Position numbers and translations under genes: made by a program. 52,780 bases of DNA from an uncultured Paracoccaceae bacterium (GTDB taxonomy: Bacteria; Pseudomonadota; Alphaproteobacteria; Rhodobacterales; Rhodobacteraceae): positions 1-52,780 of the forward strand of contig CANLND010000024.1 in the NCBI GenBank assembly GCA_947492585.1, in the 5' to 3' direction. Numbering within the stretch: position 1 is the first letter of the stretch; every line of letters begins with the position of its first letter. This document shows, one piece after another, positions 1 through 52,780 of this stretch. The notes beneath the pieces were generated by a model. That model saw nothing but the letters and a program-made list of their open reading frames with translations. It searched no databases and had not been told where the DNA came from.

Positions 1-175
1 ATTCAAAATCTCCTCAGATATCTTGCCGAGAAAATTCTACTTTTGAACACCACTAATTTTAGGCGGGATTACCGGGGGATTACCCTTTTCAACCACAAAC
101 GGCGCCATCACCGAAGACATCGTACTTCAGTACCTCGACAACCATATTAAAGATCCTACCGGCGTCAGCCGGTAG
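1..175 (+). pseudogene. Decayed IS200/IS605-type TnpA transposase, C-terminal remnant
   Basis: In the frame that ends at the TAG at 173-175, the last 30 codons read FSTTNGAITED followed by IVLQYLDNHIKDPTGVSR. This resembles the C-terminus of IS200-type Y1 transposases. Further upstream the same frame reads FKISSDILPRK, like the conserved stretch before the family's W-rich motif, but it is broken by a TGA at 44-46 and the expected RGYF region is garbled. No catalytic HUH motif is visible because the window starts inside the element. A perfect 8-bp hairpin (156-163 with 168-175) overlaps the stop codon. I read this as a dead, truncated transposase copy. The family call rests on pattern memory only. 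Confidence 0.5.
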
Positions 176-219
176 TCGTTCAGTCTACGCCAGAACCTGT
201 CCAATAAATGGGGAGTAGT

Positions 220-1527
220 TCAGCTCACAGTTCTCAAATTGAGAGTGCGTTCCACAGACGCAGCAACGTTTAGCAACGCGTGGTCGCGATGCGCTGTTGC
301 AATGAGCATGATACCTATTGGTTCTTTGGCTGTGCCCGAAGGAAGTGAGACGCTGCAGCACTCTAGGACATTGGCGAGGCTTGGGTTTCTGAGGGCAAGA
401 AGATTTGCCCGGCCATAGGCGTCGTCTTGTTCGAGATCAGAGAATTTTGGCGGCAAGATCGGAGTGGTGGGCAGCAACAGAGTGCGCCCTCCAAGCTCGG
501 CGTTAAATTCTCCGATTAGGCGAAGACGCTGATCCAGCGTTTGTCGGTAGGTGACCGCGTCGACCTCGCTTGCGCGCGCCATGCGTGAGGCGACGCGAGG
601 ATCCATGTCTTCAGCGTGTGCCTGCACGGATGCGCTGTAAACCGCCTGAGATTCCACAGCAGAGAACTGCCAAATTGGAAGCTGTTGATACGCATCCAAC
701 GACGCGAAGGTGTTGCGTGAAATCGAGTACCCGGCGTCGTTCAAACGCTGAACAGCCTCCCAGAATTGTCTATCAACTGCGGGTTCAATCGCATCAAAGC
801 CGAAGTTATCGGGAATAACCAACTGTGGTGTCAGAGGCAGCGCTGGGTGGCCAGAGGGGCGACGGATTACATCATATGCCATCCGACATCCTGCGACGTT
901 TTTTGCCATCGGGCCGACGCTGTCCAGTGAGACAGAAAGCGGTTTGCAACCGGCGCGTGAAACGGTGGCTTGTGTCGGTTTAAATCCGACAATTCCGTTA
1001 AAGGCTGCAGGGATACGCAATGAACCTCCGGTGTCGGTCCCGATCGCAATATCCACCATCCCTCGCGCGACGCTGAGCGCCCCGCCCGCGGTTGACCCGC
1101 CGGGAATTTTCTCTGAATCAAACGCATTTGCCGGCGTATCATAGTGCGGGTTCAGGCCGAGGCCGGAATAGGCCAGCTCTGTCATATTGGTATGACCCAC
1201 AATAGACGCGCCCGCTTGACGCAGCTTGGCAACGACATCTGCGTCAGATGTTGCAGGGTCATCCTGCCCCATGAAACGGGTGCCAGCGTGGGTGATTTGC
1301 CCCTCGATATCGAACAGATCTTTGATCGAAACCAAAGCACCTTTTAGCGGCGTTTCAGGCGCGTCGTGCAGTTTCTCAGCGTCGTGAATTGCTTGTGGTA
1401 TATAGGTGTGCGTAAAGATGTGCTGATCTGAAGGCAGCGATTGCGCAAGGCGCGCATCAAGATCCTGTAAGCGCTGTTTTGCGGTGTGAGCGTTCCAAGG
1501 CGTATCATTCATGTGTTTATCTTTCAT
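220..1527 (-). CDS. Amidase signature family hydrolase
   Basis: This is a 435-residue cytoplasmic amidase of the amidase-signature family, which hydrolyses C-N amide bonds with a Lys-cisSer-Ser triad. All three positions are recognisable: Lys69 in VSIKDLFD, the GGSTAGGA loop at 143-150 (usually GGSSGG), and the nucleophile Ser169 in DTGGSLRIPAA. The length is normal for the family. The start codon overlaps the stop of the upstream M24 gene as ATGA, which implies translational coupling; an in-frame Met six residues in, behind a GGATGAAAG, is an alternative start. It is the last gene of a seven-gene minus-strand operon with a TRAP transporter, so it probably acts on an imported amide or a breakdown product of one. 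The substrate cannot be read from the sequence. Confidence 0.9.
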   Translation of the reverse strand: MKDKHMNDTPWNAHTAKQRLQDLDARLAQSLPSDQHIFTHTYIPQAIHDAEKLHDAPETPLKGALVSIKDLFDIEGQITHAGTRFMGQDDPATSDADVVAKLRQAGASIVGHTNMTELAYSGLGLNPHYDTPANAFDSEKIPGGSTAGGALSVARGMVDIAIGTDTGGSLRIPAAFNGIVGFKPTQATVSRAGCKPLSVSLDSVGPMAKNVAGCRMAYDVIRRPSGHPALPLTPQLVIPDNFGFDAIEPAVDRQFWEAVQRLNDAGYSISRNTFASLDAYQQLPIWQFSAVESQAVYSASVQAHAEDMDPRVASRMARASEVDAVTYRQTLDQRLRLIGEFNAELGGRTLLLPTTPILPPKFSDLEQDDAYGRANLLALRNPSLANVLECCSVSLPSGTAKEPIGIMLIATAHRDHALLNVAASVERTLNLRTVS

Positions 1528-2720
1528 CCAGAGATGTGCAGTTCCATCAAGCTTTGGGGGAATTGTAAAAGCGGCCGTGCGCGCGCGTGTTCGACAACAT
1601 ACATTTCGCCTAATGCGGCCCCTCCGATCGAAGGCACAAAGAGGTTGGGGTGAAGCTCAAAAACAGAGCCATTGGAGATATTGATGTGCGGAGTTGGGCC
1701 TTTGGGCGCAAAGTCAGAATGCCAGTCCTGTGCAAAAGGCAGCGTTGCCAATGGCTCTTCGTAGGAGGTTCCCAGACCATGTCCGGTTCTAAAACGACGG
1801 GTGTTCTGCCAGCCAAACTCCCGAAGCCCGCCCTCAAGTGAATTGGCCACAGCCGTCACTGGATCTGAGATCGGTTGGTTTGGGCGCAGGGCTTCTTGGC
1901 CACGCAGCAGGGCCTGATGGACGACCGACCAAAGCCTGCGGTGATCATCGGTGGGGGCTCCAATCGTGCCCATACGAATTCCATGCGCCCAATAGCCGTC
2001 AACGGTTAAGGCGATGCCAAATAGAACCTGATCGCCGGGTTCTGGGCTTTGATTAGCTTCCTTTGGCCAGTAACGTGGTCGGTCGGCGCAACTGTCGATC
2101 GTCAGCCAGGTCTTGCAGTAATCCGCCCCAGCGCAACGCGCCCGATGTTCCAATTCAAGCTGTGTGCGAAAGGCCGGGCGTGCCATATTGAGACAGGTGG
2201 GAAGCGCGCTGAACAGTTCATCACAAATCGCCGCACCGCGTTCTAAAACAGCTATTTCTTGTGCAGACTTACGCAGGCGCTGGACAGCCAGAACAGCGTC
2301 CCCCTCAACCATATGAACCGGCGAAATTTTGCGCTCTATCGTTTGGTAGACCGTGTGTGGCAATTCCGAAAATCCGACAGTCGAATAGGGGCCATTCCGG
2401 CCAAAGATGCGCGTGATGATCCCGCCCCAATCAGCCGGTGGGGCAGGTATGATTTTCGTGTCGACAAAATGCGCATTGGCGAGGGGTTCAAGAAAGGGGC
2501 TGCTTATCAATAGGATGCTTTGTTCTTCGGTGTATGCGTAAAGAGACATCGCCTCATGGCTGTCCCACCCCGTCAAATAGCGCATCGCTCCATGGGATTG
2601 CGTTCCCGCACCAAGCGCACTGCCATACCCAAAGACCATCACGACCTTTGGATGCTCAAGTGCTGTAAATAGTGCGGCTTGACGGGCGGCCCATTCGGAT
2701 TTCGCAATGCCCACAGTCAT
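1524..2720 (-). CDS. M24 (creatinase/prolidase fold) family protein with degenerate metal site
   Basis: The 398-residue protein has the creatinase/prolidase arrangement: an N-terminal RNase H-like domain (about 1-145) and a C-terminal pita-bread domain (about 150-398). Landmarks are VDGYWAHGIR (240-249), GHGLG (313-317) and FELHPN (354-359). Family metallopeptidases bind two metals through D, D, H, E, E. In my alignment by eye those positions are Gly235, His246, His314, His357 and Glu372, so three of five ligands are gone. Creatinase belongs to the same fold and works without metal, so a metal-independent hydrolase is more likely than an Xaa-Pro peptidase. It overlaps the amidase gene by 4 nt and lies just after DUF2848, which supports a shared catabolic role. 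The substrate is unknown. Confidence 0.8.
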   Translation of the reverse strand: MTVGIAKSEWAARQAALFTALEHPKVVMVFGYGSALGAGTQSHGAMRYLTGWDSHEAMSLYAYTEEQSILLISSPFLEPLANAHFVDTKIIPAPPADWGGIITRIFGRNGPYSTVGFSELPHTVYQTIERKISPVHMVEGDAVLAVQRLRKSAQEIAVLERGAAICDELFSALPTCLNMARPAFRTQLELEHRARCAGADYCKTWLTIDSCADRPRYWPKEANQSPEPGDQVLFGIALTVDGYWAHGIRMGTIGAPTDDHRRLWSVVHQALLRGQEALRPNQPISDPVTAVANSLEGGLREFGWQNTRRFRTGHGLGTSYEEPLATLPFAQDWHSDFAPKGPTPHINISNGSVFELHPNLFVPSIGGAALGEMYVVEHARARPLLQFPQSLMELHISG

Positions 2721-2721
2721 G

Positions 2722-3375
2722 TCAGGCGACGACTGGAAGGGTTCTGACAGAATAGGTCAATTCGATGCACTGATTTCGCACCGGGTCGCTGAGGCGCATC
2801 TTATAGTGTGCCGCCGGTCGAACGCCGCCCTTGGCGCCCAGTGTGCCGCACAGCATGGCTGATTGATCCGGCATGTCCGCGCCCATCAGCAAATCTGCCA
2901 AAGGACGGATCGCGGCCAAAGACCCCCGCTGGTACGGCACCCAGGCCCCGGCTTCAAAGATCTCACAGGATAAGGTGAGCTGATCCAAGTGCTCTTTTAC
3001 GTCGGCAAATTTCCACAGGTCTTGGGCCGCTGGTTTCACGCAGGCCTGTTTTGACGCCGCGACAGAATAGGCCTCCAATTCGCGGTCCGTGTGGTCGGAT
3101 GCCAGACCCAGCCAAAGCTGACCATCCGCAAGCAGCAGCATCGGCTCCACTTCACCTGAAGATGTCGCGCCCACGACCTCGATCTCGTCGGCCTGTGTCA
3201 GCAGGTTCTCAGAAACGCGGTAGTACAGCGGCACCTGCGATGGCGGCGCAACGCCAAGTTCGGCAAGCTCATCAATGTGATGTTGCACAGCTGCGGCGTC
3301 TCGTCCGGTCCAGCCTGCAACGTATAGATGCTGGATGTTTACGTCCAAGGGTTGATTTTCACAGAAAAACTTCAT
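2722..3375 (-). CDS. DUF2848 family protein
   Basis: The 217-residue protein has the features of DUF2848: an early VAGWTGRD motif (20-27), a VPLYYRVS segment (48-55), and TSGEVEPML (71-79). It has no signal peptide or membrane segment, so it is probably cytoplasmic. The family has no established function that I know of; its members are often found beside TRAP transporters and amidases, as here. It lies 10 nt downstream of the TRAP large permease gene and 1 nt upstream of the M24 gene, so it is certainly co-transcribed with them. It is probably a hydrolase or isomerase acting on the imported compound, but that is inference from position only. Confidence 0.8.
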   Translation of the reverse strand: MKFFCENQPLDVNIQHLYVAGWTGRDAAAVQHHIDELAELGVAPPSQVPLYYRVSENLLTQADEIEVVGATSSGEVEPMLLLADGQLWLGLASDHTDRELEAYSVAASKQACVKPAAQDLWKFADVKEHLDQLTLSCEIFEAGAWVPYQRGSLAAIRPLADLLMGADMPDQSAMLCGTLGAKGGVRPAAHYKMRLSDPVRNQCIELTYSVRTLPVVA

Positions 3376-3385
3376 GTTTCATTCT

Positions 3386-4666
3386 TTATAGATTTGAAGG
3401 AAGAAAGAGTGCGATTGCAGGGAAGGCAATCAGCAGGCCAACCATGACCAGCATCGCAAGCGCATAAGGGATGACGCCAATGATCACGTCTGAAAACGCA
3501 CCTTTTTTGCGGGCGGCTTGGACGACATAAAGGTTGAGACCTACCGGGGGTGTGATCAGTGCCATTTCCACCAGAATGATCATCAAGATACCGAACCACA
3601 GCCGATCGTACCCCATCTGTTCGACGATCGGGACGATGATCGGAATGGTCGCAACCATCAGCGAAAGCGTTTCGATAAAGAAGCCGAGAACGATGTAGAT
3701 CAAGATGATCACCATCAATGTAGCCAACGGCCCCATACCTAAGTTTTGCAGGAAGTCTTGCAGTGCCCGGCTTACGCCTGCCGCCGTCAGAACAAAGTTC
3801 AAAACATAGGCTCCGATCACCACCAACATGATCATCGCTGTTGTACGAACGGTGCCCTTCAGGCTTGCAATGATCATTTCGCGGTTCACGGCTTTATGCG
3901 CAAAGGCGATGGCAAAGGCCATGGCGACACCAATGGCTGCCGCTTCAGTTGGCGTCGCCCACCCGGCATAAATTGCGCCAACAATAGAGCCAAAAAGTGT
4001 GAAGAGGGGCAGCAAATCAACGAGTGACGTGAAGCGACGCGACCAGCTTGCAGAGATGCCTGGACCTCCCAACGAAGGTTTGGCCAGACAGAACAAGACG
4101 GTGACCACCATGAACAACAACGCCAGCATTAGTCCCGGGATCAAGCCCGCTACAAACAACTGTGGGATCGAGGTTTCGGTTAGAAAACCGTATACGATCA
4201 GGTTGATCGAGGGCGGGATCATGATGCCCAACGTCCCACCAGCCGCGATTGCGCCAGAAAAGAGTTTGGGATCATACCCAAGTTTTTCCGCCTGCGGCGT
4301 AGCAACCGAGGCCACAGTCGCTGCTGTCGCAACAGATGAACCAGACGTCGCTGAGAACAGGGTTGCCGTCGCAATGTTGGCGTGGATCAGCCCGCCCGGC
4401 AACCAAGAGACCCAGGCTTCGAGCGCAGAGTAGGTACGGCGCGCAATACCGCTGCGCACCAAAAGCTCACCCAACAGAACAAAGAACGGGATAGCGATCA
4501 GGGCGGCGCTATTGGATGATGACCAAACAACCTGACCCAGCCCACGCATCAACGGGAACGGGCTAAACAGGCTATCGATCCCAAAGGCGAGGAGAAACAG
4601 AACAATCCCAACCGGGATTGAGAGAGAGAGAAGGGCCAGTAGCCCACCAGAGGTAAATAGGATCAT
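3386..4666 (-). CDS. TRAP transporter large permease (DctM type)
   Basis: This 426-residue, very hydrophobic protein of about 12 membrane segments is the channel subunit of a tripartite ATP-independent periplasmic transporter. It drives sodium-coupled uptake of a substrate, usually a carboxylate, delivered by the binding protein. Family motifs seen are the SGSSVATAATV stretch near 105-115, GGTLGIMIPPSINLIVYG (about 142-159), TPTEAAAIG (near 235), and a C-terminal EMALITPPVGLNLYV. The start overlaps the end of the small permease gene by 4 nt (ATGA). The length is standard. It belongs to the amidase/M24/DUF2848 operon. Confidence 0.95.
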   Translation of the reverse strand: MILFTSGGLLALLSLSIPVGIVLFLLAFGIDSLFSPFPLMRGLGQVVWSSSNSAALIAIPFFVLLGELLVRSGIARRTYSALEAWVSWLPGGLIHANIATATLFSATSGSSVATAATVASVATPQAEKLGYDPKLFSGAIAAGGTLGIMIPPSINLIVYGFLTETSIPQLFVAGLIPGLMLALLFMVVTVLFCLAKPSLGGPGISASWSRRFTSLVDLLPLFTLFGSIVGAIYAGWATPTEAAAIGVAMAFAIAFAHKAVNREMIIASLKGTVRTTAMIMLVVIGAYVLNFVLTAAGVSRALQDFLQNLGMGPLATLMVIILIYIVLGFFIETLSLMVATIPIIVPIVEQMGYDRLWFGILMIILVEMALITPPVGLNLYVVQAARKKGAFSDVIIGVIPYALAMLVMVGLLIAFPAIALFLPSNL

Positions 4667-5199
4667 TCTTCTTCGCCTCGAAGTCCGATAAATTCATCGA
4701 TGTTGTTGTGTTGGGACGTCGCCAGGAACCAAAGCGCGCCAAGCGAAAGAAGAACGGCTGAAACGGCGAACCAGACCCAGCCTGCCAGCCAAAGGGTCTG
4801 TGGGATCCAAAGAGGTGTTTCCAGTGTGGTGTTTGCGGTCGCGCCGGATTTGATGGTTTTGCTCAACACGGGCCATGCACGATACGCGACCGCCAGGGAA
4901 ACCACCGCGACCGAAAGGATCGCGATCAAATCAAACCAACTTTGCAAACGTGGGCCGCTGCGTGCGCGCAAAAGATCAATGCGCACATGGGCCTGCATCG
5001 TAAGGGCGTAGCACACCCCCCATCCTGTCGCGATTGCCATGGCGTAGCCTGACAGCTCATCCGTTCCCCCCAGTGACATGCCCAGTTGGCGTGCCACCAA
5101 ATCAAAGAGGGTGACACAAACGCTCAGCAGCAATAATCCACCGGCAGCAACGGCCAATCGTTCGTTGGTTTGTCGCAATAACGACAGGATAGGGTGCAT
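4663..5199 (-). CDS. TRAP transporter small permease (DctQ type)
   Basis: The 178-residue protein has four predicted membrane helices (roughly 15-37, 48-65, 88-108 and 132-160), as expected of the DctQ subunit that scaffolds the large permease. Conserved features include FDLVARQLG after the first helix and a GTDELSGYAM segment. It lies between the binding-protein gene (11 nt upstream) and the large permease gene (4-nt overlap), the usual P-Q-M order. Confidence 0.93.
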   Translation of the reverse strand: MHPILSLLRQTNERLAVAAGGLLLLSVCVTLFDLVARQLGMSLGGTDELSGYAMAIATGWGVCYALTMQAHVRIDLLRARSGPRLQSWFDLIAILSVAVVSLAVAYRAWPVLSKTIKSGATANTTLETPLWIPQTLWLAGWVWFAVSAVLLSLGALWFLATSQHNNIDEFIGLRGEEE

Positions 5200-5210
5200 G
5201 ACGATTGTCC

Positions 5211-6248
5211 TTAGTTCAGAGGAATTTGAACACCTGTGGCAACGCCAACAGTGTCATTCCAACGTTTGCCCCAGTCACCACCTGCGCGCTCTGCCCAATC
5301 TGGCAGCACTTCAGAGACAAGGATGCCGCGTGCTGTGTCAACGTCAGCCTGTGTCACGGGAACCAGTTTCATTCCGCGTTTGTCACTGGGGCATTCACCC
5401 TCGCCAGTTAAACATGCGATATCTGTGGCCAGCGCGTTTTGGGCTGTTTCCCATGCAGGCGTTTCCAGATCCGCTGTTACAGCGGCCTGAATGGTTGTCT
5501 GTTGTTCAGACGTCAGATCGGTCCATTTGTCCAAATTGATCGCTGTCACAACGGGATCCCAACCACCAAGCGGTACGGGCATCAGATGGGTGGAAACTTC
5601 CCACCAACCGGCACTATAGCCCGAGCCAGCACCGGTCACGGCACAATCGACGACGCCTTTTTGCAAGGCGCCAGGAACTTCGCCAAAGCTAATGCTGACG
5701 GCTTCTGCCCCCAATGCTTCTAGCAGCTTACCGGTCATACGCCCGGAGGCACGGATTTTCAGACCTTTGAGGTCTTCTAGCGCGGCAATCTCGGCGTTAC
5801 AGAAAACAACCTGCGGCGGATAAGGGGCAACGCCCAGCACCTTGGCGTTAAAGACATCTGCATAGATATCATCGATCATCGGACGAGCAGCTTCGACCAT
5901 AACCTTGGCCGCGGCAGCATCGGTGGCAATAAGGGGAACGTCCAGGCCCTCCAGCGCCGCAGAATCTGCAACCGCATAGTCCGCAACGGTCATGCCAACG
6001 TCGAACACGCCATCTGACAGCATGCGGAACACGTCGCCGCCCTTGATGCCCATCTGATCATGCGTTGTCAGTGCTGCGGTGATGCCGCCTTGGCTCGCCG
6101 CAGGCATTTTTTCGTCCCAGAACGGTTTCTCATACTGCTTGTGCAGGGGCAGGCCGCTCCAGCTGCCGACGACGGAAAGCTGTTCGGCGTGAACCGCAGC
6201 GCCGGTCAGGGCCAGCATGGCGGTCAATAAGCCTGTCGAATGTTTCAT
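5211..6248 (-). CDS. TRAP transporter substrate-binding protein (DctP type)
   Basis: This is a 345-residue periplasmic binding protein with a Sec signal peptide (about 1-21, cleavage after AVHA). The family's central segment is present: LKGLKIRASGRMTGKLLEALGA, whose Arg normally makes a salt bridge to a substrate carboxylate, followed by FGEVPGALQKGVVDCAVTG. The ligand is probably an organic acid or a carboxylate-bearing amide, but identity cannot be predicted. It is the second gene of the operon, 26 nt downstream of DUF1445, and precedes the two permease genes. Confidence 0.93.
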   Translation of the reverse strand: MKHSTGLLTAMLALTGAAVHAEQLSVVGSWSGLPLHKQYEKPFWDEKMPAASQGGITAALTTHDQMGIKGGDVFRMLSDGVFDVGMTVADYAVADSAALEGLDVPLIATDAAAAKVMVEAARPMIDDIYADVFNAKVLGVAPYPPQVVFCNAEIAALEDLKGLKIRASGRMTGKLLEALGAEAVSISFGEVPGALQKGVVDCAVTGAGSGYSAGWWEVSTHLMPVPLGGWDPVVTAINLDKWTDLTSEQQTTIQAAVTADLETPAWETAQNALATDIACLTGEGECPSDKRGMKLVPVTQADVDTARGILVSEVLPDWAERAGGDWGKRWNDTVGVATGVQIPLN

Positions 6249-6274
6249 GGATTTTTCCCTTGTTGCATAGTTTG

Positions 6275-7099
6275 TTATTGGTTGCGCGTCGGGACGCGTT
6301 CGTCGTCCGCATTCAAAATCAACATGGCCCCCGGCGCATGGGTGATTGCGAATTCTGGTTTGGCGTTTTTAAGGGCGATTTGCGTCGTTACACCGCATCC
6401 CCAAAACACCGGCACTTCGCTTTCGTCGATTGGGGTCGCATCCCCCCAGTCGGGTGCCGTCAGATCGGCAATGCCAATTTTTGCCGGATCACCGATGTGA
6501 ATAGGCGTGCCATGTGCGTGTGGATAGGCCTCACAAATGCGAACCACCTGGGTGACGTCTTTGGCGCGGATCGGACGCATGCTGACCACAACAGGACCAG
6601 AAAACATGCCCGAGGGGACGCATTGCATCGTGGTCTGATACATGGGAACGTTTCGTTGAAGCGCATGATGACGCAGAGGAATTCCCGCTGCTGCAAGAGC
6701 GCGTTCAAAGCTAAATGAGCACCCGATCGCAAAGGCGGTGTGCTCGTCTTGCCAAAGGGACATGATGTCACAAACGGCCCGTTCGAACTGACCATCTCGA
6801 TACAGATGATATGACGGCACGTCCCTGCGCAAATCGGCGTCTGCATCGAGTGATGGCAAATAGGGTTGCCCCGGCTTTGAAACAGCAAGGAGAGGGCAGG
6901 GTTTGGGATTTCTGTCACAGAAATTTTGGAAGTCTGCTGCAAAACTGTTGGGAAGAACAACAAGGTTGCATTGCAAATTCCCAGGACACATCCCAGCAGT
7001 ATGGCCCGTGTAGCGATTAGATCGCAGCGCGTCCCGCAGCTTTAGCAACGGCAATATCTGCATCTCTGAATAGCTGATTTGAGCGGCGGCGGCTGCCAT
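6275..7099 (-). CDS. DUF1445 / YcsI family putative hydro-lyase (D-glutamate cyclase-like)
   Basis: The 274-residue protein is of the YcsI/DUF1445 type, annotated as putative hydro-lyase. Recognisable motifs are TAGMCPGNLQCNLV (33-46), the CSFSFERAL segment (about 126-134), RNVPMYQTTMQC, and a C-terminal ITHAPGAMLI. The related mitochondrial enzyme DGLUCY dehydrates D-glutamate to 5-oxo-D-proline, which is the only biochemical hint for this family. It heads the seven-gene minus-strand operon, with an AGGGATGGGAAT Shine-Dalgarno region just before the ATG. Its position beside a TRAP importer and an amidase suggests handling of a glutamate-like or pyroglutamate-like compound; this is inference. 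Confidence 0.85.
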   Translation of the reverse strand: MAAAAAQISYSEMQILPLLKLRDALRSNRYTGHTAGMCPGNLQCNLVVLPNSFAADFQNFCDRNPKPCPLLAVSKPGQPYLPSLDADADLRRDVPSYHLYRDGQFERAVCDIMSLWQDEHTAFAIGCSFSFERALAAAGIPLRHHALQRNVPMYQTTMQCVPSGMFSGPVVVSMRPIRAKDVTQVVRICEAYPHAHGTPIHIGDPAKIGIADLTAPDWGDATPIDESEVPVFWGCGVTTQIALKNAKPEFAITHAPGAMLILNADDERVPTRNQ

Positions 7100-7351
7100 A
7101 TTCCCATCCCTATTAATCGCTCATTAGGATGCACGGACGGGAGATTGACACAAACTGTATTACTTAATCGGTGCTGAACAGGATTTTTCATCAGCGATGA
7201 TGGGGCACGGTGAATTGCCGTATCATGAATGCGTGTTTCGTTGGCAATCTCAGGTATTTCACCCAAAACATCTGCAGGCGGGGCCGGATTGCGCCTGTCT
7301 TTTTTTCCAATAATCGTTAACCTCCGTGAGCTAGATGTTGGGGGCACGGGC

Positions 7352-8257
7352 GTGAATATTCGTTTTTTGGAATCATTTGTTTGGGTTGCCAGATTAAACA
7401 GCTTTCGCGCGGCAGCAGAAAAGCTGAACGTCTCGCAGGCAACTATATCCAGCCGCATTGCCACCCTTGAAGATGAGTTGCAATGTCGGCTGTTCGACCG
7501 GGATCGCAACGACGTGGCCCTGAGCGCACAAGGCGCCGCGCTCATGCCAAAAGCTCTAAATGTGCTACAGGCGGAGCAAGATCTAAAAAACTCTTTGTCT
7601 GAGCCGCAGGACATGGTTGGGCGTGTGCGCATCGGGATCATCGAGTCCATTGTCCACACCTGGATGGGACAGTTTCTAAATCGGATCAGTCAAAGCTTTC
7701 CCAAGCTGGAGTTCGAACTTACGGTTGAATCGACCCCCAATTTGCAAGGGCTTTTGCAACGTGGCAGTCTTGATGTTGTGTTGCAGACAGAGACGATTTT
7801 GGATGAAAACGTTTTGAACGCGACCTTAAGCCCACTGCGGTTGGGGTGGGCGTGCCGTAAGGACCATCCGCTATGTGATGATGGCCCGGTGACACTCAAA
7901 GATATTGCGGAACATCAAATCGTGACTTTCACACGAGGATCGCGGCCCCACCTTTCGGTTCTTACGTTGTTTGAAAATGCAAACCTGCGCAATCGGCAGA
8001 TTCATTGCGTGACATCCCTTGCTGCAATTGCCCAATTTGTACGCGCTGGATTAGGCGTCGCAACCGTCCCAACCCGTTTTTTGGAGGACAGCCAGCTAGG
8101 TGGTGAATTTCGCCTGTTAGACGTCGATGACACCCCCCCTCCGTTACATCTTGTTGCAAGCTGGCACCGCGAAGCGTCGGCTGGCGCAATTGGTGAACTT
8201 GTGCAGATCGCAGAACAGGTCTCACGGGAATATGCAGCGCGGATTTATTCCAGCTGA
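7352..8257 (+). CDS. LysR family transcriptional regulator
   Basis: The protein begins at a GTG and is 301 residues long, typical of LysR regulators. The N-terminal winged HTH is clear (SFRAAAEKLNVSQATISSRIATLEDEL, about 15-40, shown here only as a landmark run of conserved positions Ala, Ser, Thr, Ile and Leu). The effector-binding domain runs from about 90 to 300. I chose GTG 7352 because family homology starts exactly there; the upstream in-frame ATG at 7229 would add 41 unrelated residues. It diverges from the DUF1445/TRAP/amidase operon and precedes a second TRAP operon, so it probably controls one or both in response to the imported substrate. Confidence 0.9.
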   Translation: MNIRFLESFVWVARLNSFRAAAEKLNVSQATISSRIATLEDELQCRLFDRDRNDVALSAQGAALMPKALNVLQAEQDLKNSLSEPQDMVGRVRIGIIESIVHTWMGQFLNRISQSFPKLEFELTVESTPNLQGLLQRGSLDVVLQTETILDENVLNATLSPLRLGWACRKDHPLCDDGPVTLKDIAEHQIVTFTRGSRPHLSVLTLFENANLRNRQIHCVTSLAAIAQFVRAGLGVATVPTRFLEDSQLGGEFRLLDVDDTPPPLHLVASWHREASAGAIGELVQIAEQVSREYAARIYSS

Positions 8258-8311
8258 TTGGGATTTCCAATCACCCCCAATAAGTATTTCCCATTTGCTT
8301 TCATAAAAATC

Positions 8312-8345
8312 GCAGCGTTAGCTCCACGTTAACGCTGCTGGTTTT
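8312..8345 (+). terminator. Hairpin after the LysR gene
   Basis: A perfect 9-bp inverted repeat (GCAGCGTTA at 8312-8320, TAACGCTGC at 8330-8338) with a 9-nt loop is followed by TGGTTTTG. It lies 55 nt after the LysR stop and 111 nt before the next gene. The short T-run makes it a plausible but weak intrinsic terminator; it could also be a leader element of the downstream operon. Confidence 0.45.
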
Positions 8346-8448
8346 GCTCTGACGGGCACTCAGCCGGATCAGCTCTGAACATCTGCTTTTCATTAAACCG
8401 AGGCGTTTCTCGGAACAGAGAAGCTTTGCTTAATGCGGGCGAGGATAA

Positions 8449-9117
8449 ATGGAATTTCAAAAAACACAAAATGCGCAATTGTTTGTATGGACGGACATCG
8501 ATCCAGCGCATGAAGGCGATTTCAACCTTTGGTATGATCAGGAACATATGGAAGAGCGCGTCGCGATTGAAGGCTTTAGCTGGGCACGTCGCTATCGCAA
8601 TCTGTCAGACACCGGCCGTCGGTATCTAGCGATTTATCGCACTGAAAGCATTCATACTTTTGGAACCGAAGCCTATGCACAGGCTTTCCGTCATCAAACC
8701 GATTGGTCCAACACCAATTTCGCTCGCATGACCAACACCAGCCGTCGTGTGATGCATGTCCCGTTACAAGGTGGATTTGGCTGCGGCGCGCGGGCGGCGT
8801 TGCTCACGCTTGAAGACACAGACACCGACCTTGAAACGATCGTCTCTCATCTGCGGGGTATCGATGGCGTTCTGGGATTTCATGTCATGATTCCAGATGA
8901 AATCCTATCGACACCGCTGCCATCTGAAGACCCGGAAAATCGCAAATTGGAAACTTCCATTTTGGTGGACGCAACCAATACGGCTGCTGCCCAAGCCGCA
9001 GGTGCGGCCCTTCTCGAACACCTCAATCTTGCCGAGGACCGTGCCTCTTACTTCGATCTTATGTGGGAACTGCGGTCTGAGGACTTGGACAACAAAGCAG
9101 CAAATCAAGCTGCGTAA
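8449..9117 (+). CDS. EthD-like / dimeric alpha-beta barrel protein
   Basis: The 222-residue protein looks like two ferredoxin-like halves. The first opens with FVWTDIDPAHEGDFNLWYDQEH, a pattern of proteins whose WY..EH motif sits in a dimeric alpha-beta barrel (EthD and relatives). The second half (about 105-210) again has alternating strands and helices, with a DGVLGFHVM segment. No membrane segment or signal peptide is present. EthD-like proteins are small oxygenase, isomerase or decarboxylase-type enzymes and accessory proteins; no specific function can be assigned. It has a GAGGATAA Shine-Dalgarno region and lies 22 nt upstream of a TRAP binding-protein gene, so it is probably a catabolic partner of that transporter. 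Confidence 0.65.
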   Translation: MEFQKTQNAQLFVWTDIDPAHEGDFNLWYDQEHMEERVAIEGFSWARRYRNLSDTGRRYLAIYRTESIHTFGTEAYAQAFRHQTDWSNTNFARMTNTSRRVMHVPLQGGFGCGARAALLTLEDTDTDLETIVSHLRGIDGVLGFHVMIPDEILSTPLPSEDPENRKLETSILVDATNTAAAQAAGAALLEHLNLAEDRASYFDLMWELRSEDLDNKAANQAA

Positions 9118-9139
9118 CGACCCCAACCTGGAGACTAAA

Positions 9140-10099
9140 ATGTTCAAAAACACTCTCTCATCCCTGGCGTTGACCTGCCTCGCTTTGCCCGCTTTTGCGA
9201 CTGAATGGACCATGTCAGCACACGCGCCAGACGGCAATTATCACACCCAGAACGCGGTGCAGTTTGCAGCAGATGTTGCACGCTTGTCTGACGGTGAGTT
9301 GACCATCAACGTTGTGTCCAACAGCGCCTTGTTGAAGCGTCCAGAACTGAAGCGTGGCGTTCAAAAGGGTATTGTTCCAATTGGCGAAGTCCTGATTTCT
9401 GCATTGGGCAACGAAGATGCGGCCTATTCTGCCGACGCTGTGCCTTTGCTGGCGACCACTTTTGAAGACGCATTGAAGCTTTGGGACGCCAGTAAGCCGA
9501 TCTACGACGAAAAACTCTCGGATGACGGTCTTGTTTCGTTGTATTCCGTGCCTTGGCCTCCACAGGGTATCTATATGAAAGACGAAGTCGCAAGCGCATC
9601 TGATTTCGACGGGGTGAAGTTCCGGGCCTACAACGCGTCGACTGCGCGACTGGCCGAGTTGCTTGATGCGATCCCAGCGACGATTGCCTCTAGCGAGATT
9701 TCTCAGGCGTTTTCGACGGGCGTCATCTCGGGCATGATTACGTCACCGACCACCGGTGTGGACAGTCAGGCGTGGGATTTTGTCAAAAACTATTATGACG
9801 TTAAGGCCTTTATCCCAAAGAACTTCGTTATTGTGAACCAGCGCGCATTGGACGAACTTTCTGCCAATTCGCGCGCGGCGTTGATGGAAGCGTCAGCACT
9901 TGCAGAAAAGCGCGGCTGGGACATGGCTGTTGCGGCAACTGCGGACGCGACAGAAACCCTATCTCGCAATGGCATGACGGTTGCTGCGACGCCGGCCGCA
10001 TTGGCTGAGGAGTTCAACGCCATCGGTGCCACCATGCTGGACGAGTGGAAGACAAGCGCGGGCACAGACGCGGAAACAATCGTCCAGGGCTTGGAATAA
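9140..10099 (+). CDS. TRAP transporter substrate-binding protein (DctP type)
   Basis: The 319-residue protein has a signal peptide (MFKNTLSSLALTCLALPAFA, cleaved before TEW) and the DctP fold. The key segment GVKFRAYNASTARLAELLDA carries the family's ligand-binding Arg, and ISQAFSTGVISGMITSP follows. I start it at 9140 because the signal peptide begins there behind GGAGACTAAA; an ATG far upstream in the same frame would run through the preceding gene. It belongs to the second TRAP operon of the window, whose ligand probably differs from that of the first because the two binding proteins are clearly divergent. Confidence 0.92.
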   Translation: MFKNTLSSLALTCLALPAFATEWTMSAHAPDGNYHTQNAVQFAADVARLSDGELTINVVSNSALLKRPELKRGVQKGIVPIGEVLISALGNEDAAYSADAVPLLATTFEDALKLWDASKPIYDEKLSDDGLVSLYSVPWPPQGIYMKDEVASASDFDGVKFRAYNASTARLAELLDAIPATIASSEISQAFSTGVISGMITSPTTGVDSQAWDFVKNYYDVKAFIPKNFVIVNQRALDELSANSRAALMEASALAEKRGWDMAVAATADATETLSRNGMTVAATPAALAEEFNAIGATMLDEWKTSAGTDAETIVQGLE

Positions 10100-10108
10100 T
10101 TCAACAGG

Positions 10109-10140
10109 AACAGGGTGCGCAATGCGCACCCTGTTTGCAT
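10109..10140 (+). terminator. Strong intra-operon hairpin between dctP and dctQ
   Basis: CAGGGTGCGC (10111-10120) pairs perfectly with GCGCACCCTG (10124-10133) around an AAT loop, and an AA/TT extension brings the stem to 12 bp. It is followed by TTTGCATTT. It sits 11 nt after the binding-protein stop and ends about 12 nt before the small-permease start. Such a hairpin can protect the 3' end of the binding-protein mRNA or partly terminate transcription, giving more binding protein than permease. Confidence 0.6.
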
Positions 10141-10151
10141 TTGGGGGTCAC

Positions 10152-10661
10152 ATGTCGATCACGACATTCATCTATAAACTATCCGGCTATTTTTCAGCGG
10201 CGTTTCTCGCAGGCATCGGCGTGCTCATTCTGGCGCAGATCGTCGCGCGTTTGCTTGGGACACAAATTCCATCTGCCGATGATTTTGCCGCGTGGAGCAT
10301 GGCCGCAGCAGTGTTTTTGGCATTGCCTCAGACCTTCTTAAGTGGTGGCCACATTCGTGTGACGCTGCTGTTTGGCTCCGTACCAGATCGTCTGCGTAGG
10401 CTCATGGATGTATTTGCGACGGTGGTGGCCATTGCAACTCTGTCGTGGAGCACCTGGTATGGCGCTGAATATGCATATGAATCCTATGTGTATCACGACG
10501 TGTCGCAGGGGATCATCGCGGTTCCGCTGTGGATCCCGCAAATCTCGATGGTTTTGGGTCTGCTGTTGATGACCGTGGCGCTGACAGAGCGCCTGTTCTC
10601 AGTGCTGTGCGGCAAAGACATCATGATCAATCCTGACGAAGATCTCGTCGGGCAAGAATAA
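10152..10661 (+). CDS. TRAP transporter small permease (DctQ type)
   Basis: From the ATG at 10152, preceded by GGGGGT, the product is 169 residues with four membrane helices, the standard DctQ layout. Conserved features are QIVARLLGTQIPSADDFAAW (about 29-48) and GGHIRVTLL (near 64-72). A longer frame begins upstream inside the binding-protein gene and is not credible. It is the middle gene of the P-Q-M set, with the large permease 11 nt downstream. Confidence 0.9.
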   Translation: MSITTFIYKLSGYFSAAFLAGIGVLILAQIVARLLGTQIPSADDFAAWSMAAAVFLALPQTFLSGGHIRVTLLFGSVPDRLRRLMDVFATVVAIATLSWSTWYGAEYAYESYVYHDVSQGIIAVPLWIPQISMVLGLLLMTVALTERLFSVLCGKDIMINPDEDLVGQE

Positions 10662-10672
10662 GAGCGTACATT

Positions 10673-11971
10673 ATGGAAAATTTGCTCCAGGCGATCACCG
10701 TCATCGCTGTCCTTTTTGGCCTGCTTGGCATGGGGGTCTGGGTGGGTGTCACTTTGATCATCTGTGGGTTTGTGGTCATCACGTTTTTCACCTCGACCGC
10801 CAGCGGCCCGATCTTTGCGACTGTTGCCTGGGGGTCGACCGCCAGTTGGACGCTCACGGCCCTTCCGTTGTTTATCTGGATGGGGGAAATCCTGTATCGA
10901 ACAAGCCTTGCAAAAGACATGTTCAAAGGCCTGAGCCCCTGGGTGCAAAACCTGCCCGGCCGATTGGTGCATGTGAACGTGGTTGGCTGCGGGATCTTCG
11001 CGGCCGTCAGCGGGTCGTCGGCAGCAACCACGGCGACGATTGGCCGAATTTCGCTGCCTGAACTCAAAAAACGCGGGTACGATGAAAAGCTTGCGATTGG
11101 GACGTTGGCAGGATCGGGCACCTTGGGGCTCTTGATCCCACCGTCGATCATCATGATCGTCTATGGAGTCGCTGCGCAGGTGTCCATCAACCGGTTGTTT
11201 GTCGCCGGTGTTATTCCCGGCATATTACTGATGGCCCTGTTTTCAGGCTATATCATGCTTTGGTCGATGAAAAACAAAACCAAAGTGCCGGCGGAAACCG
11301 AAACCCTGTCCCTTTGGGGGAAAGTTCAGCGCCTCAGATTGTTGATCCCGGTTGTAGCGTTAATTTTCGCCGTGATCGGTTCCATCTACACAGGGGTTGC
11401 AACCGCAACCGAAGCGGCGGCTTTGGGGGTTGTCGGGTCTTTGGTCATCGCTGCTTTTGCTGGCTCGCTCACGACCAAGAGCTTTTTCGACAGCTTACAA
11501 GGCGCCGCTCGGTCGACCTGCATGATCGCGTTCATCCTGTTGGGGGCGGCGTTTTTGACAAATGCAATGACCTTCTCTGGGTTGCCCGCAGATCTGTCAG
11601 CATGGATCGTCGGCCTCGACCTGAACCACTTTAGCTTGATCGCCGTGCTGACGGTTTTCTTCATCCTGATGGGCTGCATTTTGGACGGTATTTCGATTGT
11701 GGTCCTGACGACTTCGGTCATCCTGCCCGCGGTGAAAGCCGTCGGAATAGACCCGCTGTGGTTCGGCATCTATCTGGTCTTTGTCGTCGAAATGGCACAG
11801 ATTACACCACCGCTTGGCTTTAATCTGTTTGTGATCCAGGGGCTTACTGGAAAGAATATTCTGGAAATTTCCAAAATGGTTCTGCCCTTTTTTATCCTTA
11901 TGCTTTTGGCAACCGCGATCATTACTGTGTTTCCGTCGCTGGTGACATGGCTGGTCTTTGTAGGTAAATAA
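10673..11971 (+). CDS. TRAP transporter large permease (DctM type)
   Basis: The 432-residue multi-helix membrane protein carries DctM landmarks: SGSSAATTATIGRI (about 123-136), GSGTLGLLIPPSIIMIVYG (about 146-164), TATEAAALG (near 245) and EMAQITPPLGFNLFV near the C-terminus. It completes the second TRAP transporter. Its stop is followed 2 nt later by the start of the NHL-repeat gene, so the two are translationally close and co-transcribed. Confidence 0.95.
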   Translation: MENLLQAITVIAVLFGLLGMGVWVGVTLIICGFVVITFFTSTASGPIFATVAWGSTASWTLTALPLFIWMGEILYRTSLAKDMFKGLSPWVQNLPGRLVHVNVVGCGIFAAVSGSSAATTATIGRISLPELKKRGYDEKLAIGTLAGSGTLGLLIPPSIIMIVYGVAAQVSINRLFVAGVIPGILLMALFSGYIMLWSMKNKTKVPAETETLSLWGKVQRLRLLIPVVALIFAVIGSIYTGVATATEAAALGVVGSLVIAAFAGSLTTKSFFDSLQGAARSTCMIAFILLGAAFLTNAMTFSGLPADLSAWIVGLDLNHFSLIAVLTVFFILMGCILDGISIVVLTTSVILPAVKAVGIDPLWFGIYLVFVVEMAQITPPLGFNLFVIQGLTGKNILEISKMVLPFFILMLLATAIITVFPSLVTWLVFVGK

Positions 11972-11973
11972 TC

Positions 11974-12828
11974 ATGCCCCACGCCTCTGCTCCGTTGATC
12001 TGTCTGGGGGAGACACTCTTTGCGGCCCACGAAGTTTCCTGCCCGCAAATATTGCCACAGGCGGTCACCGATCTGTCAGACGTGGCGGTGCTTGGCGAAA
12101 AAATCATTGTGCTGCGACGGTCTACGCCGCAGCTCGTCTGCTTTGATCTGGAGGGCAGGTATGAAAGCAGCTGTTCACTTCCGATGGTGGTTTTGGGGCA
12201 CGGGCTGCGCAGCTTGCCCGGAAACCGCTTGGCGTTGACTGATCTGGATGGTCATAAGGTCTTGATTTTAGACGCATCACTTTCAGTGATTTTGACACTT
12301 TCCCCGGATGGTCTGCCGCGCCATCTAAGTCCCTTCAATCATCCAACCGACTGCACCCAATCAAACGATGGAGTCTTCTACGTTGCTGATGGTTACGGAA
12401 ACAGTCGCGTACATATGTTTGATGATGAGGGACGACATTTAGACAGTTTCGGAGACGCAGGCAGCGGCCCGGGCCAGTTCTCGACCCCGCATTCTGTTCT
12501 CATAGATCACCAAAACAGGGTCTGCGTTGCAGATCGCGAAAACAACCGAGTGCAACGATTTGATCTGGGCGGGCGGTTTCTCGACGAAATTGGAGGGCTG
12601 TATAAACCAATGGCGTTGGGTTTGCGCGCTGATGGAGCATTGCTTGTCACCGATCAAACCCCGCGTCTGTCGGTGTATTCCCCCGACCGAGACTTACTTG
12701 GCCGCTGCCGAACATTTGGCACCTACGGTCACGGGATTGCGCATTTGGCGAACGCCGACATCGTGTTGAGCGAAATGTTGCCGCCTAGATTGCGAATTCT
12801 CAAAGCCCTAAGCCACCAAAGCGAATAG
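11974..12828 (+). CDS. NHL-repeat beta-propeller protein
   Basis: The 284-residue protein contains repeated NHL-type blades. The clearest are around FYVADGYGNSRVHMFD (130-145) and CVADRENNRVQRFD (181-194), each with a G-x-FS/P linker such as GSGPGQFSTPHSV. This arrangement is shared with peptidyl-alpha-hydroxyglycine alpha-amidating lyase-like and other NHL proteins. I see no signal peptide, so it is probably cytoplasmic, though the first 20 residues are moderately hydrophobic. It is the last gene of the second TRAP operon and may be a lyase, lactonase or sugar-acid-type enzyme for the imported compound. The specific reaction is unknown. Confidence 0.75.
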   Translation: MPHASAPLICLGETLFAAHEVSCPQILPQAVTDLSDVAVLGEKIIVLRRSTPQLVCFDLEGRYESSCSLPMVVLGHGLRSLPGNRLALTDLDGHKVLILDASLSVILTLSPDGLPRHLSPFNHPTDCTQSNDGVFYVADGYGNSRVHMFDDEGRHLDSFGDAGSGPGQFSTPHSVLIDHQNRVCVADRENNRVQRFDLGGRFLDEIGGLYKPMALGLRADGALLVTDQTPRLSVYSPDRDLLGRCRTFGTYGHGIAHLANADIVLSEMLPPRLRILKALSHQSE

Positions 12829-12870
12829 TCTCTTCGATGATGCAAGGGGCACGACGTGATCGCCTTCGAC

Positions 12871-12894
12871 CCAATTCAGGCCCGCCTGAATTGG
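12871..12894. terminator. Bidirectional hairpin between convergent genes
   Basis: A perfect 10-bp inverted repeat (CCAATTCAGG at 12871-12880 and CCTGAATTGG at 12885-12894, loop CCCG) sits between the convergent NHL gene (ends 12828) and the triple-CheW gene (ends 12899). It lacks a long T-run on either strand, but position and stem strength suit a transcription stop shared by both operons. Confidence 0.5.
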
Positions 12895-12898
12895 TGCT

Positions 12899-14488
12899 TC
12901 AGGTGTGTTCCGCGGCTTTCACGCAGCGATTTACCAGAGCCTTTACATCAAGGATTAAGACCGAAGAGATACCTCCACCCGTCGAATTGTGTCGGAGGCA
13001 GCCGATGACATCTTCGGCGACGTTGCGGGCGGTGTCGCGCTGGTCCATGCCTTTCAATTCGGCAACACTGTTTTCCGTGGTCATGATGATTTCGTCTACC
13101 GAGTCGACCAAGATCCCAAATTTCTGATCTTCATGCCGAAAGATCACCACCTTTTGTCCCTCTCCTGTTGCCGGGGATAGGCCGTACAACAGACGGGGAT
13201 TGACGAGCGTGATCAACTCGTCCCGTAGATTGATGATGCCTTCCACAAAGTCTAGTGAAAATGGCGGTTCCAACAGTTCGCTTGGCCGATCGATCACTTC
13301 GCTGACATGGGCGGTATCAAGCGCAAATTTCCTTTCGAAGGTAAACTGAATAAAGGTCCGCCGCGCGCTCCCGCTGACTTTTTTGGCATCTTTTTTGTCA
13401 GCTGTTTTCGCCGGATAGACTTCCTGACAGGACTTTGCCGTCGCCAGAAATTCAGGTTCGTTCATGAGCTTGTTTTGATCCAGCATCATGACGATTTTGT
13501 TGTCGTCATCGATAAGGCACCCATTGACAAAATCTCCCCGTGGCAGCGCGAGCTTTGCAAACGGCAGTACTTCGTCTTCGAAGTAAGGGAGGATGCTGTC
13601 GATCGAATAGACCATCAACCCAATAGGGCCATAGGATGTTTCGATCACCAGCATACGGCGGTCTTTGGGGCTGATTTTTTCCAGGTCAAGCTTGGCGTCA
13701 TCCCCCATAAAACCGCGAAAATCGATCACCGGCAAAATGACGCCCCGCAGATTACTGGTGCCCAGAACGTCACCATGCGCAAACAGCGTGCGATCCACCT
13801 GTGGCATCTCCCGGACTTCCTTGACGTAGCGTAGGTCAATCGCACAGGACGTATGGCCGGTTTGAAAGGAAATGCAGTTGCGCCGTTTACCACGGGCCGC
13901 CTTCGTCACATTGGTTTGTTGACTGCTGCGGGCACGGGGCAACTTTTCGAGGCTCAAAATCTCATAAGGGTCAAGCGTTTGCACCAGACGTTCGCCATCT
14001 TCGAATTTCAATACTCCCTCAATGACGATGTCTTTGATCCCGCGATTGTTGGGCTGAAATTCAACGCGTGCCGCATGGTGTTCGTTCAACACCTCCCCGG
14101 TTTTGTCGAACATCAGGCCGATGCAATGTTCCCCGTGTTCAATAATGGCCACTTTGCGCGTTTGTGGGTTCTTCATCTCGGGATATTCTAACAATCGGCG
14201 TAGATCGACGATTGGGATAATCATGCCGCGCAGATTGAACAGGCCCAACATATAAGGAGGGGACAGGGGAACAGCGGAGATCTCTCTGGGTTCATTCACG
14301 ACCTCTTTTACGGCCGAAACAGGGATCGCAAATTCACTCTGGTCTATCATGAAGGAGCCGTAGATTTCAGCCTTGTCTCGCCCACTGCTGTTCTGTGTGG
14401 GTTGGTCGATCTCCCCGTCCAAAATTGGGGGGAGAGCAGGGCGGTTGGCTGCGGCTGTCTCTGACATTTGTGAGGGGTCTAAGGTCAT
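12899..14488 (-). CDS. Three-domain CheW fusion protein
   Basis: The 529-residue cytoplasmic protein consists of three CheW-like SH3-type domains in tandem: about 42-185, 203-345 and 377-522. The signature loop is NLRGMIIPIVDL in domain 1 (85-96), NLRGVILPVIDF in domain 2 (247-258) and the divergent NLRDELITLVNP in domain 3 (420-431). CheW couples receptors to the kinase CheA; a three-in-one adaptor could bridge several receptors or form an array node. It overlaps cheD by 4 nt and is the last gene of a receptor-CheR-CheD-CheW3 operon. No kinase gene is present, so it must use a CheA encoded elsewhere or serve a non-flagellar role. Confidence 0.92.
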   Translation of the reverse strand: MTLDPSQMSETAAANRPALPPILDGEIDQPTQNSSGRDKAEIYGSFMIDQSEFAIPVSAVKEVVNEPREISAVPLSPPYMLGLFNLRGMIIPIVDLRRLLEYPEMKNPQTRKVAIIEHGEHCIGLMFDKTGEVLNEHHAARVEFQPNNRGIKDIVIEGVLKFEDGERLVQTLDPYEILSLEKLPRARSSQQTNVTKAARGKRRNCISFQTGHTSCAIDLRYVKEVREMPQVDRTLFAHGDVLGTSNLRGVILPVIDFRGFMGDDAKLDLEKISPKDRRMLVIETSYGPIGLMVYSIDSILPYFEDEVLPFAKLALPRGDFVNGCLIDDDNKIVMMLDQNKLMNEPEFLATAKSCQEVYPAKTADKKDAKKVSGSARRTFIQFTFERKFALDTAHVSEVIDRPSELLEPPFSLDFVEGIINLRDELITLVNPRLLYGLSPATGEGQKVVIFRHEDQKFGILVDSVDEIIMTTENSVAELKGMDQRDTARNVAEDVIGCLRHNSTGGGISSVLILDVKALVNRCVKAAEHT

Positions 14489-14970
14489 GATGATGTTCCC
14501 AAGCGCGGTATGGCGACAACAGAAAAGTCGCCAGTGGTGCAGTTGATAGTAACCTGTCGGCCCAGCAGGCCGCCCACATCCTGATGAATGTTGCGCAGCC
14601 CAAGTTCCCGGAGGGCGCTATAGGCGAAACGGGCGTTGATACTTCCGACCAATCGTTCAGGTGCGGTGCCTTCCGGCATGGTCATATTTGCGCCGCCGAC
14701 AACTATGGCTTGAAGTCTTCGCAGGTCTTTTTGAGGGATGTCCATTAGTGTCTGAAGTGACCGCAGCGCCTGGTCGACGTGCCGACCACTGATTTCATCC
14801 GTTGTTGTTTTGGACTTGGACAGCAGGCAATGTGCCAGACCGTAGACCCCAGTTTTTGGGGACAGCAGGCCTAGCCCGATGCACGACCCCAAAATAGCGT
14901 TCAGAGTTTGCCCCGCGTGGCCAATTTTGACCTGCCCGATCTGCACGTGAATTTTCTCTGCAACAGTCAC
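14485..14970 (-). CDS. cheD: Chemoreceptor glutamine deamidase CheD
   Basis: The 161-residue protein carries the CheD catalytic layout. The nucleophilic Cys30 lies in LGSCIGLGL, the His in YGLAHCLLS (about 44-52), and VVGGANM follows. CheD deamidates Gln residues of chemoreceptors to Glu, adjusting their methylation sites. Length and motifs are normal. It lies 2 nt downstream of cheR and overlaps the CheW-fusion gene, a tight cassette for adapting the adjacent PAS receptor. Confidence 0.95.
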   Translation of the reverse strand: MTVAEKIHVQIGQVKIGHAGQTLNAILGSCIGLGLLSPKTGVYGLAHCLLSKSKTTTDEISGRHVDQALRSLQTLMDIPQKDLRRLQAIVVGGANMTMPEGTAPERLVGSINARFAYSALRELGLRNIHQDVGGLLGRQVTINCTTGDFSVVAIPRLGTSS

Positions 14971-14972
14971 GT

Positions 14973-15821
14973 TTATTTCCCGCCGCCGCGTGATGTTGGA
15001 CGATAGATGATCGGAGCCACCTGGTCGAAACCGGTATTCAGGTTTTTTAGCGTTTCACTTTCACCGATAAACAAGACGCCGTCAGGTTTTATCTGATCGC
15101 GGACATGGCGCAAGATTTTCTCTTGGTCCTCGTCGGTGAAATAGATCAGCACGTTGCGCAGGAAAACAACATCAAACGGGCTGGTGCCTTTTAGTCTTTT
15201 CAGCAGATTGTGAAGTTTGAATTTGAGCCGCGTTTTGATGTCTGGTTGAACCTGAAATCCGTCACTGTCATTTCCAACCATATGTTTGGCAAACAGATCA
15301 GGTTTTTCTGATCTGAAACGGGCAATGGAGCGGCCCTTGTACAGGCCCTGTTGGGCGATATCCAACACCCGAGAGGACACGTCGGTGCCCTGCACGGTGT
15401 AGTCAAACCCGTTGCGGGTTTGGCGTTCTTGTTCTAGCAAAACACCAATCGTATGCGCCTCTTCACCGGTTGATGCCGCCGCCGACCAGACCCGAAGGGT
15501 CTGGCCTTGGTTGTTGGCGTGATACTCAGGCAAGAACACATCCTGAAAATAATCCCACACCCGCGGTGTCCGGTAAAAATAGGTCTCATTGGTTGTGACC
15601 CGGTTGGTCAGCTCCTGCATTTCGTCAGGATCGCTGGACAGCCGATCGATGTAGTTTGAAAAGCTTGAAGCCCCCACATCGTGCACCCGTCGGCGTAAGC
15701 GGCTGAACAGCATAGATTTTCGGGTTTCGCCAATGGTGATCCCAGTGTGTTTATGAACGATAGCACGCAGTTTTTCGAAATCGCTGTCGCTCATGCTGAG
15801 GTCGGATACGTTCTTGTTCAT
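14973..15821 (-). CDS. cheR: Chemotaxis protein methyltransferase CheR
   Basis: The 282-residue enzyme methylates receptor glutamates using S-adenosylmethionine. The N-terminal helical domain (about 12-75) is followed by NRVTTNETYFYR (88-99). The SAM-binding motif is RVWSAAASTGEEAH (about 124-137), where most family members have SAACSTGEE, and VVFLRNVLIYF (near 219-229) is the second cofactor motif. It lies between the PAS receptor gene and cheD on the same strand, with about 30 nt to the receptor gene. The receptor C-terminus lacks the NWETF-type pentapeptide that docks CheR in enterobacteria. Confidence 0.96.
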   Translation of the reverse strand: MNKNVSDLSMSDSDFEKLRAIVHKHTGITIGETRKSMLFSRLRRRVHDVGASSFSNYIDRLSSDPDEMQELTNRVTTNETYFYRTPRVWDYFQDVFLPEYHANNQGQTLRVWSAAASTGEEAHTIGVLLEQERQTRNGFDYTVQGTDVSSRVLDIAQQGLYKGRSIARFRSEKPDLFAKHMVGNDSDGFQVQPDIKTRLKFKLHNLLKRLKGTSPFDVVFLRNVLIYFTDEDQEKILRHVRDQIKPDGVLFIGESETLKNLNTGFDQVAPIIYRPTSRGGGK

Positions 15822-15852
15822 GGCAAAGCCCTCCTTGCATTATTGTGACGGT

Positions 15853-17751
15853 TCAGCAGCCCAGTTTGGCGACTTCGGCTTTCAACTCCTGCGCCCCGGT
15901 ATTCAGGCTGTCTGTTGACGAGGCGATGGAATCTGACGCAATCACCGCTTCTTCGGACGCGTCGACAATGCTTTGAATGGCTTCTGCGACATCCCGCGCG
16001 GCGGTTTGCTGTTCGTTTGCGGCGACCGAAATCTGAGTGATGGAATCTGTGGTGTCAGAGATGCCCGTCAGAATTTTGGTAAAGGCTGCCCCAGCTTCAC
16101 GGGACACTTCGCTGCCTTGGGTGACACGTTTCACCGTTTCATTGATCAGCTTGCTGATTTCTTTGGTGGATTGGGACGAACGCTCCGCCAATTTGCGGAC
16201 CTCGTCTGCAACCACTGAAAAGCCAAGCCCGTGTTCGCCAGCGCGCGCGGCTTCGATTGCAGCATTGAACGCCAGAAGGTTGGTCTGGCTGGCTATTTCA
16301 CTGATCGTTTTAACAATTTCGCTGATCTCTTCGGACGAGGCATTGATAAGATCCATTGCTTCGATGGACCGTTCGATGGCTTTGGCACCTAGATCGGCTT
16401 CCTCTTTGGTTTTTTGGGCGATCTCATCCGAATGGTTGCTGTTTTGTGCAATAGAGTCGATCGATGCGCTGAGTTCTTCGATTGATGCACTGATTTCTTC
16501 AGTTGTACAGCCTAGCGTTTGCGCGCCGGATGCAACTGTTTGCGCCCGTTCCGATATGTCTCTGGATTGGGTCACAAAGTCGCTGGCGATGCGCGTGACC
16601 TCTTGTTCGACTTGTTTGGCAGCGGTGATGTTGGTTGCAAATTTGACCACTTTGACCGGCTGGCCGTCGGCGTTTAGCACCGGATTGTAGGAGGCGTTGA
16701 TCCAAACGTCTTCACCACTTTTTGCCAGCCGTTTGTATTCTCCCGCAGAAAATTCCCCAGAGGCCAGATCCTTCCAGAACTGCTGATAGGCAGATGTTTG
16801 GGTGTATTCAGGGTCGCAGAACATGCGGTGGTGCTGGCCTTGGATTTCATCCATGGAGTAGCCAACCGTCGCCAGAAAGTTTTCATTGGCCGTTAGAATG
16901 GTGCCATCGAGATCAAATTCAATCACCGCCTGTGCGCGGTTGATTGCGGCCATTTTTCCGTCTAGTTCGGCAGCGCGCAGTTTTTCATCCGTGATGTTGG
17001 TGGCGAATTTGATCACTTTGACGGCTTTACCGTCTGCATTCAGAATTGGATTGTATGACGCGTTGATCCAAATTTCTTCGCCCGATTTCCCGAAGCGTTT
17101 GTATTCCCCAGCGGAAAACTCTCCAGCGGCCAAATCTGCCCAGAATTTTTTATACTCGGGCGAACTCGCATACTGGGGGTCGCAGAACATGCGGTGGTGC
17201 TGGCCTTGGATTTCATCCATGGAGTAGCCCACGGTTGCCAAGAAATTCTCATTGGCAGTTAGAATGGTGCCATCGAGGTTAAATTCAATCACCGCCTGTG
17301 CGCGGTTGATTGCGGCCATTTTTCCGTCTTGTTCGGCAGAGCGCAGTTTCTCATCGGTGATGTTGGTGGCGAATTTGATCACCTTGATGGGTTTGCCATC
17401 AACGTTCAATATGGGGTTGTATGACGCGTTGATCCAGACTTCGGCGCCGCCTTTTCCATAGCGTTTGAACTCGCCCGCTGAAACGCCACCCATGGCAAGC
17501 TGCATCCAGAAATCTCTGTATTCATCCGATGCAGCATATGCAGGGTCGCAGAATATGCGGTGATGTTGGCCTTTGATTTGGTCCAGTGTATAGCCGACAG
17601 TTTTCAGGAAATTATCATTTGCTGTGATGATTGTTCCATCCAGCTCAAATTCGATAATCGCCTGAACCCGATTGATTGCGTCAACGACCCTTTGAAGGTC
17701 TGCACTCTCTGGACTGACGTGTGTGACCACTTCCGTTTCCTGCGCACCCAT
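15853..17751 (-). CDS. Cytoplasmic methyl-accepting chemotaxis protein with three PAS domains
   Basis: The 632-residue receptor has no membrane segment. Three near-identical PAS domains occupy about 24-138, 146-260 and 268-380, each with GQHHR(I/M)[12 protein letters not shown] and VKFATNIT landmarks. The MCP signalling domain follows (about 385-632), with the hairpin tip around [18 protein letters not shown] (491-508). Cytoplasmic PAS receptors sense internal redox state or energy through bound FAD or heme; Azospirillum AerC is an FAD-binding example. Which cofactor binds here is not evident. The gene heads the CheR-CheD-CheW3 operon, with GTGAGGTAAG before the ATG. The PAS units repeat every 122 codons at DNA level, a sign of recent duplication. 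Confidence 0.95.
16612..17679 (-). repeat. Tandem 366-bp repeat encoding PAS domains (three copies)
   Basis: Three direct copies with a period of exactly 366 bp (122 codons) lie inside the receptor gene. The landmark GGGTCGCAGAA recurs at 16811, 17177 and 17543. The two copies nearest the signalling domain are the most alike; for example the GGTGGTGCTGGCCTTGG stretch is identical in both. The N-terminal copy has drifted more. In-frame unequal recombination could change the copy number. Confidence 0.9.
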
Positions 17752-18156
17752 TTTCTTACCTCACTAAAAAACAATCCCGGGCCTAAATTGGGCTATAAGG
17801 TTTAATAATGGGCTACGGTAATTCTTTCGGGGCTCTTTTTGTTTTTAAAATTAAATACAAGGGGTGCGACTTAAGTTGACTCTAGGTTGTGTTTTTTATT
17901 TTTGGTGGTATTCAGTCATGTGTTTGAAGTGGTTTAAGTTGCTGTATTGGATTGGGTTTTTTAAATTCGGCAAGCATGATTGTGATGCCACTGGGGGAGT
18001 TCTGCGCTTCGTAATCACATCAGCTGGGTTCAGTTGCGCGCAGCTATATTCCGCGTTGCAAATTGTGAGGCTACAGGCCGGCAGGTAACTGAATGGGCCC
18101 CACAGTCTGCGCCATGGTTGGGGCAGGCTGCGGGGATTGGTGTGTGTGTGGGCGCG
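17752..18156. other. Intergenic region, T-rich, no gene recognised
   Basis: This 405-nt stretch separates the receptor operon (starts leftward at 17751) from the end of the DUF6691 gene. The plus strand is rich in T and TTT runs up to about 17970 and more GC-rich afterwards. The receptor's promoter must lie at its left end on the minus strand. Short open frames exist, but none has a ribosome site or a familiar sequence. I see no RNA gene. Confidence 0.5.
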
Positions 18157-18591
18157 CTAAGTAGCGGGTGCTGCGTGTTTTATTCGCGATTGGACTGCAC
18201 GCGCCGTCAAAATACCGGCGATCAGGGTTGCTACAAATATGAATACCTCAGGCCGCCCGGTGCCGAGAGCGGGCAGAGCCCCGCCCGGGCAAAATCCAGC
18301 GATGCCCCAGCCAATGCCAAAGATCACCGAACCCAGCACTAGGGGCCGGTCAATGGTTTGTCGTGTGGGCCGTTGAAAGGTTTCCGCCATGACCGGGCTT
18401 GGGCGTTTCAGGACAAAGCGGTATCCAAGGCTGGTCACAGCCAGCGCGCCGCCCATCACAAAGGCAAGGCTGGGATCCCAGTGTCCTGCAACGTCGAAAA
18501 AATTTGTGACCTTTGCTGGATTGGCCATGCCAGATAGGGCGATCCCGGTGCCAAAGATCATCCCTATCCCAAAACAGACAAGAAAACGCAT
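18157..18591 (-). CDS. DUF6691 / YeeE-YedE family membrane protein (second half)
   Basis: The 144-residue protein has about four membrane helices and the conserved GFCPGGALPALGTG segment (about 102-115), whose Cys is the family hallmark. YeeE/YedE proteins import thiosulfate or related sulfur species across the inner membrane; in many alphaproteobacteria the protein is split into two genes, as here. It lies 3 nt downstream of its partner. Function is assigned by family; the exact sulfur compound is unknown. Confidence 0.85.
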   Translation of the reverse strand: MRFLVCFGIGMIFGTGIALSGMANPAKVTNFFDVAGHWDPSLAFVMGGALAVTSLGYRFVLKRPSPVMAETFQRPTRQTIDRPLVLGSVIFGIGWGIAGFCPGGALPALGTGRPEVFIFVATLIAGILTARAVQSRIKHAAPAT

Positions 18592-18594
18592 GAT

Positions 18595-19029
18595 TTAACC
18601 TCCCAACACATGGCGGATGACAAAGACTGTGAGGGCCGTGGCGATCATAAAACTTAGGGTGGCCACCAAGGAACGCGGAGACAGGCGCGCCAGTCCGCAG
18701 ACCCCGTGACCCGAAGTGCAGCCCGCGCCAAAGGTCACGCCAAGTCCCACCAAAAAGCCGCCAACAGCCAACATTCCGGGCGGCATGGGGACCTGTACCG
18801 TGGGCAATGCGCCCGTCAGCAACCACAGCACGCCGGGGCCGCAGATCATCCCCAGCAGAACCGCCATGCGCCAGGACCAGTCTTGCCTGTTTTCTGGCAA
18901 AAGGGTGCCTGCCAGAATGCCGGTGGCGCCCATGATGCGCCCAATGCTGGCCATCAATAATACCGCGGCCAGCCCTATCAGGCCTCCGCCTAGGGCGGAA
19001 CTTAGGGGGGTGAACTCTGTTTCGATCAC
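18595..19029 (-). CDS. YeeE/YedE family sulfur transport membrane protein (first half)
   Basis: The 144-residue membrane protein has about four helices and the motif GAGCTSGHGVCGLARLS (about 99-115), with two Cys residues thought to pass sulfane or thiosulfate sulfur in this family. Together with the downstream DUF6691 protein it should form one full-length transporter. It is preceded on the same strand by a Crp/Fnr-type regulator and a DUF2892 membrane protein, a common sulfur-metabolism grouping in Rhodobacterales. Confidence 0.88.
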   Translation of the reverse strand: MIETEFTPLSSALGGGLIGLAAVLLMASIGRIMGATGILAGTLLPENRQDWSWRMAVLLGMICGPGVLWLLTGALPTVQVPMPPGMLAVGGFLVGLGVTFGAGCTSGHGVCGLARLSPRSLVATLSFMIATALTVFVIRHVLGG

Positions 19030-19127
19030 GAAGGTTACTCCTCATGGGAAGGACTGCACAGCAGGGTGTACAGTGTTCTGATGTCGTCGAAGGGTCGGTT
19101 GGGGGGAGCGGCGCCAGCGTGCCGTGT

Positions 19128-19817
19128 TTAGGAAGCGGCTTTCGCCAAGTCTTGCAATGCGGTGGCGTTGCAGACTTCGATTTGGCCACGCGTCTGACGG
19201 ATCCAGCCTCGGCGTTGGAATTCCTGCAATTGGCGTGAAATCACCTCGCGCGCGGTGCCCAGTTCAACCGATAGTTTCTGATGTGTGGTGCGGATAAGGT
19301 CGGTGTGATCCGACAATGCGATCAGACACTGCGCCAGCCGCACGTCAATGCGTTGAAAGGCGACCTCATCCACCATGCGGAACAGATCGGTGATCCGTTT
19401 TGAAAAGGCTGCAAAGACAAAGTTGCGAAAGGACTTAGATTCCGCCACCAGCGTGTCAAAGACTGCGCGCGGCAAAGCCGCTGCATGAATTTCGGTCTCG
19501 GCAATGCCATCGGCGGCATAGTCCTCATAGGCCAGCAGGCAGGCGGTTGTCAGCACGCAGCTTTCTCCGGCCTGAATACGGTACAGGACAATTTCATGCC
19601 CGGTTTCCGATACCTGTTGAACACGCACGGTGCCCTCTAGAAGAAACAGCATGTTTTCCGGCGACTTCCCCGGCCCGAACACCAGCGTATCACGGGGCAG
19701 TGTCAACAGGGCGGCGTGACGTAACAGTAGGTGTTGCGTGTCGGCCTCCAGCTGGGACAGACCGGGGAAGCGGTCAACCCAGGGACGCTTGTCATGCTTG
19801 GTGTGCGGGGATGTCAT
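19128..19817 (-). CDS. Crp/Fnr family transcriptional regulator
   Basis: From the internal ATG at 19817 the product is 229 residues: a cyclic-nucleotide-type beta-barrel domain (about 15-125, with FLLEGTVRV and IQAGESC), a dimer helix, and a C-terminal HTH (HQKLSVELGTAREVISRQL, about 178-196). The N-terminal Cys ligands of the FNR iron-sulfur cluster are absent. Two Cys in ESCVLTTAC could act as a thiol switch. I prefer ATG 19817 over 19859 because only the former has a GGA-like ribosome site and family homology starts nearby. It lies upstream of the YeeE pair and probably controls it in response to sulfane sulfur or redox; that part is inference. Confidence 0.88.
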   Translation of the reverse strand: MTSPHTKHDKRPWVDRFPGLSQLEADTQHLLLRHAALLTLPRDTLVFGPGKSPENMLFLLEGTVRVQQVSETGHEIVLYRIQAGESCVLTTACLLAYEDYAADGIAETEIHAAALPRAVFDTLVAESKSFRNFVFAAFSKRITDLFRMVDEVAFQRIDVRLAQCLIALSDHTDLIRTTHQKLSVELGTAREVISRQLQEFQRRGWIRQTRGQIEVCNATALQDLAKAAS

Positions 19818-19883
19818 GGGGCAATCCGGTGTGTGGTTCTGGGGCAACCCTAAGCCCATGCATTAAAAGAGCCAAGATCGCAG

Positions 19884-20078
19884 TCAGCACGTGGTGCAGG
19901 TTTTGATCCCAATAATACGATACAGCGGGCAGAAGTTTAGTGCAGAGGTGGCGAGTAATATTACTCCTATCCACCCCCAAATACCGATGGTTCCGCTGGC
20001 GGTCAGGCCAATCAGCACAAGGCCGGCGATCAAACGGAGCAGGCGATCCGCGCGTCCGAGGTTCTTTGTTATTTGCAT
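19884..20078 (-). CDS. DUF2892 small membrane protein (YgaP-type transmembrane unit)
   Basis: The 64-residue protein is a two-helix membrane unit with the DUF2892 pattern: NLGRADRLLR at the start (5-14), a WGWIG turn, and FCPLYRIIGIKTC at the end. The same unit anchors YgaP-type rhodanese proteins, consistent with sulfur chemistry nearby. A GTAGGAGAGAT ribosome site precedes the ATG. It is the first gene of the group DUF2892 - Crp/Fnr - YeeE - DUF6691 on the minus strand. Confidence 0.85.
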   Translation of the reverse strand: MQITKNLGRADRLLRLIAGLVLIGLTASGTIGIWGWIGVILLATSALNFCPLYRIIGIKTCTTC

Positions 20079-20131
20079 CTTATCTCTCCTACGATGGTTC
20101 GTTGTTCATGACAGAGCGTGCGGCAGCGCAC

Positions 20132-20146
20132 TGTGACTTTGTCACC
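20132..20146 (-). promoter_or_regulatory. Possible Crp/Fnr-type operator upstream of DUF2892
   Basis: GTGAC-TTT-GTCAC (20133-20145), flanked by T and C, is a perfect short palindrome 54 nt upstream of the DUF2892 start. It resembles a Crp half-site pair (TGTGA and TCAC) with slightly short spacing. The adjacent gene encodes a Crp/Fnr regulator, so autoregulation is plausible. No footprint or second copy supports it. Confidence 0.35.
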
Positions 20147-20321
20147 AACCGCAGGGATTGGAGATGACATTGATCAAACCGTGCTGTGGTTTTTTGAACC
20201 TTAGTGCACCCAAGCTGCCCTTTGGGATGTGGTTTTGACGTTGAGAGAGAACATGCGGGGGCGAAGACGCGATAGGGGTGAGGTTTGAGCGATTACTCAA
20301 GGTGAGGGGATGCCCTGACCC

Positions 20322-20463
20322 GTGGATACGCGAAACACGGAAAACCCGGTGGCCTCGTGCGTACTCTACGACGAAACAACACCTCCAGATGCGGCCAAAC
20401 CGCTGCTCGCGGCCGCCAACAAAGCCTATGGGGCCGTTGCCGGTTTTTATGCGGTGACGGCGG
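20322..20463 (+). pseudogene. N-terminal remnant of a carboxymuconolactone decarboxylase-like protein
   Basis: The first 45 or so codons after the ATG read like the start of AhpD/carboxymuconolactone decarboxylase family proteins: TPPDAAKPLLAAANKAYGAV then FYAV. The expected continuation with the catalytic CxxC and His is missing; instead the frame drifts into unrelated sequence and runs into the next gene. Intact members of this family often sit beside DsbA/FrnE and TetR genes, which is exactly what follows here. I read it as a truncated remnant. The surrounding stretches 20079-20321 and 20464-20595 show nothing else that looks like a gene. Confidence 0.45.
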
Positions 20464-20595
20464 GCCCCCGGCATTCGGTCGCGGCGTCTGCCGGGGCATC
20501 ACATGTCTGGCATGTGAATGCAGGTGCGATTGAGTTTGGCGCTACGACGCTTAAGAATACCGTTAAACGCACAGTTATGGGTGCAAGGAGTAGAT

Positions 20596-21249
20596 ATGAC
20601 ACAGCGACCCTCTCCGCTTCGGATCGATATGATTTCGGATGTGGTGTGCCCGTGGTGCATCGTTGGATATCAGCAGCTAAAACAGGCGCTGGACGCAGCT
20701 GATATCGCGTATGATCTCCACTGGCATCCGTTTGAGTTGAACCCTGATATGGGAGCGGACGGCCAAAACCTGCAAGAGCATATCGTTGAGAAATACGGTG
20801 TTTCGATTGAACACTCGAACCAGACCCGTCGACAGCTCACAGAGATCGGCGAGGGGCTTGGATTTGCGTTTGAGTTCGGGGAGGATACGCGTATTTACAA
20901 CACGTTTGCCGCGCATCAGCTGTTGCATTGGGCTGATCAGCAGGGGCGTCAGCATGATCTGAAACAAGCGTTGTTTGCGGCCTATTTCAGTGACGGTATC
21001 AATCTGGCCGATCCTGAAGCGCTGGCAAATGTGGCGGCCAAGATTGGCCTGTCACGTGACGCCGCCCTACAGGTATTGGACGATCAACGGTTTGCTCAGG
21101 ACGTGCGACATGCCGAACGCCATTGGGTGTCTCAGGGGGTGCGTGGTGTTCCCGCGATTGTGTTTAATCAGCGCCATCTTGTCACAGGAGCGCAAGGCGT
21201 TGATAATTACACCAACATCCTATCGCAATTGGCCGAAATGGAGGGGTGA
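20596..21249 (+). CDS. DsbA family oxidoreductase, FrnE-like
   Basis: The 217-residue protein has a thioredoxin fold with an inserted helical domain. The active site is C18-P-W-C21 in the segment DVVCPWCIVG, and GVRGVPAIVF (about 183-192) supplies the cis-Pro loop. There is no signal peptide, so unlike classical DsbA it works in the cytoplasm, as FrnE does. The start is fixed by AAGGAG at 20585-20590. The TetR gene begins 4 nt after its stop. FrnE-like proteins act as disulfide isomerases or as accessory enzymes in stress and polyketide metabolism; the role here is open. Confidence 0.9.
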   Translation: MTQRPSPLRIDMISDVVCPWCIVGYQQLKQALDAADIAYDLHWHPFELNPDMGADGQNLQEHIVEKYGVSIEHSNQTRRQLTEIGEGLGFAFEFGEDTRIYNTFAAHQLLHWADQQGRQHDLKQALFAAYFSDGINLADPEALANVAAKIGLSRDAALQVLDDQRFAQDVRHAERHWVSQGVRGVPAIVFNQRHLVTGAQGVDNYTNILSQLAEMEG

Positions 21250-21253
21250 TCAA

Positions 21254-21847
21254 ATGTCCCGCGCCGCTGCCTATGATCGAGATACTGCTCTTGATGCCGC
21301 TATGACCCTGTTTTGGAACAAAGGGTTTCATGCGACGTCGTTGAAAGATCTGGAATTGGCGCTGAACATGAAGCCGGGGAGCATTTACGCGGCCTTCTTA
21401 AGCAAGGAAAACCTGTATCTGTTGGCATTGGACCGCTATTTTCACAACGCGCGTGCCTTGTTTGACTGTCCGGGCGCGTCTGACATTTCCCCGCTTAGCG
21501 TTCTGGCTGATCATTTGCGATCTTATGTTGATCTGTCGACCGAGGATATTCGGCGGCAGGCCTGTATGTTGACCAAAACCGTGGTGGAGACCGGGACTAC
21601 AAATGACGTGATCGCCGGGCAGGCGCGTCGTTTTTTGGATGAGCTGCGCGCGTGTTTCGCCAGCTTGTTTGCGCAGGCCCAGAGCCGCGGTGAACTTCCG
21701 GCGTCGGCGGATCCACAGCGTTTGGCGCGCAGGTTTCAGGCCAATGTGAATGCGCTCCGTATAGAACTGCATCAAGGGATCGATCAAGCGGCGCTTGCTG
21801 ATTTGGCTGAAGACATGGCGCAAGAGGTGGAGGCGCTCAGACCCTGA
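21254..21847 (+). CDS. TetR/AcrR family transcriptional regulator
   Basis: The 197-residue repressor has an N-terminal HTH (about 8-55) with the pattern ALDAAMTLFWNKGFHATSL and the recognition region GSIYAAFLSKENLYLLALD (about 37-55). The C-terminal ligand domain is helical with little recognisable sequence. I start it at 21254, behind GAGGGGTGAT, where homology begins; an upstream in-frame ATG lies within the FrnE-like gene. It probably regulates that gene, with which it forms an operon. Confidence 0.9.
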   Translation: MSRAAAYDRDTALDAAMTLFWNKGFHATSLKDLELALNMKPGSIYAAFLSKENLYLLALDRYFHNARALFDCPGASDISPLSVLADHLRSYVDLSTEDIRRQACMLTKTVVETGTTNDVIAGQARRFLDELRACFASLFAQAQSRGELPASADPQRLARRFQANVNALRIELHQGIDQAALADLAEDMAQEVEALRP

Positions 21848-21877
21848 CGGCTGTTCCCGCACGGTGTTCAACGCAAA

Positions 21878-21904
21878 GGGCGGCAGGGACCCGCCGCCCG
21901 TTTT
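21878..21904. terminator. Terminator shared by tetR and the Gfo/Idh gene
   Basis: GGGCGGC (21878-21884) and GCCGCCC (21893-21899) form a 7-bp GC stem with an 8-nt loop, followed by GTTTT. It lies between the convergent TetR gene and Gfo/Idh gene. On the minus strand the stem is followed by TTTGCG, so it may stop transcription from both sides. Confidence 0.6.
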
Positions 21905-21924
21905 CATGTCGGTTTTTTTGTTGT

Positions 21925-23031
21925 TTAGACGAATTCGCTCATCTCGACGACACGTTTTTCTGCGATGGAGCGCTGGGCAGCCATGCCCATTTGCACCGCG
22001 ATTTTTCCGTCATTCAGGGTGACATCCGGCTGCGTGCGTTCGCCGCGTACGACTTCGGCAAAGCCCTGATGTTGGTAAAAGGTTGATCCGTTGTGATCTC
22101 CAGCCGCCAGCAGGGCAGGGTCGACGGGGATTTCACGCAGTTCGGGGCCTTTGGGCGCACGGGGGCTGACGATCAGCTGCGGAATAGGGGCGTCGCCAAG
22201 GTGTTCGGGCCAGAACCGACCGGGGCCGGGCACCAGGGCCTCGATCTTGCCTTTGGGGCCTACGGCGGCGATCTCTTCCTGATAGCGGGCGCCTTCGGCA
22301 AACATGCACAATTCCAGCATCGCGCGGGCGCCGTTGGCAAAATCAACAATCACATAGCCATTGTCGATGATATCCGGCGTTTCCCCATCATAGGTTTCGT
22401 CCTGATGGTTGATGTCTGCTGCGCCGGACGCCATCACGCGCAGCGGTTCAGATTTTAGTGTCAGGCGCATCAGGTCAAAGAAGTGGCAGCATTTCTCGAC
22501 AAAGGTGCCACCAGAATAGCGGTTAAACCGGTTCCAATCGCCGACCTTTTGCAAAAACGGAAAGCGGTGCTCGCGGATGGTCAGCATCGAAATGCCCCCC
22601 GTGGCCGCCTCGACCTCGTCCAGCAATGCCGCCACGGGGGGCATATAACGGTATTCCATCGCCACCCAGACTGGCGCGGGGTAGTTCTCTTGGAATGTGG
22701 TCAGGCGGGTGATGTCATTGGGATCGGTGAACAGCGGTTTTTCGACCAATACGGGCAGGGGGCGTTTCTGCGCCAGCAGTTCCAGCTGGTCCATGTGGCA
22801 GTGATTGGGGCTGACGATGACCAGACAGTCCAGATTTTCCACCGCCAACAGCGCATCGATGCTGTCGACCAATTGGGCGGTGGGGGCGAACTCTTTTGAA
22901 ATCCGGGCCATGTCAGCGTCGGGTTCATAGATCGCTGCAACTGATGTGTCGGGCAGCAGCGCGATGTTGCGCAGGTGTTCTTGTCCCATCATGCCGCAGC
23001 CGATGATGCCATATGCAATGTGACGAGCCAT
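21925..23031 (-). CDS. Gfo/Idh/MocA family NAD(P)-dependent protein, possible NAD-dependent sulfoquinovosidase
   Basis: The 368-residue protein has an N-terminal Rossmann domain with GIIGCGMMG (8-16), the VEKPL motif (about 96-100), and a C-terminal beta-sheet domain with GGTFVEKCCHFFDLMRL around 173-189. The family includes sugar dehydrogenases and also NAD-dependent glycoside hydrolases; a sulfoquinovosidase subgroup (GH188, SqgA) is known. The neighbourhood is a sulfosugar-type set (FMNH2 monooxygenase, flavin reductase, aldo/keto reductase), which makes that subgroup attractive, but sequence alone does not prove it. An ordinary inositol- or sugar-type dehydrogenase is the alternative. It lies 9 nt after the GntR gene, in the same transcript. 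Confidence 0.85.
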   Translation of the reverse strand: MARHIAYGIIGCGMMGQEHLRNIALLPDTSVAAIYEPDADMARISKEFAPTAQLVDSIDALLAVENLDCLVIVSPNHCHMDQLELLAQKRPLPVLVEKPLFTDPNDITRLTTFQENYPAPVWVAMEYRYMPPVAALLDEVEAATGGISMLTIREHRFPFLQKVGDWNRFNRYSGGTFVEKCCHFFDLMRLTLKSEPLRVMASGAADINHQDETYDGETPDIIDNGYVIVDFANGARAMLELCMFAEGARYQEEIAAVGPKGKIEALVPGPGRFWPEHLGDAPIPQLIVSPRAPKGPELREIPVDPALLAAGDHNGSTFYQHQGFAEVVRGERTQPDVTLNDGKIAVQMGMAAQRSIAEKRVVEMSEFV

Positions 23032-23040
23032 CTTCGTTCC

Positions 23041-23751
23041 TTAGATTAGGCGTTGTACGTAGCGCGCCTGATTGGTGTCAAACCAGGTGCGGGAATATTC
23101 CACCGCGACGGGGCTTTGGGCCCAGCTGAGGCGTTCGATGTAACCGGTGATTTGCCCCGCAGGCAGGCCAAATTCATCCGGGGACCAGCGCGGGACCGCG
23201 CCGATTGATACGCTGTCTTGCGCACGCGAAATCCAAAACCCCAATGTGCGACGATAAAACTGATACAGGGAGTCCTGTAGCGCATCGGGGGCAATGCACC
23301 CCGCATCGCCATCCAGCCAAATTTCTTCAACCGCGATGGGGGTCTGGTTCAAAAAGCGCAAGCGACGAATCCGTGTCGCCTCTTTGGCGGTGCCAAAATC
23401 CGGCAAGTCAGACGGCTTGTCGCAACGATCGACAGACAACACATCGGCGGTGGGAAGACCGCCGCCATTGATCAGTTCCAGCCTGAACATCGAATAGATA
23501 CTTTCGACGCTGGTGCTGTGGCGGATGTAGTTTCCGGATCCTTGAATGCGCTCCAATAACCCCTTTTTTTCCAACTCGTTCAGTGACTTTCGCAACGTGC
23601 GCACAGTGGTGCCATGGTGTTTGGCCATGTCGCGTTCCGGGGGCAAGCGTTCGCCGTCCACCAATCGACCCGCCGCAATTTCGCGGATCAGCATTTCGCT
23701 GATTTGAACATAAATCGGAAGAGCAGTGGGGGTGGTTCGGCGGGGTGTCAT
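23041..23751 (-). CDS. GntR family regulator, HutC/UTRA type
   Basis: The 236-residue regulator has a GntR winged HTH (about 10-75) with the typical LPPERDMAKHHGTTVRTLRKSL run of positions, and a UTRA effector-binding domain (about 95-230). UTRA domains bind sugars, sugar phosphates or amino acids. I chose the ATG at 23751 because the HTH starts 8 residues later; a longer frame extends back through the intergenic operator region and is not credible. It is divergent from the monooxygenase/TRAP operon and co-transcribed with the Gfo/Idh gene, so it probably controls both. Confidence 0.9.
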   Translation of the reverse strand: MTPRRTTPTALPIYVQISEMLIREIAAGRLVDGERLPPERDMAKHHGTTVRTLRKSLNELEKKGLLERIQGSGNYIRHSTSVESIYSMFRLELINGGGLPTADVLSVDRCDKPSDLPDFGTAKEATRIRRLRFLNQTPIAVEEIWLDGDAGCIAPDALQDSLYQFYRRTLGFWISRAQDSVSIGAVPRWSPDEFGLPAGQITGYIERLSWAQSPVAVEYSRTWFDTNQARYVQRLI

Positions 23752-23776
23752 GGGTTCATTCGATGATGCAGAAAAA

Positions 23777-23801
23777 TTGATACACCATTGATCTACATCA
23801 A
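23777..23801. promoter_or_regulatory. Probable operator in the divergent GntR/monooxygenase promoter region
   Basis: TTGAT-CTAC-ATCAA (23788-23801) is a perfect palindrome in the 101-nt divergent intergenic region, and another TTGAT half-site lies 11 nt before it (23777-23781). The spacing of three half-sites and the position next to a GntR gene suggest its binding site. It is not proven. Confidence 0.5.
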
Positions 23802-23852
23802 AGAGCGCGCTACGCAAGAGAAAGATTTTTGGGAATATCGGAGGAATCACCC

Positions 23853-25007
23853 GTGACAGTCGTGCCAATTACCTCGCCGGATCTTGATGCTGTTGAGGTC
23901 TCCTGGTTCGCCGCCCTGTGTTCGGATGACTATCAGTTTCTGGGTGTTCCTGACGGCGATTTGCGGTCGTCATGGGCGCATTGCTCGGACATTGTAAAAG
24001 AAGCCGAAGCCCAAGGGTTCCGCAATATTTTGTGTCCGTCGTCCTATCAGGTGGGGCAGGACACGCTGTCCTTTGTGGCGGGCTGTGCACCTATTACCAA
24101 TAAGATCAACATGCTGGCGGCTGTGCGCTGCGGTGAGATGCAGCCGATCATGTTGGCACGTACCATCGCGACGCTGGATCACATGTTGGAAGGCCGATTG
24201 ACGGTGAATATCATCTCGTCAGATTTCCCCGGCGAAAAGGCAGACAGCACCTATCGCTATCAGCGGTCACGTGAAGTGGTTGAGATCCTGAAACAGGCCT
24301 GGAGCCAGGACGAAATCACCTACAAAGGCGAGGTCTATGATTTTGAAGGCCTGACAACTGACCCTGTGCGCCCCTATCAAACGGGCGGTCCGTTGTTGTA
24401 TTTTGGGGGCTATTCGCCGGCGGCCTTGGATCTGTGTGGCCAGCATTGCGACGTCTATTTGATGTGGCCAGAACCCAAGGAGCAGCTGGCTGATCGTATG
24501 AGGGCTGTGCACGCGGTTGCGGAAAAATATGATCGCACGTTGGATTATGGTCTGCGCGTTCATTGTATTGTGCGTGACACAGAAGCCGAAGCACGCGAAT
24601 ATGCTGATTACATTGCATCGAAACTGGATGATGAATACGGCCAGTTGATCCGTGAACGGGCCCTTGATTCCGGTTCGCTAGGTGTATCGCATCAGGCGCG
24701 GGCGCGGGAATTGGCCGATCAGTTCGGGTATGTCGAACCCAATCTGTGGACCGGAATTGGTCGGGCGCGGTCGGGGTGTGGGGCGGCGCTGGTTGGCTCC
24801 ACCGATCAGGTGATGACCAAATTGGAAGAATACAAAAAAATGGGGATGCGGGCCTTTATCCTTTCGGGGTATCCGCACCTCGAAGAAGCCAAACATTTTG
24901 GGGCTCGGGTTCTGCCGAACCTGAAAACCTGCTCGCTGCCCGAGGCCTATGGTCGCGTGCCCGTCAGTGCCCCGGCAACCCCTTTGGGTGTAGGAGAACG
25001 CCGCTAA
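23853..25007 (+). CDS. FMNH2-dependent luciferase-like monooxygenase (SsuD/SmoC-like)
   Basis: The 384-residue TIM-barrel enzyme belongs to the bacterial luciferase family on the alkanesulfonate monooxygenase (SsuD) side. Landmarks are PSSYQVGQDTL (about 66-76), CGEMQPIMLARTIATLDHML, the GRLTVNIISSD segment (about 119-129), GGPLLYFGGYSPAALDLC and a C-terminal SGYPHLEEA. Such enzymes cleave C-S bonds of sulfonates with FMNH2 and O2, releasing sulfite. A flavin reductase and an aldo/keto reductase follow in the same operon, matching SmoC-SmoB-SmoA of oxidative sulfoquinovose breakdown. The GTG start lies 7 nt after GGAGGA. An alkanesulfonate or another sulfonate is the alternative substrate. 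Confidence 0.88.
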   Translation: MTVVPITSPDLDAVEVSWFAALCSDDYQFLGVPDGDLRSSWAHCSDIVKEAEAQGFRNILCPSSYQVGQDTLSFVAGCAPITNKINMLAAVRCGEMQPIMLARTIATLDHMLEGRLTVNIISSDFPGEKADSTYRYQRSREVVEILKQAWSQDEITYKGEVYDFEGLTTDPVRPYQTGGPLLYFGGYSPAALDLCGQHCDVYLMWPEPKEQLADRMRAVHAVAEKYDRTLDYGLRVHCIVRDTEAEAREYADYIASKLDDEYGQLIRERALDSGSLGVSHQARARELADQFGYVEPNLWTGIGRARSGCGAALVGSTDQVMTKLEEYKKMGMRAFILSGYPHLEEAKHFGARVLPNLKTCSLPEAYGRVPVSAPATPLGVGERR

Positions 25008-25897
25008 TGCAACGTATTGCACTGAATTCTGATCTGTCCTTCAGCCGTCTCGTCTACGGCATGTGGCGCATCGGTGATGTCGACGACACATCGCCAGCTA
25101 CGGTTGAAGCCAAAATCCAGACCTGTCTGGAACAGGGCATTACGACCTTTGATCAGGCTGACATCTATGGCGACTACGGCGCCGAGGCGATTTTGGGCGG
25201 CGCGATGAAGGCCAACCCCGGATTGCGGAGCCAGATGGAGATTGTCACCAAATGTGACATCGTCGCACCCTGTGGTCGCTATGCAGACAAGCCTGTCAAA
25301 TATTACGACACCTCGCGCGCGCATATCGAACAGTCGGTGGAAACCTCGCTGCGCGAGATGCATATCGAACAGATCGACCTCTTGTTGATCCACCGCCCCG
25401 ACCCGTTGATGGATCACCATGAAACCGGCGCGGCCCTGGATGATCTGGTGGCGTCAGGTAAAGTTCGCGCGGTAGGCGTGTCGAACTTTCGCCCGTATGA
25501 CTGGGATCTGCTGCAGTCTGGCATGAAAACCCAGATGGTCACCAATCAGATCGAAATCTCCCTGTCGGAAATCGCGCCTTTCACCAATGGCGATATCGCG
25601 TTCCACCAAAAAAACGATCAGGCGATGATGGCGTGGTCACCGCTGGGCGGTGGCAGCCTGATGACCGGTGACAGCGCCGTGGCAACCCAGCTGGATAAAA
25701 TTGCAGCGGCTCAGGGTGTGGATCGCGCGGCTGTGGCTGTGGCCTTCCTGCTGCGTCACCCGTCCAAGATCCTGCCGGTTTTGGGCACGAACAATCTGGA
25801 GCGTATCAGCAAGATTTCCGACGCCATGAAGGTGGAGCTGGACCGGGAGACTTGGTTCACCCTGTATGAGGCGGCGCTGGGCACTGAGGTGCCATGA
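25007..25897 (+). CDS. Aldo/keto reductase (SmoB-like)
   Basis: The 296-residue NADPH-type reductase is an (alpha/beta)8 barrel. The catalytic tetrad is readable: Asp in FDQADIYG (about 47), Tyr in the same segment (about 52), Lys in VTKCD (about 81) and His in LLIHRPDP (about 127). GVSNFRPYDWDLL and WSPLGGGSLMTG are typical cofactor-side loops, in the style of YdhF. It starts at an ATG that overlaps the monooxygenase stop (TAATG). In the oxidative sulfoquinovose pathway this family reduces 6-oxoglucose to glucose. The same role is plausible here, inferred from context. Confidence 0.9.
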   Translation: MQRIALNSDLSFSRLVYGMWRIGDVDDTSPATVEAKIQTCLEQGITTFDQADIYGDYGAEAILGGAMKANPGLRSQMEIVTKCDIVAPCGRYADKPVKYYDTSRAHIEQSVETSLREMHIEQIDLLLIHRPDPLMDHHETGAALDDLVASGKVRAVGVSNFRPYDWDLLQSGMKTQMVTNQIEISLSEIAPFTNGDIAFHQKNDQAMMAWSPLGGGSLMTGDSAVATQLDKIAAAQGVDRAAVAVAFLLRHPSKILPVLGTNNLERISKISDAMKVELDRETWFTLYEAALGTEVP

Positions 25898-26412
25898 ACA
25901 TTATGACTTCCGCAGCTCCAAAAAGGTTTGTTCCAGATGCAGATAATACCCGCTTGCTGCGGGATGCCTTTGGACGCTTTGCGACCGGTGTAACCATTGT
26001 GACGACCGACAGCCCCGATGGGGCTGTTGCCATCACAGCTAACAGTTTTTCTTCGGTGTCACTCACGCCGCCGCTGGTTCTGTGGGCCCCCGATAAAGCT
26101 TCGCGCCGGTTTCCGTATTTTGAGAATGCGGAGCACTATGCAATCCACGTCTTGGCCACCGAACAAAATGACCTGTGCTGGAACGTTGCCAAAGATCTGG
26201 GCTGCCTGCGTGACATGGATCTGAACCGAAACGTGGAGGGCGTGCCGGTTCTGGAAAATTGTCTGGCGCGGTTCGAATGCCGACGCAGCGCAGTCTATGA
26301 GGGCGGCGATCATATCATCGTTCTGGGAGAGGTTCTGCGTGCTGAAATGCGCGAAGACGGGGATGCTCTGGCTTTTTTCAAAGGCCAGGTCGGGCAATTT
26401 GCCGGAGACTAA
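25894..26412 (+). CDS. Flavin reductase (FMN reductase family)
   Basis: The 172-residue protein is of the flavin reductase-like (split-barrel) family: FGRFATGVTIVTT (about 26-38), ANSFSSVSLTPPLVLW (about 50-65) and GDHIIVLGEV (about 137-146). It would supply FMNH2 to the monooxygenase encoded two genes upstream. The start overlaps the reductase stop as ATGA, so production is translationally coupled. The next gene begins 55 nt later. Confidence 0.92.
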   Translation: MNIMTSAAPKRFVPDADNTRLLRDAFGRFATGVTIVTTDSPDGAVAITANSFSSVSLTPPLVLWAPDKASRRFPYFENAEHYAIHVLATEQNDLCWNVAKDLGCLRDMDLNRNVEGVPVLENCLARFECRRSAVYEGGDHIIVLGEVLRAEMREDGDALAFFKGQVGQFAGD

Positions 26413-26467
26413 GAAAAAGACCCGAGCGCTCTCTGTTTAGTGGGGGCTCGGACAGGGAGGGGACAGA

Positions 26468-27058
26468 ATGAAGCCAGTTTTGGCAGCCACGCATCTATTG
26501 TACGTGGTAAATGACCGACTGCTGATGGCGGGACGGTTTATTGGTGTATTGGCGGTCGGGGCTATGGTTGTCGCGATCCTCGTGCAGGTGTTTTTTCGCT
26601 ATGTGCTGAACAATGCCTTGCCCTGGCCGGATGAAGCCGCACGGTTTTGCATGTTGTGGATGACCGGTCTGATGGCCCCTACGGCGTTTCGCCGCGGTGG
26701 GTTTGTTGCCATTGATACGTTGACGATATTGCTGCCCAAAATGGTTGCGGCGCTGCTGTCATTGGTGCTGCTGATGTTGTCACTTCTGGTGCTCGTTGTG
26801 GCACTGGACATCGGTTACAATGAGGTCACGGGGCTGGGGGGGCGTTTTGCGACGGCTTCTTTGTATGTGCCAACCTCGTTTGGGTTTGATCAATGGTATC
26901 GTGTGCCGCGCAGCTGGATGATGTTGTCGATGGTGGTTGGTCTGGCGCTGCTCATTCTGGTGAATGTCGAACTGATCCTGCATCGTCTGTTGACCCTTCT
27001 GGGGCTGGACGCCGCATTGCCGTCGCTTGACGATGTGACTGTGGGGGGGGCTGAATAA
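26468..27058 (+). CDS. TRAP transporter small permease (DctQ type)
   Basis: The 196-residue protein has four hydrophobic helices and the DctQ pattern VFFRYVLNNALPWPDEAARF (about 42-61). A strong GGGAGGGGACAG ribosome site precedes the ATG. The gene ends with a run of eight G (27043-27050) that also serves as ribosome site for the large permease gene; the stop and next start overlap as TAATG. It belongs to the third TRAP transporter of the window, ordered Q-M-P here. Confidence 0.93.
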   Translation: MKPVLAATHLLYVVNDRLLMAGRFIGVLAVGAMVVAILVQVFFRYVLNNALPWPDEAARFCMLWMTGLMAPTAFRRGGFVAIDTLTILLPKMVAALLSLVLLMLSLLVLVVALDIGYNEVTGLGGRFATASLYVPTSFGFDQWYRVPRSWMMLSMVVGLALLILVNVELILHRLLTLLGLDAALPSLDDVTVGGAE

Positions 27059-28533
27059 TGCTGATTTGGTTTCTGCCCCTGTTTTTGCTGTTTCTCTTGA
27101 TCGGCTTACCGGTCTTTTTTGCACTGCTGTCTGCGCCGGGAATATTGCTGTACCTCAATGGTCAGGAACGCGATCTGACGCTTTTGTACCGCAATCTTTA
27201 CAACGGTATGGACAGTTTCCCACTGATGGCGATCCCGTTCTTTATGTTGGCGGGTGAACTGATGAACAAGGGGGGCATCACGCTGCGCCTTGTGGAATTC
27301 TCGCAGGCCTTGATGGGCCATTTGCGCGGTGGCCTGGCACAGGTAAATATCCTGTCGTCGATCCTGTTTGCCGGTCTGTCTGGATCCGCAGTGGCGGATA
27401 CTTCTGCACTGGGGTCTATGCTGATCCCTGCGATGGAAAAAGAAGGCTATTCTCGTAAATTTGCCGCCGCGATCACTGCCGCCAGCTCTGTCATTGGACC
27501 CATTATTCCGCCGTCGGGCATCATGATCATCTATGCCTATGTGATGGGCGAAAGCGTGGCCGCCTTGTTCCTTGCGGGCATTGTACCGGGTATTCTGGTT
27601 GGCCTTGGTTTGATGGTTATGGTGCGCGCTATGGCAGATAAATACGATCTGCCCGCGGCCAAACGTGTTGTTCTGACAGGGATAGAGTTGGGCCCGGTGG
27701 AATACTGGTTCTCGCTGGCATTGGTGCGTCTGAACCTTGGCCTGCTGTTGGCGCAGTTTGTGCCGTTGGGCGGGGCAGCCACTGGAACCGCCAAGTGGCT
27801 GGCCTTTGGTGGTGCGCTTTTGGCCGCGCATGGCCTGATGCTGGGGGTGCGCCGTATCGTGAGCCATGATTTCCGCATGGTTTGCAAACGGGCCGTGGTG
27901 CCACTGCAAACGCCCATTTTGATCCTTGGCGGTATTTTGGCTGGTGTTTTCACCCCAACCGAAGCCGCAGCCGTAGCTGTGGCCTATGCACTGATCGTTG
28001 CCTTTGGCATCCTGCGGACCATGTCGCTGCGCGATCTGCCCGATGTGCTGATCCGCGCAGGCTTGACCTCGGCCGTAGTGCTGCTGTTGGTTGGTGCGGC
28101 GATGTCGTTCAAGACGGTGGTCAGTCTTAGCCACGCGCCGGAACAGTTGGCTGAATTTATTCTCAGCCTGACAGAAAACCCGCTGATCCTGTTGTTTCTG
28201 ATAAATTTGTTGCTGTTTGTGGTGGGCATGTTCCTGGATGCCGGTCCGGCGATTATTATTCTGGGGCCCATTTTGGGCCCGGTATTTGCGGATCTTGGCG
28301 TGGATTCAATCCACTTTGCCATCATCATGTGTGTGAACCTGACCGTGGGTCTGGCGACGCCGCCCATGGGGTTGGTGCTGTTTGTCGCCTCGGCAGTGTC
28401 ACAGGAGCGCGTGACCACAATTGCACAGGCCATTCTGCCGTTTCTTGCGGTTGAGGTGGCGGTGATCTTTTTGATCACCTTTGTGCCGGAAATTTCCATG
28501 ACCATTCCCCGTCTGACGGGGTTTGCAAACTAA
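27058..28533 (+). CDS. TRAP transporter large permease (DctM type)
   Basis: The 491-residue membrane protein has DctM motifs: FAGLSGSAVADTSALGSMLIP at about 102-122 (landmark Ser, Gly and Asp), IGPIIPPSGIMIIYAY (near 145-160), FTPTEAAAVAVAY (about 299-311) and GLATPPMGLVLFV. It is about 60 residues longer than the other two large permeases in the window, because of an extra segment near 200-265 with additional hydrophobic stretches. That feature marks the sialic-acid/sugar-acid-like and other long DctM subgroups, but the substrate cannot be inferred from it alone. Confidence 0.94.
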   Translation: MLIWFLPLFLLFLLIGLPVFFALLSAPGILLYLNGQERDLTLLYRNLYNGMDSFPLMAIPFFMLAGELMNKGGITLRLVEFSQALMGHLRGGLAQVNILSSILFAGLSGSAVADTSALGSMLIPAMEKEGYSRKFAAAITAASSVIGPIIPPSGIMIIYAYVMGESVAALFLAGIVPGILVGLGLMVMVRAMADKYDLPAAKRVVLTGIELGPVEYWFSLALVRLNLGLLLAQFVPLGGAATGTAKWLAFGGALLAAHGLMLGVRRIVSHDFRMVCKRAVVPLQTPILILGGILAGVFTPTEAAAVAVAYALIVAFGILRTMSLRDLPDVLIRAGLTSAVVLLLVGAAMSFKTVVSLSHAPEQLAEFILSLTENPLILLFLINLLLFVVGMFLDAGPAIIILGPILGPVFADLGVDSIHFAIIMCVNLTVGLATPPMGLVLFVASAVSQERVTTIAQAILPFLAVEVAVIFLITFVPEISMTIPRLTGFAN

Positions 28534-28564
28534 CAATAACGTTCAGAGCATAGGGAGGAAACAC

Positions 28565-29623
28565 ATGCTCAAGAAAGCCTTTAAAACGGTCGCGGTTGCG
28601 GCGCTGATGGCCACAACGGCCCTGTCGGCATCGGCGGCGGATTATACCATTCGTGCCACTGCCAACTCCAATGAAAATGACGAAGACTATGATGGTCTGG
28701 TTGTGTTCAAAAACTACGTAGAGGCGGCGTCAAATGGCGCCATTGAGGTGGAACTGTTCATCGGCACGCAGCTGTGTTCAAATGGCGCAGAGTGCTTGCA
28801 AGGCGTTGCGGACGGCACTGTGGACGTCTACATTTCCACGTCGGGCGGCGCGTCGGGCCTGTTCCCTTATGTTCAAGTTCTGGATCTGCCCTACCTGATG
28901 GCAGATGACCGCGTGGCGGAACATGTGTTGCAGGGAGATTTCACACGCACTCTGCGCGAGATGGCGCTTGAGGATTCTGGTGATCTGATCCGCTTGATGA
29001 CCATCGGTAACACCGGTGGCTGGCGCAACTTTGCCAATACCAAACGGCGTGTGGCTGAGCCTGAGGACATGAAAGGCCTAAAGATCCGCACCGTGGTCGC
29101 AGACCTGCCTCAAGAGCTGGTCAAAGCGCTTGGCGCAGCTCCGACGCCGATCCCGTGGCCTGAACTGTTTACGTCGTTCCAGACCGGCGTGGTAGAGGGG
29201 TCCAAAAACGGCATCACCGATATTATGGGGATGAAGTTCCCGGATGCAGGCCTGCAATATGTGACGCTGGACGGCCATGCCTATATGGGGGCTCTGTGGT
29301 GGATGTCGAACGACAAGTTTAAGGCCATGCCCGAAGATATGCGCCGTGTTGTCGTCGATGGGTTTTACGCGTTGCAGCAGGCGACGTTCGCCTCGCCCAA
29401 GCGTAAATCGATCCAAGCCTATGCTGATTTTGTCGCCGGCGGCGGTGATCTGTATGTCCCGACACCAGACCAAAAGGCCGCATTTAAGGAGGCGGCAGCG
29501 CCTGTTTATGACTGGTTTAAAAGCAATGTGACGCGTGGAGATGCGATCTTTGCCGCGCTGACGGAGGGGGTCGCTGAAGCCGAAGCCGCGATCAATGCGG
29601 ACCGCAACAGCGATCTGAACTAA
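28565..29623 (+). CDS. TRAP transporter substrate-binding protein (DctP type)
   Basis: The 352-residue protein has a signal peptide (MLKKAFKTVAVAALMATTAL, cleaved after SASA or ASAA), and the DctP segment MKGLKIRTVVADLPQELVKA with the ligand-binding Arg, followed by PWPELFTSFQTGVVEG. AGGGAGGA precedes the ATG, which I prefer over an upstream in-frame ATG lacking a signal peptide. Position suggests it delivers the substrate of the monooxygenase pathway, possibly a sulfosugar or its glycoside. Confidence 0.93.
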   Translation: MLKKAFKTVAVAALMATTALSASAADYTIRATANSNENDEDYDGLVVFKNYVEAASNGAIEVELFIGTQLCSNGAECLQGVADGTVDVYISTSGGASGLFPYVQVLDLPYLMADDRVAEHVLQGDFTRTLREMALEDSGDLIRLMTIGNTGGWRNFANTKRRVAEPEDMKGLKIRTVVADLPQELVKALGAAPTPIPWPELFTSFQTGVVEGSKNGITDIMGMKFPDAGLQYVTLDGHAYMGALWWMSNDKFKAMPEDMRRVVVDGFYALQQATFASPKRKSIQAYADFVAGGGDLYVPTPDQKAAFKEAAAPVYDWFKSNVTRGDAIFAALTEGVAEAEAAINADRNSDLN

Positions 29624-29633
29624 GCCAGCTATG

Positions 29634-29665
29634 CAGGGCCGCTTTTGGGAAAGCGGCCCTGTGTC
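29634..29665 (+). terminator. Terminator of the monooxygenase/TRAP operon
   Basis: A perfect 12-bp stem (CAGGGCCGCTTT at 29634-29645 and AAAGCGGCCCTG at 29650-29661) with a 4-nt loop is followed by TGTCTGTG. It lies 10 nt after the dctP stop and clearly closes the operon, though the T-tract is poor. Confidence 0.7.
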
Positions 29666-29814
29666 TGTGTTAAGCGGAGCGCCGTGCGGCGCACAGGTTT
29701 TGGCGCTGGCGCGCCGGCTGACGCGTTACAGTCGCTAATGTGTCTGACTTTTGCGTGTTCATGTTTGAAATACTTTGGGGGAAGGTCCAAAGGGGCAGTA
29801 CCCCCGGCAACGTT

Positions 29815-30282
29815 TCAGCGAAACGGATACATCCAGGGTTTATAATCGGCGATCAAAACATGCGCTTTTTCGATCTCTTCCCGAGACATCTTTTTTACAA
29901 CCTCTTCAAGGCTGATCGCCGCGTCGGGGTCGCCGCCGATGGCGGACAGTGTGTACCACATATAGGCGCGCACCAGATCTTTTTCGACACCGCGCCCGAT
30001 CTCATAATACCAGCCGATACCAGATTGCGCGCCGGGGTGGCCCTTCATGGCGCTGCGCAGATACCATTCAAACGCGCGCTGGTCGTCGCGTTCTACTCCA
30101 AGCCCCATGGCGTACATGACGCCGATCAGCTCTTCGGCATCCGCATTGCCCGAGCGCGCCGCGGGTTCCAATGCGGCTTTGGCCTGTGCAAATTCGCCCG
30201 CTTCCATCAGGTCGCGCGCCGCTTCGATTTCGGCAAAGGCAGGAGACGCACAGAGGGCGAGAACAAGCAGAACAGAGCGCAT
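29815..30282 (-). CDS. Sel1-repeat (TPR-like) secreted protein
   Basis: The 155-residue protein starts with a signal peptide (MRSVLLVLALCASPAFA) and then carries Sel1-like repeats, for instance NADAEELIGVMYAMGLGVERD and the following GAQSGIGWYYEIGRGVEKD unit, with the A-x-x-L-G-x-x-Y and G-x-G-V patterns. Such solenoids mediate protein-protein contacts in the periplasm. I use the ATG at 30282 because the signal peptide begins there; a longer frame reads into the divergent gene. It starts only 6 nt from the inferred start of the cytochrome peroxidase gene on the other strand. Confidence 0.82.
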   Translation of the reverse strand: MRSVLLVLALCASPAFAEIEAARDLMEAGEFAQAKAALEPAARSGNADAEELIGVMYAMGLGVERDDQRAFEWYLRSAMKGHPGAQSGIGWYYEIGRGVEKDLVRAYMWYTLSAIGGDPDAAISLEEVVKKMSREEIEKAHVLIADYKPWMYPFR

Positions 30283-30288
30283 CGGGTT

Positions 30289-31596
30289 TTGGTCCTTTTG
30301 TGGGCCGGGTTTGCGGCCGGTGGTGCGGTGGCGCAGACCTTGCCATCGCCGCTGACAGCGCAGGATTTCCCATCGGTTTCGCAACAACAGGCAGCGCTGG
30401 GCCACCTTTTATTCTATGATAAAATTCTATCGGGCAACAGAAATATTGCCTGTTCGACCTGTCATCATCCCAGCCTGGGCAGCAGCGACGGATTGTCGCT
30501 TGGCGTTGGGGAAGGCGGCAGAGGGTTGGGGCCAAAACGCAGCACCGGTGTCGAGCGGGACCGGATCGAAAAACGCGTCCCACGCAATGCGCCTGCCTTG
30601 TGGAATCTCGGCGCACGGGATCTGCACACGATCATGCACGACGGGCGCATTGCCCGTGATCCAATTTATGGCAACGGGTTCAACTCTCCGGCTGAGGAAT
30701 GGTTGCCGCAAGGATTAGAGAGCCTGCTGGCGGCGCAGGCAGTTTTTCCGCTGACCTCAAAAACTGAGATGGCTGGGGCGTCTGAGGAAAACGAAGTGTC
30801 TGGCGCGGTGAATGATCGGATCGACAAAGGGTGGCCGATCGTTGCAAAACGGGTGCGCACGATCCCGGAATACGGGCGTCGTTTTGTGGCGGCGTTTGAT
30901 CATATCGACACCCCGGAACAGGTCACAATTGTAGAGATCGCAAATGCATTGGCCGCCTTTGAAACGGTAGAGTTTCAAAGTCTTAGCAGTCCGTTTGATC
31001 GCTACCTTGCGGGTGACAGCGCTGCGTTGAACGCACGGCAAAAACGCGGAATGGATTTGTTTTTTGGACGGGCCGCGTGCAGCCGGTGCCACAGCGGTAC
31101 ATTGCTGAGTGATCAGAAGTTTCATGCTCTGGGGCTACCGGCCTTTGGTCCCGGCCGCACCCGCCGGTTTGATCCTTATGCACGTGATGTCGGGCGCATG
31201 GGAGAGAGCGATGATTTGGCTGATGCCTATGCCTTTCGCACGCCCATGCTGCGCAACGTGGCGTTGACGGCGCCCTATGGCCATAATGGAGCGTTTGCCA
31301 CACTAGAGGGCATTCTGCGTCACCATATGGATCCGGTCGCGTCCAATGATAAGTGGCAGCCCAAGGAGGCTGCGTTGCGCCCGGCGCCGTGGCTTATGTC
31401 GATTGATTTTGTCATTCAGTCTGATACCCGTGAAATGGCGCGGCAGGCGGCGGTCCGTCGCCCGGTTTCGCCGTTGCTGGCGGAGGCCGAGATTGGCGAT
31501 CTGGTGGCGTTTCTACATGCGTTAACAGGGCGGACCGAAGCGGATTTGCCATTTGGGGTGCCCAAACATGTGCCCAGTGGACTTCCTGTGGATTAA
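30289..31596 (+). CDS. Di-heme cytochrome c peroxidase / MauG family protein
   Basis: The 435-residue periplasmic protein has two c-type heme sites, C55-S-T-C-H59 and C264-S-R-C-H268 (numbering from the start used here). It shows family signatures NRNIACSTCHHPSLG and TPMLRNVALTAPYGHNGAF. A hydrophobic leader (LVLLWAGFAAGGAVA) precedes the mature part. No ATG or GTG lies near it in frame, so I place the start at TTG 30289; TTG 30298 is possible. Bacterial CcpA reduces hydrogen peroxide with electrons from cytochrome c; MauG-like members oxidise protein side chains. The long open frame upstream is non-homologous and antisense to the Sel1 gene. Confidence 0.85.
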   Translation: MVLLWAGFAAGGAVAQTLPSPLTAQDFPSVSQQQAALGHLLFYDKILSGNRNIACSTCHHPSLGSSDGLSLGVGEGGRGLGPKRSTGVERDRIEKRVPRNAPALWNLGARDLHTIMHDGRIARDPIYGNGFNSPAEEWLPQGLESLLAAQAVFPLTSKTEMAGASEENEVSGAVNDRIDKGWPIVAKRVRTIPEYGRRFVAAFDHIDTPEQVTIVEIANALAAFETVEFQSLSSPFDRYLAGDSAALNARQKRGMDLFFGRAACSRCHSGTLLSDQKFHALGLPAFGPGRTRRFDPYARDVGRMGESDDLADAYAFRTPMLRNVALTAPYGHNGAFATLEGILRHHMDPVASNDKWQPKEAALRPAPWLMSIDFVIQSDTREMARQAAVRRPVSPLLAEAEIGDLVAFLHALTGRTEADLPFGVPKHVPSGLPVD

Positions 31597-31620
31597 ACGC
31601 AGATCTGACGCGATGTGGTG

Positions 31621-31648
31621 TTGACTCTGCGCCTCAGTCTTTTATACG
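31621..31648 (+). promoter_or_regulatory. Probable promoter of rpsD
   Basis: TTGACT (31621-31626) and TATACG (31643-31648) are separated by 16 nt, close to a sigma-70 consensus. They lie about 135 nt upstream of the rpsD start, with no other gene between, which implies a leader of about 125 nt. Confidence 0.5.
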
Positions 31649-31740
31649 CGCCGGACTATTGGTGTTGGTGGCCTCCGCAAGGAGATGCCTGTCATGCCCG
31701 GATCTTAGGATGTGGAGCAAGAGGACAACGCCCTTCAGTG

Positions 31741-31774
31741 CCATTCATGAGAATGGTGAACCATTTTGAAGGAG
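31741..31774 (+). promoter_or_regulatory. Two mutually exclusive hairpins in the rpsD leader
   Basis: CCATTC (31741-31746) can pair with GAATGG (31751-31756), or AATGG (31752-31756) can pair with CCATT (31761-31765). The two hairpins share the middle arm, so only one can form, and the second ends 2 nt before the GAAGGAG ribosome site (31768-31774). This looks like a translational switch. S4 is known to repress its own operon by mRNA binding in other bacteria, but no link is shown here. Confidence 0.35.
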
Positions 31775-31781
31775 AACAGCC

Positions 31782-32402
31782 GTGACTAAGCGTACAGCTG
31801 CCAAGTATAAAATTGACCGCCGCATGGGCGAAAACATCTGGGGTCGTCCTAAGTCCCCAGTAAACCGTCGTGATTATGGCCCCGGCCAGCACGGTCAGCG
31901 CCGTAAAGGTAAACTGTCCGACTTCGGTATTCAGCTGCGCGCGAAGCAAAAGCTGAAAGGTTACTACGGCGACCTGACCGAGAAACAATTCCGCCGCATC
32001 TACGGTGAAGCTGAGCGTGTTAAAGGCGACACCGGTGAAAACCTGATCGGCCTGCTGGAACGTCGTCTGGACGCAGTTGTGTACCGCGCCAAATTCGTTG
32101 CAACTGTTTTTGCTGCACGTCAGTTCGTGAACCACGGTCACGTTCTGGTCAACGGCAAGAAAGTGAACATCCCCTCCTACCGCGTAAAAGAGGGTGACGT
32201 CATCGAAGTGCGTGACAAGTCCAAGCAACTGGCGGTTCTGCTGGAAGCCACTCAGCTGGTTGAGCGCGATGTTCCTGACTACATCGAAGCCGACCACAAC
32301 AAAATGACCGCAACATTCGTTCGCGCACCTGGTCTGGCTGATGTTCCTTACCCGGTCATCATGGAACCAAACCTGGTCGTGGAATTCTACGCGAAGAACT
32401 AA
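31782..32402 (+). CDS. rpsD: 30S ribosomal protein S4
   Basis: The 206-residue protein is the small-subunit assembly protein S4. It begins at GTG and has the N-terminal region with [19 protein letters not shown] (landmarks Lys, Arg and Trp) and [10 protein letters not shown], and the S4 RNA-binding domain (about 95-160) with [12 protein letters not shown] and [19 protein letters not shown]. It has the normal length and is followed by a strong terminator, so it is transcribed singly. In this group of bacteria rpsD is often separate from the main ribosomal operons. Confidence 0.99.
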
Positions 32403-32428
32403 TCTTCGCCGGACCATTTGGAATTTTG

Positions 32429-32460
32429 AAAAAGGGCTGCCAACGGGCGGCCCTTTTTTG
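32429..32460 (+). terminator. Intrinsic terminator of rpsD
   Basis: AAAAAGGGCTGCC (32429-32441) pairs with GGCGGCCCTTTTT (32446-32458) around AACG, with one G-T wobble, and is followed by a T-run. It is a textbook intrinsic terminator 26 nt after the rpsD stop. Confidence 0.85.
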
Positions 32461-32547
32461 TTTTCTGAGAACTGGATCCTGTGTGATACCAATGGGCACG
32501 GTGAGCCACCGTCAGAGTGGCCAGCGCATGATAAGGGAGACAGAGAT

Positions 32548-33117
32548 ATGAGTTCACGTGTCGCGGGGCTGGCCCTCGCCTTAGGGCTTGTGATGGGGGG
32601 CATGGCCGGGGCCGCGCCGTTGCTTTTGCAACCAGCCGATCCACAACCCTCGAACCTGAAGCCTGGGCTAAATGTACAATATGCCTATCCAAGCGACGTA
32701 AAAACGCTGAGTAACGCCAAGGCCGCGCTGAAGCGATCCAAGCCCGGGCCAGCGTTGAGCGGCTTGGATTATCGCGATACCGACATTGGTGAAAAAGTCC
32801 TGACATCTGAGCGCGCCGAACGTGTGGCAGCCGAGATCACTGGCTACGTCAAAATTGACAAGCCGGGCGTTCATGTAATCGATTTTCTGGTCAACGATGG
32901 GATGCGCGCCACGGTGGGAGGGCAGATTGTCGGTGAATTTAATGGACGTCAGCCCTGTGAAGAGACCTTTGCGGTTGAAGTTGAAGCCCCCAAGGCGGGG
33001 TGGTATCCGCTGCACTTGATTTACTATCAGCGTACCAGAACCGCGTGCCTGCATATGCGCATGGGGGCGGCTGGCAAGCGCGTGACATGGATGCCAGATG
33101 AGGCATTTGGGCGATAA
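32548..33117 (+). CDS. Secreted PA14-domain-like protein
   Basis: The 189-residue protein has a signal peptide (about 1-23, MSSRVAGLALALG then AGAA) and a beta-rich domain with the PA14 pattern: ERAERVAAEITGYVKIDKPG, VNDGMRATVGGQIV (about 120-133) and GWYPLHLIYYQR (about 157-168). PA14 domains bind carbohydrates or mediate adhesion; a Cys pair near the C-terminus may form a disulfide. AAGGGAGACAG precedes the ATG. Function is not known. Confidence 0.75.
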   Translation: MSSRVAGLALALGLVMGGMAGAAPLLLQPADPQPSNLKPGLNVQYAYPSDVKTLSNAKAALKRSKPGPALSGLDYRDTDIGEKVLTSERAERVAAEITGYVKIDKPGVHVIDFLVNDGMRATVGGQIVGEFNGRQPCEETFAVEVEAPKAGWYPLHLIYYQRTRTACLHMRMGAAGKRVTWMPDEAFGR

Positions 33118-33120
33118 AGC

Positions 33121-33420
33121 CTACAGGGGCCGCGAGCGATCTTCGCCCCTGTTTTCCATGGTAAAGTAAGGCGTTAGGTTGCATCACTCGCTCCCTGAAA
33201 ACAGCCGTTGGTGGACGCGATCATGACTGGGCATATCTTGGCCGACGCCTTTCAGCTGATCGCCGCAATCACCGCCAATACGGTGGAAATCCACCGCTTC
33301 GGGCATGGTGTGCATGCGGCGGCGAAGCTGTGCCAGCCAGTCGGCTGAGTGATGGCGGGTGCGCCGCATCACAAACGCCAGCAGATCCAAGCCGCTTTTT
33401 TGCCGATCTAGGCTAGGCGG
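33121..33420 (-). pseudogene. Dead Lrp/AsnC family regulator gene (C-terminal half)
   Basis: On the minus strand the frame reads SLDRQKSGLDLLAFVMRR, then HHSADWLAQLRR, MPEAVDFHRIGGD and QDMPSHDRVHQRL, a clear Lrp/AsnC ligand domain. Usually invariant positions are altered, for instance the GDxDYxLKV core reads GDCGDQLKG. An in-frame TGA at 33184-33186 is followed by CNLTPYFTMEN and a terminal RPL, which aligns without gaps to the normal C-terminal segment of the family (SSSFVME to TALPL). The N-terminal HTH is not recognisable. The gene is therefore inactivated and decaying. It occupies most of the 450-nt gap between the PA14 gene and hisC. Confidence 0.65.
33124..33155 (+). terminator. Terminator of the PA14-like gene
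   Basis: CAGGGGC (33124-33130) pairs with GCCCCTG (33145-33151), followed by TTTT, 6 nt after the PA14-like gene's stop. It overlaps the decayed end of the Lrp/AsnC remnant on the other strand. Confidence 0.6.
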
Positions 33421-33569
33421 CGGATCAGACACCCGCCCGGTTCCACATCGCCGCAGAACAAGAGAATGGGGTGCAATAACTGGGCGGGGAGTTTCGCTGA
33501 AGCCATCTTGCGGCTTTTCCAACCGGGTTGGGGCCTGTATGACTGGGCAGATTAAAGGAGCCCATTCTC

Positions 33570-34652
33570 ATGACGCAGATCATACCGCAGCCCGGCATTC
33601 TGGACATCGCTTTGTATCAAGGTGGTGCGAGCAAACTGTCTGGCCATGCGGAGCCTTTGAAGCTCAGCGCCAACGAAAACCCCTTTGGCCCCAGCCCCAA
33701 AGCAATTGCGGCTGCGACCGAGCAACTGCAGCAGATGAACCGCTATCCCGGCACCGATCACGCCGCGTTGCGGGCTTCAATTGCGGCGGTTCATGGTCTG
33801 GATGCGGAAAAAGTGATCTGCGGCGTCGGTTCGGATGAGATCATCCACTTTTTGTGTCAGGCCTATGCGGGGCCGGGCACCGAGGTGATCTACACCGAGC
33901 ACGGGTTCTTGATGCATAAAATTTCGGCGCTTGCTGCTGGGGCAACCCCCGTAGAAGCGCCCGAGACACAGCGCTGTGTCGACATTGATGCGATCCTCAA
34001 TCTGGTGACGGAGGCCACGCGTATTGTTTTTGTCACCAATCCGGCCAATCCAACGGGGACGTTTTTACCAGCGGATGAGGTGACACGTTTGGCAGATGGC
34101 ATCCCCGACAGCTGCCTGCTGGTGCTGGATGGCGCCTATGTGGAGTTTGCCGAAGGCTATGATGGCGGCCTTTCATTGATCGAGGCACGCGACAACGTGG
34201 TGATGACACGGACGTTCTCCAAACTATATGGGCTTGGCGGCTTGCGGGTTGGTTGGGGCTATGCCCCCTTACCGGTGGTCGAAGTGTTGAACCGCGTCCG
34301 CGGGCCCTTCAACCTGTCCGTGGCCGCGTTGGCCGGGGCTGAGGCGGCGCTGGCCGACACGGATTGGGTCGCAAACTGTATCCGCACCAACGCCGCTGAG
34401 CGCGCGCGGATGACAGGCGGGCTGCGACAGTTGGGACTGTTGTGCGATGACAGTTCCGCCAATTTTGTTCTGGCCCGGTTTGCGGATGAGAGTGAGGCCG
34501 AAGCGGCGGATGCGTTTTTGAAAGCACAGGGCATCATTGCCCGTCTCACCAAAAGCTACAAATTGCCAGAATGCGTGCGCATTACCGTTGGGCGACCTAA
34601 GGACAACACCCGCGTTCTTGCCGCTCTCACAGAGTTTAAGGAGCAGGTATGA
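33570..34652 (+). CDS. hisC: Histidinol-phosphate / aromatic aminotransferase
   Basis: The 360-residue PLP enzyme is of aminotransferase family HisC. Landmarks are LSANENPFGPSPKA (about 31-44), TNPANPTGTF (about 153-162), and SKLYGLGGLRVGW with the PLP Lys (about 217). The start has a TTAAAGGAG ribosome site (33551-33559). Coupling by a 4-nt overlap to tyrA suggests that it mainly transaminates prephenate or aromatic keto acids for tyrosine and phenylalanine synthesis, besides histidinol phosphate; some alphaproteobacterial HisC proteins do both. This is inference from the gene order. Confidence 0.93.
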   Translation: MTQIIPQPGILDIALYQGGASKLSGHAEPLKLSANENPFGPSPKAIAAATEQLQQMNRYPGTDHAALRASIAAVHGLDAEKVICGVGSDEIIHFLCQAYAGPGTEVIYTEHGFLMHKISALAAGATPVEAPETQRCVDIDAILNLVTEATRIVFVTNPANPTGTFLPADEVTRLADGIPDSCLLVLDGAYVEFAEGYDGGLSLIEARDNVVMTRTFSKLYGLGGLRVGWGYAPLPVVEVLNRVRGPFNLSVAALAGAEAALADTDWVANCIRTNAAERARMTGGLRQLGLLCDDSSANFVLARFADESEAEAADAFLKAQGIIARLTKSYKLPECVRITVGRPKDNTRVLAALTEFKEQV

Positions 34653-35569
34653 GCCAGCCGATCTACAACCGCGTGGCGCTGATCGGTCTTGGTCTGATTG
34701 CGTCCTCTATGTTTTGGGCCATCAAACGTGCTGGACTGGCGGGGGAAGTCACGGGCTATGCGCGCAGCGCTGAAACACGCGACACCGCCCGCCGGATTGG
34801 TCTGTGTGACCGAGTCTGCGACAGTGCCGACGACGCCGTCGATGGGGCTGATCTGGTGGTGCTGTGTGTGCCGGTCGGCGTTATGGGGGCTGTTGCGGCT
34901 GAGATTTCCGGCGCCTTGAAACCCGGCGCAACCGTGTCAGATGTGGGATCCGTCAAACGCAATGTGATTGAACAGGTCGGCCCGCATTTGCCCGACGGCG
35001 TGCATTTTGTGCCTGCGCACCCGATTGCAGGTACCGAACATTCCGGCCCCGAAGCAGGTTTTGCCACGTTGTTTGACAATCGTTGGTGCCTGCTGGTGCC
35101 GGTTGACGGCAGTGATCCAGACGCGGTCGCGAAGCTGCGGGCCCTGTGGGAAGCCATGGGGGCCAATGTCGATGAGATGGACGCCGAACATCATGATTTG
35201 GTGCTGGCCGTGACGTCGCATGCTCCGCATTTGATCGCCTATACGATGGTGGGTGTTGCCGACGATTTGCAGCGCGTCACCGATGGTGAGGTGATCAACT
35301 ACTCGGCGGCGGGCTTTCGGGATTTCACCCGTATTGCCGCATCAGACCCGACCATGTGGCGCGATGTGTTTCTGACCAACAAGGAAGCGACTTTGGAAAT
35401 CCTCGGGCGCTTCACCGAAGAGCTGTTTGCGTTGCAACGTGCCATTCGCACCGGTGATGGCGACCATTTGCACGCCTATTTCACCCGCACGCGCGCCATT
35501 CGGCGCGGGATCATTGATGCGGGGCAAGACACAGCTGCGCCGAACTTTGGCCGAGAGCCTTTGTCATGA
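34649..35569 (+). CDS. tyrA: Prephenate / arogenate (cyclohexadienyl) dehydrogenase
   Basis: The 306-residue enzyme has an N-terminal NAD(P)-binding domain with IGLGLIASSM (about 12-21; the usual last Gly of GxGxxG is replaced by Ala), and the helical prephenate dehydrogenase domain from about 165. AHPIAGTEHSGPEAG (about 127-141) holds the substrate-binding His. It oxidatively decarboxylates prephenate or arogenate towards tyrosine. It overlaps hisC by 4 nt and the extensin-like gene by 4 nt, so all three are translated as one unit. Confidence 0.94.
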   Translation: MSQPIYNRVALIGLGLIASSMFWAIKRAGLAGEVTGYARSAETRDTARRIGLCDRVCDSADDAVDGADLVVLCVPVGVMGAVAAEISGALKPGATVSDVGSVKRNVIEQVGPHLPDGVHFVPAHPIAGTEHSGPEAGFATLFDNRWCLLVPVDGSDPDAVAKLRALWEAMGANVDEMDAEHHDLVLAVTSHAPHLIAYTMVGVADDLQRVTDGEVINYSAAGFRDFTRIAASDPTMWRDVFLTNKEATLEILGRFTEELFALQRAIRTGDGDHLHAYFTRTRAIRRGIIDAGQDTAAPNFGREPLS

Positions 35570-36261
35570 AGGGGGGTGTGCACGCGGTGTTGACCTGCGG
35601 TCTGATGCTGGCCGGCACCTCGCTGTGGGCCGCTGACGAGGCTGCTCCAGTTGCGCTGGCTTCTGTGTCTGCACACGGTATCGTTGAAATCGGGGGGCCA
35701 GGGGGGGCTGCCACCGAGGTTCTGTTCAAACGCCGAAAGCTGCGCAAAACCTCGGTTTGCGATGATGTCGACATTCAGGGTGAGCGTGTAGGCGCTGTTG
35801 CCGCCAAACTGCCGGGGTGCGGTGCACAGGAGGCCGTGCGGGTTCGGTCGGTCGTGGGGGTCACACTGAGCCAGCCGTCGATCATGACCTGCGACACCGC
35901 CAAAGCCCTACGGCGCTGGGTGGAAAACGGCGTGCAGCCCGCATTTCGCAATCGTGTGGTGGGGCTGAGAGTGGCGGCACATTATTCCTGTCGCACGCGC
36001 AACAATCGACCGGGGGCCAAAATTTCCGAACATGGCCGGGGGAAAGCGATTGATATCTCAGGGTTTCAGATGAAAAACGGTGAGACCGTTACGGTTTTGC
36101 AAGGCTGGAAAAAGGGATCGTCCCGACGTCGGTTGGAAAAGGTGTGGAAAGCGGCCTGTGGGCCTTTTGGGACAGTTCTGGGGCCGCGTGCCGATCGGTA
36201 TCATCAAGATCACTTTCATCTTGATACCGCGCGTCACCGCGGCGGAAATTATTGTCGCTAG
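35566..36261 (+). CDS. Extensin-like C-terminal domain protein
   Basis: The 231-residue protein has a signal peptide-like start (about 1-22, ending LWAA) and the bacterial extensin-like domain (about 75-231). Landmarks are CDTAKALRRWV, YSCRTRNNRPGAKISEHGRG with the conserved SEHGRGKAIDI core, and the C-terminal DHFHLDTARHRGG. The conserved His and Asp resemble the zinc site of D,D-peptidase-type folds, and the protein may act on the cell wall. The start overlaps tyrA as ATGA. Function is not established. Confidence 0.88.
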   Translation: MKGGVHAVLTCGLMLAGTSLWAADEAAPVALASVSAHGIVEIGGPGGAATEVLFKRRKLRKTSVCDDVDIQGERVGAVAAKLPGCGAQEAVRVRSVVGVTLSQPSIMTCDTAKALRRWVENGVQPAFRNRVVGLRVAAHYSCRTRNNRPGAKISEHGRGKAIDISGFQMKNGETVTVLQGWKKGSSRRRLEKVWKAACGPFGTVLGPRADRYHQDHFHLDTARHRGGNYCR

Positions 36262-36322
36262 TTGCGCAGGCGACGGCTCCCGCGCCTGAAGGGGGCTGTG
36301 CCCCATTCCAGCCTTGGGCGTG

Positions 36323-36343
36323 GCATCGCGCAAGGCGCGATGC
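36323..36343. repeat. Inverted repeat after the extensin-like gene
   Basis: GCATCGCG (36323-36330) and CGCGATGC (36336-36343) form an 8-bp stem. A GGGG/CCCC pair flanking GCTGTG lies just before it at about 36293-36304. No T-run follows. The segment may be an intergenic repeat element or a weak terminator; copies elsewhere in the genome would decide. Nothing else is recognised between 36262 and 36456. Confidence 0.4.
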
Positions 36344-36456
36344 GCCAGTGGGCAACAGGTATGACACACCAGTTTGCAATGGCGCCCCTGAGGCACCGGG
36401 CCTAGTCTGGTAACAACGGCGCAGTGATGAATGACGCCAGGCAAAGGAGCAGCAAT

Positions 36457-36984
36457 ATGACAATGTGGGTGTTTGGATATGGCTCGTTGCTGTGGAATCC
36501 CGGTTTTCCTGTAGCCCGGCACGAAGTGGCGACGCTGGCAGGATATGCGCGCTCCTTTTGTATGCGTTCGATCCATCATCGCGGAACCGAAGATCACCCC
36601 GGATTGGTTCTTGCGCTTGACGCGATTGAGAGTGCGCAGTGCACCGGGGTGGCGCTGGCGGTCGAAGACGGGCACGAAGCGCAGACATTGGCAGATCTGC
36701 GGGAACGCGAGCTGGTTTCCTCAGCCTATCTGGAACGCAATCTTGAGGTCACGCTGGCCTCGGGGGAGGTGGTCACCGCGGTGACCTATGTGATCGATCC
36801 CAATCACGACCAATACTGCGCACTCTCGCTGGAAGAGCAGGCGGGAATCATTGCCAGTGCGGTTGGGGGACGGGGTCCGAACACCGAATATCTGTACAAT
36901 ACCGCCAGCCATCTGGCGGAAATTGGTCTACAGGACCACGATCTGGACTGGCTGGCGACACGTGTGCGCAGCTTGACCGCATAA
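36457..36984 (+). CDS. Gamma-glutamylcyclotransferase (ChaC family)
   Basis: The 175-residue protein has the ChaC fold: an N-terminal VFGYGSLLWNPGF (4-16) substrate loop, FCMRSIHHRGTEDHPGLVLAL, and LRERELVSSAYLE with the catalytic Glu at about 90. ChaC enzymes degrade glutathione to 5-oxoproline and Cys-Gly. I take the ATG at 36457, behind AAAGGAGC, where the family consensus begins. Length is normal. Confidence 0.92.
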   Translation: MTMWVFGYGSLLWNPGFPVARHEVATLAGYARSFCMRSIHHRGTEDHPGLVLALDAIESAQCTGVALAVEDGHEAQTLADLRERELVSSAYLERNLEVTLASGEVVTAVTYVIDPNHDQYCALSLEEQAGIIASAVGGRGPNTEYLYNTASHLAEIGLQDHDLDWLATRVRSLTA

Positions 36985-37062
36985 ACCCTTGGCTCTTTTG
37001 GGGCATTCCTTATAGGCTGCGGGCTGAACACGAGCAGATTTTAAGTGTCAGGAGCCCCGATT

Positions 37063-38223
37063 ATGGCGCAGAATAAGCGTGAGGCAAGGCCGCAGTTTTC
37101 CCAACCTGTCCGCCAGATCATCATGATGTTGATCGCCTTGGGATTGTCGGGGTTTGGGGCGTTTGTGGCGCTGCCGCGCGTACTGCCGGTTTTTGAAGCC
37201 AACCCTTGGCTCAATGGGTTTATCCTCTTTGTCTTTGTTATTGGGGTTCTGGCCTGTTTCTGGCAGGTGGTGCAGTTGATCGGTTCGGTGCGCTGGATCG
37301 AACAGTTTGCCAGTGACGAAACCATCGAGGGCCAACGCATTCCATCGATGCTGGCGCCTTTGGCGTCTTTGTTGCGCTCGCGCGGGGCACGGATGCAGCT
37401 TGGCTCATCGTCGACCCGGTCTATTCTGGATTCAGTCGCGCAGCGAATTGATGAAGACCGCGAAATCACACGTTATATTGTGAACCTGCTCATTTTCTTG
37501 GGCCTTTTGGGAACCTTCTACGGGCTTGCCACCACGGTGCCAGCGGTTGTGGACACCATTCGGAGCCTTGCTCCGCAAGACGGTGAAGAGGGTATCGCCG
37601 TATTTAACCGATTGATGACCGGGCTCGAAGCACAGCTTGGCGGCATGGGCGTTGCCTTTGCGTCGTCCCTGTTGGGGCTGGCGGGATCGCTAATTGTCGG
37701 GCTGCTGGAGCTGTTTGCAGGGCACGGACAGAACCGGTTCTATCGAGAGCTTGAGGAATGGCTGTCCTCGTTTACGCGGGTCAGCTTTTCGTCCGGCGAA
37801 GATGGCGCAGGGGATGGCGGTGCCGTGAGCCAAGTTCTGGATACAATGGTCGAACAGATCGACACGTTGCAGGGTATGTTTGTGGAAAACGCACGAGGGC
37901 GAGCAGCCGTGGACGAACGTCTGGGGGATTTGATTACCGCAATTTCGCAGATGAATAAGCGGCAGGAACGATCTGAAAACCTATCGCAGGCCATCGAACG
38001 GGTTGCTGTGGGGCAGGACGCTTTGGTGGAAATTCTGCGCGCTCAGGGCGATGTTGGGATCGACGCCGAAAGCCGGATGCGGCTGCGCTCTATCGATGTG
38101 CAGATGCTGCGCATATTGGAAGAAATTTCAGCAGGTCGTCAAGAAAGCCTGGCAGAGCTGCGCAAAGACATCGACGTGCTGGTCAAGGCCTTTGGACGGC
38201 CTGGACCGAGCGCGGGAGTGTAA
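37063..38223 (+). CDS. MotA/TolQ/ExbB-type proton-channel family protein
   Basis: The 386-residue membrane protein has four helices, roughly 14-36, 47-70, 136-160 and 184-214, with a cytoplasmic insert between helices 2 and 3 and a long helical tail (about 215-386). LLIFLGLLGTFYGLATTVPAV and GMGVAFASSLLGLAGSL are the family's channel segments. It forms a stator-like unit with the next gene's product, six nucleotides downstream. Such units convert proton flow into motion or force. There is no flagellar gene nearby. Similarity to ZorA is at fold level only. Confidence 0.88.
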   Translation: MAQNKREARPQFSQPVRQIIMMLIALGLSGFGAFVALPRVLPVFEANPWLNGFILFVFVIGVLACFWQVVQLIGSVRWIEQFASDETIEGQRIPSMLAPLASLLRSRGARMQLGSSSTRSILDSVAQRIDEDREITRYIVNLLIFLGLLGTFYGLATTVPAVVDTIRSLAPQDGEEGIAVFNRLMTGLEAQLGGMGVAFASSLLGLAGSLIVGLLELFAGHGQNRFYRELEEWLSSFTRVSFSSGEDGAGDGGAVSQVLDTMVEQIDTLQGMFVENARGRAAVDERLGDLITAISQMNKRQERSENLSQAIERVAVGQDALVEILRAQGDVGIDAESRMRLRSIDVQMLRILEEISAGRQESLAELRKDIDVLVKAFGRPGPSAGV

Positions 38224-38229
38224 ACCGCC

Positions 38230-40605
38230 ATGGCTTTGTCACGACGCACCGGACAGAGGTTTCAGAATTCGATCTGGCCGGGATTCGTGGATGCGATGAC
38301 CGGGCTATTGTTGGTCCTGATGTTTTTGCTGACCATCTTTATGGTGGTACAGTTTGTGTTACGTGAAACGATTTCCGGTCAAGAAACCCAACTGGATGAT
38401 CTGGCCAACGAAGTCGGAGCGCTCGCCTCCGCCTTGGGGTTGGAAGAGCGTGAAAACAGTCAGCTTTCGGCGCGGCTTGGGGCGTTGAATGCCACGCTGA
38501 ATAGTACCAGTGCTGAACTTGAGACCGCGCGTTTACAGGTGCAGGATCAGTCGCGCACCATTGCTGCGCTTGGCGCTGAACGTGATGATCAACGGGCCGC
38601 ACTACAGGTGGCGCAAACCCAGATTACCACATTTGAAGCGCAGGTTGCGGCGCTGATCACAAATCGGGATGAGGCGGCAGAGGTTATCGCGACACTGACC
38701 CAAGAGCGCGATCAGTTGAACCAGGAGCGTGGTCAGATCCTGACCGAACAAGACGCGCTGACACAGGCGTTGGCGGCATCACGCACAGAACTGGACGCAC
38801 AGGTTGAAACCGCCCGGCTTGCCGCAGCCAAACGCAACGCCCTAGAGGCGCTGGTTGCCGATCTGGAGCAATCAGGTGCAGCGCGGGAAGCAGAACTATC
38901 TGAACTGAAATCGAAAATTGACGCCGCCGAGGCTAACCGATTGACCGAAACAGCGGCGGTCGCGGCGTTGCGGTCACGTTTGGAAAATGCCGATGCGGAA
39001 TTGACGGCAATGACCTTGGCGCTGGAATCACAGCGACAACGGGCAGAGAACACGCTGACCTTGTTGGCGGCTGCGGATACGGCAAAGGCACAGCTGGACG
39101 AAAAGCTGGGCCAGGCTTTGGAACAGCTCAACGCGACACAGGCCCAAGCCCAAGACCGCGATGAGCTCGCGGAACGGTTGACGCGGGTCTTGGCGCAAAT
39201 GGAAGTGACGCGCTCTGACGCAGAAACTCGGGTCACCGCGCTGACCACGGAACTGAACCGGATCCGCGGCGAAGCGGAGCGCCAGCGTGAAACGGCTGCG
39301 ACGTCTTTACAAACGGCCCAAGCGGAAACGGAGGCAATGCGCCGAACTTTGGATCTGGAACGGGCCCGCCAACAGGCTACTGCGCTTGAAACTCAGACCG
39401 AATTTGAAACGGCGTTGCAGCAGTTGGCGACCGATCATGCGGCGGCGCGCGCTGATCTGGATGCACAGTTGGCCGAGCGGGCCGCCCAGGCTGAACAGGA
39501 TCATGCCGCACTGTCAGCAGATATCCGTAATCTACAGGCTGAGTTGGAACGCCAAGACGCGCGTGCCAAGGTCGAGCTGCAACAGGCGCAGGCGGATCTG
39601 GATGCCGCGCGCGCGGCAGTGAACGCGTCAGGGCAGGACCGGGCTGCGATCGAAGCCCGTTTGTTGCAGGCCTTGGATGATTTGGAGCAGGCCAATGCTG
39701 GGGCCACGGATCAGGACCTGTTGCAAGCTCAGCTCCTGGCGGCCTTGGACAACCAAGCCGCGGCTGAGCGGGACAGTGCAGACCAACAAGACCTAGCACA
39801 GCAACGTGCTGCGTTGTTGGCGCAAGCACGTGCGACTTTGGCGGACGAGCAAGCGACCTCTGCGGAGGCACAGCGTCAGACGGTGTTGCTCAACCAACAG
39901 GTTGCGGCGCTGCGTGAACAACTGGGGGGATTGCGGGCGGCGCTGGATGACTACGAAGATCGAGATACCGCACAAGCCGTTCAGTTGCAAAATCTTGGGC
40001 AGGATCTGAACGCGGCGCTTGCACGCGCAGCATCGGAAGAGCGCAAACGGCGTTTGCTCGAAGAAAGTGAGCGCAAGAGGTTGCAGTCAGAAGCCGACGC
40101 TTTGGCGGCGCGCGCGCAGGCCCTAGAAAGTGAAAGCCAGGATTTGGCGCGGTATCGTTCCGAGTTCTTTGGGCGGTTGCGGGATGTTCTAGGCTCGCAA
40201 GATGGCGTACGAATTCAGGGTGATCGATTTGTTTTTGCTTCGGAAGTTCTGTTTGCTCCGGGCAGTGCTGACCTGTCAGGGGTCGGGCAGCAGGAAATCG
40301 CCAAAGTCGCGCAAATATTGCAAAGCGTCGCTGCGGCAATTCCGCCAGAGATCAACTGGATCATCCGGGTGGATGGTCACACCGATGATGCGCCGTTGCT
40401 CGGGCATCCGAAATTTGATGACAATTGGGAGCTGAGCCAGGGGCGTGCGCTTTCGGTTGTGCGCTTTATGGTGGATGCGTTGGACATTCCGCCGCAGCGA
40501 TTGGCCGCCAATGGATTTGGTGAATATCAACCTGTCAATCCAAGCGACAGTGCACAGGCGCGATCGCAGAACCGTCGGATTGAGCTGAAATTTACAGAGC
40601 GCTGA
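38230..40605 (+). CDS. MotB/OmpA-type peptidoglycan-binding protein with very long coiled coil
   Basis: The 791-residue protein has one N-terminal membrane helix (about 17-42, IWPGFVDAMTGLLLVLMFLL) containing the Asp that MotB-type stators use to carry protons. About 600 residues of Ala/Glu/Gln/Arg-rich heptad-like sequence follow (about 50-640), and then an OmpA-like domain (about 650-791) with VDGHTDDAPL and RSQNRRIELKF. MotB has no such coil. The coil would span most or all of the periplasm, so the anchor reaches the wall far from the membrane. It pairs with the MotA-like gene upstream. Confidence 0.9.
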   Translation: MALSRRTGQRFQNSIWPGFVDAMTGLLLVLMFLLTIFMVVQFVLRETISGQETQLDDLANEVGALASALGLEERENSQLSARLGALNATLNSTSAELETARLQVQDQSRTIAALGAERDDQRAALQVAQTQITTFEAQVAALITNRDEAAEVIATLTQERDQLNQERGQILTEQDALTQALAASRTELDAQVETARLAAAKRNALEALVADLEQSGAAREAELSELKSKIDAAEANRLTETAAVAALRSRLENADAELTAMTLALESQRQRAENTLTLLAAADTAKAQLDEKLGQALEQLNATQAQAQDRDELAERLTRVLAQMEVTRSDAETRVTALTTELNRIRGEAERQRETAATSLQTAQAETEAMRRTLDLERARQQATALETQTEFETALQQLATDHAAARADLDAQLAERAAQAEQDHAALSADIRNLQAELERQDARAKVELQQAQADLDAARAAVNASGQDRAAIEARLLQALDDLEQANAGATDQDLLQAQLLAALDNQAAAERDSADQQDLAQQRAALLAQARATLADEQATSAEAQRQTVLLNQQVAALREQLGGLRAALDDYEDRDTAQAVQLQNLGQDLNAALARAASEERKRRLLEESERKRLQSEADALAARAQALESESQDLARYRSEFFGRLRDVLGSQDGVRIQGDRFVFASEVLFAPGSADLSGVGQQEIAKVAQILQSVAAAIPPEINWIIRVDGHTDDAPLLGHPKFDDNWELSQGRALSVVRFMVDALDIPPQRLAANGFGEYQPVNPSDSAQARSQNRRIELKFTER

Positions 40606-40748
40606 TTACATTTCTGGCACCGGGCGACGGTGCTGATCAGATGTTCTCCCGCCCGTTGCAGCCCATGTGGACTGCGCCCGTTGGACCATGCCGCGCAGTG
40701 GGCCGGTGGCCCCCTGCACGGCGGTCGCGTGTAGACGATACCACGCGT

Positions 40749-41717
40749 CTAGGGGGCAGCGATGGTCATGCTGCGGATTTGTGTGCTGATGACATTTCCA
40801 TCGCGTACAAGGTGTGCCGTGCCGACGTAGTCTCCTGCCGGCCAAGTTTCGGTGCGTCGTTTTTTCCCACCTGCCCGAAACAGCTGGGCTTGTGCTTTGG
40901 TGAGCGTGATTGCGTTGTCCAAAAGCACCGTATCTGGGCCTTGGATGTGCAGGGTCAACACATCCCCGATTTGACTGCCATAGGCAGACGCCCAAAACAC
41001 CAAAGCGGCGGCGTCGACCTCGAGTGGCGCCTCGTCCGCATGTCCGCCGCGAATGGATGCAAGTGTGGGGATGGCGGTGGAAAACCCCGCCGTGATGAGA
41101 CCGCCGGGTTGGTAGGCAATGGCACTGTCCCACAGGTCAGCCTGATCACTGCCACAGTTGGTTTCGGGGTCGGGGCGAAATGGATCAATCACCTTTTTGT
41201 CTTTACGAACAGAGAGGTGCAGGTGCGGAAATTGTGTCTGACCAGACAGGCCGACGTCTCCAATTGGATGTCCAGCCGTGAGGCGCTGGCCTTTGCGCAC
41301 GCGCACTGAACCCTGTTTCAGATGGCAATACTGGGTGACCCAGCCGTCGCCGTGGTCCATCACAACGCCATTGCCACATTCGCGACCTTCAACAGTTTCC
41401 GCAGTGTCCTTGGTGTAAAGCTGATCGACCATTCCGTCGCGTATGCCACGCACGATACCATCGGCCGCAGCCAGGACCGCGACGCCGGGTTCCAATGCCG
41501 CAAGGGTCGGGAGTGCCACATCGGTGCCTTTGTGCCCATCATAACTGAGACCGCTGCACATGAAATCCTGCACGCCAGAAGAGGGATCGTGATCGACATA
41601 TTGCTGGATATGGCAGTCCTGTCCCAGCTGACAGTCAACCGGCCAGGATAAACGAAATTCGCTCGCCACCGCGGAGGTGGCGAGCGTCATGGAGACTGCG
41701 AGGCAGGCTCGTTTCAT
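40749..41717 (-). CDS. M23 family metallopeptidase (LytM type), secreted
   Basis: The 322-residue protein has a signal peptide (MKRACLAVSMTLATSAVASEF, cleavage near residue 19) and the LytM/M23 zinc peptidase domain: the HKGTDVALP segment (about 62-70) supplies the first His and Asp, and FPHLHLSVRKD (about 162-172) the HxH. The C-terminal 140 residues form an extra beta-rich domain. M23 enzymes cleave peptidoglycan cross-bridges. The gene begins 5 nt after clpA on the same strand, so it is co-transcribed with it. It converges with the MotB-like gene; a short hairpin (40617-40633) lies between. Confidence 0.9.
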   Translation of the reverse strand: MKRACLAVSMTLATSAVASEFRLSWPVDCQLGQDCHIQQYVDHDPSSGVQDFMCSGLSYDGHKGTDVALPTLAALEPGVAVLAAADGIVRGIRDGMVDQLYTKDTAETVEGRECGNGVVMDHGDGWVTQYCHLKQGSVRVRKGQRLTAGHPIGDVGLSGQTQFPHLHLSVRKDKKVIDPFRPDPETNCGSDQADLWDSAIAYQPGGLITAGFSTAIPTLASIRGGHADEAPLEVDAAALVFWASAYGSQIGDVLTLHIQGPDTVLLDNAITLTKAQAQLFRAGGKKRRTETWPAGDYVGTAHLVRDGNVISTQIRSMTIAAP

Positions 41718-41722
41718 GTGGG

Positions 41723-44050
41723 TTACTCCGCAGTAAGAAGTGGCGGTTTGTCACCTGAGATCCGCGGCTTGGTAGGGCCTTCGAGGCGCAGGTCAAGCTT
41801 GCCATCTTTGATGCCGACTTTGACGATGCCACCTTTGGTCAACTTGCCAAACAAAAGCTCTTCGGCCAGTGGTTTTTTGATGTGTTCCTGGATCACGCGG
41901 CCCAAGGGGCGGGCGCCCATTTTCTCATCATACCCTTTCTCGCCAAGCCATTCCGCCGCGGGGCGCGTAAGCTCGATCGAGACATTGCGATCCATCAGTT
42001 GCGCTTCGAGCTGCAGAACGAATTTCTCAACCACCTGCAAAATGGTCTCTTTTGGCAGTGGCGCAAAGGAGATGACTGCATCCAGACGGTTGCGGAATTC
42101 TGGCGTAAAGGTGCGTTCTATCGCAGCTGTGTCTTCGCCTTCGCGACGATCACGGCCGAACCCGATTGCGGCTTTGGCCATATCCGACGCGCCCGCGTTT
42201 GAGGTCATGATCAGAACCACGTTGCGGAAGTTTACGGTGCGACCGTTGTGGTCGGTCAGCTGGCCGTTGTCCATCACTTGCAACAGGATGTTGAAGACAT
42301 CTGGATGCGCTTTTTCGATCTCGTCCAGCAAAAGCACGCAGTGGGGGTGCTGATCCACACCATCGGTCAATAGACCGCCCTGATCAAAACCGACATAGCC
42401 CGGAGGGGCCCCGATTAGACGGGAAACGGCGTGTTTCTCCATGTATTCCGACATGTCAAAGCGCAGCAATTCTACACCCAGCGTATCAGCCAGTTGTTTT
42501 GCAACCTCCGTTTTACCCACGCCGGTGGGCCCGGCGAACAGGTAGTTCCCAATGGGCTTTTCAGGTTCGCGCAGACCCGCGCGCGCCAGTTTGATGGCGC
42601 TGGACAGCGATTCAATCGCCTTGTCCTGCCCAAAGACCACGCGTTTGAGCGACTTTTCCAGGTCTTTCAGCACCTCAGCATCGTCCTTAGAGACGCTTTT
42701 GGGCGGAATGCGCGCGATCTTGGCAACCACGGCTTCGATCTCTTTGACACCAATGGTTTTGCGCCGCTTGCTTTCGGGCACCAGATGTTGGGCCGCACCG
42801 GCTTCATCGATCACATCGATGGCTTTGTCGGGCAGTTTGCGATCGTTGATGTAACGGGCCGACAATTCAACCGCAGATTTAATCGCATCAGAGGTGAATT
42901 TGATGCTGTGGTGGTCTTCGAAATAGGGTTTGAGCCCCTTCAAGATTTGAATAGAGTCTTCTACCGTGGGTTCGCTCACATCGATTTTCTGGAACCGGCG
43001 GCTCAGCGCACGATCTTTTTCGAAATGCTGGCGGAACTCTTTATAGGTGGTAGAGCCCATGGTGCGCAGCTTGCCGCCCTGCAAGGCAGGTTTCAGCAAA
43101 TTGGAGGCATCCATAGCACCGCCCGAGGTGGCACCAGCGCCAATCACCGTGTGGATTTCATCAATGAACAAAACGGCATCTGGGTGATCTTCCAGCTCAG
43201 TCACAACCGCCTTGAGGCGCTCTTCAAAATCACCGCGATAGCGGGTGCCCGCCAACAGCGCGCCAAGATCCAAAGAGTAAATAGTCGCGTTTGACAGGAC
43301 TTCGGGTGTTTCGCCGGCCACAATTTTGCGGGCCAGACCTTCAGCGATGGCGGTTTTACCAACGCCGGGATCCCCGACGAGCAGCGGATTGTTTTTGCGA
43401 CGACGGCACAGAACCTGGATGCAGCGCTCAACCTCGTGGCTGCGGCCGATCAGTGGATCGATGTCGCCGTCACGGGATTTGGCGTTCAGATCAACGCAGT
43501 ATTTGTCGAGCGCGCTTTCTTTCTTTTCGCCAGTGTCTCCGGCTGGGGCTTGCGATGTTTCTTCAAAATCTTCTGCGCCACTGACGGTACGGCTCTCACC
43601 AAAGGCGGGATCTTTGGCGACGCCATGGGCGATGAAATTCACCGCGTCATAGCGGGTCATTTCCTGATCCTGCAGGAAATAGGCGGCGTCGCTTTCACGT
43701 TCGGCAAAGATGGCGACCAGAACATTGGCGCCGGTGACTTCGGTGCGTCCCGAAGATTGGACGTGGATGGCAGCGCGTTGAATGACCCGCTGGAATGCGG
43801 CGGTGGGCACCGCTTCGGAGCCGTCAACGGAAGTGACCAGATTGGCCAGCTCCTCATCGACAAACTCGACCAGCGCGCGGCGCAATTCATCCAGGTCAAC
43901 ACTGCAGGCCTGCATCACACGGGCGGCGTCCGGCTCATCGATGAGGGCGAGCAACAGATGTTCAAGGGTTGCAAATTCGTGTCTGCGCTGGTTTGCCAAA
44001 GCAAGGGCAGCGTGGATGGCTTGTTCAAGCGTGTTCGAGAATGAAGGCAC
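41723..44050 (-). CDS. clpA: ATP-dependent Clp protease ATP-binding subunit ClpA
   Basis: The 775-residue AAA+ unfoldase has an N-terminal ClpN domain (about 1-145), two ATPase modules with Walker A motifs GDPGVGKTAIAE (about 220-231) and GPTGVGKTEVAK (about 505-516), and Walker B LFIDEIH and LLLDEIEK. ClpA passes unfolded proteins to ClpP. A ClpS adaptor gene usually lies just upstream of clpA; none is found here within the 176-nt gap to gloB, which shows no other gene. The IGF/IGL loop that docks ClpP appears as IGFGRD near 625. Confidence 0.97.
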   Translation of the reverse strand: MPSFSNTLEQAIHAALALANQRRHEFATLEHLLLALIDEPDAARVMQACSVDLDELRRALVEFVDEELANLVTSVDGSEAVPTAAFQRVIQRAAIHVQSSGRTEVTGANVLVAIFAERESDAAYFLQDQEMTRYDAVNFIAHGVAKDPAFGESRTVSGAEDFEETSQAPAGDTGEKKESALDKYCVDLNAKSRDGDIDPLIGRSHEVERCIQVLCRRRKNNPLLVGDPGVGKTAIAEGLARKIVAGETPEVLSNATIYSLDLGALLAGTRYRGDFEERLKAVVTELEDHPDAVLFIDEIHTVIGAGATSGGAMDASNLLKPALQGGKLRTMGSTTYKEFRQHFEKDRALSRRFQKIDVSEPTVEDSIQILKGLKPYFEDHHSIKFTSDAIKSAVELSARYINDRKLPDKAIDVIDEAGAAQHLVPESKRRKTIGVKEIEAVVAKIARIPPKSVSKDDAEVLKDLEKSLKRVVFGQDKAIESLSSAIKLARAGLREPEKPIGNYLFAGPTGVGKTEVAKQLADTLGVELLRFDMSEYMEKHAVSRLIGAPPGYVGFDQGGLLTDGVDQHPHCVLLLDEIEKAHPDVFNILLQVMDNGQLTDHNGRTVNFRNVVLIMTSNAGASDMAKAAIGFGRDRREGEDTAAIERTFTPEFRNRLDAVISFAPLPKETILQVVEKFVLQLEAQLMDRNVSIELTRPAAEWLGEKGYDEKMGARPLGRVIQEHIKKPLAEELLFGKLTKGGIVKVGIKDGKLDLRLEGPTKPRISGDKPPLLTAE

Positions 44051-44226
44051 GGGCGTGCTCCTCTGTCTTGGGTTGGTGGGCCGACCGGCGTGTATTTACC
44101 AGTTGGTCCAACATCAACCATGTCTCCATAGTGTTAGAGTTTGGTTGATCAGGCGGCGGCTTCAAGAGGTTTCTGATAAATTTGGGTCACAAAATGCGTG
44201 ACCGGGTGAAATTATGCCGTCAGATT

Positions 44227-44994
44227 TCAGAATTGGTCCTTACGCCGCCGGATTTCAGCAAAAACCGCGGCATCGGGCTGGTCTTCCATATTGAGCGCAG
44301 CTTTGACCGAAGGCTCAGCCGCACGCAGAAACGGGTTTGTGGCGCGTTCTAAAGCCAGTGAGGATGGAACTGTTGGGTGTCCATTTGCACGGGCATTGGC
44401 GATGTCTATGGCGCGCGTTTTCAGTTCGGAGTTATCTGCTTCGATTGTAAGGGCAAATTTGAGATTTGATTGGGTGTATTCATGCCCTGAATAAACAATA
44501 GTGTCTTCTGGCAGACTGGCAAGGGAAGAAAGACTTTGCCACATCTGATCGGCGGTACCTTCAAACAATCGGCCGCAGCCCAGAGCCATCAGACTATCTG
44601 CGGTAAACACGGCTTTTGCTCCGGGGAAATAAAAGGCCACATGGCCTAAGGTGTGGCCGGATACATCGCTGACGTGAACCGTTTCGCCCAAACAGCTGAA
44701 TTCGGAGCCATCCTCGACCATTATGTCCAGTGGCGGCAGCCGGTGGGCATCCGCAGCGGCACCGATGATCTTTGGCGAATGCTGCTCTTGAAGTGCGGGC
44801 AGGCCATCAACGTGATCCCAGTGATGATGCGTCAAAAGAACAAAATCCAATGACCAACCTCGGCTGTCCAGCACCGCCAAAATCGGCGCGGCTTCGGGGG
44901 CATCGACCAACGCTGTTGTTTTTGTCACATCATCGTGCAGCAAAAAGGCGTAATTGTCGGAAAGACACGGGATTGTGACGATTTCAAGGGGCAT
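44227..44994 (-). CDS. gloB: Hydroxyacylglutathione hydrolase (glyoxalase II)
   Basis: The 255-residue metallo-beta-lactamase-fold enzyme has the metal motif THHHWDHVDG (about 54-63), DVSGHTLGHVAFYF with a further His, and VFTADSLMALGCGR with the bridging Asp. It hydrolyses S-lactoylglutathione to lactate and glutathione. The second Met of the open frame (44994) is used because a GAGA lies at the right distance and the family starts at MPLEIV; 45000 is the alternative. It diverges from the methyltransferase gene with about 60 nt between. Confidence 0.95.
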   Translation of the reverse strand: MPLEIVTIPCLSDNYAFLLHDDVTKTTALVDAPEAAPILAVLDSRGWSLDFVLLTHHHWDHVDGLPALQEQHSPKIIGAAADAHRLPPLDIMVEDGSEFSCLGETVHVSDVSGHTLGHVAFYFPGAKAVFTADSLMALGCGRLFEGTADQMWQSLSSLASLPEDTIVYSGHEYTQSNLKFALTIEADNSELKTRAIDIANARANGHPTVPSSLALERATNPFLRAAEPSVKAALNMEDQPDAAVFAEIRRRKDQF

Positions 44995-45055
44995 GGCCAT
45001 TCTCGATTAGATTGCTAAGGTGTGGTCAGTGTGGCGAATGGAGCAGTCGGCTGCA

Positions 45056-45820
45056 ATGTATCTGGACGTACAAGACCTGAGGAATTTTTATTACCGCAGC
45101 ATGTTGGGGCGTGCGGCGCAGGCGTCTGTGCGCTCTCGCCTGACTGAAATGTGGCCAGATGTATCGGGTGAAACCGTTGCAGGCTTTGGCTTTGCGGCGC
45201 CCTTGTTGCGGCCGTATCTGCGCAGTGCCCGCCGGGTAGTGGCGTTGATGCCGGGTCCGCAAGGCGTCATGCAATGGCCGGCGGGGCAACCGAATGTGTC
45301 CGTTTTGTGCGAAGAGACATCATGGCCGTTGGAAACGGGGCATGTCGATCGACTGGTTGTGCTTCACGGGCTTGAAACGTCGGAACGGCCCTCCAACCTG
45401 TTAGAGGAATGCTGGCGGGTGCTGGGGCCGGGGGGGCGTGCGGTGTTTATCGTGCCAAACCGGGCGGGTCTGTGGGCCAGATCAGATCGCACGCCGTTTG
45501 GCTTTGGGCGTCCCTATACGTTAACACAGGTCGAAAATCAGCTGCGTGCGCATCGATTTGACATCGTGAAACACAGTGGCGCTTTGTACCTGCCTCCCAG
45601 CCACAAACGATTTTGGCTGAAATCGGCGCGTGTGTTTGAGCAGGCCGGTCAACATTTGCCCGCTATTTTGGCTGGCGGTGTTTTTATGGTGGAAGTCTGC
45701 AAGCAGAGCTTTCCGCAATCGGGAAATCAGGTCCGCGACAGCAAGCAAAACCCCATTCGCGTGCTCGAAGGTCTGTCGAACCCTCTGCCCAAACCGGCCT
45801 GGAGGCAAAGCGAAGGCTGA
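45056..45820 (+). CDS. Class I SAM-dependent methyltransferase-like protein
   Basis: The 254-residue protein resembles methyltransferases of the Methyltransf_11 type that sit beside gloB in Rhodobacterales. VDRLVVLHGLETSERPSNLLEECWRVLGPGGRAVFIVP covers the second half of the Rossmann core. The glycine-rich SAM motif at VAGFGFAA (about 43-50) is atypical. Substrate unknown. I start it at 45056 (MYLDVQDL) because homologs begin there; two earlier ATGs exist at 45020 and 45038. The tail after about 215 is basic and probably unstructured. Confidence 0.8.
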   Translation: MYLDVQDLRNFYYRSMLGRAAQASVRSRLTEMWPDVSGETVAGFGFAAPLLRPYLRSARRVVALMPGPQGVMQWPAGQPNVSVLCEETSWPLETGHVDRLVVLHGLETSERPSNLLEECWRVLGPGGRAVFIVPNRAGLWARSDRTPFGFGRPYTLTQVENQLRAHRFDIVKHSGALYLPPSHKRFWLKSARVFEQAGQHLPAILAGGVFMVEVCKQSFPQSGNQVRDSKQNPIRVLEGLSNPLPKPAWRQSEG

Positions 45821-46146
45821 TTCCCGGCCTTTTCCTGAACGTCCAAAATTGATATGAATTGAACCGTTTTTGATCAAATGCGGCGGGTGGTTTGCGCGAA
45901 ACCCTGCGATCTTCATATATTTTTTAGGTAAGTTTCGGCGCCAAAATCGACCCAGTTCAGGCAAGCCGTTGAAAACATAAGCATCCCGTAATTTAATTAG
46001 ATGTTTAAGCCTGTTGATAGGAACGGATCGCTCTGCTACATCCACGCTGATTTCAACGCCTCGCCGACCACGGGGGGCTGACTCACGCCCCCGGACGCTA
46101 CCTGTTGTAGGTTAGCCAACCGGGGCCAAATATCGGAAGGGTGGAC
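45821..46146 (+). promoter_or_regulatory. Upstream region and leader of the F1 ATP synthase operon
   Basis: This 326-nt gap precedes atpH and must hold its promoter, but I cannot choose one with confidence; TTGATA plus TACATC with 17 nt between (around 46014-46042) is one weak candidate. Two hairpins lie in the last 75 nt: GGGGGC/GCCCCC (46073-46078 and 46087-46092) and an imperfect GCTACC/GGTTAGC pair (about 46097-46117). They could fold in the mRNA leader. No gene is recognised here. Confidence 0.35.
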
Positions 46147-46707
46147 GTGTCCGAACCAGCTTCGATTTCCGCAGGCATTGCAGCGCGCTATGCCACTGCA
46201 ATCTTTGAGATTGCAGAAGAGAATAAGGCTTTAGATAGCCTTGAAACCAGTTTGAACGACCTGGCCGCGGCTTTGGACGATAGCGATGCGCTGTCGACCT
46301 TGATTACTTCGCCGGTTGTCACACGAGAAGAACAGGGCGCAGCAATCATTGCTGTGGCGGATAAGATGGGACTTGATCCCACGCTCCGCAACACCCTGGC
46401 ACTGATGGCCGAAAAACGCCGTCTGTTTGTGCTGCCTGCACTGATCGAAGCGCTCCGCGCTCGTTTGGCTGAGGCACGCGGCGAGATCACCGCAGAGGTG
46501 ATTTCGGCCAAGGCCCTGACCAAGACCCAAAGCGAAAAGCTGGCCAAAACTTTGGCAGAGCGCGTGGGCAAGAAAGTCACAATTAATGCAACCGTCGATG
46601 CCAACATCATCGGCGGTCTTGTTGTAAAAGTGGGCTCGAAGATGATCGACAGCTCGATCCGCTCCAAGCTCAACTCCCTACAGAATGCAATGAAAGAGGT
46701 CGGATAA
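46147..46707 (+). CDS. atpH: F0F1 ATP synthase subunit delta
   Basis: The 186-residue protein is the delta (OSCP-like) stalk subunit that joins F1 to the b subunits. The N-terminal IAARYATAIFEIAEE (about 9-23) and the C-terminal IIGGLVVKVGSKMIDSSIRSKL are family hallmarks. I use the second GTG (46147) because GGAAGG at 46135-46140 then lies 6 nt before it; the GTG at 46141 has no spacing. It opens the atpHAGDC operon. Its stop directly abuts the atpA start. Confidence 0.95.
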   Translation: MSEPASISAGIAARYATAIFEIAEENKALDSLETSLNDLAAALDDSDALSTLITSPVVTREEQGAAIIAVADKMGLDPTLRNTLALMAEKRRLFVLPALIEALRARLAEARGEITAEVISAKALTKTQSEKLAKTLAERVGKKVTINATVDANIIGGLVVKVGSKMIDSSIRSKLNSLQNAMKEVG

Positions 46708-48246
46708 ATGGGTATCCAAGCAGCAGAGATTTCTGCGATCCTGAAGGACCAGATCAAGAATTTTGGTCAAGAAGCAGAGGTGGCTGAAATTGGCCGCGTG
46801 CTGTCCGTCGGTGACGGTATTGCGCGTGTGTACGGTCTGGACAATGTTCAGGCTGGCGAGATGGTCGAATTCCCCGGCGGCATCATGGGCATGGCGCTGA
46901 ACCTGGAAACTGACAACGTTGGTGTTGTTATTTTCGGGTCCGACCGCGACATCAAAGAAGGTGACACTGTAAAGCGCACCAACTCGATCGTGGACGTCCC
47001 CACCGGTGACGGCCTGTTGGGTCGTGTTGTTGACGGCCTGGGCAATCCCCTGGACGGCAAAGGTCCGATCGTTTCGGACAAACGCGGCGTTGCCGACGTT
47101 AAGGCCCCTGGCATTATCCCACGTAAATCGGTTCACGAACCGATGGCAACCGGCCTGAAATCGGTTGACGCGATGATCCCAATTGGCCGTGGCCAGCGTG
47201 AGCTGATCATTGGTGACCGTCAGACCGGTAAAACTGCCGTTGCTCTGGATGCGATCCTGAACCAGAAATCCTACAACGAAGCCGCTGGCGACGATGAGTA
47301 CAAGAAACTGTACTGTGTCTATGTTGCTGTTGGCCAAAAACGTTCGACCGTTGCTCAGCTGGTGAAAAAGCTGGAAGAGACCGGTGCGATGGAATACTCG
47401 ATCGTGGTTGCTGCAACCGCGTCCGACCCGGCTCCTTTGCAGTTCCTGGCCCCTTACGCCGCGACCGCAATGGCCGAGCACTTCCGTGACAACGGCCGCC
47501 ACGCTCTGATCATCTATGATGATCTGTCCAAGCAAGCTGTTGCCTATCGTCAGATGTCCCTGCTGCTGCGTCGTCCACCCGGACGTGAAGCCTATCCTGG
47601 TGACGTTTTCTATCTTCACTCCCGTCTGCTGGAACGTTCGGCCAAGCTGAACGAAGACTTCGGTGCTGGCTCGCTGACCGCGCTGCCCATCATTGAAACC
47701 CAAGGTGGCGACGTTTCCGCGTTTATTCCAACCAACGTGATTTCGATCACCGACGGTCAGATCTTCTTGGAAACTGAACTGTTCTACCAAGGTATCCGCC
47801 CTGCTGTGAACACCGGTCTGTCGGTTTCGCGTGTTGGTTCGTCCGCCCAAACCAAAGCAATGTCTTCGGTTGCTGGTCCGGTTAAACTGTCCTTGGCTCA
47901 GTACCGCGAAATGGCTGCGTTTGCGCAGTTTGGTTCCGACCTTGACGCCGCAACTCAGCAGCTGCTGAACCGGGGTGCCCGTCTGACCGAGCTGATGAAA
48001 CAGCCTCAGTACGCGCCTCTGACCAACGCTGAAATCGTTTGCGTGATCTATGCTGGCACCAACGGCTACCTCGACAACGTCGACCTGAAAGACGTCGGCC
48101 GTTACGAGGCAGAAATGCTGACGCACCTGCGCAGCAAGAACGCCGACCTGCTGGAAGACATCACCAACAACGACCGTAAGGTCAAAGGTGAATTGGCTGA
48201 TAAAGTCAAAGCAGCTTTGGACGCGTTCGCAGCTGACTTCGCATAA
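46708..48246 (+). CDS. atpA: F0F1 ATP synthase subunit alpha
   Basis: The 512-residue alpha subunit has the P-loop [13 protein letters not shown] (about 170-182) and the ATP synthase alpha/beta signature near [17 protein letters not shown] (about 366-382), including the arginine finger. It forms the hexamer with beta and carries the non-catalytic nucleotide sites. Length and order are normal for alphaproteobacteria. atpG begins 14 nt later. Confidence 0.99.
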
Positions 48247-48260
48247 GGGGAGAGACAGGG

Positions 48261-50583
<2,323 letters not shown>

Positions 50584-50594
50584 GGAGCATTCCA

Positions 50595-51005
50595 ATGGCT
50601 GAACTTATGCAATTTGACCTCGTCAGCCCCGAGCGAAGCCTGGCTTCGCTCAAGGCGACGGCGGTCCAGATCCCTGGCGCGGATGGTGACATGACGGCTA
50701 TGCCGATGCATGCACCAACCATCACCACACTGCGTCCGGGTCTCCTGAAGGTCGAAAGCCCCGAAGGAAACTCGGAGTATCTGGTCACCGGTGGTTTTGC
50801 TGAACTCAACGCTGAGGGCCTGTCGGTTCTGGCCGAGAAAGCAATCCCAACCACTGAACTGACCCGTGCGCAGCTGGATGAGCTGATCGAAGAAGCCCGC
50901 AACGCCCACAAGGCCGCGGTCGACAACGACCAGCATGATCTGGTGACAGACGCCGCCAAGTTGCTGGCCGATATGGAAGCCCTGGGCACCCACATCGCGC
51001 TGTAA
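50595..51005 (+). CDS. atpC: F0F1 ATP synthase subunit epsilon
   Basis: The 136-residue epsilon subunit has an N-terminal beta-barrel (about 1-85: [26 protein letters not shown]) and a short helical C-terminal part with [17 protein letters not shown] (landmark 94-110). It inhibits ATP hydrolysis by F1. It is the last gene of the operon; genes for F0 (a, b, c) are not in the window, as is normal in Rhodobacterales. Confidence 0.97.
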
Positions 51006-51026
51006 GCACAGGTGATTTCGAAATTG

Positions 51027-51063
51027 AAAGGACCGGCCTTCTAAGAGGGTCGGTCTTTTTTTT
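51027..51063 (+). terminator. Terminator of the atp operon
   Basis: GGACCGGCC (51030-51038) pairs with GGGTCGGTC (51047-51055), with one G-T wobble, and a run of nine T follows. It lies 22 nt after the atpC stop. Confidence 0.85.
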
Positions 51064-51145
51064 GTTCAAGGCCCGCGCTTTTTGCGGCCACGGCTATTGC
51101 GTTGCCGATTGCGTTTCATAGGGTGCGCAAAAGCGAGGCGTTCAT

Positions 51146-52031
51146 ATGACTTTTCCCGATCTTCTGCGTGTGGCGGCCATGGTATTTCTGGGTGTGACCA
51201 GTGTGGTGTTGGGGGATACGGCTGCCAAACTGCTGAGCGCAGAGGGGGTAGAGCCAATGTTTGTCGCGTGGTCTCGATTTGCTCTTGGCGCCGCGATCCT
51301 GCTGCCGGTCAGTGGCATGGTGTTTTCAGAGCTGCGGCTGTTGGTGAACCGGTGGATCTTGTTGCGTGCAATGTTGATCGTCTGTGGTGTCTCATGCATG
51401 CTCATCGCCTTGAAATTTGAACCGATTGCAAATGTTTTTGGTGCGTTCTTCGTCGGGCCGATTGTCTCGGTCGTGCTGGCGGTGTTGTTTCTTGGTGAAC
51501 GGCCCTCATTGGGCAAATCAGTGTTGCTCATGCTAGGGTTTGGCGGTGTGATGTTGGTGGCCAAGCCGGGATTTGGCATGACCGTCGGCCTGGGATTTGC
51601 CGTTGCAGGGGGCTGTTTCTATGGCAGTTATCTGGCTGTGACCAAACGTGTGGCCTCCATGTATCGCCCTCGGCTTTTGCTGATGTCACAACTGATGATT
51701 GGGGCGGTGGTCCTGCTGCCAGTTGGCGTAAGTGCACCCTGGCCAACACCAGAGCTGAGCCTGTGGGCGTTGGTCCTGGCCAGTGCCTTTGGGTCGGCGT
51801 TTGGAAATTATTTGTTGGTGCTGGCTAACCGGCGTGCCGATGCAAGTCTGATTGCCCCCTTGGTCTACAGTCAATTGCTGTCTGCAACGGTCATCGGCGG
51901 GGTGGTTTTTTTCAGAGTGGCCCGATCTCTATTCTCAGATCGGCCTGTGTCTTATCGCGGCGTCTGGTGTGGGATCGCTGCTGCTGAGCTGGCGGAGGCC
52001 GACATACACACCAGCCACAACGGGCCCATGA
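51146..52031 (+). pseudogene. EamA/DMT family transporter gene with a frameshift at a T7 run
   Basis: The reading frame codes for an inner-membrane drug/metabolite transporter with EamA repeats; 10 hydrophobic segments are expected. It runs normally to about residue 254 (LLSATVIGGVVFF), where seven T (51906-51912) are followed by unrelated sequence. In the neighbouring frame the text continues as SEWPDLYSQIGLCLIAASGV, exactly what EamA C-termini look like, and ends at TGA 52029-52031. Removing one T restores a protein of about 295 residues. As written, the frame runs to 52102, into the next gene's end. It is either a true mutation, a slippage-prone phase switch, or a sequencing error. Confidence 0.85.
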
Positions 52032-52061
52032 GAGATGCGCAGGCGGGATCCGTCATGACGA

Positions 52062-52562
52062 CTACAGGCTTAGCACTTCGTTCCGGTAGGCCTGTTCGTT
52101 GATTTCAAAATAGCTGTGTCCCACAGTCATGAAACCTTTGGCATGGTAAAATTCGAGCGCGAGCGCATTCTCGGAATTGACCAACAGCCACGGGCTGCGA
52201 TTTCCCCGTTCGCGACACACTTTCAGCGCTTCATCCATCAAGGCCGCGCCAATACCTTTGCCTTGATGACGCGGTTGCACATATAGCGTCGAAATCTCGG
52301 TCTCATGACAGCCGGGCACTGGGGCAGGGCGGTTGAACGACAGGCGCAGATAGCCGTCGACCCCTTCTTTGTTCTCTGAGACGAGGATCACCTCATCTGG
52401 ATCCTGCACAAGACTGCGAAAGCGTTCGGGGGAAAACTCGGTAATCGCGTAATCGGCGAAATGGGCGTTTACGCCATCGTGAATATAGGTGCCAACCCAG
52501 ACTTCGATTGACAGCGCGGCCAGCGCTGAGGCGTCCGTTTCTGTTGCAGGTCGGATAAACAT
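52062..52562 (-). CDS. GNAT family N-acetyltransferase
   Basis: The 166-residue protein has the GNAT fold, with the acetyl-CoA-binding RHQGKGIGAALMDEAL motif (about 96-111) and a C-terminal NALALEFYHAKGFMTVG segment (about 131-147). It begins with FIRPATETDASALAAL, typical of the family. The substrate is unknown. It converges with the EamA gene. The ATG at 52560-52562 has no strong ribosome site. Confidence 0.9.
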   Translation of the reverse strand: MFIRPATETDASALAALSIEVWVGTYIHDGVNAHFADYAITEFSPERFRSLVQDPDEVILVSENKEGVDGYLRLSFNRPAPVPGCHETEISTLYVQPRHQGKGIGAALMDEALKVCRERGNRSPWLLVNSENALALEFYHAKGFMTVGHSYFEINEQAYRNEVLSL

Positions 52563-52712
52563 GAAGTTCGCTTGCTGTTCAAATTATCACTCAACTGTGA
52601 GTGTGTCCGGCCCAACGTGCCACAGCAACCTTCAATTTCGCAGCCACGATAACTCGCGGCTGTCCAGTGCAAAGATGCCGCAATTTTTACAGAGCAGCTC
52701 CTGTGGTACTCC

Positions 52713-52729
52713 CCCCATTTTTAATGGGG
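52713..52729. repeat. Hairpin near the right edge, possible insertion-sequence end
   Basis: CCCCATT (52713-52719) and AATGGGG (52723-52729) form a perfect 7-bp palindrome with a TTT loop. A second weaker pair, AGCCG/CGGCT (52733-52737 and 52748-52752), lies beside it. Insertion sequences of the IS200/IS605 type end in such hairpins, and a decayed copy of that family's transposase sits at the left edge, but no transposase is readable here. Nothing else is seen from 52563 to 52780. Confidence 0.25.
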
Positions 52730-52780
52730 CTCAGCCGTAGAACTCACGCGGCTGTTTTTAGTTTCATAGCGGGTGTTATT

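Follow-up and report, generated by a model that had tools for sequence, protein, structure and literature searches.

A divergent gene cluster on contig CANLND010000024.1 of an uncultured Paracoccaceae bacterium, analysed here as a window of 52,780 nucleotides, is very likely a sulfo-SMO cluster for sulfoquinovose (SQ) and its glycosides, with import by a TRAP transporter and glycoside cleavage by a GH188 enzyme. A preliminary description of the same DNA had proposed this overall reading, and the sequence comparisons support it, as they yielded none of the findings named there as speaking against it. The additions made here are a TRAP importer common to two kinds of SQ gene sets and a unit that is often extended by genes for a Sel1-repeat protein and a di-heme protein.

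The enzyme trio encoded in the window is that of the sulfo-SMO (sulfo-ASMO) systems of Agrobacterium tumefaciens and Novosphingobium aromaticivorans; in Agrobacterium it is accompanied by an ABC importer and a GH31 sulfoquinovosidase (SQase), whereas the window carries TRAP, GH188, Sel1 and di-heme genes. According to the available text of PMC12890257, a flavin monooxygenase, a flavin reductase and an NAD(P)H reductase yield glucose and sulfite, and the accessible part of PMC9594981 describes the Agrobacterium ABC importer as one for SQ-glycerol. In the sulfo-SMO clusters of Roseobacter-clade bacteria, GH188 is near-universal and GH31 is lacking (Kaur 2023, PMC10755693). These clusters have the same core as the window cluster, and since SMO together with GH188 is thus already published for Roseobacters, that core is not new. 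The terms TRAP, transporter, peroxidase, heme and Sel1 do not occur in the main text of PMC10755693, whose figures and supplement may show a TRAP gene, and a link between SQ and a TRAP importer was not found in our incomplete coverage of the literature.

ORF coordinates and Pfam domains confirm the divergent layout and the strands described before. The minus strand encodes the Gfo/Idh protein, an SqgA-type predicted NAD-dependent SQase (21925..23031; Pfam GFO_IDH_MocA N and C domains), and a GntR/UTRA regulator (23041..23751; PF00392 and PF07702), which is syntenic among relatives. On the plus strand follow the genes for the monooxygenase SmoC (23853..25007; Bac_luciferase), with a GTG start at 23853 and GGAGG at 23840, the aldo/keto reductase SmoB (25004..25897; Aldo_ket_red) and the flavin reductase SmoA (25894..26412; Flavin_Reduct, PF01613). 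All three TRAP components are encoded together in the same operon: the small permease DctQ (26468..27058; PF04290), the large permease DctM (27058..28533; PF06808, 378 bits) and the receptor DctP (28565..29623; PF03480, 183 bits), whose ATG start at 28565 was read from the ORF, while searches ran from 28568. The coupled starts are likewise borne out by the ORF coordinates, with ATGA overlaps at 25004 and 25894 and TAATG at 27058. The earlier description had let the cluster end at 29623; its core genes stand, and the conserved unit often reaches 31596, as it includes an antisense gene for a Sel1-repeat protein (29815..30282, minus strand; PF08238, 64 bits) and a plus-strand gene for a MauG/CCP-like di-heme c-type protein (30289..31596; PF03150, 122 bits). 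For the latter the part searched was 30388-31596, and the TTG start at 30289 is a predicted one.

Conservation of this arrangement was assessed in the 80 named loci that ranked best among 548 confirmed ones. SqgA and SmoC are no more than 10.5 kb apart in 78 of the 79 loci that have at least 2 kb of upstream sequence. Where at least 8 kb is available downstream (62 loci), a complete set of TRAP Q, M and P genes is found in 47, and the Sel1 and di-heme genes come next in 37 of these 47. In Ruegeria sp. TM1040 the entire unit resides on the megaplasmid. Given this synteny, the association of the genes is not due to chance. Between the regulator gene and smoC lies a conserved putative operator (23775..23801), AATTGATACACCATTGATCTACATCAA, where the GntR/UTRA protein would act. 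The 8-mer AATTGATA or its complement is present in 86 of 115 different intergenic stretches, and TTGAT-N4-ATCAA occurs in 54 of the 115 (mean in letter-shuffled sequences, 0.005).

Identification of the monooxygenase had been left to a phylogeny against SmoC and SsuD, and scores as well as tree place it on the SmoC side. The protein scores 714 and 694 bits against 7olf and 7oh2, which we take to be SmoC, versus 192 bits against 7jv3 and 182 against SsuD (1m41/1nqk). In the tree it falls into a clade with 7olf and 7oh2 (79 and 77% identity; support 93/91), and a branch with 100/100 support parts the SmoC clade from 7jv3, an annotated ssuD product and a 37% relative. An identity as alkanesulfonate monooxygenase of the SsuD/MsuD kind was thus rejected. 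The aldo/keto reductase reaches 407 bits with 7bbz/7bby, the former presumably SmoB, versus 207 bits with the next enzyme, and the flavin reductase matches the FerA model at 192 bits, under its cut-off of 260. The genes of both reductases adjoin smoC, as is characteristic of sulfo-SMO clusters.

The Gfo/Idh/MocA fold of the SqgA-type protein is common to dehydrogenases, and the inositol dehydrogenase model TIGR04380 matches at 105.7 bits, so that a sugar, inositol or SQ dehydrogenase had to be weighed against a glycosidase. We consider a dehydrogenase very unlikely: the match stays far under the cut-off of 355 bits, which led us to reject inositol dehydrogenase, while 8zn9 scores 550 bits and the GH188 structures FlSqgA (8qc2) and ArSqgA (8qc3) score 375 and 373, compared with 66 for the next Gfo/Idh enzyme. 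Furthermore, nine ArSqgA site residues listed in PMC10755693 (K107, Y136, R166, L170, K172, E189, H193, H321 and the Glu before HR), including the sulfonate-binding R, L and K, are kept in the window protein and in 145 of 145 aligned sequences (110 SMO, 21 EMP-like, 14 other), and a profile search of the organism's own genome gave no match to GH31 (PF01055). Combining the fold with closeness to SqgA, the protein is by sequence a member of GH188, as anticipated in the preliminary description, and a predicted NAD+-dependent SQase; its N-terminus suggests a cytoplasmic location. The Glu before HR is written Glu163 in PMC10755693, and our alignment places it at 164.

In the proposed pathway, DctPQM would import SQ or sulfoquinovosyl glycerol, and cytoplasmic SqgA would cleave the glycoside through transient NAD+-dependent oxidation at C3, a mechanism demonstrated for SqgA homologues (PMC10755693). 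As judged from chemistry published for homologues, SmoA would then provide reduced flavin, SmoC would use it with O2 to cleave the C-S bond, releasing sulfite and 6-dehydroglucose, and SmoB would reduce 6-dehydroglucose to glucose. A sulfite/sulfate exporter is an accessory trait of sulfo-SMO clusters; a search with the PF03601 profile found no exporter of this family in the cluster, and the sole match in the genome lies on another contig (C4).

The distribution of the importer was surveyed in 394 family genomes of 393 genera, counted as genomes without phylogenetic correction and after exclusion of weak DctP matches (G250, G190, G027) and a weak SmoC match (G407). The TRAP genes, part of the cluster in the window as described earlier, are missing from 55 of 166 SmoC-positive genomes and hence are not universal. 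Epibacterium ulvae, the nearest relative by SmoC (95%), has SqgA-GntR-SmoCBA and no match to such a receptor, to Sel1 or to the di-heme protein. Conversely, the receptor occurs without SmoC in 31 of the 394 genomes. Among the 27 of these that were fetched (20, mostly picked for a weaker SqgA match of the ~50% type, and seven later), the TRAP genes adjoin a sulfo-EMP-like set of kinase, aldolase and isomerase homologues plus another GH188 homologue in 20, with a receptor identity of 72-87%. For one such locus the isomerase was tested by HMM and scored 252 bits, under the model cut-off of 700. The other seven show no clear EMP-type locus, and most retain SMO-type remains: two have SmoB and SmoA without SmoC (L176, L180), one a 53-residue SmoC remnant ahead of SmoB (G242, L179), and SmoB (L181) or SmoA (L183) stands beside TRAP in two more. 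L177 combines SqgA with TRAP and lacks Smo genes; on the contig L182 (3.6 kb), a kinase fragment follows the di-heme gene. An SqgA match is present in 136 of 142 receptor-positive versus 57 of 252 receptor-negative family genomes, and absent in 3 of the 31 with receptor and without SmoC.

Since the receptor also occurs without SmoC, beside sulfo-EMP-like sets with GH188, the TRAP transporter is probably an importer of SQ or SQ-glycosides. The alternative, that the enzymes belong to a sulfo-SMO/GH188 pathway and the transporter is a mere neighbour importing some other compound, be it a short sulfonate or an organic acid, appears unlikely. The solved receptors nearest to DctP have mixed ligands, TRAP importers have been proposed for taurine, sulfolactate and isethionate in the accessible parts of the literature, and 55 SmoC-positive genomes lack this TRAP; yet the same transporter adjoins two different SQ gene sets, and the SMO route has no short-sulfonate intermediates. 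In the DctP tree the SMO and EMP labels are interleaved, with at least seven changes, one of which may be due to the distant L184. Mean identity between the two kinds is 78.1% for DctP (83.3 within SMO, 76.8 within EMP) and 77.0% for DctM (84.2 and 77.5), versus 50.9% for SqgA (69.6 and 66.3) and 46.9% for the diverged DctQ (64.1 and 51.6). Of 42 TRAP-less SMO loci, some of them the same genome twice and two the query sources, 24 have a homologue of sugar ABC binding proteins no more than 11 kb away, which also argues against a bystander. Some loci stem from one genome fetched twice (e.g., L033, L138), and repeats are thus contained in the locus counts, namely the DctP tree, the SqgA-site and di-heme alignments, the operator stretches, the identity means and the ABC-neighbour count. 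The DctP structure model, of moderate confidence (72.6 pLDDT), matches TRAP receptors including SiaP and the isethionate receptor IseP (8t9t), which points to a TRAP receptor and nothing further. IseP, among the nearest solved receptors and 24% identical, belongs to a system that likewise has a DctP-family receptor and two membrane parts, whereas a sulfosugar, free or as its glycoside, is the ligand proposed for DctP.

We count the Sel1 and di-heme proteins as part of the TRAP-type unit. Four Trp residues are kept in 73 of 73 Sel1 sequences, and inspection of the N-terminus suggests a periplasmic protein. As in MauG and bCCP di-heme enzymes, the second protein has PF03150 and two CxxCH motifs; in an alignment of 76 sequences these motifs are conserved in at least 97%. 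It differs in its pairing with a Sel1 protein, in a conserved His312 at about the position of the second-heme Met ligand of bCCPs, and in that none of the three NCBIfam models matched reaches its cut-off (TIGR03791, 132.7/443.9; TIGR04039, 135.1/362.9; TIGR03981, 254.5/340 bits), and so is not placed in the MauG/MbnH family, for which a score above cut-off is required; its structure model was too poor for use (mean pLDDT 53). By analogy to MauG and MbnH, the heme enzyme might act in the periplasm and oxidise either the receptor or the Sel1 protein, which is rich in Trp and Tyr, to form a product needed for SQ-glycoside uptake, both proteins being dedicated partners of the SQ-TRAP; we regard this as rather unlikely.

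A reading that is plausible, though still short of probable, is that the two are neighbours moving with the locus or serve general peroxide defence, with no role in SQ use. SQ catabolism has no recognised heme step, the pair is absent within 10.5 kb in 10 of the 47 TRAP-positive loci among the best 80 of 548, and di-heme matches of 45-51%, taken as paralogues and excluded from the close count, also occur in cluster-free genomes. In a panel of 80 genomes chosen by hand, Sel1 was found in 35 of 40 TRAP-positive genomes, leaving 5 without, but in 0 of 40 TRAP-negative ones; of the panel's 20 genomes with TRAP and without SmoC, 16 were seen at locus level, all but G031, G100, G167 and G212. Of ten plasmids whose receptor reaches at least 60% identity, seven show no Sel1 match on the plasmid record itself. 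Against passive co-transfer, Sel1 is retained far from the TRAP genes in some TRAP-positive genomes, as an unlinked pair with the di-heme gene in G061, G098, G122, G167 and G366 and alone in G181, G373 and G291. A further search gave 24 Sel1-positive genomes with known TRAP status, every one of them TRAP-positive, and 13 Sel1-negative genomes of known status, among those listed, are receptor-negative. Moreover, the di-heme ORF and the kinase start overlap by 4 bases in L122.

SQ is an abundant sulfur sugar of plants and algae. Its annual production is about 10 billion tons (PMC10755693), and on this scale its import by marine bacteria matters for the sulfur cycle. The Sel1/di-heme pair, not found in our incomplete coverage of the literature, adds to SQ gene clusters a feature that lends itself to direct tests; if its proposed role were true, the importer would depend on a redox-matured accessory protein common to two unrelated SQ pathways. 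If the TRAP transporter is indeed common to two unrelated SQ gene sets, it would provide a marker of SQ uptake that is independent of the catabolic route.

The gene layout proposed for window 21925-29623, in which a glycosidase gene (sqgA, family GH188) and a GntR regulator gene diverge from smoC-smoB-smoA-dctQ-dctM-dctP, was reproduced by ORF and domain searches in all its reading frames, strands, domains and overlaps. The window is contig 24 (G000:C24) of a draft genome of 3.59 Mb in 83 contigs. The preliminary description had also related the SsuD-like monooxygenase to SmoC of the sulfo-SMO pathway; bit scores and a 40-row tree place it with probable SmoC enzymes and apart from SsuD. The top PDB matches, over residues 1-383, are 7olf (714 bits) and 7oh2 (694 bits), which we take to be SmoC enzymes, against 192 bits for 7jv3 and 182 bits for SsuD (1m41, 1nqk); 7bbz is presumably SmoB. 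In the tree, a single clade (93/91) unites the window SmoC and its Roseobacter relatives with 7olf/7oh2. This clade is adjoined by 11 rows of approximately 50% identity, and a 100/100 branch separates it from 7jv3, a 37% relative and an entry annotated as ssuD. At E <= 1e-60, SmoC matches occur in 167 of 394 family genomes and in 22 of 385 class genomes. Among the best 80 of 548 confirmed matches (the “named loci”), Epibacterium ulvae is the closest named relative by SmoC (95%).

The Gfo/Idh protein yielded 550 bits against 8zn9, a structure for which no accompanying paper was found, 375 bits against FlSqgA and 373 bits against ArSqgA, while the next enzyme reached 66 bits. The PDB codes of FlSqgA and ArSqgA, as well as the ArSqgA residue list, come from PMC10755693; the listed residues are all present in the window SqgA and identical in 145 of 145 aligned sequences, window included. 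Scores and residues together uphold the assignment to the GH188 type. A genome-wide search for GH31 returned no match in the same genome. Since reading of the sequence revealed no signal peptide and NAD+ use is predicted by homology, SqgA should act in the cytoplasm, and hence the importer would need to carry the glycoside. GH188 is described as near-universal in marine Roseobacter-clade sulfo-SMO clusters (PMC10755693), and therefore the core of the cluster (SMO plus GH188) is of a kind already published; GH188 variants in other clusters are described in PMC11465081.

The retrieved passages on sulfoquinovose (SQ) with TRAP dealt with cobalt resistance, taurine/sulfolactate and isethionate, and none of them joins SQ to TRAP; the words TRAP, transporter, peroxidase, heme and Sel1 are all absent from the main text of PMC10755693. 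Of the 80 named loci, 62 continue for 8 kb or more past SmoC on its downstream side, and 47 of these 62 contain a complete TRAP QMP set. Orthologues of the receptor DctP were found in 142 of 394 family genomes (three weak matches dropped), 111 with and 31 without SmoC; 55 genomes have SmoC without the receptor, and 197 neither gene. Within the genus, 10 of 16 genomes carry the receptor, and the remaining six are SmoC-positive (G013, G002, G007) or show weak SmoC matches only (G005, G012, G016). Pieces of two more TRAP operons (DctP and DctM domains) lie elsewhere in the window, at 5211-6248 (-), close to DUF2848, M24 peptidase and amidase genes, and at 10673-11971 (+).

An SqgA match was found in 28 of the 31 receptor-positive, SmoC-negative genomes. 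Among 27 such loci inspected, 20 harbour kinase, LacD-like aldolase, isomerase and GH188 homologues adjoining the TRAP genes, with receptor identities of 72-87%. HMMs were applied to one of these EMP-like loci, L122, where the nearest model for the isomerase is sulfoquinovose isomerase NF048012 (252 bits, below the cut-off of 700), accompanied by PfkB, DeoC/LacD, aldose-epimerase and aldehyde-dehydrogenase domains; judged by the isomerase match and these domains, the gene set is sulfo-EMP-like. The other seven loci are not clearly EMP, and most retain SqgA, SmoB or SmoA with no full SmoC. L176 and L180 comprise SqgA, SmoB, SmoA and TRAP without smoC, and L179 carries SqgA, SmoB and a 53-residue smoC remnant upstream of smoB.

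A sugar ABC binding-protein homologue lies within 11 kb in 24 of 42 TRAP-less SMO loci. Two loci with ABC-type neighbour genes, L141 and L142, contain what we take from motifs to be a glycerol-3-phosphate dehydrogenase gene, and L141 presumably also a glycerol kinase gene; such neighbours would fit an SQ-glycerol substrate. In Epibacterium ulvae (L033/L138, 5598-7001), smoA is directly followed by a homologue of window gene 31782-32402, presumably ribosomal protein S4. TRAP, Sel1 and di-heme genes are all missing from this interval, and a search of the E. ulvae genome for a receptor orthologue gave no match. In the window, the putative S4 gene comes after the di-heme gene.

Downstream of dctP, domain and HMM searches revealed an antisense Sel1-repeat gene (29815-30282) and, beyond it, a MauG/CCP-like di-heme gene (inferred start 30289, end 31596). 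With dctP on one side and the di-heme gene on the other, the antisense Sel1 gene starts (30282) only 7 bases from the inferred di-heme start, so that transcription of the di-heme gene may run across Sel1. The pair occurs within 10.5 kb of SmoC in 37 of 47 TRAP-positive and 0 of 15 TRAP-negative named loci, and in 17 of 20 EMP-like loci. In a hand-chosen panel of 80 genomes, Sel1 (E <= 1e-20) was present in 16 of 20 with SMO and TRAP and 19 of 20 with TRAP without SmoC, and in none of 15 with SMO without TRAP or 25 with neither. Di-heme homologues (at least 54% identity) occur in the same 35 genomes and in G066 and G195 (SMO without TRAP). In five genomes (G061, G098, G122, G167, G366) the pair is unlinked from TRAP, from 22 kb away up to another contig. 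An order-level sample contained Sel1 in 64 of 186 genomes, and all 24 of known TRAP status are TRAP-positive. On plasmids, three strong Sel1 matches each lie within 0.5 kb of a receptor gene; the search found no Sel1 match on seven further receptor plasmids (at least 60% identity). Four Trp of Sel1 are invariant in 73 of 73 sequences, and two CxxCH motifs, His84, His299 and His312 of the di-heme protein are retained in at least 97% of 76 sequences.

The Rhizobium sp. SL42 plasmid (L113) carries SqgA-GntR-SmoCBA-TRAP and a putative sulfate exporter, with no Sel1 or di-heme gene at the locus; this rhizobial copy suggests horizontal transfer. It also shares a conserved block in the GntR-SmoC intergenic region. 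Inside the block, at window 23788-23801, lies an FNR-like TTGAT-N4-ATCAA, and 54 of 115 different stretches carry such a sequence, which is of interest as the pathway requires oxygen. In Ruegeria TM1040 (L114, 13870-17104), a Dabb-domain gene lies 3' of dctP, and a YeiH-type exporter gene (PF03601) 6 bases past the di-heme gene perhaps encodes the sulfite/sulfate exporter of the unit; the window has no YeiH-type exporter at the corresponding position. A Sulf_transp protein (PF04143) is encoded at window 18595-19859 (-), and the gene beside it resembles, by its sequence, one for a Crp/Fnr-type regulator.

The SMO and EMP labels require at least seven changes on the DctP tree by a quick method; with starred branches set against all other rows, four are forced for SMO and five for EMP. 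Mean identities between the two kinds, within SMO and within EMP, respectively, are 78.1, 83.3 and 76.8 for DctP, 77.0, 84.2 and 77.5 for DctM, 46.9, 64.1 and 51.6 for DctQ, 76.5, 82.0 and 76.8 for Sel1, 61.5, 69.1 and 63.6 for the di-heme protein, and 50.9, 69.6 and 66.3 for SqgA. Therefore, DctP and DctM hardly track the pathway, whereas GH188 does. The simplest reading of these comparisons is that the TRAP importers of both gene sets would have a common ligand, SQ or an SQ glycoside.
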